A stretch of 33,426 nucleotides of DNA from Gammaproteobacteria bacterium (GTDB lineage Bacteria; Pseudomonadota; Gammaproteobacteria; JABXHR01): contig JABXHR010000135.1 of the NCBI GenBank assembly GCA_013373515.1, forward strand, positions 1-33,426, written 5' to 3'. Of the stretch, positions 1 to 33,426 are shown piece by piece. The translations under genes were made by a program, and so were the position numbers. Numbering within the stretch: the stretch's first letter is position 1; each line of letters starts with the position of its first letter. The notes under the pieces were generated by a model, which ran no database searches, had not been told where the DNA came from, and saw nothing but the letters and a program-made list of their open reading frames with translations.

Positions 1-41
1 CCTCCGGAGGGCAACGCTCTATCCAGCTGAGCTACGGGCGC
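1..41 (-). tRNA. tRNA-Arg (anticodon CCG), 5' part only
   Basis: Read on the minus strand from base 41 down to 1, this is the 5' part of a tRNA. It holds the acceptor strand GCGCCCG, TA, a D-arm with GCTC...GAGC around AGCTGGATA, and an anticodon arm whose 7-base loop CTCCGGA carries anticodon CCG, which reads the Arg codon CGG. The remainder (end of the anticodon stem, variable loop, T-arm and 3' acceptor strand) lies outside the window. The identity rests on the visible anticodon and D-arm. Confidence 0.9.
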
Positions 42-52
42 GTGAGCGTAGT

Positions 53-81
53 ATTGTAGTTGCAAGCGGGAGTGACGTCTA
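53..81 (-). promoter_or_regulatory. candidate sigma-70 promoter of the tRNA-Arg gene
   Basis: On the minus strand, TAGACG (bases 81-76) is followed after 17 bases by TACAAT (bases 58-53). This would start transcription just before the tRNA 5' end at base 41. The -10 is good and the -35 is weak. Seen by eye only. Confidence 0.35.
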
Positions 82-199
82 TTGATAAGGTGTGCTTGAT
101 CGTGCAATTCGACGCATTGCATGCACGGATGCAACTAAATCGACAAAGCGGTGATACAATTGTGCGATTGAGTTTCTTATTTTTGTTTGGAGTGTTTTC

Positions 200-667
200 G
201 TGAGTACATCTAATGACGGCAATTTCGTCAAGACGTTCGGCATCGTACTCGGTCTACTCGTGTTCTTTATGTTCACCGTAATGACCATTGCCAACATCAT
301 TTCACCAGAGCATGGCGACGTTGATTCTCAGCTTGCTCGCATTACGCGCAACATCGCGCCTGTGGGCAGTGTCAACACCGACCCGAATGCAGTTCAGGCA
401 GCAGCGCCAGCAGCGGAAAGCCGTGAGCCTCGCACTGGCGAGCAGGTTGTTAATGCCGCGTGTGCTGCGTGTCACTTGGCAGGTGTTGCCGGGGCGCCGA
501 AACTCGACGATGCTGCCGATTGGCAAGCGCGTTTGACAGCCGTCGGTGGCATTGACGGCTTGGTTCAGTCAGTCATCAACGGCAAAGGCGGGATGCCTCC
601 TCGTGGTGGCTCAGATGCCTCTGACGAAGAAATTCGTAGCGCTGTGGCGTTTATCATCGGCGAATAA
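200..667 (+). CDS. membrane-anchored cytochrome c5 family protein
   Basis: A 155-residue single-heme c-type cytochrome, likely an electron carrier on the periplasmic face of the inner membrane. A hydrophobic segment at about residues 13-33 acts as an uncleaved anchor. It is followed by an Ala/Pro-rich linker (about 60-80) and a cytochrome c domain. The heme-binding motif CAACH is at residues 88-92, and the likely axial Met is in GMPPRGG at residue 132, typical of cytochrome c5. The start is GTG at 200, with a TTTGGAG Shine-Dalgarno-like sequence 5' of it. It is monocistronic and ends in a terminator shared with the convergent antiporter gene. The redox partner cannot be told from the context. 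Confidence 0.9.
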   Translation: MSTSNDGNFVKTFGIVLGLLVFFMFTVMTIANIISPEHGDVDSQLARITRNIAPVGSVNTDPNAVQAAAPAAESREPRTGEQVVNAACAACHLAGVAGAPKLDDAADWQARLTAVGGIDGLVQSVINGKGGMPPRGGSDASDEEIRSAVAFIIGE

Positions 668-683
668 CTTTCGCTCGATTGTC

Positions 684-711
684 AAAAAGCCTCCGAATCG
701 GAGGCTTTTTT
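684..711. terminator. bidirectional rho-independent terminator
   Basis: A GCCTCCG/CGGAGGC stem with a short loop is flanked by an A run (684-688) and a T run (706-711). It lies between the stops of the cytochrome c gene (plus) and the antiporter gene (minus), so it can terminate both convergent transcripts. Confidence 0.85.
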
Positions 712-715
712 GTGT

Positions 716-1882
716 TTAGTCCCGCCGGAGCTCTGGGTTTAGAGAAATCGGCGTTGGATAACGCATCACAATAAAATACGACGACACTGCAAAGCTCATT
801 ATGCTTGCACCGGTCAATGCTAATGCGGCCTCAGTACCGATCAATCCGCTTCGCTCAGCGACCACCGTTAATAGCAATGAAAATTCACTGATTTGCCCTA
901 AACGAACGCCTGCCTCCTTGGCCATGCGCGACTTTTCGTGCTCGCGCTTAAATAGTGCGGTGAAGATTACCGGTTTTAGTACCAACGCAGATGCTGCCAA
1001 CGCGACCGCCAATGGCCAAACCGCTTTAAAGCCGATAATGTCAAACCCAGCGCCGAGCGTGAAAAAGAAGATGATCAAGAAAAAGTCCCGCAGCGGTTTC
1101 AGGGTTTCGGCTAGATAGCGCGCGATAGGGCTGGTGGCAAGTGAGACCCCGGCGACAAATGCGCCAATTTCATGAGATAGCCCTAGCGCGTGGCTGAGTT
1201 CGGCAAGCCCAAGACACCAGCCGATCGTCAACAGAAACAGGTACTCTTGGATTTGATCAAACTGGCTCATCAGGCGCTTGAGTACGGTGTTGGCAAACCA
1301 GCCTGCAGCGAGGATGATCAAGGGCAGCGCCAGCATGGGCAGTAGTTTGCTTGGGTTGAACTCGCCGCCACTGAGGCCCTGAATAAATAACAGGATTAAA
1401 ATGGCGATTAAATCTTGCAGCAGCAATATGGCGACGATGACTTCGCCCATGCGCTGGTGATGCAGTGCGCTGGTGGGGAGCAAGCGCAGCGCCACGATGG
1501 TGCTCGAGAACATCATCGCCGCACCGACAATCAGCCGCTCGGTTTGGTTGAATCCGCCGAAATAAGCCAGCGCATAACCCAAGCTAAAAAATGCGGCACA
1601 ACTTAATGCCGTGACGCGTACCGCCTCATTGAACAGCCTTAGTAGGTCTTTGACCTCAAGGCTTAATCCCAATAGAAACAACAAAAATATGATGCCGACC
1701 TGTGCAATGTCGTCGATCAGTGCTGTGTCGTCGATCAGTCCGGTGAGTGCCGGACCGCAAATAAGTCCCACTGCAATATAGGCCAGCATAATCGCTTGTC
1801 GGGCGTACAGTGCGATGGTCGCGGTTAGCGCAGATCCCGCAAAAATTAAAAACAACAGAAATAAGATCGACTGAGTCGTCAT
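716..1882 (-). CDS. CPA2-family cation:proton antiporter (KefB/YbaL-like), membrane domain only
   Basis: A polytopic inner-membrane protein of 388 residues with about 11-12 hydrophobic segments. It matches the Na+/H+ exchanger domain of the CPA2 family. The sequence LLLQDLIAI in the middle carries the conserved QD of Kef-type carriers, and GLSHEIGAFVAG resembles the second half of the fold. It should exchange K+ or Na+ for protons. Unlike KefB/KefC it stops about 15 residues after the last membrane segment, so there is no C-terminal TrkA-N/RCK nucleotide-binding domain. I chose the ATG at 1882 (MTTQSILFLL), where the first membrane segment starts directly. A TTG at 1975 or ATG at 1963 would add a polar extension with no support. 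No strong ribosome-binding site is visible for any of the three. Confidence 0.8.
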   Translation of the reverse strand: MTTQSILFLLFLIFAGSALTATIALYARQAIMLAYIAVGLICGPALTGLIDDTALIDDIAQVGIIFLLFLLGLSLEVKDLLRLFNEAVRVTALSCAAFFSLGYALAYFGGFNQTERLIVGAAMMFSSTIVALRLLPTSALHHQRMGEVIVAILLLQDLIAILILLFIQGLSGGEFNPSKLLPMLALPLIILAAGWFANTVLKRLMSQFDQIQEYLFLLTIGWCLGLAELSHALGLSHEIGAFVAGVSLATSPIARYLAETLKPLRDFFLIIFFFTLGAGFDIIGFKAVWPLAVALAASALVLKPVIFTALFKREHEKSRMAKEAGVRLGQISEFSLLLTVVAERSGLIGTEAALALTGASIMSFAVSSYFIVMRYPTPISLNPELRRD

Positions 1883-1994
1883 GGTGAAATGGGGTACCGA
1901 TGAGGATGGATACTGTAAGCTTAGCAAAGCCAATCGATTGCATCGTGAAGATCGACGCGGCATAAATTTGGACAATCAACTCAGGGTTAGGCTT

Positions 1995-2000
1995 TATAAT
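1995..2000 (+). promoter_or_regulatory. candidate -10 box for yibN-secB-gpsA
   Basis: A perfect TATAAT lies 27 bases before the yibN ATG. No good -35 is found at 16-18 bases; TTGGAC at 1968-1973 is 21 bases away. The element is plausible from position and -10 quality only. Confidence 0.4.
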
Positions 2001-2026
2001 GTCGGTTTTGACTGACAGACGAATCT

Positions 2027-2452
2027 ATGGAGCAATACATCGAGTTTGCATCGAATCACCCATTGATGGTGTTCGGTACAATTGGTCTTATCGCGTTTTT
2101 GATCTACTACGAGAGCGATCAACTGTTGTCGGGTATCAAGGGGATGAATCCTCCCGATTTGACCCGCGCGTTGAATGACGGCGATGCTGTGTTGGTCGAT
2201 GTGCGCGACGGTAAAAGTTTCAAGGCGGGCCATATTTCGGGCGCCATTCATATTCCGTCTGCCGAAGTGGTCAAGCGGCTGTCAGAACTTAAGCGCCATG
2301 AAGGCAAGACGATCGCATTCTGCTGTAATGTGGGCATGACCGCTCGCTCGGCGGCCAAAGCGGCCAAAAAGGCCGGTTTGCAAAATGTCGCTGTCCTCAC
2401 CGGTGGTCTCGAGGCTTGGAATAAAGCCAATCTCCCAGTCGTATCTAGGTAA
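2027..2452 (+). CDS. yibN: rhodanese-like domain protein, YibN family
   Basis: A 141-residue protein with one N-terminal membrane segment (about residues 13-28) and a cytoplasmic rhodanese fold (about 40-140). VLVDVRDGKSFKAGHISGAIHIP is the typical rhodanese N-terminal signature. The active-site loop follows FCC, with the likely catalytic Cys at residue 100 and a six-residue loop CNVGMT. Rhodaneses carry sulfur as a persulfide; the substrate of YibN is not firmly known. The gene is first in a tight set with secB, 6 bases downstream, and gpsA, matching the yibN-grxC-secB-gpsA cluster of enterics but without grxC. Confidence 0.85.
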   Translation: MEQYIEFASNHPLMVFGTIGLIAFLIYYESDQLLSGIKGMNPPDLTRALNDGDAVLVDVRDGKSFKAGHISGAIHIPSAEVVKRLSELKRHEGKTIAFCCNVGMTARSAAKAAKKAGLQNVAVLTGGLEAWNKANLPVVSR

Positions 2453-2458
2453 TCAATC

Positions 2459-2953
2459 GTGTCAGAACAAACTCAAGCTCAGCAATTTCAAGTCGTCCGT
2501 GTGTACACCAAAGATGTCTCTTTCGAGTCGCCTAAAGCACCAAATATCTTTCTCGAGACTGATATCAAACCGCAGGTTTCGCTGCAATTAAACAACGGTG
2601 CGAACAAGCTGGCGGACAATATATTTGAAGTCACGCTCCAGTTGACAGTGACTGCCAAAAACGGTGAAGACAATCTTTATTTGGTTGAGATCACACAGGG
2701 CGGCGTATTCAGAATTGAAGGCTTCGATGACAACGCACGCAGCATGTTGCTGGGGGCATACTGTCCATCTACTCTTTTCCCGTTTGCTCGCCAGACCATT
2801 GCAGATATGGTAATGAACGGTGGCTTTCCACAACTGCTGCTCGAGCCAATCAACTTCGACGCGCTGTACCAGCAGCATCTGCGTGAAGCCGCCGCCAAGC
2901 AACAAGCGCAGCAAGCTGCACAGTCTGAACAAGGCGAAGGCGGCGTTCACTAA
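2459..2953 (+). CDS. secB: protein-export chaperone SecB
   Basis: A 164-residue cytosolic chaperone that keeps preproteins unfolded and hands them to SecA. The family signature is clear: FQVVRVYTKDVSFESPKAPNIF near the N terminus, then TLQLTVTAKNG, the GVFRIEGF region, YCPSTLFPFARQTI and NGGFPQLLLEPINFDALY. The tail is Ala/Gln-rich, as usual. The start is GTG at 2459 with AGGTAA at 2448-2453 as ribosome-binding site, overlapping the yibN stop. The stop is immediately followed by the gpsA ATG, so the two are probably translationally coupled. Confidence 0.97.
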   Translation: MSEQTQAQQFQVVRVYTKDVSFESPKAPNIFLETDIKPQVSLQLNNGANKLADNIFEVTLQLTVTAKNGEDNLYLVEITQGGVFRIEGFDDNARSMLLGAYCPSTLFPFARQTIADMVMNGGFPQLLLEPINFDALYQQHLREAAAKQQAQQAAQSEQGEGGVH

Positions 2954-3964
2954 ATGACTGCTCAAAGCGCCGCCGATTCAGTAGCCATCGCCGTCATCGG
3001 CACTGGTGCATTCGGCACGGCGCTGGCGGTACATTTGGTGAGTCTCGGTCATCGGGTTGCACTATGTGGTCGCAACGTTGCCCATATAGACAGCATCCGC
3101 CAAACCGGCGTTCACGATCGAGTGGTCGAAGGCTTCAAAGTCCCTAAGACCATCGATTTGTTTGTCGGTTTACCGCAATTGGATGAATTCGATGCGGTTT
3201 TGATTGCGACGTCGTGTAGTGGTTTTGAGTCGGCTCTCGAACAGATTCGTGCACAAGGCTTCTCTGGTGCTGTGGTTTGGGCCTGCAAGGGCTTTTCCCC
3301 GGGCACGGCTGATTTACTCTCCACCCGCGTCCCCGCTCATTTTGGCGAAGATCATCCCATGGCGGTGATCTCCGGGCCTAGCTTTGCTGCGGAGCTTGCC
3401 GTTGGTATGCCCACTGCATTATCTGTCGCTGGCAACTCGCTGGATATCTCAGAAAAAGTGAGCCAGTGGTTTCACGGCAATAATCTGCGTACCTATGTGC
3501 AGTTTGATATGACGGGCGTTCAAGTGGGCGGAGCCATCAAAAACGTCTATGCCATCGCGGCGGGCATTTCCGATGGACTTGGTTTTGGTGCCAATGCTCG
3601 CTCAGCGTTGATTACGCGAGGATTGGCCGAAATGACGCGACTCGGGGTTGAGATGGGCGCTGCACACAATACCTTCTTGGGCCTGTCTGGTTTGGGCGAT
3701 TTGACCTTAACGTGCACAGATAATCAGTCTCGAAACCGCCGCTATGGTCTGGCCGTGGCAGATGGGATGTCAGACGAGGCTGCGCTGGCCAAAGTGGGGC
3801 AGGCAGTGGAGGGGCGTATCACTGCGCGCACGGCCAAAGTGCTCGCGGATCGTTATGATGTTGAATGCCCAATCATTGAGCAGGTCTACCAAGTGGTCTA
3901 TCAAAACCTTGCCCCATCCGATGCGGTGGCGGCGCTGCTCTCGCGTTCGATTAAGAGCGAATAG
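2954..3964 (+). CDS. gpsA: glycerol-3-phosphate dehydrogenase [NAD(P)+]
   Basis: A 336-residue cytosolic enzyme that reduces dihydroxyacetone phosphate to sn-glycerol-3-phosphate for phospholipid synthesis. The Rossmann motif GTGAFGTALA is near the N terminus, followed by the conserved ISGPSFAAEL. The catalytic Lys is in GGAIKNVYAIAAG, and GLSGLGDLTLTC precedes NQSRNRRYG. Length and motifs are normal for the family. The ATG follows the secB stop with no gap, and the Shine-Dalgarno would be the GGCGAAGGCGG at the end of secB. Confidence 0.97.
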   Translation: MTAQSAADSVAIAVIGTGAFGTALAVHLVSLGHRVALCGRNVAHIDSIRQTGVHDRVVEGFKVPKTIDLFVGLPQLDEFDAVLIATSCSGFESALEQIRAQGFSGAVVWACKGFSPGTADLLSTRVPAHFGEDHPMAVISGPSFAAELAVGMPTALSVAGNSLDISEKVSQWFHGNNLRTYVQFDMTGVQVGGAIKNVYAIAAGISDGLGFGANARSALITRGLAEMTRLGVEMGAAHNTFLGLSGLGDLTLTCTDNQSRNRRYGLAVADGMSDEAALAKVGQAVEGRITARTAKVLADRYDVECPIIEQVYQVVYQNLAPSDAVAALLSRSIKSE

Positions 3965-4029
3965 CGCGATTTAATAGCGCGCAGCGGTTTGCGTTGGCTA
4001 TCAAAGCCCAAACTTCAAATTCATATCGT

Positions 4030-4050
4030 GTGCACAAATATAATTTGTGC
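4030..4050 (+). promoter_or_regulatory. palindromic operator candidate with embedded -10, upstream of phaZ
   Basis: GCACAAAT (4032-4039) and ATTTGTGC (4043-4050) form a perfect 8-base inverted repeat with a 3-base spacer. A consensus TATAAT (4039-4044) lies inside it. The first arm extends to GTGCACAAAT, a 10-mer repeated in the phaP promoter. No good -35 is visible at standard spacing. A repressor bound here would cover the -10. PhaR, encoded in the same locus, is the likely ligand, but that is inference. Confidence 0.6.
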
Positions 4051-4132
4051 GTTGCACTAGAAGACAGTTACACTCCATTGTCAGAGAGGTGGTTTTGCTG
4101 CTCGCAAGCGCCGTCAACTGAATGGAGTAACC

Positions 4133-5344
4133 ATGCTGTACCAAGGATATGAACTCGCAAATCGGGCCATGGAGCCGTTAAGAGCGGGTGCTCGCGTGTG
4201 GCAGACAGTGCTGCAAAGTGAACTCAATCCGATGCGCCAATCAGCATGGTCCAAAGCGAGTGCGGCGTCGATCTCGGTGATGGACCTGATGACGCGTGCT
4301 TATGAAAAGCCCGATTGGCAGATTATTCACCCAGAAAACCAATCAACGCTTACCCCGGATTGTGTGGTGCAAAAACCGTTTGCACACTTGCTGCGCTTTG
4401 ATGCCTATCCAGAGCAGCAAAAACCCCGTGTGCTTTTGGTGCCGCCATTGTCTGGGCACTATGCCACCTTGTTGCGTGGCACGGTCAAAGCATTGATCAA
4501 GGATTTTGAAGTCTATGTTTGCGATTGGCAGAATGCGCGCGATGTTCCCCTCTCGGCCGGCCGCTTTGATCTGAATGATTACATCGATTATCTGATCGAT
4601 TTTATGCGCAGTCTCGGTACATCGACGCATGTCATCGGTGTCTGTCAGCCCGGCCCCGCGGTGCTCAGTGCAGTTGCGCTATTAAGTGAAGCCAAAGATC
4701 CGGCAACACCAAAGTCGATGACAATTATCGGCTCGCCGATCGACCCGCGAGAATCGCCAACAGAGCCTAATCGCTTGGCCGAGAGTCGGCCTTATGCTTG
4801 GTTTGAGCAAAACTGTGTTCATCGGGTGCCTTGGCCGAATACCGGCGTTGGACGGCAGGTTTATCCGGGCTTTTTGCAGCTTGCAGGGTTTATGTCAATG
4901 AACCAATCGCGACACATCGATGCGCAAAGTCGCTATTTTGATGATTTGGTATCAGAGCAGCACGCAGCGGCGCGCAAGCACGAACATTTCTATGCAGAGT
5001 ATCTCTCGGTGCTCGATCTAAGTGCGGAGTTTTATCTGCAAACCATTCGCGATATCTTTCAAACGTACAAATTGCCCAACGGCACTTTTGAGCACCGTGG
5101 ACAAACGGTGGATTTGTCGGCCATCAAGCAAACCGCATTGATGACGATTGAAGGTGAGCTAGATGATATCTCAGGCGTTGGTCAGACTCAGGCTGCGCAC
5201 CGTCTATGTTCAAATATTCCGAAGGCCAAGCGAATGACCATGGTACAACCAGGAGCTGGGCATTACGGTGTGTTTAGTGGCGCCAAATTTAGGGAAGTCA
5301 TCTATCCGCAGGTGCGAGATTTTATTGTTGGCAATAATTCTTAA
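4133..5344 (+). CDS. phaZ: intracellular polyhydroxyalkanoate depolymerase
   Basis: A 403-residue alpha/beta-hydrolase of the PhaZ family, which degrades native PHA granules in the cytoplasm. The nucleophile is a Cys in VCQPGPAV (C171), as in intracellular PhaZ enzymes, instead of the Ser of a lipase box. Downstream, GELDDISGVGQT (around 341-352) holds the acid residue and GAGHYGVFSG holds His377, matching the depolymerase C-terminal domain. The PPLSGHYATLLRGTV stretch is also typical. The ATG at 4133 has GGAG at 4124-4127. It heads the PHA locus, has its own upstream region, and is followed by phaP. Confidence 0.92.
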   Translation: MLYQGYELANRAMEPLRAGARVWQTVLQSELNPMRQSAWSKASAASISVMDLMTRAYEKPDWQIIHPENQSTLTPDCVVQKPFAHLLRFDAYPEQQKPRVLLVPPLSGHYATLLRGTVKALIKDFEVYVCDWQNARDVPLSAGRFDLNDYIDYLIDFMRSLGTSTHVIGVCQPGPAVLSAVALLSEAKDPATPKSMTIIGSPIDPRESPTEPNRLAESRPYAWFEQNCVHRVPWPNTGVGRQVYPGFLQLAGFMSMNQSRHIDAQSRYFDDLVSEQHAAARKHEHFYAEYLSVLDLSAEFYLQTIRDIFQTYKLPNGTFEHRGQTVDLSAIKQTALMTIEGELDDISGVGQTQAAHRLCSNIPKAKRMTMVQPGAGHYGVFSGAKFREVIYPQVRDFIVGNNS

Positions 5345-5394
5345 TTAATTGAAATACAAATAAAAATAGGGATAAGAAATATTTTTTGGGCGAC

Positions 5395-5463
5395 GCACAA
5401 AAAATAAGTTGACGAGCGTGCAGGTAGCAACTATATTTAAGTCAAATGGTGCAGTGCACAAAT
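5395..5463 (+). promoter_or_regulatory. phaP promoter with flanking operator-like repeats
   Basis: TTGACG (5409-5414), 17 bases, then TATATT (5432-5437) is a near-consensus sigma-70 promoter with an expected start near 5444. GCACAAA occurs just upstream of the -35 (5395-5401). GTGCACAAAT occurs just after the expected start (5454-5463), where it begins the imperfect dyad GTGC...GCAC ending at 5471. The two GCACAAA copies are 61 bases apart, about six helical turns. The 5345-5408 stretch is AT-rich and could act as an UP element. Operator identity (PhaR) is inferred. Confidence 0.7.
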
Positions 5464-5502
5464 GTGAGCACCTCAAGACGGAATTGAATTAGGAGCTACA
5501 CC

Positions 5503-5877
5503 ATGCAAAACCCAATGATGAACGCATTCGTTAGTCTGACAAACGCATCTCTCAACTCAGCGAAAGAGTTGATTGCGCTTAACGGCAAGTTGATGACCTC
5601 TGCTTTAGAGCGTCAAATCGAAGCAGCCAACTGGATGGTTGCGGCGAGCGAAGCGCAACTTAACGCTGCAAAAGATGTGAAAGATCCAGCAGAATTTATG
5701 CAAAAGCAAACCCAAGTTTTAGAGGCATCAGCCAAAGAAATGACTGCAATGGCCGAGGCCAACACCAAGGCAATGGCCGATGCAGGTGAAGCCTACAAAG
5801 CTTGGATGCAAAGCAGTTCGACTGCCGTAGAAACGGTAGTCAAAGGCGCCGCAGAGGAAGCCAAACGCGCAGCATAA
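5503..5877 (+). CDS. phaP: phasin family protein (PHA granule-associated)
   Basis: A 124-residue, almost wholly helical amphipathic protein. The spacing of Leu/Ala heptads, the starting MQNPMMNAF and the C-terminal Ala/Lys-rich end match phasins, which coat PHA granules and control their number and size. There is no signal peptide and no Cys. AGGAG at 5491-5495 is a strong ribosome-binding site for the ATG at 5503. The gene sits between phaZ and phaC behind its own strong promoter, consistent with phasins being far more abundant than the synthase. The phasin assignment rests on both sequence character and context. Confidence 0.88.
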   Translation: MQNPMMNAFVSLTNASLNSAKELIALNGKLMTSALERQIEAANWMVAASEAQLNAAKDVKDPAEFMQKQTQVLEASAKEMTAMAEANTKAMADAGEAYKAWMQSSSTAVETVVKGAAEEAKRAA

Positions 5878-5887
5878 TGCTGTGCTA

Positions 5888-5905
5888 GGGGTGCAGCCGC
5901 ACCCC
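5888..5905 (+). terminator. hairpin between phaP and phaC (attenuator or processing site)
   Basis: GGGGTGC (5888-5894) pairs perfectly with GCACCCC (5899-5905) over a 4-base loop. It is not followed by a T run, so it is not a textbook intrinsic terminator. It may stabilise the phaP 3' end or partly terminate, lowering phaC relative to phaP. Confidence 0.5.
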
Positions 5906-5948
5906 ATCTTCGTCCTGCAGCCGATTGGAAAATCAAGTGAGTAGTAGG

Positions 5949-7772
5949 ATGAAGCAAAAATCCCCCGAGAAGGCGTCTTTAAACTCTAAAACGCCTCCCT
6001 CAAGGCGGAAGAAACAACCCGCCGCACGCAAGCCAAAACCGCAATCTGCGGTTGCCCCACGCTCCAATATTTCAAATCAAGCGGTTAACGTAGACATGGA
6101 GCAATCATCGCCTGCAAATCCGCTTGCCGGTATGGCCAAGCTGTCGCAAGACATGCTGTCGATGTTCTCTCAACCCGAGCGTTTAATTGCCACTCAGACG
6201 AAGTACGCCACCAATATGTTGTCGCTTTGGCAACGAGGATTTAGTGCCGCCACCACTGAGGAATCTGTCGAGCCGGTGGTGTCACCTTCGTCGTCGGATA
6301 AGCGCTGGAAGGACCCGCAGTGGCAGGCCAATCTTGGGTTTAGCTTGGTGCAGCAGGCGTATTTGCTGACGTCGGACTACATGCGCGAGCTCTGCCAGTC
6401 GATGCCGATCGAGGACGCGCATCAAGCTGACCAACTACGTTTCTACACCGAACAAGTGATTGCTGCCATGGCACCGACCAACTTCCCGCAGACCAATCCT
6501 GCGGTGTTGTCGAAAACGGTGGAATGCAATGGCGAGAATCTGATGGCGGGTTACCAAAACTTTATGCGGGATCTCGATCCAGATCAGGGTCAGCTCAAAA
6601 TTGCCATGACCGATAAATCCGCATTTACGATTGGGGAAAATATCGCCACCACCGATGGCGCGGTGGTGTTTCGCAATCGGATGATTGAACTGATTCAGTA
6701 TGCACCGAGTACCGGTAAAGTGCTTAAGCGACCACTGATGATTGTGCCGCCTTGGATCAATAAATTTTATATTTTGGATTTGCAGCCCAAGAACTCGATG
6801 ATCAAGTGGCTGGTTGAGCAAGGTCATACTGTATTTGTGCTGTCGTGGGTAAACCCAGATGCGAGCTACCGTGATGTTGGTTTTAACAACTACATGGAAG
6901 AGGGCATTTACGCGGCCACAGATTTTATCTGTCAGTCGCTCGAAGTTGAGCAGCTCAATGCCATTGGTTACTGCATTGGTGGAACGTTGCTCAGTGCAAC
7001 ATTGGCCCATATGAAGGCCATCGGTGACAAGCGAATCGTCAGTGCGACGTTCTTTACCTCGATGATCGATTTCGCTGAGCCAGGTGAATTGGGTTTGTTT
7101 GTCGATGAGCCGCAGCTGCAGCGTTTAGAGGCCGAGATGGCCGAGCATGGCATCCTCAAAGGGCAGGCGATGGCGAGCACATTTAATATGCTGCGTGCCA
7201 ACGATTTAATCTGGTCGTTCTATGTCAATAATTACTTGATGGGCAATCAGCCACCAATCTTTGATTTGCTCTATTGGAATTCGGATTCCACGCAAATTCC
7301 AGCAGCGACTCACAGCTTTTATTTGCGCAATATGTATCAGCGCAATTTACTGTGTCAGCCCGGTGCACTGCAGTTTAACGGTGTAGATATTGATATTTCC
7401 AAGGTAGATATTCCCGTGTATTTTTTGTCGGCGCAGGAAGATCACATTGCGCCCTGGAAGTCGACTTATGCCGGTGCGCAGTTATTCGCTGGAGATGTGA
7501 CGTTTGTGTTGGGTCAGTCCGGGCATATTGCTGGGGTGGTCAATCCGCCGTCGGCCGACAAATATGGGTATTACACGACAGATCAACTGGCGCCTGATGC
7601 AGATGGTTGGCTTGAATCGGCGAGCGAGCATAAGGGTTCGTGGTGGATGCATTGGCACGACTGGGTGCAAGGCCACAATAAAGTAAAAGTGAATGCTCGC
7701 ACGGTTGTTCCTGTCGATGATTCGCAAGCGTCACATGCACCGGGTAGTTACGTCAAAGTCAGGTATGATTGA
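5949..7772 (+). CDS. phaC: class I poly(3-hydroxyalkanoate) polymerase
   Basis: A protein of about 607 residues that polymerises (R)-3-hydroxyacyl-CoA at the surface of PHA granules. The lipase-like box GYCIGG holds the catalytic Cys (C342 from this start). The acid is in SAQEDHIAPW and the catalytic His in GQSGHIAGVVNPP. PPWINKFYILDLQP and FVLSWVNPD are also typical of class I PhaC. The first 40 or so residues are low-complexity and very basic (Lys/Arg/Pro/Ser). The start is uncertain: ATG at 5949 (GAG at 5939-5941), GTG at 5937 (GGA at 5927-5929) and TTG at 5925 are all in frame; I prefer the ATG. It is followed at 24 bases by phaR. Confidence 0.95.
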   Translation: MKQKSPEKASLNSKTPPSRRKKQPAARKPKPQSAVAPRSNISNQAVNVDMEQSSPANPLAGMAKLSQDMLSMFSQPERLIATQTKYATNMLSLWQRGFSAATTEESVEPVVSPSSSDKRWKDPQWQANLGFSLVQQAYLLTSDYMRELCQSMPIEDAHQADQLRFYTEQVIAAMAPTNFPQTNPAVLSKTVECNGENLMAGYQNFMRDLDPDQGQLKIAMTDKSAFTIGENIATTDGAVVFRNRMIELIQYAPSTGKVLKRPLMIVPPWINKFYILDLQPKNSMIKWLVEQGHTVFVLSWVNPDASYRDVGFNNYMEEGIYAATDFICQSLEVEQLNAIGYCIGGTLLSATLAHMKAIGDKRIVSATFFTSMIDFAEPGELGLFVDEPQLQRLEAEMAEHGILKGQAMASTFNMLRANDLIWSFYVNNYLMGNQPPIFDLLYWNSDSTQIPAATHSFYLRNMYQRNLLCQPGALQFNGVDIDISKVDIPVYFLSAQEDHIAPWKSTYAGAQLFAGDVTFVLGQSGHIAGVVNPPSADKYGYYTTDQLAPDADGWLESASEHKGSWWMHWHDWVQGHNKVKVNARTVVPVDDSQASHAPGSYVKVRYD

Positions 7773-7796
7773 GCCAGCAAAGGAAGATAAATCACG

Positions 7797-8249
7797 ATGA
7801 GAACCATTAAAAAATATCCAAACCGTTCCCTCTACGATACTGAGCGCAGCGGCTACGTGAGCTTGGCTGATCTGCGTCAATTGGTCATTGATTCGGTGGA
7901 GTTTGAAGTCATCGACACCAAGACCAAGCAAGATGTGACCCGCCAGGTTCTGTTGCAAATTATCGCTGAACAAGAGGGCGCGGAAGAGCCGCTGTTTAGT
8001 ACTGATGTACTGGCGAGTTTTATTCGAATGTACAGTGATGGCACTCGAAATACGTTTAGTGAATACCTCGCACAAAGCATGGCGTTTTATCAGGAGCAAT
8101 CTCAGCAGGTACTCAAGGGCATGGGGCGCCAGATGAGTGACCCAATGGCCGCATGGGCTGAGTTTACCAAGCAAAATTTAAATATTTGGAACGAGGCGCA
8201 GCGCCAGATGTATCGGGCGGCCGGGCTCGATCCAGACAAAAATAATTAA
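7797..8249 (+). CDS. phaR: polyhydroxyalkanoate synthesis regulator PhaR
   Basis: A 150-residue protein. The N-terminal PHB/PHA accumulation regulator DNA-binding domain is unmistakable: RTIKKYPNRSLYDTERSGYV, with DLRQLV and VIDTKTKQDVTRQVL (about residues 1-60). A PHB_acc domain follows (about 65-105, FIRMYSDGTRNTFSEYL), then a helical tail. In characterised bacteria PhaR represses phasin and its own gene, and is released when it binds nascent PHA granules. The ATG at 7797 has AAGGAAG 5' of it. The likely targets here are the shared GCACAAA sites before phaZ and phaP, which is an inference. Confidence 0.95.
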   Translation: MRTIKKYPNRSLYDTERSGYVSLADLRQLVIDSVEFEVIDTKTKQDVTRQVLLQIIAEQEGAEEPLFSTDVLASFIRMYSDGTRNTFSEYLAQSMAFYQEQSQQVLKGMGRQMSDPMAAWAEFTKQNLNIWNEAQRQMYRAAGLDPDKNN

Positions 8250-8276
8250 CAGTTGCAATAATCTAGGGAGAGTGCA

Positions 8277-9023
8277 ATGAAAAAAGTCGCGCTGGTGACC
8301 GGTGGAACTGGTGGTATTGGTACGGCCATTTGTAAGCAATTACACCACGATGGAATGACGGTAATTGCGGGGTATTACAACGGTGGTCAACACGAAAAAG
8401 CCCAAGGCTGGCTGGAGACTGTAAGAGCGGAAGGGTTCGAACATATGTATATCGCCTTTGGCAATGTCTCCGATTATGAATCAGCCAAGACCTGCATCGA
8501 TGGCATCGTCGAAGAACATGGGCCGATTTCGGTATTGGTTAATAACGCCGGTATTACACGTGATTCGATGTTTAAGCGCATGAGTGTCGAGCAGTGGCAG
8601 GACGTGATCAAGGCAAACCTCGATAGCTTGTTTAATATGTCGCGCTTGGTCATCAATGGCATGCTTGAAAACGGTTGGGGCCGAATGGTGAATATTTCAT
8701 CGATCAACGGTCAAAAGGGCCAGTTTGGTCAGACGAACTACTCTGCGGCCAAGGCCGGCATGCATGGGTTCACCAAAGCTTTGGCGCAAGAAGTTGCTTC
8801 CAAAGGAATTACCATCAATACAGTGTCGCCTGGCTATGTGGCGACCAGTATGGTGAAATCAGTGAAGCCGGAAATTCTTGAGGGCATTGTGGCCAATATT
8901 CCAGTAGGTCGTTTAGGCGAGCCGGAAGAGATCGCCCATGCGGTGTCATATTTGGTGTCTGAGCACGCGGGTTATATTACCGGTTCAAATTTGGCCATCA
9001 ATGGTGGTCAGCACATGTTCTGA
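8277..9023 (+). CDS. phaB: acetoacetyl-CoA reductase
   Basis: A 248-residue short-chain dehydrogenase that reduces acetoacetyl-CoA to (R)-3-hydroxybutyryl-CoA with NADPH, giving the monomer for PhaC. The cofactor motif TGGTGGIG is at residues 8-15 and NNAG at 89-92. The catalytic triad is Ser142 in NISSINGQKGQFG with Tyr155 and Lys159 in YSAAK. The run NGQKGQFGQTNYSAAKAG is characteristic of PhaB rather than FabG. GGGAGAG at 8266-8272 is the ribosome-binding site. It is the last gene of the PHA locus; no thiolase gene follows, and the stop is 4 bases from the convergent trmL stop. Confidence 0.95.
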   Translation: MKKVALVTGGTGGIGTAICKQLHHDGMTVIAGYYNGGQHEKAQGWLETVRAEGFEHMYIAFGNVSDYESAKTCIDGIVEEHGPISVLVNNAGITRDSMFKRMSVEQWQDVIKANLDSLFNMSRLVINGMLENGWGRMVNISSINGQKGQFGQTNYSAAKAGMHGFTKALAQEVASKGITINTVSPGYVATSMVKSVKPEILEGIVANIPVGRLGEPEEIAHAVSYLVSEHAGYITGSNLAINGGQHMF

Positions 9024-9027
9024 ACCC

Positions 9028-9507
9028 CTAGCTCAAATCGGCGCCGACAAACCCGAGTTGGCGCCATCCTTCATAGACCGCAATCGATACGGCATTCGCC
9101 AGATTTAAGCTTCGACCGCCTGCCACCATTGGCAACTTTACTTTGGTGCGCTCGACAAATCCCGCCAACACATCATCTGGCAGCCCCCGAGTCTCAGGGC
9201 CAAATAACAACACATCGCCATGCTGAAATTTAACTTGATCGTGGCGCGTTTTGCCTTTGGTGGTAAAGGCGTACCAATTGGCGTGGAGCTCTTCACGCAC
9301 TGAATCGAGATTGGGGTGGATGTGTACACTGGCCCACATCGAGTAATCGAGGCCCGCCCGGCGCAACGACTTTTCATCCATATTAAAGCCCAGTGGCTCT
9401 ACCAAATGCAGTGCACAGCCTGTATTGGCGCTGAGGCGTATGAGGTTGCCAGTATTGGGGGGAATTTCCGGTTCGAATAGGACGATATGTAGCGGCGGTG
9501 AACTCAT
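9028..9507 (-). CDS. trmL: tRNA (cytidine(34)-2'-O)-methyltransferase
   Basis: A 159-residue SPOUT-class methyltransferase that 2'-O-methylates the wobble base of tRNA-Leu isoacceptors. Motifs are HIVLFEPEIPPNTGNLIRL at the N terminus, LLFGPETRGLP in the middle, and PMVAGGRSLNLANAVSIAVYE at the C terminus, which forms the trefoil knot that binds SAM. The start is the ATG at 9507 with GAGG 5' of it. An upstream in-frame ATG at 9636 would add 43 unrelated residues running into the opposite secretin gene region and is rejected. Confidence 0.93.
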   Translation of the reverse strand: MSSPPLHIVLFEPEIPPNTGNLIRLSANTGCALHLVEPLGFNMDEKSLRRAGLDYSMWASVHIHPNLDSVREELHANWYAFTTKGKTRHDQVKFQHGDVLLFGPETRGLPDDVLAGFVERTKVKLPMVAGGRSLNLANAVSIAVYEGWRQLGFVGADLS

Positions 9508-9614
9508 GAGAACCTCGTAGTTTGCGACAAATGTTAACGGTTTCGTTGGACTGTGGCGAGACTGTAATCGAATAGCGCGTGCAATGGATGCATGGTATTG
9601 CCCAAGGAGGCGCC

Positions 9615-11066
9615 ATGTATCGCATGATTTGCACAATTGGTTTGATCAGCCTGATGGCATGTTCAACGCTACCACCAGAGAACATGACACCCAATGCCGT
9701 TCGACCACCAGCGCATTGGCTGGAGTCTTCAGCGAATACACCAGTGGCACCGACGCCCAAACCTAAGTTGCGCGATAAGCACATTTCGCTCACCGCCCAG
9801 AAAATCTCCCTGAATCAGCTATTTGCCAAACTTGGGCAAATGACGGGTATCGATATTGAGCAATCTGTTGACCTGCCGCAGTTGGTCTCGGTGGCCTATC
9901 GCGAGCAGGCGCTCGATACAGTGATTGATCTTTTGGCGATGCAGCATGATTTCGTTAGCGTTTGGGATGGAGATCGACTGTTGCTGTTGCCTGCGGGCGA
10001 CTATAGCGAGATCTATCGCTTGCCGCTGATGCCTACCATTCGTGACTTTTCGGCGCGGCTTGGCACACGGAGCAGTGAAATTAGTGAGCTTGAGAACGCT
10101 GAAATCGGCGGATCGGATAGCGTCATTACCACGGAAGCCAAGGCAGACCCTTGGCAGGAAATATTAGCGGGTATCCAGCAGCTTGCGCCGGGTAAGCCTG
10201 TCAATCTGCAACCACATAACTCCATGGTGTTGGTCAATGCCAGCAAACGTGAGCATCGAGAAATTGAGCGCTATTTATCGCAACTCACCGAGCGCTCGGC
10301 GCAGCAGGTGTTGATCGATGCTGCGGTGGTTGAAATTAGGCTGGAATCGTCCGAGCGAAGTGGGATTGATTGGCAGTCTTTGACCGAGGGAGCGGGACTG
10401 ACTTTGGTGCAAAACCTGACTGGCTTTAATCCACTTGAGACGTCGCCCAATTCGGCCGCCATCTACCGACAAACCCATTCGGGTAGTGTACTGACTCTGG
10501 CTTTGCAGAGCTTACAAAATCAAGGGCAAGTGCGTGTGTTATCCAATCCAAGGCTGCGTGTGCTCAACAATCAATCCGCGTTAATGAAGGTGGTCGATGA
10601 ACATGTGTTTTTCACTCAGGAAATAGAAGAAACCTTTGACGACGAGGGGCAAGTTGCACGGCGAAGGTTACAAACCGATATCGGACGAATCCCGGTTGGA
10701 CTGACCCTGCAGGTCCTGGCCACCATTGCGGAGGGCGGAAGGATTAGCTTGCAGCTGCGTCCAACCTTGTCGCGAGTCAAAGGTGTCCGCGAACTGCCCT
10801 TATTCGAAGATCAACGGCCCTTGGTCAATGAGGTGCCAGAGCTTCAGGTGCGTGAGCTAGAAACCGTCGTCTCGGTGCAGAGCGGTGAGACCATCGTGCT
10901 CGGCGGCATGATGGCGGATGATCTATCAACACGTAGAAAAGGGTTGTCTGGCTTGCCGCTGCAACGGGGCATCGGTAAATGGTTGGGGGCATCAGATCAA
11001 GCGCGCCAACAGACTGAATTGGTGATTTTTCTTAAACCTAGGGTAATTGGTCATGTCGCCCGCTGA
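9615..11066 (+). CDS. outer-membrane secretin lipoprotein, MshL/PilQ/GspD family
   Basis: A 483-residue protein with a lipoprotein signal (lipobox LMAC, Cys at about residue 16). It continues with an STN-type N domain (about 50-115: LNQLFAKLGQMTGIDIE, then VAYREQALDTVIDLLAM), a ring domain (NSMVLVNASKREHREIERYL), and a secretin domain to the end. VPELQVRELETVVSVQSGETIVLGGMM is the MshL/PilQ signature. It should form the outer-membrane channel of a pilus or secretion machine. I chose the ATG at 9615 because AAGGAGG (9604-9610) is ideally placed and the signal starts there. It is the first gene of a nine-gene operon and is closer to MshL in style than to the PilQ also encoded here, as it lacks AMIN domains. 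Confidence 0.88.
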   Translation: MYRMICTIGLISLMACSTLPPENMTPNAVRPPAHWLESSANTPVAPTPKPKLRDKHISLTAQKISLNQLFAKLGQMTGIDIEQSVDLPQLVSVAYREQALDTVIDLLAMQHDFVSVWDGDRLLLLPAGDYSEIYRLPLMPTIRDFSARLGTRSSEISELENAEIGGSDSVITTEAKADPWQEILAGIQQLAPGKPVNLQPHNSMVLVNASKREHREIERYLSQLTERSAQQVLIDAAVVEIRLESSERSGIDWQSLTEGAGLTLVQNLTGFNPLETSPNSAAIYRQTHSGSVLTLALQSLQNQGQVRVLSNPRLRVLNNQSALMKVVDEHVFFTQEIEETFDDEGQVARRRLQTDIGRIPVGLTLQVLATIAEGGRISLQLRPTLSRVKGVRELPLFEDQRPLVNEVPELQVRELETVVSVQSGETIVLGGMMADDLSTRRKGLSGLPLQRGIGKWLGASDQARQQTELVIFLKPRVIGHVAR

Positions 11067-11283
11067 GATGGAAGTATATTTGCGCCGCCACCGCCAACGA
11101 AGCGCTTTGGCGAGTGTGGCGTTGATTGTGGTGGCCTCTGTCGTTTGGTTCTCACTGCTTTATGGCGTCAGTACCTTCTGGCTTTGGGAGGCGAGAGCAC
11201 AACACCAGCAAGCGCTGATCGAATACCAAGATGCTGCCGCGCGCTTGCGTCGCTGGAGCGCGGAGGAAGGGCGAAATGATTGA
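11053..11283 (+). CDS. small bitopic membrane protein of the pilus-like operon
   Basis: A 76-residue protein of no recognised family. A short basic cytoplasmic N terminus (YLRRHRQR) is followed by one membrane segment (about residues 19-42) and a charged, Ala/Gln-rich, probably coiled-coil periplasmic tail. The ATG at 11053 lies inside the secretin gene (14-base overlap), and its end overlaps the ATPase start by 8 bases. The position between secretin and motor suggests an assembly or alignment role, possibly like a very reduced GspC/PilP-type connector. That is inference, as no sequence motif supports it. Confidence 0.65.
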   Translation: MSPAEMEVYLRRHRQRSALASVALIVVASVVWFSLLYGVSTFWLWEARAQHQQALIEYQDAAARLRRWSAEEGRND

Positions 11284-12517
11284 AACCTCTTCATTTGATT
11301 GGGCCTTGATCGCGGCGCAAAGCAACGCGTCGCATCGTCGGTATCTACTCCGCGTCAATCAAACGCACGATCGTTGTCGGGTGCTGTACGACAAGGCATC
11401 GATCTCACAGGTACGCCATCACTTGGCCAATGAATCTCTCGGTGAGATCGAGCTTATCGAAGCCAGTGCACGTGAATTTGCAGAAGTGCAGGCTCGACTC
11501 GGATTAGGCGTTCCCGCTGAGGCACTTCAGGCCGAGGCGCTGCTTGAGCATGCTGTCGCCATCGGTGCTAGTGATATCCATTTGGATTTTCAAGTGAATG
11601 GGCTAGATGTGCACTATCGAATCGACGGCGTGCTGAGTTCGGTTGCAACATTTTCGGTGGACGTGGGCCATCGGCTAATAGAGCAAATCAAGGTTCAAAG
11701 CCGGATTGATATCGCCAAAGTCGGAGTGCCCCAAGACGGAAAGTTGCGGTTGCAGCTATGGGGTAGCTATGTTGAGTTTCGGGTGTCGACTTTACCAGCC
11801 GCTTTGGGTGAAAGTGCCGTCATTCGGGTGCTCGACTCGGCCAAAGTTGAGCCTGTGCTAGGGCATCTATTCCATGGTGGTGTGGTGACACAGTTTGAGC
11901 GTTGTCTGCAAATGACCGATGGTCTGATCGTCGTCGCTGGCCCAACCGGCGCAGGAAAGTCCACCACCCTTCACGCCATGTTATCTGAGCTCAATAACGG
12001 TGAGCGCTGCTTGATCAGTATCGAAGATCCGATCGAGCGAGTGGTGGCCGGGGTGCGCCAGACCGAAGTGACAATCGACTCGCAGCCACTTTGGCTGCGT
12101 AGTGCACTGCGCCAAGATCCAGATGTGATTGTGGTGGGCGAAATTCGAGATCAAACCACAGCAGAACTGGCGCTGCGCGCCTCGCGCAGCGGACATTTGG
12201 TGTTGTGCACGCTGCATGTGGGCCATTACCCACAAATATTTGGGCGATTCGCGGAGTGGGGTATTTCGCGATCGATTTTAGAAGACGTGCTGCGAGCGGT
12301 GATTGTGCAGCGGCTGTTGCGGCGCAATTGTGAGTCTTGCCTTGGTGAGGGGTGCCCGCGATGCAGACAAACAGGATACTTTGGTCGAGTGGGCATTGCT
12401 GAGCTAGATGGTGGCCGTGATGACAATGGCTCGCTACGAGATCACGCAATGAACTTGGTGGCACTCGGTTTGACGCGTGAGTCAGAGGTGCAAAGGGTGT
12501 TGGGTCATGCTGCGTGA
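11276..12517 (+). CDS. type II secretion / type IV pilus assembly ATPase, GspE/PilB/MshE family
   Basis: A 413-residue hexameric motor ATPase that drives (pseudo)pilin assembly. The N-terminal N1-like domain is short (about residues 1-75). Then come ASDIHLDF (98-105), the Walker A GPTGAGKST (222-230), the Asp box SIEDPIE, the Walker B DPDVIVVGEIRD (281-292) and the His box GHLVLCTLH. The zinc-binding cysteines are C352, C355, C360 and C363, with only four residues between the two CxxC pairs, far fewer than usual in GspE/PilB. The start ATG at 11276 follows AGGAAGGG (11265-11272); an earlier in-frame ATG at 11231 is rejected. PilB-type is favoured over PilT-type because the tetracysteine is present. 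Confidence 0.92.
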   Translation: MIETSSFDWALIAAQSNASHRRYLLRVNQTHDRCRVLYDKASISQVRHHLANESLGEIELIEASAREFAEVQARLGLGVPAEALQAEALLEHAVAIGASDIHLDFQVNGLDVHYRIDGVLSSVATFSVDVGHRLIEQIKVQSRIDIAKVGVPQDGKLRLQLWGSYVEFRVSTLPAALGESAVIRVLDSAKVEPVLGHLFHGGVVTQFERCLQMTDGLIVVAGPTGAGKSTTLHAMLSELNNGERCLISIEDPIERVVAGVRQTEVTIDSQPLWLRSALRQDPDVIVVGEIRDQTTAELALRASRSGHLVLCTLHVGHYPQIFGRFAEWGISRSILEDVLRAVIVQRLLRRNCESCLGEGCPRCRQTGYFGRVGIAELDGGRDDNGSLRDHAMNLVALGLTRESEVQRVLGHAA

Positions 12518-13514
12518 GCAGGCCATTTCAGCACCGCTGAGCGATCTATTAGATTTGGTGCGCAGCGGGGTCAATCTAGTGACAGCGCTAGACATGGTGA
12601 CCGCTGCACTGCCGCACCCTGAGGCGCGGCAAGTGTTTTATCAGTGTGCACTTAGCGCAAAAGAGGGCGGCAGCTGGACAGCGCCTCTGGCGACTGTATT
12701 GCCAAGCACAGATTATTACCTGCTGTCTGCATGCTGTGAGGCAGGGAAGCTGGAGCAAGGGTTGGCGTTGTTGGTCGAGCAAATGGCCTTTCGCCAGCAA
12801 TTGAGGCATGAATTGCGTGCGGGTTTGCGTTATCCCCTGACATTGATTTCCCTCAGCATCGTTGCTGCATTGTCGTTGTTGTTTAATCTAGTGCCTCCGC
12901 TGCTGAGTTTCGCCAACGATAGCGGTATTTCCCTAGGGAACACGGGCAGCGTTTTAATGTGGTTGTATGAACATCGATTTGCCCTGATAGCAGCAGTTGC
13001 TACTGTTGCTGCGCTCATCGCAATATTGGCACTTCCAGTCGTGCGAATGCGTGTGCTTGCTCGGCTCAATCTGCCAATGCAACAAGTGGGTTGGAATTAT
13101 CAGTGGCTATTTTTGATGTCGCAACTGGTGGCCGCCGGCATACCTCTGCAGCAGGCTATTTCACAGTCATCCTCGGCAAAGTCGACCTCTCATCGTCAAG
13201 CGGTTGCGCTACGTCAGCTAAACGACCGTTTGCTGGCGGGTTGGGGCGTAGATGCGGCATTTGGGCAGTGCGCATTTTTGTCGGTTCGCCAGCGGCAGTT
13301 GATTCGAATTGCGCAAAGTACAGGGCGCTTGGATGTTGCCTTCGCGCAGTGTGCACACTTGTCGTTTTTAGCGCTAGAGCGCGCAAAGGGACAGCTGATT
13401 TCTGCGGCGCGAGGCATTGGCCTTGGCTTGGGCGGTGGCATGGTGTTTTTGATTGTCGGTGGCTTGATACTGCCGATCTATGATGCAGTGTTCTCACAGG
13501 TGGGGCAGCAATGA
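12507..13514 (+). CDS. inner-membrane platform protein, GspF/PilC/MshG family
   Basis: A 335-residue polytopic protein with two GspF-type helical-bundle domains (about residues 8-125 and 200-325). Membrane segments are at about 107-127, 152-172 and 307-329. The motif CCEAGKLEQGLALL and its counterpart IAQSTGRLDVAFAQCA in the second domain are the repeated signature of this family. It is the membrane platform on which the ATPase acts. The ATG at 12507 overlaps the ATPase gene by 11 bases and has AAAGGGTG upstream. It is shorter than PilC/GspF (about 400) because the N-terminal cytoplasmic extension is missing. Confidence 0.88.
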   Translation: MLREQAISAPLSDLLDLVRSGVNLVTALDMVTAALPHPEARQVFYQCALSAKEGGSWTAPLATVLPSTDYYLLSACCEAGKLEQGLALLVEQMAFRQQLRHELRAGLRYPLTLISLSIVAALSLLFNLVPPLLSFANDSGISLGNTGSVLMWLYEHRFALIAAVATVAALIAILALPVVRMRVLARLNLPMQQVGWNYQWLFLMSQLVAAGIPLQQAISQSSSAKSTSHRQAVALRQLNDRLLAGWGVDAAFGQCAFLSVRQRQLIRIAQSTGRLDVAFAQCAHLSFLALERAKGQLISAARGIGLGLGGGMVFLIVGGLILPIYDAVFSQVGQQ

Positions 13515-14338
13515 CAGCGATGCTGCTGAACTGCGACAGTGGTAGTTATTTGCTGACGCCGGGTATTTGGGGTGGAGCGAGCTGGCAGCTGTTGTCAAGC
13601 AAGCCCTCAGATGCCCAATTGCCGCTGGGTGTTGAGAAGCTGATGTTGCCCACAGTCATGCAATTTCCCATTGGCTCTGAACGAGTTTGGCAAAATTTGC
13701 CGGCCGATCATTGCTTGCTTTTGGCGGAGGGCTACAACGGCCTGAGTGTGCATTGGGAGGGCGAACATTGGCTACTGGAGGTGACGGATGTGTCTTTTGA
13801 GGCGCTCAATGCGCTGCTGGAGCGAATGCAGTTGCCAAGGATGCGCAAACTGCCTCAAAAGATCTCGCTGGGTCCGTGGCTCTTGGGCCAAAAGCCGTCG
13901 GTTGTGAGGGCCAATTTTGTATTGATGGGGCTGCTTGTTGCAGTGGTTGGTTTCCCGCTGTTGGTTGAGGACTTGAAAATGCCTACGGCATCTACCAGCG
14001 ATCAAACTGTAGCGCAGTTGGTTGAGGCGACACCCTCGGCGCTCAGAACCTTGGCTTGGGACGATTGGAGTTTGCTCGCGTCGTGGGTGCGCGAGCAGCC
14101 AAAAATGCAGCTCAACAGCATAACGTATCGCGCCCAAGGTGGAGGGTATGCGTGGACGATATCTGCGCTTTGGCAGACATCAGAACAGACGTGGCAAGAG
14201 TGGGTAGCAGCTGTGCCCTCAGGTCTGCGCCTCAGCGTGGAAAAGTCTCCGTTTGAATCACAGACGGGTGCATCGCTGCGGAGTTTTGGCGCTGTGGTGG
14301 CAAATCCCGAAATGAGGGTGGTTTTGTGGCGAGAGTAG
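13511..14338 (+). CDS. bitopic assembly protein, GspL/MshI-like layout
   Basis: A 275-residue protein that I do not recognise by motif. It has a cytoplasmic domain (about residues 1-130), one membrane segment (about 136-153, VLMGLLVAVVGFPLLV) and a periplasmic domain of about 120 residues ending in RSFGAVVANPEMRVVLWRE. This is the layout of GspL or of a PilM-PilN fusion, but the cytoplasmic part is about half the size of GspL's actin-like domain and shows no clear ATP-binding motif. It overlaps the GspF-like gene by ATGA and the next gene by 13 bases. Function is inferred from layout and position (E-F-L-M order as in type II secretion). Confidence 0.6.
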   Translation: MTAMLLNCDSGSYLLTPGIWGGASWQLLSSKPSDAQLPLGVEKLMLPTVMQFPIGSERVWQNLPADHCLLLAEGYNGLSVHWEGEHWLLEVTDVSFEALNALLERMQLPRMRKLPQKISLGPWLLGQKPSVVRANFVLMGLLVAVVGFPLLVEDLKMPTASTSDQTVAQLVEATPSALRTLAWDDWSLLASWVREQPKMQLNSITYRAQGGGYAWTISALWQTSEQTWQEWVAAVPSGLRLSVEKSPFESQTGASLRSFGAVVANPEMRVVLWRE

Positions 14339-14751
14339 CGCTATTGCTAGTTGTTCTGGTGGGCCTTGTACTTCAACTGCTAAACCAAAAAGCAACAATA
14401 GAAACGGCGACTGACTCGCTGCGCTCCCAACAGGAACGCATGGTTCATCGGCGATTTCAATTGGATGGTTTGCTGGCTGACGGTTGGTTTATTCAGCCGG
14501 TCATAAACTCAAGTTTGTGGGAAGAACACGAAATAAAACCGCTGAGTAAACCTGCCGCTATGGGACGTTTTTCGCTCTATCGACGCACCCATCACGTCAC
14601 GATTAGCGGCCAATACGCAGGGCAAACCCTAAGCGCATTGGTCGGTCCGCTTTATGATGTTCATGTCGAGCTGAAGGCGCTAGATTTGGTATTTGAAGAT
14701 GGTCGGTTACAACAGCGTGCGACCTTCGATAGTGTATGGATTTCAGAGTAA
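14326..14751 (+). CDS. bitopic assembly protein, GspM/PilO/MshJ-like
   Basis: A 141-residue protein with an N-terminal membrane segment (about residues 3-20), then a short coiled coil (SQQERMVHRRFQLDGL) and a small alpha/beta domain containing HHVTISGQYAGQTLSALVGPL. That stretch matches the ferredoxin-like fold style of PilO/GspM. Start is GTG at 14326, inside the preceding gene. Together with the preceding protein it could form the L-M (or N-O) heterodimer linking the cytoplasmic motor to the periplasm. Homology is suggested by topology, size and order, not by a diagnostic motif. Confidence 0.6.
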   Translation: MARVALLLVVLVGLVLQLLNQKATIETATDSLRSQQERMVHRRFQLDGLLADGWFIQPVINSSLWEEHEIKPLSKPAAMGRFSLYRRTHHVTISGQYAGQTLSALVGPLYDVHVELKALDLVFEDGRLQQRATFDSVWISE

Positions 14752-14984
14752 TGGACAAACTGCTTTTACTCGATTTGCTGGCCTCGGTGCAGTTTGTGGT
14801 GGTTGTGTCGGATGAGCAAGCGTTGAGTCCTGAGACGGGTTTAATGGAGGAGATTGTGGAGGCGGCTTATCACGCAAATGCTCGGCCTGAGGGCTCACTC
14901 TTGATTGAGTTTGAAGGGTCGCAGTTTCGTTATGAAACGAGTGACTTTGAAGCTTCGAAATTGAAGATTGAGGTTGAAAAGTGA
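14751..14984 (+). CDS. hypothetical small protein of the pilus-like operon
   Basis: A 77-residue acidic protein of no recognised family. The N terminus is hydrophobic (LLLLDLLASVQFVVVV). The rest is charged (SLLIEFEGSQFRYETSDF) and looks like a small beta-rich domain. The ATG at 14751 overlaps the previous stop (TAATG) and the gene ends in a TGATG or GTGATG junction with the next. It belongs to the operon by tight coupling. Whether it is secreted, membrane-bound or cytoplasmic is open. Confidence 0.55.
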   Translation: MDKLLLLDLLASVQFVVVVSDEQALSPETGLMEEIVEAAYHANARPEGSLLIEFEGSQFRYETSDFEASKLKIEVEK

Positions 14985-15514
14985 TGAGCTGTTTTTGGCT
15001 TTGGTGCGTGTTTACAGTAGGGCATCAGCCTATGGCTTTAGATCGAGAGCTTGCGGCGCTTGCTATGCACTATTCAATTGATCACAACAGTGCGCACAAT
15101 GCAGGCTTGGGACATTTGCCCTGCATGTCGGCGCGTCCCTATGGTGATCGGCAGAACCCCTGTGTGATGCCAAATGGAGTCCATGCGTTGGTTGAGGGGT
15201 TTTGGGTCGATCCCTACATGGTGGGCAGTAAACGCGTCTTTCTTGCAGGGCAACCCGTTAGTATCACGCTGCCAAATCGATTGCTAAACGATATTTCCCC
15301 AAGTCAACCCTCGCACCTCAACAGCTGGAGCGACTGCGTAGCATCGGATGGGAAGATCAACATTGGATTGGCCAATGGACGGCGCTGGACTGTTCGCGAA
15401 CAGCGTTGGTCAGTTGTCATGCGAGCTGGGTTTGATCGGTTGTATTCGTCAATGCCGGCGAAGCCTTGGATGGAGGCGAACCAATGGCTCGATTGCCCCG
15501 TGGTTTCACCCTAA
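14984..15514 (+). CDS. hypothetical secreted protein, pilin-like without a prepilin leader
   Basis: A 176-residue protein beginning with a short hydrophobic segment (MSCFWLWCVFTVG) that may be a poor signal peptide. No FTLIE-type prepilin leader is present. The segment DRELAALAMH ... LGHLPC followed by a Cys 13 residues later resembles ERELLGFLAMHGRLPC and a Cys 12 residues later in the prepilin encoded next. Further Cys (SWSDC, QWLDC) could form disulfides, fitting a DsbB neighbour. Start may be GTG 14981 or ATG 14984; both overlap the previous gene. It overlaps the prepilin gene by 31 bases. Function is unknown; a minor-pilin or tip-like role is an inference. Confidence 0.6.
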   Translation: MSCFWLWCVFTVGHQPMALDRELAALAMHYSIDHNSAHNAGLGHLPCMSARPYGDRQNPCVMPNGVHALVEGFWVDPYMVGSKRVFLAGQPVSITLPNRLLNDISPSQPSHLNSWSDCVASDGKINIGLANGRRWTVREQRWSVVMRAGFDRLYSSMPAKPWMEANQWLDCPVVSP

Positions 15515-16131
15515 TAGAACTCTTGATTGCGCTCACCGTGCTTGGGATTTTGGCTAAATTTAGCCTGCCTCTCTGGACAGCAGTCTCGACGCAAATTCGT
15601 TATGCAAGAACGGATCATGCCTTAAATCAGATCGAGCGTGAATTACTCGGTTTTTTAGCAATGCATGGGCGACTACCTTGTCCTGCGACAGCGGGGAGTG
15701 ATGGTGCTGAAGATTGCAGTGTGGGCGCCGGCTTTGTACCGGCCAAGACCCTTGGTTTGGGGTTGGCACTCAATAAAGATTTACTGGTTAAAGACGGGTG
15801 GAATAATCCGATTGAGTATCAAGTGGGACGTCAATCGGATGGACAGCCATTGTTCGAGTCGGCAGAGCATTTGAAGCAGATGCATCCGAGTCTTTGGGCG
15901 TCCAGTTTGGCAGCCTATTATGGCTTGCCCTGCCGGCCGGTAACGATGTACGCCAACCAGCTCGCTGCGGTGGTGTTGGCGCGTAATAAGACGTTAGAGA
16001 GTGACTTGGGGGGCTGGTTCGGTCCGCGCGTGGAGACGGGCCCTTGCCGTCAAGACAACGATGCTCGCTTGATTAGCGAGCATCGAGTGTTGCTTGAGAT
16101 GATTTACTCGGGTGCGCTGTCGTCGCTCTGA
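15484..16131 (+). CDS. type IV prepilin-like / pseudopilin protein
   Basis: A 215-residue protein with a class III leader: MARLPRG then FTLIELLIALTVLGILAKF, with cleavage after Gly7 and Glu at +5 of the mature form. The hydrophobic helix ends at about residue 32. The globular part has LPCP and a second Cys 12 residues on (C66, C78), then KDGWNNPIEYQVG, as in GspG/MSHA-type minor pilins. It would be processed by a prepilin peptidase encoded elsewhere. The ATG at 15484 follows GGAGGCGAACCA (GGAGG at 15472-15476). It is the last gene of the operon, and its last 28 bases overlap the convergent dsbB. It is the only prepilin seen here; a major pilin must come from elsewhere. Confidence 0.88.
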   Translation: MARLPRGFTLIELLIALTVLGILAKFSLPLWTAVSTQIRYARTDHALNQIERELLGFLAMHGRLPCPATAGSDGAEDCSVGAGFVPAKTLGLGLALNKDLLVKDGWNNPIEYQVGRQSDGQPLFESAEHLKQMHPSLWASSLAAYYGLPCRPVTMYANQLAAVVLARNKTLESDLGGWFGPRVETGPCRQDNDARLISEHRVLLEMIYSGALSSL

Positions 16132-16625
16132 ATGGTGACTCGGCGTTTAGGCGCGGGCCACAGCAGCATCATGACCAGCAAGATGCCCACGCCCGCAAAC
16201 ATGGCCAGTGTCATTTCTGGGATGGTGTAGCCGTAGAAGGTCATGTCGATATCAGCGCAAGACCCGGAGCCTTTGAACACCGTCATTAAGGCGTCTTGAA
16301 GCGGCATGGCTTCCATCAAGAAATCGAGGCTTGGGCCACATTCTGGCACTTTGTCCGGTGGAAGGTTCTGCAACCAAACGTGGCGTCCGGCCACACCAAC
16401 CCCAGCGCCAGCACCGAGCAGGCCGAGAAATGCGTAGATTTTATTGCCCACATGGCCGGGGCTGTGCAGCCATGCTAAGAGGCCAATAATGCCGATATAA
16501 ATTAATGCGACACGCTGCAAAATGCAGAGATTGCATGGCTCGAGGAATTCGACGTACTGCAAGTAAAGCGCGAACGCCATTCCGCCAAGGGCGGTCAAAA
16601 AGAACAACAAGAAAATCCAGCGCAT
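16104..16625 (-). CDS. dsbB: disulfide bond formation protein DsbB
   Basis: A 173-residue inner-membrane protein that reoxidises DsbA and passes electrons to quinones. Four membrane segments are visible. The first redox pair is C31-x2-C34 in EPCNLCILQRV; the second is C96 (VPECGPSLDFL) and C123 (SGSCADIDMTF). Length and motifs are normal. No good Shine-Dalgarno precedes the ATG at 16625. Its 3' end overlaps the prepilin gene on the other strand by 28 bases. It lies downstream of gltB, where gltD would be expected in a Pseudomonas-like order. Confidence 0.93.
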   Translation of the reverse strand: MRWIFLLFFLTALGGMAFALYLQYVEFLEPCNLCILQRVALIYIGIIGLLAWLHSPGHVGNKIYAFLGLLGAGAGVGVAGRHVWLQNLPPDKVPECGPSLDFLMEAMPLQDALMTVFKGSGSCADIDMTFYGYTIPEMTLAMFAGVGILLVMMLLWPAPKRRVTIQSDDSAPE

Positions 16626-16672
16626 GGTCAGTTTATTGAGTCGTGTTGAGTGAAGATTAATGTAGCCAACAG

Positions 16673-16698
16673 AAAGCGGAGATGAATCTCCGCTTTTT
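16673..16698. terminator. rho-independent terminator between dsbB and gltB
   Basis: AGCGGAGA pairs with TCTCCGCT over a TGAA loop, with T5 on the plus-strand side (16694-16698) and only a short T tract on the minus side. It follows the gltB stop, so it should end gltB. The better T run faces plus-strand transcription, which could also be readthrough from the pilus-like operon. Confidence 0.75.
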
Positions 16699-16719
16699 GC
16701 GATGGGTCGTGTTCGTGTT

Positions 16720-19700
16720 TTATGCGGCGGCTCTCAAAGTGGAGAATAGTTGTGGTAGTTCAAGTGCTTTTGGCTTGACCAACCAGAACTGTGCTGCATA
16801 GCGATAGAAGTTATCCGATACTTCTTGACCCCACTCTGAACCAGTCTCTTGCGCATACTGCGCGACCAGCTCTTGTAGGTACATACGGTATGGTTCCATC
16901 GATTCTGCAGTCACCCGATGTATGTCGATCAGTTCGTGATTGTAGCAGTCGACGAAATTGCGGTTCATATCGAGTACAAAGGCTAAGCCGCCAGTCATCC
17001 CCGCACCGAAATTCACACCTGTCTCGCCAAGCGATACCACGCAGCCGCCAGTCATGTACTCACAGCCGTGATCACCCAAGCCTTCAACCACCGCGACGGC
17101 GCCGGAGTTACGTACGCCAAATCGTTCGCCTGCCAGTCCAGCGGCGAAGATTTGACCACCGGTTGCACCATACAGGCAGGTGTTGCCGACAATGACGCTA
17201 CGGCGTGTATCGATGGCTGAGTTTTCCGCAGGGCGAATCACAATTTTGCCGCCATTCATGCCCTTGCCAACATAGTCATTGGCATCGCCATACAGATGCA
17301 GGTTAAGACCGTGCGCATTCCAGACACCGAAGCTCTGACCAGCCGTGCCGCGAAGCACAACGTCGATCGGCGCATCGGCTAAGCCGTTTGCGCCGTGCAC
17401 ACGTGAGATCTCCCCAGAGAGTCGTGCGCCAATAGAGCGGTTGATGTTCTTGATGTTGAACTCAAAGCGGCCGCCCGATTTGTTGTCAATCGCCGATTTG
17501 CACACGCTGAGCATTTCTTCAGCCAGCTCGCCCTTGTCGTAAGGTTCGTTGCGAGGCACTTGGCAGAAGCGTGGACGATCTTCGCCCATGCCGCCATCGC
17601 TGAGGATCGCCGAAAGATCCAGCGCACGTTGTTTGTCGGTAAAGCCTTCGATCGGCTTGAGGTACTGGGTGCGACCAATGAGGTCTTCAAGGTTGCGCAC
17701 GCCAATCGATGCCATGTGCTGCCGGACGTCTTCGGCAATCATGGTCATGTAGTTCATCACTTTTTCAACGTCGCCGTTGAAGTGGCGCATGCGCAGAATT
17801 TTGTTCTGCGTGGCCACGCCGGTCGCGCAGTTGTTGAGGTGGCAAATTCTGAGGAATTTACAGCCCATCGCGATCATCGGACCCGTGCCAAAACCAAATG
17901 ACTCAGCACCGAGAATAGCTGCCTTAATGACGTCGAGGCCAGTCTTCAAGCCGCCGTCCGCTTGTACGCGAACTTTTTCGCGCAGGCCATTGGCGCGGAG
18001 CATTTGGTGGGTCTCGGACATGCCGAGTTCCCATGGCGAGCCAGCGTATTTGACCGACGTCAGCGGAGACGCACCTGTTCCGCCGTCGTAGCCTGAAATG
18101 GTAATTAGGTCGGCATACGCCTTGGCAACGCCTGCGGCGATGGTGCCGACACCGGGCTCTGATACTAGCTTGACCGAGACCAGTGCCTCGGGATTGACCT
18201 GCTTAAGATCGAAAATCAGCTGAGCCAAGTCTTCGATTGAATAAATGTCATGATGCGGCGGTGGCGAAATGAGGGATACGCCCGGGACCGAATGGCGCAA
18301 ACGTGCAATCAACGTATCAACTTTGTGGCCAGGCAACTGGCCGCCTTCACCGGGCTTGGCGCCCTGTGCGACCTTGATTTGGAGCACTTCGGCGTTGACC
18401 AAATAGTGTGGCGTAACCCCAAATCGTCCAGATGCGATTTGCTTGATCTTGGACATTTTTAGAGTGCCATAGCGCTCGGCGTCTTCGCCGCCTTCGCCAG
18501 AGTTTGAGCGAGCGCCCAAGCGATTCATTGCCTCAGCGAGGGTTTCATGTGCCTCAGGCGACAGGGCACCTAGCGACATACCTGCTGAGTCGAAGCGCTT
18601 GACGATCTCGCTGACAGGCTCGACTTCATCAATCGAAATCGGTGCTTTGTCTGACGTGAGTTGTAGCAGATCACGTAGCATGGCTGCAGGGCGGTTATCG
18701 ACTTGGTCGCGGTACTTTTCGTAATCGCTCCATTGGCCGCTGCGCACGGCGGCTTGGAGTGTTTGCACCACATCTGGATTGTAGGCGTGATACTCGCCGT
18801 CGTGGATGTACTTAAGGAGCCCGCCTTGGTTCGTTTTGCGCATCGGGTCTTCTGCACGTTTGGCAAGCCCTTCTGCATCGGTTTGAAGGTGCTCGAAAGT
18901 GGCCCCTGCGACACGAGAGGTGGTGCCTTTGAAACACATATCAACGACATCGCCATGGAGGCCAACAATCTCAAACAACTGCGCAGATCGATAACTGGCA
19001 ATTGTCGAAATACCCATTTTTGAGAGAATCTTGAGGATGCCTTTGTTGATGCCTTTGCGGTAATTTTGTTCGAGCTGTTCCAATTCGCCATCGACATCGC
19101 CACAACGGTGTAGATCGGCAATGATGTCGTAGGCTAAATAGGGGTAAATGCAGGTTGCGCCGTAGCCGAGCAGTACACACATATGGTGGGAATCGCGGGC
19201 AGTTGCTGTTTCGACAATAATGTTGGTGTGAACACGCTGGCCACTATCAATTAAGCGGTTTTGCAGCGCACCGACGGCCAGTGCCGCATGGATCGGCAGC
19301 AGTCCTGATTGGTAATTGCGATCCGACAGTACCAGCAATCTCGCGCCGCCTTTGGACGCTTCGACTGCACGATCGACAAGCGCACTGAGTGCCGTTTTGT
19401 AATCACTGTGGCTAGGGTCAAAATACAAATCAAAGCGCTCGTGCTTGTACTCGGCTTCGTCTCCCATGGCCATCAGCGTTGCGAATTTCTCGCGCGATAG
19501 TATGGGCGAGCGAATTTTCAAGCGCTTCGCCGAGTTCTCGGTCGCCTCGAATAAGTTAGCCTCTGCCCCCAAGCACGTCTCCAGCGACATGACAATCGCT
19601 TCGCGCAATGGGTCAATTGGCGGGTTGGTTACTTGGGCAAACTGCTGACGGAAGTTGTCATAAATCGAGCGAATTTGGTGCGACATGACTGGGAAAGGCG

Positions 19701-21177
19701 TGTCATCACCCATTGAACCTACCGGCTCCTGCCCGCCTTCGCAGCACGGGCGAATCACTTGATCGCGTTCTTCAAAGCTGACGTCAAATAACTTCTCGAA
19801 TTTTTGATATTGCTCGCCTTCGAGGCTGCCTTCGACTTTGACGTCGCGCAGGCGAGAGTGCAGGCGGCGAGAGTGCTTTTGCAGCCACTTTGCGTAGGGG
19901 TGCATGCGCTTGAGACGGTCGTCGACTTGAGACGGCATCATCAGTGCACCGGTCTCGGTGTCGATGCCGAGCATTTGGCCGGGCTTGAGTCGGCCTTTTT
20001 TGGTGACGTTTGCTTCGTCGTAATCCCAGACGCCCACTTCAGAGGCAAGCGTAATCGTGCGGTCATTGGTCACCACGTAACGCGCTGGGCGCAACCCATT
20101 TCGATCCATGGTGCAGCAGGCATAACGACCATCGGTAAATACGATTCCTGCCGGGCCATCCCATGGTTCCATGTGCATGGAGTTAAATTCGAGGAATGCG
20201 CGCAGGTCTGGGTCCATCTGATCGACGTTTTGCCACGCGGGTGGCACTAGGATGCGCATGGCTTGGAACAGGTCGATACCGCCGAGCACCATGGCCTCGA
20301 GCATGTTGTCCAAAGACATTGAATCTGAACCATCGAGTGTGACGATAGGGTGCAGTTCACTCAGTTCTGGCAGTGCAGTCGACTTTAATGAGCGACCGCG
20401 GGCGCGTGCCCAATTGCGGTTGCCTTGAATGGTGTTGATCTCACCATTGTGCGCCAGCATGCGAAACGGTTGGGCCAGACGCCACTGCGGCAACGTATTG
20501 GTCGAGAAACGCTGGTGGAACACGGCGATGCTGGCTGTACAATCTGGGTCGGCCAGATCGGCATAAAATTTTGGCAGGTTGGCCGGCATGACCAAACCTT
20601 TGTAGAGCAGCACATCCGGTGACAATGAACAGACATAGGCTGCATTTTCACCTAGTTCGTGACGGCGGCGCGCCACAAACAAACGGCGTCGGAACTCATC
20701 GGCGTCGAGTGATGCTGGGGCGTTGACGAATACTTGAACAAAGTTGGGCAGCTGCGCTTTGGCTTGTTCACCAATGACGTCGGTATTGATGTCAAGTGAT
20801 CGCCAGCCAGCGACCTCTAGCCCTTGGTCGACGATTTGCGCTTCAAAGTTTGCACGTTGATCGGCGTCATGGTTGGGGTCTAAAAAGACGATGCCCGCGG
20901 CATAGTTTGCGCTTAGTGTGATGTCGGCCGCTTTGGCCACTTTGCGCAAAAAGACGTCAGGTTTGCTAATCAGCAGCCCACAACCGTCGCCAGATAGCCC
21001 GTCTGCGGCGATGGCGCCTCGGTGGGTTAAGCGGGCCAATGCGGTCAATGCGGTCTCAACCAAGCTGTGGCTGGCAACACCATCCATCTGGGTGATTAAG
21101 CCCCAGCCGCAGTTGTCTCGCTCGAATTTTGGGTCGTACAAACCGTCGCGATGTAGATTGTCAAAAGCTTGCATCAA
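16720..21177 (-). CDS. gltB: glutamate synthase (NADPH) large subunit
   Basis: A 1485-residue protein that transfers the amide of glutamine to 2-oxoglutarate to make two glutamates. A class II glutamine amidotransferase domain comes first: after a propeptide, the catalytic Cys is C23 in FERDNCGWGLI. Then follow the central domain, the FMN-binding synthase domain (LISPPPHHDIYSIEDLAQL, ISGYDGGTGASP) and the 3Fe-4S cysteines C-x5-C-x4-C in CKFLRICHLNNCATGVATQ. A GXGXG beta-helix repeat domain ends the protein. Full length for the family. Start is ATG 21177 (second ATG at 21174 possible). The small subunit gltD is not adjacent; its 3' part is at the far right end of the window. Confidence 0.98.
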   Translation of the reverse strand: MMQAFDNLHRDGLYDPKFERDNCGWGLITQMDGVASHSLVETALTALARLTHRGAIAADGLSGDGCGLLISKPDVFLRKVAKAADITLSANYAAGIVFLDPNHDADQRANFEAQIVDQGLEVAGWRSLDINTDVIGEQAKAQLPNFVQVFVNAPASLDADEFRRRLFVARRRHELGENAAYVCSLSPDVLLYKGLVMPANLPKFYADLADPDCTASIAVFHQRFSTNTLPQWRLAQPFRMLAHNGEINTIQGNRNWARARGRSLKSTALPELSELHPIVTLDGSDSMSLDNMLEAMVLGGIDLFQAMRILVPPAWQNVDQMDPDLRAFLEFNSMHMEPWDGPAGIVFTDGRYACCTMDRNGLRPARYVVTNDRTITLASEVGVWDYDEANVTKKGRLKPGQMLGIDTETGALMMPSQVDDRLKRMHPYAKWLQKHSRRLHSRLRDVKVEGSLEGEQYQKFEKLFDVSFEERDQVIRPCCEGGQEPVGSMGDDTPFPVMSHQIRSIYDNFRQQFAQVTNPPIDPLREAIVMSLETCLGAEANLFEATENSAKRLKIRSPILSREKFATLMAMGDEAEYKHERFDLYFDPSHSDYKTALSALVDRAVEASKGGARLLVLSDRNYQSGLLPIHAALAVGALQNRLIDSGQRVHTNIIVETATARDSHHMCVLLGYGATCIYPYLAYDIIADLHRCGDVDGELEQLEQNYRKGINKGILKILSKMGISTIASYRSAQLFEIVGLHGDVVDMCFKGTTSRVAGATFEHLQTDAEGLAKRAEDPMRKTNQGGLLKYIHDGEYHAYNPDVVQTLQAAVRSGQWSDYEKYRDQVDNRPAAMLRDLLQLTSDKAPISIDEVEPVSEIVKRFDSAGMSLGALSPEAHETLAEAMNRLGARSNSGEGGEDAERYGTLKMSKIKQIASGRFGVTPHYLVNAEVLQIKVAQGAKPGEGGQLPGHKVDTLIARLRHSVPGVSLISPPPHHDIYSIEDLAQLIFDLKQVNPEALVSVKLVSEPGVGTIAAGVAKAYADLITISGYDGGTGASPLTSVKYAGSPWELGMSETHQMLRANGLREKVRVQADGGLKTGLDVIKAAILGAESFGFGTGPMIAMGCKFLRICHLNNCATGVATQNKILRMRHFNGDVEKVMNYMTMIAEDVRQHMASIGVRNLEDLIGRTQYLKPIEGFTDKQRALDLSAILSDGGMGEDRPRFCQVPRNEPYDKGELAEEMLSVCKSAIDNKSGGRFEFNIKNINRSIGARLSGEISRVHGANGLADAPIDVVLRGTAGQSFGVWNAHGLNLHLYGDANDYVGKGMNGGKIVIRPAENSAIDTRRSVIVGNTCLYGATGGQIFAAGLAGERFGVRNSGAVAVVEGLGDHGCEYMTGGCVVSLGETGVNFGAGMTGGLAFVLDMNRNFVDCYNHELIDIHRVTAESMEPYRMYLQELVAQYAQETGSEWGQEVSDNFYRYAAQFWLVKPKALELPQLFSTLRAAA

Positions 21178-21252
21178 TGTCGTCTCTAAACCGTAGCCGG
21201 TCGATTGTACACAAATTTTGCTTTGAATACCTCGCGCTATAGGCGATTTAGT

Positions 21253-22197
21253 CTATTGAGTGGGCGTTTTAGTTGACTCAACAGGTTGGTTGGGATCGAT
21301 CAGGTCCGAATAGTCGCTAAATGGTCTAATCCAGGGTCTAAATTCAGTCCATTCGCCTACCAGTGCCTCAAGAGCTTGCTCTGCATCGGTCATCGAGCCA
21401 AATGACCCTAGCAGCATGTAATGCACCCGTTGGTCTTTTACGGCTTTAGTGACCGCGATTTTGGGTAGTGCAGTGGACGGTGCATGGGCTACGAACTGAG
21501 CGAGAGTCTCGAGGCTTTTTGCTGCGACCACCTCAATCGTGAAATTCTCTTTGGGCTGCTCCGCGACCCAAGTTCGATCATAAAATACGTTTGAAGATTC
21601 GATATCTAATCCTGATGGTTCTTCGTCGCTCGCATCGGCTTGTATGTCCGTATCGGCCTCCGTTTCATCTGTGGCGGCGATTTCGGTTTCCTCGGGCATG
21701 GAGTCGGAGTCGGAGTCGGAGTCAGATTCTGCTTCGGTTGGGGGCTGTTCGTCAGCGACTTGGGGTTGCGCAACGGGTTTTGGCTCGACGATCAGTTCAA
21801 TGGTCTCGATGGTCGGTGTCTTTTCAGTGCTTTGTTCCACCAATGACTTGAGCGATGAGTCGTCGGCATCGAGGGTGAGTTGCTCTGTCGGTGCCGGTAA
21901 ATCAAGGGTGTTGGGCAATATGCCGGTATCCAGATTGATGACGGTGACATCTTCGGGGGTATTCACGACAACAGGTGGCGCTTCGACAATTACAATTTCG
22001 CCACTGTCGTTGAGCTCGGCAATGGCAGTAGGTTGGCCGCTGCCACTTAAGGGGTTGTCGATGGCAATGGTCTTGCCTCCTTGGCGCGGAACCGGATCGA
22101 GCCAAATGAGCGCAGCGATGCCTAAAATCACTACCGCAGCTGTGATTTTTAGTAGGAGCTTGAACGGGCTCTTTTTTTGGCGGTAATAAAATGACAT
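21253..22197 (-). CDS. SPOR-domain protein (DamX-like)
   Basis: A 314-residue protein with one N-terminal membrane segment (about residues 13-32), a long Glu/Asp/Thr/Pro-rich periplasmic linker and a C-terminal SPOR domain (about 222-300: NFTIEVVAAKS, HYMLLGSFGSMTDAEQAL). SPOR domains bind denuded septal peptidoglycan, so a role in cell division is likely. In enterics and pseudomonads an SPOR gene occupies the same place after aroB. The linker carries an SDSDSDSDS run encoded by a hexanucleotide repeat. Start is ATG 22197 with a weak AAGAGAA upstream, 32 bases after the aroB stop. Confidence 0.87.
   Translation of the reverse strand: MSFYYRQKKSPFKLLLKITAAVVILGIAALIWLDPVPRQGGKTIAIDNPLSGSGQPTAIAELNDSGEIVIVEAPPVVVNTPEDVTVINLDTGILPNTLDLPAPTEQLTLDADDSSLKSLVEQSTEKTPTIETIELIVEPKPVAQPQVADEQPPTEAESDSDSDSDSMPEETEIAATDETEADTDIQADASDEEPSGLDIESSNVFYDRTWVAEQPKENFTIEVVAAKSLETLAQFVAHAPSTALPKIAVTKAVKDQRVHYMLLGSFGSMTDAEQALEALVGEWTEFRPWIRPFSDYSDLIDPNQPVESTKTPTQ
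21701..21724. repeat. GAGTCG hexanucleotide repeat, four units
   Basis: Four tandem 6-base units on the plus strand (the last has A for G) encode the Ser-Asp run in the linker of the SPOR protein on the minus strand. Length changes here would stay in frame. Confidence 0.8.
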
Positions 22198-22229
22198 TGA
22201 ATGGGTTTTTCTCTTACGTCTCGGTAAGG

Positions 22230-23312
22230 TTAGTCTGCTGCGAAGACTTTTTCCAAATGACTTGTAAACATTTTGCGGTCATATTGGTCTGACAGAAAGG
22301 CGTTGCCCATGCCTTCGAGCAAAACAAGCCGAATGTTTCCGTCGCGGCTCTTTTTGTCTCTCAACATGGACGCGATCATAGAATCCGACGTGATATCTGT
22401 ATCGGCGCTGATCGGCAGGTTAAATTTTTGTAATTTTTCAACCAGCTGTTGGTGCGCTTCGGCAGTGATGCCCCCTAAAGCCATTGAAAATTCGCTGGCC
22501 AATGTCATGCCAATGGCGACCGCTTCACCATGCAACCAGCGGCTGTAATTTGAGAGTGACTCAAGCGCGTGGCCATAGGTATGGCCGAAATTTAGTAGGG
22601 CACGCCGACCACCTTCGAGCTCGTCTTCGGCGACAATTTGTGCCTTGCATTCGCAGCTTCGCGCGATAGCGTATTGTAGTGCGGACACGTCGCGATCAAG
22701 GAGGGCATCGGCGTTGTCGTCTAGCCATTGCAAAAAGGTGCTGTCCATAATTGCACCGTATTTGATGACTTCGGCCATGCCTGCTGAAAACTCGCGATCT
22801 GGAAGCGTTTTGAGTATGTCCAAGTCGGTAATCACCGCTTTGGGCTGATGAAACGCGCCGATCATGTTCTTGCCGCGCGGGTGGTTGACGCCAGTTTTTC
22901 CACCGACCGAGGAATCAACTTGTGCCAGTAGTGTGGTTGGGATTTGCACAAAATCGACGCCGCGTTGATAGCTTGCCGCCGCGTAGCCGGTGATATCCCC
23001 AACCACGCCGCCGCCAAGTGCAATCAGCACGCAGGTACGGTCAAAGGCAGCGTCGATTAAGCCGTCAAAAATTAAGGCAAGCGTATCGAGTGATTTGAAC
23101 TTTTCGCCATCGGGCAAGATGACATCAATTACTGTTTTGTCTTTGAATAGTGCTTTTGTCTGCGCGAGATAGAGCGGTGCGATGGTCTCGTTGGTCACTA
23201 TGCAGATTTGTTGGTTTTTGAGGCGACTTGGCCAATCGCTTTGTGTCAGTAGACCGCTCCCGATGTGGATGGGGTAGCTTCTGGACCCTAGGTCAATCTC
23301 AACCGTTTTCAT
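22230..23312 (-). CDS. aroB: 3-dehydroquinate synthase
   Basis: A 360-residue shikimate-pathway enzyme that cyclises DAHP to 3-dehydroquinate with NAD+ and Zn2+. Motifs are LPDGEKFKSL, ALGGGVVGDITGYAAASYQRG, QIPTTLLAQVDSSVGGKTGVNHPRGKNMIGAFHQP, and the metal ligands in LNFGHTYGHALE and LHGEAVAIGM. Length is normal. The ATG at 23312 overlaps the end of aroK by 14 bases, so aroK and aroB are co-transcribed and probably coupled. Confidence 0.97.
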   Translation of the reverse strand: MKTVEIDLGSRSYPIHIGSGLLTQSDWPSRLKNQQICIVTNETIAPLYLAQTKALFKDKTVIDVILPDGEKFKSLDTLALIFDGLIDAAFDRTCVLIALGGGVVGDITGYAAASYQRGVDFVQIPTTLLAQVDSSVGGKTGVNHPRGKNMIGAFHQPKAVITDLDILKTLPDREFSAGMAEVIKYGAIMDSTFLQWLDDNADALLDRDVSALQYAIARSCECKAQIVAEDELEGGRRALLNFGHTYGHALESLSNYSRWLHGEAVAIGMTLASEFSMALGGITAEAHQQLVEKLQKFNLPISADTDITSDSMIASMLRDKKSRDGNIRLVLLEGMGNAFLSDQYDRKMFTSHLEKVFAAD

Positions 23313-23832
23313 GCTTTTGTTCCGTTCCTCGCAAATTTAGGGCGTCTAATATGATTCTGGTGACTTTGCTGCACGCCATGCCATCAGTTTTGAAGGTTGC
23401 TGTTGCCACTGATTCGTAAAGCGGGCGCCGGACCTTGGCGAGGCTTTCTAATATGGCTCTAGGGTTTTCGGCTTGCAGCAGCGGGCGGTTTCGGTCTTTG
23501 CCGGTGCGTCGGAGCTGCTCATTGACAGTGACGTCTAGGTAGATGACGTGATCGGCGTGTTGGATGATGGTGTTGTTCTCTGGTCGGGTCACTGCGCCGC
23601 CGCCGGTCGCGATGACAGCGTCGCTCAGTTGGCAGATTTCTTCGAGCGTTTGGGTCTCGCGGCTTCGAAAACCTTCTTCACCTTCGATGTCGAATATGGT
23701 CGGAATGTCGACACCGCAGCGCGCCACGATTTCATGATCAATATCGTAGAACGGCATGTCTAATTTTGTGGCTAAACTGCGCCCGATGGTCGTTTTGCCT
23801 GCGCCCATGGAGCCGACGATAATTATCTGCAT
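23299..23832 (-). CDS. aroK: shikimate kinase
   Basis: A 177-residue P-loop kinase that phosphorylates shikimate at the 3-hydroxyl. The Walker A GSMGAGKTT (residues 7-15), the shikimate-binding DIDHEI and RCGVDIPTIFDIEGEEGFR, GGGAV, and the lid-region RTGKDRNRPLL are all visible. It lies 71 bases after pilQ, beyond a terminator, so it probably has its own promoter; aroB follows directly. Confidence 0.97.
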   Translation of the reverse strand: MQIIIVGSMGAGKTTIGRSLATKLDMPFYDIDHEIVARCGVDIPTIFDIEGEEGFRSRETQTLEEICQLSDAVIATGGGAVTRPENNTIIQHADHVIYLDVTVNEQLRRTGKDRNRPLLQAENPRAILESLAKVRRPLYESVATATFKTDGMACSKVTRIILDALNLRGTEQKHENG

Positions 23833-23853
23833 CGGCGAAGTTTAACCGACCGC

Positions 23854-23887
23854 AAAAAAAAACGCGCCCAGTTTTGGGCGCGTTTTT
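23854..23887. terminator. bidirectional rho-independent terminator after pilQ
   Basis: ACGCGCCCA (23862-23870) pairs with TGGGCGCGT (23875-23883) around GTTT. An eight-base A run sits on one side (a T run for minus-strand transcription) and a T run on the other. It separates pilMNOPQ from aroKB. Confidence 0.9.
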
Positions 23888-23903
23888 GATGAAAAGTTTG
23901 TTT

Positions 23904-26147
23904 TTACAAATCCGACGAGAGAAGCTTTGGCGTGACAAATACCAGAAGTTCGCTCTTGCGATCGACTTGGCGCTGGTGTTTGAACACCTTGCCAATGATT
24001 GGCAGTTTGGCAAGTCCAGGCACTGTGTCGGTTTCGTCGATATTGAGTTCTTCGTAAATACCGCCGAGTACCACAGTCTCACCATTGCGCACGAGTACTT
24101 GGGTGGTCACCGCACGAGTATCGATCGATGGGGTTTGCAGTGAGCCTTCTCCATAGAAGGTGCCTACGGTGTCGCGCTTGAGCTTCAAATCCATGATGAT
24201 GCGCTCATCCGGCGTAATCTGTGGCAGTACCTCCAAAGACAGCGTCGCCTTTCGAAAAACCACTGAGACGGAGTCCTGGTCGCGTGCGAGGTAGGGAATT
24301 TCAACCCCTTGTTCAATTGTTGCAACCTTTTGGTTGGTGGTTATCACACGAGGTGAGCTTATTACGTCGCCCCGCCCGTCGGCCTGCATGGCTGAGAGTT
24401 CGAGGTCAAGCAAGCGTCCCAGAGGCAATTTGGCTAACTGCAAATCTATGGTTCCGGTTTTTGCCGTCGCACCGAGATCTAAATTGAAACCACTGTTGAC
24501 AACACCACTGGTCGCAGCGTTTGCGTAGCTATCGCCGTAGGCGCGGCCGCCGACAGACATACCAAGCTCGCGTTCAAATTCGTCGGATGCAACGACAATA
24601 CGGGCTTCGATCATCACTTGACGAACGGGCACATCTAGGCGGCGCATGACGTCGCGAATCTCTTCGATGCGTTCAGCTGTTTCAGTGATCAGAAGGGTGT
24701 TGGTACGCTCATCGAACGAGACCGATCCGCGCGCTGACAAAACGCCATTGCGGTTGTCTTCATTGGTTCGCGAATACAGAATTTCCGAGATGTCTTTGGC
24801 TTTGGCGTAGTTCACCGGAATATAGGTGGTGATCAATGGTGCAAGGTCGTCACGGTTGCTTTGTGCCGCGAGTTCCGCTTCTTCCATTGCCGCCAATTCT
24901 TCTGCGGGCGCCACGTAGATCACCGTGCCGGTTTCGCGCATCGCGAGCCCTTTGGTTTTCAGCACGATATCCATGGCCTCATCCCAAGGAACATTTTTGA
25001 GTCTGAGGGTCAGGCTGCCGTCGACCGTATCGCTGATGACCATATTGCGCTCGTTAAAGTCGGCAATCATTTGCAGTGCAGCGCGCACGCTGATGTCTTG
25101 GAAATTCATCGACAATGTTTTGCCGGTGTAAGTTTTCTTGGCCAGCGTTGCAACATTACGTGGCTTGAAACGCAGCGTAAAGTCGCGGTTGGTCTGAACA
25201 TTAGACCAATCAAATAAACCGGTTCGCGGTGTGATGGTGATCACCGCATTGCTGCCCGCTTGACGGGTGTCGACATACATAATCGGCGAGTCAAAATCAC
25301 GTACATCCATGCGTCGTTGTAGGCGCTGTGCGACATTGGCATCTCCGACGGTAACAATGATTTTGCCCGCGCGCTCGACGACATCAGGCGTGGCGTCGCT
25401 GCTCGAGAGTTTTAGGCGCAATTCACCATCACCTGGGTTGTCTGATCCGCGAAAATCAACGGCGTCGATACTATGGGTAAATAAAAGTGGTTCGGCCTGA
25501 AGGCTGGGTTCGTAACTTACTGCCGTATCTGCTGCCGCGATGACACGATTACTGATTAAGTCATTCTCGTAGACGACAGATTCAATTGGCGCGTTGAGCA
25601 TTTGACTGCTCGGCAATGCGCTAACCTCAATGGGCATCGGCAGGTGTTGCAGCGATAAGGTACTGTCTAGCGCGGCGTCGTTGGTTCCACCTGCTGCGAC
25701 CGATGTGGCGGCAAAGGTTTGCAGGTTTTGCGGCACCGAGGAAATGATTAGCTTAAAGCCGTCCTCTGTGGGTAGTAGGCGATGTTCGCTGCCTGCAGCC
25801 AAGCTGATGATATTGCGAGTGACATTGGCGGAGGCGATTGACTCGATGCCCATCACCAAATTCCCGTCGCCGTTGGTTCGTCTCGGTGCGGTGCTGCTCG
25901 CTTTGAAATCGAGTACTAGCCGTGAGGGCGAGCTCATCTCGAATACTCTGGGCAGGCCCACGTTTCCGTCAAAATTAAATTCTATTGCTGACTGCCCTTG
26001 GGATGGCGCAGTGGTTTCAATAGACTGCAATGTGGCAGCGTTTGCCACGGTCAAGCCTTGTGTACTCAAGCCCGCAATTAATGCGAACTTGATGGCCTTG
26101 ACCAGTGATCGATTTGTGTTCATATGTGATTTCATAGTCATATCCAT
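23904..26147 (-). CDS. pilQ: type IV pilus secretin PilQ
   Basis: An outer-membrane secretin of about 747 residues through which the pilus passes. After a signal peptide (ending near TVANA) come two peptidoglycan-binding AMIN domains (first starting TLQSIETTAPSQ, second around LRLKLSSSDATPDVV). Then follow an STN domain (KTLSMNFQDISVRAALQMIADF), an N1/NHN-type ring domain (ITETAERIEEIRDVMRRLDVPVRQVMIEARIV) and the secretin domain with VLVRNGETVVLGGIYEE. It is the last gene of pilMNOPQ. I set the start at ATG 26147 (TAGG upstream). ATGs at 26141, 26135 and 26123 are also in frame, and a far upstream start at 26339 inside pilP is unlikely. Confidence 0.95.
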   Translation of the reverse strand: MDMTMKSHMNTNRSLVKAIKFALIAGLSTQGLTVANAATLQSIETTAPSQGQSAIEFNFDGNVGLPRVFEMSSPSRLVLDFKASSTAPRRTNGDGNLVMGIESIASANVTRNIISLAAGSEHRLLPTEDGFKLIISSVPQNLQTFAATSVAAGGTNDAALDSTLSLQHLPMPIEVSALPSSQMLNAPIESVVYENDLISNRVIAAADTAVSYEPSLQAEPLLFTHSIDAVDFRGSDNPGDGELRLKLSSSDATPDVVERAGKIIVTVGDANVAQRLQRRMDVRDFDSPIMYVDTRQAGSNAVITITPRTGLFDWSNVQTNRDFTLRFKPRNVATLAKKTYTGKTLSMNFQDISVRAALQMIADFNERNMVISDTVDGSLTLRLKNVPWDEAMDIVLKTKGLAMRETGTVIYVAPAEELAAMEEAELAAQSNRDDLAPLITTYIPVNYAKAKDISEILYSRTNEDNRNGVLSARGSVSFDERTNTLLITETAERIEEIRDVMRRLDVPVRQVMIEARIVVASDEFERELGMSVGGRAYGDSYANAATSGVVNSGFNLDLGATAKTGTIDLQLAKLPLGRLLDLELSAMQADGRGDVISSPRVITTNQKVATIEQGVEIPYLARDQDSVSVVFRKATLSLEVLPQITPDERIIMDLKLKRDTVGTFYGEGSLQTPSIDTRAVTTQVLVRNGETVVLGGIYEELNIDETDTVPGLAKLPIIGKVFKHQRQVDRKSELLVFVTPKLLSSDL

Positions 26148-26154
26148 CTGGCGC

Positions 26155-26703
26155 CTATCGTCCTGGTGCACCGTCTTCAGATTCAGCGTCCTGTTTGATT
26201 TCGAGTGCAGCACTGTCGTTGCGCCAACCTGAGAAATCATCACCAAACCATTCTTTAATCGCGATTCCGGTTTCATTAACAGCAATAACCTGGCCAAAAT
26301 TTGATCCAATGTGATTTCCCGCCTGAATTTTGTGAACACTGCCAGCAGGTTCGCGTATCAGTGCCCAACGTCCGCGGTTACCTTCCATCACGCCGACCAA
26401 CTGCAAATCTTGCAGCTCGAAGTTCTCTAACGGCTCGCGCTCGCGGTTTAAATTGGGGCCGCCACTGGATGCCGCACTAGTACTGCTGTCTTTGCCAAGT
26501 GCCACTGCAGTCGGTTGTCTAAATGGGTCTTTCAAAGCAGCTGCATTTAGTGAAAAGCTCGGTGGTTCTTGCGGCTCTGGCATGGGCTGAACCACGCCCA
26601 CCGCGTTTTCACGGGTTTGCTGAACGAAGCTGGAAAGGTTGTCTTGGTTGGCCTGACAGCCGACCAGTGTTCCTGCGATTGCGAGATAAACAATGGGCTT
26701 CAT
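26155..26703 (-). CDS. pilP: type IV pilus assembly lipoprotein PilP
   Basis: A 182-residue inner-membrane lipoprotein (lipobox LVGC, Cys16) with a disordered Pro-rich linker and a beta-sandwich domain (FELQDLQLVGVMEGNRGRWALI, VHKIQAGNHIGSNFGQV) that binds the PilQ N0 domain. It links the PilN-PilO complex to the secretin. The ATG overlaps the pilO stop by ATGA and the stop is 7 bases before the pilQ start. Confidence 0.95.
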   Translation of the reverse strand: MKPIVYLAIAGTLVGCQANQDNLSSFVQQTRENAVGVVQPMPEPQEPPSFSLNAAALKDPFRQPTAVALGKDSSTSAASSGGPNLNREREPLENFELQDLQLVGVMEGNRGRWALIREPAGSVHKIQAGNHIGSNFGQVIAVNETGIAIKEWFGDDFSGWRNDSAALEIKQDAESEDGAPGR

Positions 26704-27326
26704 TCCTCACCTCCGGCATAGCGGTATGTCGCGATGCGTAAATCGCCACGAATCAATACGGCATCTGGATCCGTCGCGACATTTTCACGCTTCTCACGAT
26801 CCAGCGTTAGTTTGTAGTCGAGCATGTTTACGATCCGTGAGGTGTTGGCTAGATCTGACGCGAACTGTGCAAATTGGTTGAAGGTTCCGACCACCACCAG
26901 TTGCACGCCATGTTCGACGTAAAAGTCGCGCGCTGTTTCCTCAAGTGGACGGAAGGTTTCTATAGTGAGGCCTGCGTTGCGGCTCAAGCCTGCGACCTCA
27001 CGGAGCAACCCCGGAATTTGGGTACTATTGGGCAGTTGGGTCAGCATCTGTTCGAAAGAGTCTTTCATTTCAGCGAGCTGTGCGCGATAAGCCTCAAGAT
27101 TGGCTGCCTTACCCTGCACTGTCTCGAACTCGGAGCGCAATTTGACTTCGCGTTCGACTTCGTACTGGATCGTCTCGATGGTCGGTTTAATTTTGAACCA
27201 GCCGACTGCCGCTGAGGCGACGATACACAAACCACCAATGAAAATGGCCTGTTGTTTACGGCTTACAAAGGGCAGTTTTTCTAGCTCCTTCTGGTCAAAA
27301 TTTCGCCAGTCGATTTCTTGTGCCAT
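26700..27326 (-). CDS. pilO: type IV pilus alignment protein PilO
   Basis: A 208-residue bitopic inner-membrane protein: short cytoplasmic N terminus with the family-like EIDWRNFDQKELEKLPF, a membrane segment (about residues 27-46), a coiled coil (QYEVEREVKLRSEFETVQGKA), and a ferredoxin-like periplasmic domain (SRNAGLTIETFRPLEE, FYVEHGVQLVVVGTFNQFAQFASDLA). It forms a heterodimer with PilN. It lies 3 bases after pilN and overlaps pilP. Confidence 0.96.
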   Translation of the reverse strand: MAQEIDWRNFDQKELEKLPFVSRKQQAIFIGGLCIVASAAVGWFKIKPTIETIQYEVEREVKLRSEFETVQGKAANLEAYRAQLAEMKDSFEQMLTQLPNSTQIPGLLREVAGLSRNAGLTIETFRPLEETARDFYVEHGVQLVVVGTFNQFAQFASDLANTSRIVNMLDYKLTLDREKRENVATDPDAVLIRGDLRIATYRYAGGEE

Positions 27327-27329
27327 GGC

Positions 27330-28055
27330 TTATTCTCCTTCTAGCTCAAGATCACCGAGAAACGGGGCCTCGGTGTACTCGCCTTCGATAGGCATGTCCA
27401 TACTTGGAATGCCCTCGAATGTCAGCGATGCGTCATTGCCCCGCATGGCGGCAGAGGCCTCGACAATCATTGCTTTCTTTTGCGGGAATTGAGTGGTTAG
27501 CGTGACTTTGAAGTCGCTGGGCTTGGTCGCACCCATCGCAGTTTGCTCAGTGTCGCGTTGGTTGTTGCGGCCTTCGGACGTGATTTCATTGAGGTATGTC
27601 GAGCGTACCCACTCGGAGCCTTCCAAATCTGAAATAAATTGCGAGATGGTTGTGTGCGAGTTGGTCCGGCCTTTGACAATCAGGGTCGAGTCTTTGTTAT
27701 CCACTTCGGTTAAATAAGCGCCCTTTGGCATCAGGGATGATATTTCGTGGATCAACTTGATGGGCTTGATGCGCTCACCCGAAAGGTTGAATACCAGCTC
27801 CATGCGGGTTTGCAGTTTCGAGCGTGTGGCGTCTAGGTCTTTGATTTCATTTAAACTGGTCTGCAGTGTCTCGGTCTGTTCACGTAGATAACGATTGCGC
27901 TCAGTTTGCTGATCAAGCTGGCCCTCGAAGTAATTGTTGACCATCATGCCGGTGCCCGCAGAGGCGGCAATGCATAGACCGACAAGGATGCCGAATTGTT
28001 GCTTCACCTGCTTGCGCTTCTCTTCGCGCCACGGCAATAAGTTAATTCTTGCCAT
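27330..28055 (-). CDS. pilN: type IV pilus assembly protein PilN
   Basis: A 241-residue bitopic protein. The N-terminal INLLPWRE is the conserved peptide that sits in the groove of PilM. One membrane segment follows (about residues 20-42), then a coiled coil and a periplasmic ferredoxin-like domain (LIHEISSLMPKGAYLTEVDNKDSTLIVKGRT). The C-terminal extension of about 60 residues is longer than usual and acidic. The ATG overlaps the pilM stop (TAATG). Confidence 0.96.
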   Translation of the reverse strand: MARINLLPWREEKRKQVKQQFGILVGLCIAASAGTGMMVNNYFEGQLDQQTERNRYLREQTETLQTSLNEIKDLDATRSKLQTRMELVFNLSGERIKPIKLIHEISSLMPKGAYLTEVDNKDSTLIVKGRTNSHTTISQFISDLEGSEWVRSTYLNEITSEGRNNQRDTEQTAMGATKPSDFKVTLTTQFPQKKAMIVEASAAMRGNDASLTFEGIPSMDMPIEGEYTEAPFLGDLELEGE

Positions 28056-29119
28056 TACATCAATCCTCTTATGGCGAGGCCAGCGCTAACGACCATGGAT
28101 GCGCCATCCTCGAGCAGTCGGTCTTTGTTCACCGATTTGGCAAATTTCATGGATTCAAAGGGGTTGATCACCTGGCAATCTAACCCGGTAATGCTTTGAA
28201 CAGTCTGTTCGATGTTGGCAATCGCCGAGCAACCGCCTGCTAACAAAATGCGCTCGACATCGGGTCCGTCACCATTTGATAAATAAATCTGAATCGCGCG
28301 GCTGATTTCTGCGCTCAGTTGCTCGGTGAAGGGCTCAAGCAAGCTGTGTTGATAATCATCTGGCAATTCGCCGGTGCGCTTTGCGCGGCCTGCTTCGGGA
28401 AAAGACATCCCGTAGCGGCGCATAATGTCTTCAGTAAGCGACTTGCCGCCGAAACTTAAGCTTCTTGAGTGAATCAATCGGCCTTTTGACAGCACGTTGA
28501 ACTGTGTCGTTGTTGCGCCGGCATCGACGAAAGCCACCACTTCGTTGGCTAAGTCAAATCCCGTCATCTGAGCCGCAATCGGCAGCAGGTGCTCATAGGC
28601 GTAAGACTCAACATCTACAACCTTGGGTTTTAAGTCTGCCGCCTTAATACAACCAGTGCGGTCTTCAAGCTGCTCTAGTTTTGCAGCGACCAGCTGCAAT
28701 AGCTGGCGATCTGGCGCTCGATGATCTGGGCCAATGATGTCGAAATCCAGCGCCACTTCGTCGATGGAATAGGGGATGAAGTTCGGTGCTTGATCGTTGA
28801 CGTAATTTTCAAGATCGAATTCGCCTACCTCAGCAGGTGCGTCGATGATTTTGGTCACTACGGCCTGATCCGGCACTGCGACAACGGCTTGCTTGCACTT
28901 GGTGCGTGCCTTTTTTAAACAGCGCTTTACGGATTCAGACAGTGCCATCACGTTTTTGATCTCACGCTCAAAAACAGTGCCCTCTGGCAATGGCTCGACG
29001 GCAAAGGCTTTGACGGTGTACTCGTCGCCTTTGGCCTCAAGCTCAACCAGTTTGACCGTGGTTGACGTGATATCTAGCCCAATGACGGACTGTGATTTAG
29101 TTAGCTGGAACAAACTCAT
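28055..29119 (-). CDS. pilM: type IV pilus assembly protein PilM (actin-like)
   Basis: A 354-residue cytoplasmic actin-like ATPase fold that binds PilN. Motifs are SVIGLDITSTTVKLVEL (phosphate 1), VVAFVDAGATTTQFNVL (phosphate 2), RILLAGGCSAIANI (adenosine) and LIHSRSLSFGGKSLTEDI. The start is ATG 29119 with GGAG 5' of it; an earlier in-frame ATG at 29230 adds 37 residues unlike any PilM. First gene of pilMNOPQ, transcribed away from ponA across a roughly 210-base intergenic region. Confidence 0.96.
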   Translation of the reverse strand: MSLFQLTKSQSVIGLDITSTTVKLVELEAKGDEYTVKAFAVEPLPEGTVFEREIKNVMALSESVKRCLKKARTKCKQAVVAVPDQAVVTKIIDAPAEVGEFDLENYVNDQAPNFIPYSIDEVALDFDIIGPDHRAPDRQLLQLVAAKLEQLEDRTGCIKAADLKPKVVDVESYAYEHLLPIAAQMTGFDLANEVVAFVDAGATTTQFNVLSKGRLIHSRSLSFGGKSLTEDIMRRYGMSFPEAGRAKRTGELPDDYQHSLLEPFTEQLSAEISRAIQIYLSNGDGPDVERILLAGGCSAIANIEQTVQSITGLDCQVINPFESMKFAKSVNKDRLLEDGASMVVSAGLAIRGLM

Positions 29120-29327
29120 GTGGTCTCCAGACCTCTTTGTGTCATAAAGCCGTCTAGCACTGCTTGTGCCATCTCTTGATACGAGGGGGCAGTGCAGGCA
29201 AAATGTGCTCAGCTTTGTAGACTGGTTCAAATCAGTTGATTCATCTTGACGACATGAACGGCGCGATATAAATGCGCGTTCCTTCGACGTAGTAAACTAT
29301 TAGTCGTCCACCGCACGAGTAAATTTA
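29120..29327. promoter_or_regulatory. divergent pilM / ponA regulatory region
   Basis: Both pilM (minus) and ponA (plus) start from this 208-base gap. On the plus strand TTGACG (29246-29251) precedes TATAAA (29267-29272) with a short 15-base spacer, a weak ponA promoter candidate. I could not settle a pilM promoter by eye. No other structure was seen here. Confidence 0.4.
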
Positions 29328-31781
29328 ATGACAAAAGCGAATACCGACGCGCCGAAACGGTCGTTTCTCAAAACTGTGACCGGTTTCATATGGCGCCTGT
29401 TTCTCTTGGGCTTTTTCACGGGCGCGGTGCTGGGGCTTTGCGGTCTTGGGTATATTTATTTCTCAATCATGCCGAATTTGCCGGAGGTGGCTGAGTTACG
29501 TCAGTTCAAGCTTGAAGTCCCTATGCGGGTCTACAGTGCGGATGGCAAGTTGATGGGGGAATTCGGTCAAAAGCGCCGAATTCAGGCGACTTTTGATGAG
29601 TTTCCACCAGTATTGGTCGATGCCTTGGTGGCGACTGAAGACGCGCAGTTTTGGGAGCACTATGGGGTCAATCCAAAGTCGATTGCACGTGCGGTGTATG
29701 GCGAGTTGACTGGTCGTAATTTAGGTGGCGGTAGTACCATTACGATGCAGGTTGCGCGTAACTATTATGGCTTTACGCGAAAACGCGACTACACCCGTAA
29801 GCTCAAGGAGATCATTCTCTCGTTTAAGATCGAGAAAATGCTCACCAAGCAAGAAATTATCGAGTTGTACCTGAACAAGGTTTTTCTCGGGCAGCGAGCT
29901 TATGGGGCCGCGGCAGCAGCGCTAGTGTATTACGGCAAGGACCTTCCTGATTTAACCTTGGCCGAGGCGGCAATGATTGCCGGTTTGCCGCAAGCACCAT
30001 CAGACAACAACCCGATCACCAATCCAACCAATGCCATTAAGCGACGCAATTTTGTGTTGTCTCGAATGTTGACGGTCGGCTCGATCACACAGCAGCAACA
30101 CGATGAAGCGGTTGCGTCACCCAATACCGCTCGCATTCACTCGGCCAACATTGAAGTCGATGATGGTTATATTTCGGAAATGGCGCGTCAGTATATGGTG
30201 GCGCGCTATGGTGAAGATGTGTTGTCATCGGGCTATAACGTTTACACCACCATCGACTCTCGTTTACAAGAGATGGCTTACAGCGCCATTTATGATGGCA
30301 TCCAAACCTATGAGCAGCGCCACGGCTATGTCGATTTGGATGATATGGTCGCGCCAGATGTTATGGCGGACCCTGTGGCACTGCAAAAGTACTTGCAGAC
30401 TTTGCCTTCAGTGGGTGATTTAGAGCCTGCTGTGGTGCATTCCGTCGCGGACAAAGAAGTCGGCCTGTTGCTAGACGGTGGCGATACGGTCAGCTTGCCT
30501 TACGATTCGGCAAATTGGGCGTCGCGTGCCAGTGGCGTCGAAGTCGGCGCTCGCCCCAAATCTCTGAAATCTCGGTTTGATGTCGGCGAGGTAATTTATA
30601 TTCGAAAGCAAGGCGATCAATGGGTGCTCGGGCAGCTGCCCACCGCCCAATCTGCTTTGGTGTCGATGGAGCCTTCGACTGGCCGATTGCTCGCGTTGGT
30701 CGGTGGTTACGACTTCTCCTCAAGCAAATACAATCGCGCAACATTGGCGCGGCGCCAAGTGGGCTCTAGCTTTAAGCCGTTTCTCTATTCAGCGGCGATC
30801 AATGCCGGTGATAACGCCGCGACAATATACAACGATGCGCCAGTTCGTTACTTGAATGCCACGGATACAGGTGATTGGACGCCGAAAAACTACGATGGGC
30901 GATTCCGTGGCCCAACGCGTTTGCGCGAGGCGCTGGTTCGCTCATCTAATCTAGTATCGATACGCGTCCTAGAGCGGGTTGGGGTGGGTAATGCCATTGA
31001 TTTCGGTCGCCGTTTTGGGTTTGGTGACGAGGCGCTGGTACGCAATATGGGGCTGTCGCTGGGGACAGGCGCGGCAAGCCCGGTGCAGATGGCGTCTGCC
31101 TACTCTGTGTTCGCCAACGGTGGTTTCGCCGTACAGCCGACATTTGTCACCAAGGTGACAACCAATGAAGGCGATGTGGTTGAAGCCTCGCAAATTAGCA
31201 TGGCCTGTGCCGCAGAGAACTGTCCTAATGACCCTCTCGTAACGCCTGCACCACGCGTTCTGCCTGAAGAAAATGCTTATATCATGCGCTCGATGATGCG
31301 CGACGTCGTCAAGCGCGGTACCGCGGCAAAAGCCAATAAAATGGGCCGCTCAGACTTGGGTGGCAAGACGGGTACCACCAATGATCAAATCGACGCTTGG
31401 TTTGCAGGGTTTAATCGAAAGCTGGTGACGATTGTTTGGGTGGGTCGCGACGACAATAAACCGTTGGGCAAGAAAGAAACCGGCGGTGCGGCAGCGCTTC
31501 CCATTTGGATCGACTTTATGTCGTCAGCCTTAGAGGGTACGCCGAATGTCGAAGATCCAATGCCTGCGAAGATTGTCTCCGCCAGCGTTGATCCCGCCAC
31601 TGGTCAGTTGGTCAAGAGCGGTGGTGTAGGTGAAATCTTTATCGATGGATTTTTGCCAGATGAAAAACCACCAGAACTGATCCTTTTGCCAGAATCGACC
31701 ATTGATACGGGCGGCGGTTCATCTGGCGGATCGGGCGGTGGCAGCAATGCCGGAGCAAGCTCGTTAGAACAGATTTTCTAG
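29328..31781 (+). CDS. ponA: penicillin-binding protein 1A
   Basis: An 817-residue bifunctional class A PBP (also called mrcA) that polymerises and crosslinks peptidoglycan. Membrane anchor at about residues 23-47. The GT51 glycosyltransferase domain has catalytic Glu104 in TEDAQFWEHYG, GGSTITMQVARN, and KEIILSFKIEKMLTKQEIIELYLN. An OB-like insert follows, then the transpeptidase with Ser480 in GSSFKPF, the SSN motif in VRSSNLVS and KTG in GGKTGTTNDQ. The C terminus is a Gly/Ser-rich tail (SSGGSGGGSNAGASS). Length is normal. ATG at 29328; no strong Shine-Dalgarno, AGTAAATTT precedes it. Divergent to pilM as in pseudomonads. Confidence 0.97.
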   Translation: MTKANTDAPKRSFLKTVTGFIWRLFLLGFFTGAVLGLCGLGYIYFSIMPNLPEVAELRQFKLEVPMRVYSADGKLMGEFGQKRRIQATFDEFPPVLVDALVATEDAQFWEHYGVNPKSIARAVYGELTGRNLGGGSTITMQVARNYYGFTRKRDYTRKLKEIILSFKIEKMLTKQEIIELYLNKVFLGQRAYGAAAAALVYYGKDLPDLTLAEAAMIAGLPQAPSDNNPITNPTNAIKRRNFVLSRMLTVGSITQQQHDEAVASPNTARIHSANIEVDDGYISEMARQYMVARYGEDVLSSGYNVYTTIDSRLQEMAYSAIYDGIQTYEQRHGYVDLDDMVAPDVMADPVALQKYLQTLPSVGDLEPAVVHSVADKEVGLLLDGGDTVSLPYDSANWASRASGVEVGARPKSLKSRFDVGEVIYIRKQGDQWVLGQLPTAQSALVSMEPSTGRLLALVGGYDFSSSKYNRATLARRQVGSSFKPFLYSAAINAGDNAATIYNDAPVRYLNATDTGDWTPKNYDGRFRGPTRLREALVRSSNLVSIRVLERVGVGNAIDFGRRFGFGDEALVRNMGLSLGTGAASPVQMASAYSVFANGGFAVQPTFVTKVTTNEGDVVEASQISMACAAENCPNDPLVTPAPRVLPEENAYIMRSMMRDVVKRGTAAKANKMGRSDLGGKTGTTNDQIDAWFAGFNRKLVTIVWVGRDDNKPLGKKETGGAAALPIWIDFMSSALEGTPNVEDPMPAKIVSASVDPATGQLVKSGGVGEIFIDGFLPDEKPPELILLPESTIDTGGGSSGGSGGGSNAGASSLEQIF

Positions 31782-31794
31782 CGAATACGCATCT

Positions 31795-31822
31795 AAAAAG
31801 GGGTCAGTTAGACCCCTTTTTT
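31795..31822. terminator. bidirectional rho-independent terminator between ponA and hemE
   Basis: AAAAAGGGGTC (31795-31805) pairs with GACCCCTTTTTT (31811-31822) over AGTTA. It ends both ponA (plus) and hemE (minus), whose stop is at 31836. Confidence 0.9.
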
Positions 31823-31835
31823 GTATCTGTGAGGG

Positions 31836-33426
<1,591 letters not shown>

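Follow-up and report, generated by a model that had tools for sequence, protein, structure and literature searches.

The nine genes at positions 9615-16131 of the window (the whole stretch of DNA analysed, 33,426 nucleotides long, corresponding to contig C46 in G000, a 3.65-Mb draft genome placed in the Gammaproteobacteria by its gene content and neighbours) are best explained as a miniaturised representative of a type IV filament family of gammaproteobacteria whose nearest kin, judged by the secretin, is the MSHA pilus and whose operon is passed on next to trmL, a reading to which we assign a probability of roughly 80%. The set is not a wholly new type of machine; it belongs, in heavily reduced form, to an MSHA-like sister family that is common but largely unstudied.

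The locus consists of nine uninterrupted ORFs on the plus strand between trmL and dsbB, each overlapping its predecessor, and their third-position G+C is that of the flanking genes. The original prediction listed a secretin, an ATPase, a platform protein, a GspL-like, a GspM-like and a small bitopic protein, two unknowns and a prepilin, and the ORFs and Pfam agree with this list: the secretin, T2SSE ATPase, T2SSF platform and prepilin are Pfam-supported, and no Pfam or NCBIfam family scores above cut-off for any of the five other proteins. It further stated that retraction ATPase, GspC and prepilin peptidase are missing, which is borne out within the nine-gene locus; the genome carries PilT, PilU and PilD elsewhere. 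The features are given below with their slots in Msh lettering and, where available, their lengths against the median of the family described in the next paragraph.

2027..3964 (+), rhodanese-secB-gpsA, the outer synteny block (rhodanese 2027, secB 2459, gpsA 2954)
9028..9507 (-), trmL (SpoU-type tRNA methylase), divergent neighbour; PF00588 5.9e-29
9615..11066 (+), L slot, MshL-like secretin lipoprotein, 483 aa (median 554), lipobox LMAC-S; PF00263 6e-29, TIGR02519 and tree
11053..11283 (+), N slot, bitopic protein, 76 aa (median ~525); by position and topology, with no sequence match
11276..12517 (+), E slot, assembly ATPase, 413 aa (median 568), motifs intact; PF00437 1.8e-78
12507..13514 (+), alternative start 12477, G slot, GspF/PilC platform, ~335-345 aa (335 vs median 401); PF00482 4.5e-20
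13511..14338 (+), I slot, GspL/PilN-like bitopic protein, 275 aa (median 532); by partial model matches and position
14326..14751 (+), J slot, GspM/PilO-like bitopic protein, 141 aa (median 211); by position, topology and a bridge via genome G001
14751..14984 (+), alternative start 14736, K slot, exported protein, 77-82 aa (77 vs median 166); by position and the K protein of G001
14984..15514 (+), alternative GTG start 14981, P slot, Cys-rich protein with an LPC motif, 176 aa (median 431); by position and the P protein of genome G059
15484..16131 (+), prepilin, 215 aa, GFTLIE class III signal, LPCPA motif; PF07963 1.1e-7
16059..16085, perfect 11-bp inverted repeat, terminator-like by consensus scan only, near the convergence with dsbB

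The inverted repeat falls within the 3' end of the prepilin gene and is a possible terminator common to the convergent dsbB.

A survey of other genomes, as the original prediction had proposed, recovered the same gene order in fuller form, M-L-N-E-G-I-J-K-P-pilin, in dozens of gammaproteobacteria. The block L-N-E-G-I-J-K is complete in 27 of the ~46 other loci retrieved, with further loci lacking one label or cut at contig ends, and it is usually flanked by an MshM-type AAA protein before L and by LPCP-type P and prepilin genes after K. The window presents nine slots, L-N-E-G-I-J-K-P-pilin, in family order and with matching topology. The earlier description, by which the set is more compact than both known types and has three unknowns, was thus misleading: the slots map one-to-one to a widespread MSHA-like operon in which the I, J, K and P proteins simply lack a Pfam or NCBIfam model.

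The surroundings of the operon are shared as well. In 17 related loci trmL lies upstream and divergent, the usual order being rhodanese-secB-gpsA-trmL-operon; the window has rhodanese-secB-gpsA, then a PHB gene set, trmL and the operon. Most other family members carry mshM between trmL and the secretin gene, a position from which it is gone both in the window, where trmL is directly upstream of the secretin, and in G001, a same-family genome used for comparison. Given this shared synteny with trmL, the window operon is a positional ortholog, and loss of mshM is the simplest reading. As a separate observation, the PHB metabolism set (4133-9023; depolymerase, phasin, PhaC, regulator and PhaB-like reductase) splits gpsA from trmL, which lie close together in other genomes.

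The trmL-linked family may extend further. Its I-family profile matches 39 of the 398 genomes sampled across the phylum, many of them outside the class; I-slot homologues outside the class often occur in 2-3 copies per genome (G388, G391, G410, G458 and others), some of them as fusions of ~930 aa, with a second kind fused into proteins of ~900-1000 aa. Searches of plasmids returned other GspE-type proteins only and no I-family match. Among the papers searched, our look for a second or MSHA-like family yielded nothing relevant and no name or description of the trmL-linked family, which is not proof of absence.

Family placement is carried by the secretin. Its best family is MshL (TIGR02519), at 197.6 bits against a curated cut-off of 250.2, and 80 of the 369 class genomes searched with the window secretin have a match at E < 1e-35; the common operon emerged from the gene neighbourhoods of these hits. 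In the secretin tree, the trmL-linked family including the window forms a clade (support 99/98) apart from canonical MSHA (100/100) and likewise from T2SS and T4aP, and within the trmL-linked clade the window pairs with G001 (97/92). Forcing the window and G001 together with canonical MSHA was rejected by the AU test (p 0.026), forcing the window alone was not (p 0.085), and a single clade of the window, G001 and G059 gave p 0.38; these three may be one reduced lineage or may have shrunk independently.

These placements bear on the simplest alternative, namely that the genes are simply a canonical MSHA pilus operon such as that of Vibrio cholerae, which we regard as highly improbable. The V. 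cholerae system (MSH, proposed T4eP) does resemble the window in its MshL-like secretin, MshE-type ATPase and MshG platform, so that an L, E, G core is common to both and MshL is the best secretin family, and likewise in its I/J/K-like inner-membrane proteins and single-locus organisation; neither locus holds a peptidase, as is general for MSH loci (PMC6668835). However, the window secretin scores under the MshL cut-off; mshM, mandatory in the published MSH model (PMC6668835), is absent; and I-J-K follow G, whereas the V. cholerae mshI-mshF operon begins with mshI (PMC4624765). Canonical MSHA moreover forms separate 100/100 clades of its own, and several genomes carry both systems; in G080 (L190, C1:87000-106000) the trmL-linked operon ends just before the canonical MSHA locus, the two standing in tandem a few kilobases apart. 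The family as a whole thus differs from V. cholerae MSHA in its ATPase and secretin clade, in the position of I-J-K and in its LPCP-type pilins, and the window member differs additionally in having no mshM, MshN TPR domain, MshEN domain or pilin cluster. With the trmL-linked family, by contrast, it shares gene order, synteny, secretin clade and an LPCP prepilin. The original prediction held that the set would be an ordinary MSHA operon if its ATPase and secretin fell inside the MSHA clade and its unknowns matched Msh or T2SS parts; the unknowns do correspond to slots of an MSHA-like operon, but in the trees both proteins fall in a separate clade, and the ATPase alone does not reject other placements.

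The ATPase itself retains intact Walker A, Asp box and Walker B motifs and a contracted tetracysteine motif, CESC-x4-CPRC. In its best tree the trmL-linked family including the window is recovered at 95/99, canonical MSHA at 100/100 and T2SS at 100/99, and the window lies outside the PilB clade. Yet the window's branch, at 4.0 changes per site, is far longer than the median of 0.3, and AU tests grouping it with MSHA (p 0.36), T2SS (p 0.13) or T4aP (p 0.41) rejected none of these; the ATPase tree does not place the window by itself, and it is the secretin that carries the family placement. A scan of genome contigs with the ATPase as query returned one distant GspE only, and a search of the 369 class genomes at E < 1e-70 found only the window among the matches listed, with at most four candidates scored per genome. 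The window ATPase gave no match to the MshEN domain (PF05157) at E up to 1, and MshEN, the c-di-GMP receptor domain of MshE (PMC5013675), is present in the ATPases of four fuller relatives (E 1e-10 to 1e-14). The G001 ATPase has no MshEN match despite a retained N-terminal extension, and that of G059 shows an MshEN trace only.

These two genomes bridge the window to the fuller family. In G001 the genes are split over two contigs: trmL, the secretin, a bitopic protein of 75 aa and the ATPase lie on the first, GspF, I, J and K on the second, and we infer that the two parts join into one operon. With the same order beside trmL, G001 also counters the idea that the small layout is an artefact of the window's contig. 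Against the family profiles, the G001 J and K proteins reached probabilities of 79% and 95%, and I only 31%. In G059, a 1.1-Mb genome (84% complete) from another order than the window, the operon lies on two contigs, one with the stretch from secretin to GspF and one with the P-pilin-pilin end, and the P protein matches the P family at 99.3% probability. The genome has a single such secretin, ATPase and GspF, one peptidase and a handful of prepilins. In the sequence available all of these can be ascribed to this operon, the only filament machine found.

The window I, J, K, P and N proteins show no significant direct sequence match to the family; gene order, topology and the bridging relatives are the basis on which I, J, K and P are identified. 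The N slot, by position and topology, is the membrane anchor alone of the MshN/TPR protein. The G-slot platform is N-terminally short (aligned to HofC over 65-392 of 401), and the I-slot protein, about half the family length, has a shortened cytoplasmic part. Its structure model, confident only around residues 180-250, matches the periplasmic domains of PulL (5hl8), EpsL and XcpY (best E 0.019, probability 1.00), with a partial match also to PilO. Fuller P proteins typically begin with a PilX/GspK-like Q(R)GAALL segment without Glu5; no class III or pilin N-terminus is present at the P slot in any of the three frames in the window or G059, a check that also rules out a frameshift hiding it in either genome. 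The AlphaFold model of the window P-slot protein has a pLDDT of 53 and no meaningful fold match. By its position and the G059 P protein, the P slot would be a tip pilin that lost its pilin N-terminus. The operon prepilin matches the prepilins of the trmL-linked family.

The window locus is thereby the most reduced family member found: mshM and MshEN are gone, as are most of the N protein, half of I and the pilin N-terminus at the P slot. We read the missing MshM, TPR-bearing N and MshEN as secondary losses because two other family loci (L045 and L145) already have a short N slot and G001 lacks both mshM and a matching MshEN. Such losses raise the alternative that the operon is a decaying remnant whose proteins are short and fast-evolving since the machine is being lost; the very long ATPase branch, the truncated slots, the lost mshM and the single prepilin would all fit. 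We nevertheless consider decay improbable: the nine ORFs are intact and overlapping, their third-position G+C is normal, and the ATPase retains its Walker A, Asp box and Walker B; G001 keeps a layout of similarly small size; and in G059 no other machine of this kind was found, the one present having its own peptidase and prepilins.

The miniaturised trmL-linked machine stands beside several others in the same genome. PF00437 identifies seven ATPases: GspE (beside gspD and gspF), PilB (beside pilC), PilT, PilU, a Tad-type protein, an orphan GspE-like protein and that of the window. Since T2SS, T4aP and Tad each have separate loci, the nine-gene set is an additional machine with ATPase, secretin and platform genes of its own, as the proposal of a separate pilus or secretion system had anticipated; the same proposal called it reduced, which stands relative to its own trmL-linked family, though not in the sense of a new machine type. 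The orphan GspE/PilB-like ATPase (589 aa, L051:11047-12816 on G000:C216) has no secretin or platform gene nearby, and with close relatives in G052 and G257 it forms its own clade.

The window also carries a pilMNOPQ-like T4aP cluster, with pilP confirmed by Pfam, and pilBCD and pilTU lie elsewhere in the genome. This T4aP system shares with the operon the secretin-ATPase-platform plan and PilN/PilO-like folds, but the operon has separate genes, falls in a separate clade in the best ATPase and secretin trees, and includes no PilM, PilP or PilT. The PilD gene lies beside pilBC, outside the locus; with no peptidase in the locus itself, a peptidase shared with the rest of the cell is plausible. 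With a permissive threshold of E <= 1, PF07963 matches 34 times across the genome, the operon's own match included, so that 'one prepilin' describes the locus and not the cell. Prepilin-like matches occur on contigs C22, C171, C187 and C40, several of them clustered and some in ORFs of ~720-790 aa.

A further reading, compatible with the family assignment, is that the machine is for T2SS-type secretion, in which a short pseudopilus pushes out a specific product and no surface pilus is made. T2SS resembles the window in its secretin, GspE, GspF, GspL-like and GspM-like parts and prepilin; the GspL/GspM-like cage, the single operon prepilin and the lack of a retraction ATPase in the locus would suit such a role, and the adjacent dsbB and the Cys-rich protein of the P slot would be compatible with export of a disulfide protein. 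We hold this reading doubtful, as the locus has no GspC, no H, I, J, K pseudopilin set and no GspO, its ATPase sits in another clade than the T2SS GspE (100/99) in the best tree, and the genome already has a T2SS. A surface pilus is the likelier product.

For such a pilus we infer the following course. PilD, encoded elsewhere, would mature the single operon prepilin, and a hexameric E-slot ATPase would act on the G-slot platform so that pilins are lifted from the membrane into the filament. Together with K, the I and J proteins, which resemble GspL and GspM, may form a periplasmic cage aligning this base with the self-anchored L-slot secretin lipoprotein, through which the filament or its tip would pass. 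In fuller relatives the P slot holds a minor pilin of the tip; in the window its product may serve as a soluble cap or tip factor. Because the window ATPase is without the MshEN receptor domain, assembly is predicted to proceed free of direct c-di-GMP gating. In V. cholerae, deletions of mshI, mshM and mshN leave MshA pili unreduced, while deletions of mshL and mshE reduce them (PMC4624765); the pattern of parts lost and kept in the window fits these requirements, and losing MshM and the MshN TPR domain would remove parts dispensable for V. cholerae piliation. PilT might, at a guess, act on the window filament, as it reportedly does on MSHA in V. cholerae (PMC9815625).

It is possible, and we offer it tentatively, that the trmL-linked family constitutes another type of bacterial type IV filament alongside MSHA, as yet unnamed, with the loci of the window, G001 and G059 as its minimal form; in the window this would be a nine-gene machine without c-di-GMP gating, running on a single pilin supplied by the operon, its former tip pilin having become a soluble protein that is exported. 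All known type IV filaments contain minor pilins, a single-pilin filament being one that 'cannot be excluded', and MSHA was left out of the comparison table of the same review as too poorly characterised (PMC10191384). The family is widespread, occupies a single locus, often coexists with canonical MSHA and is made mostly of parts without a Pfam or NCBIfam model. Through natural deletions, its reduced members reveal what a filament machine can do without: MshM, the protein with TPRs, the domain for c-di-GMP and the membrane helix of the tip pilin. The question of a minimal filament machine thereby becomes testable, best in the small-genome G059 lineage, where only such a machine was found.

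Elsewhere in the window, a minus-strand ORF at 21253-22197 occupies the place where damX normally lies, between gltB and aroB; it has a match to the MshM profile (E 6.6e-24) but to no Pfam family at 1e-4.
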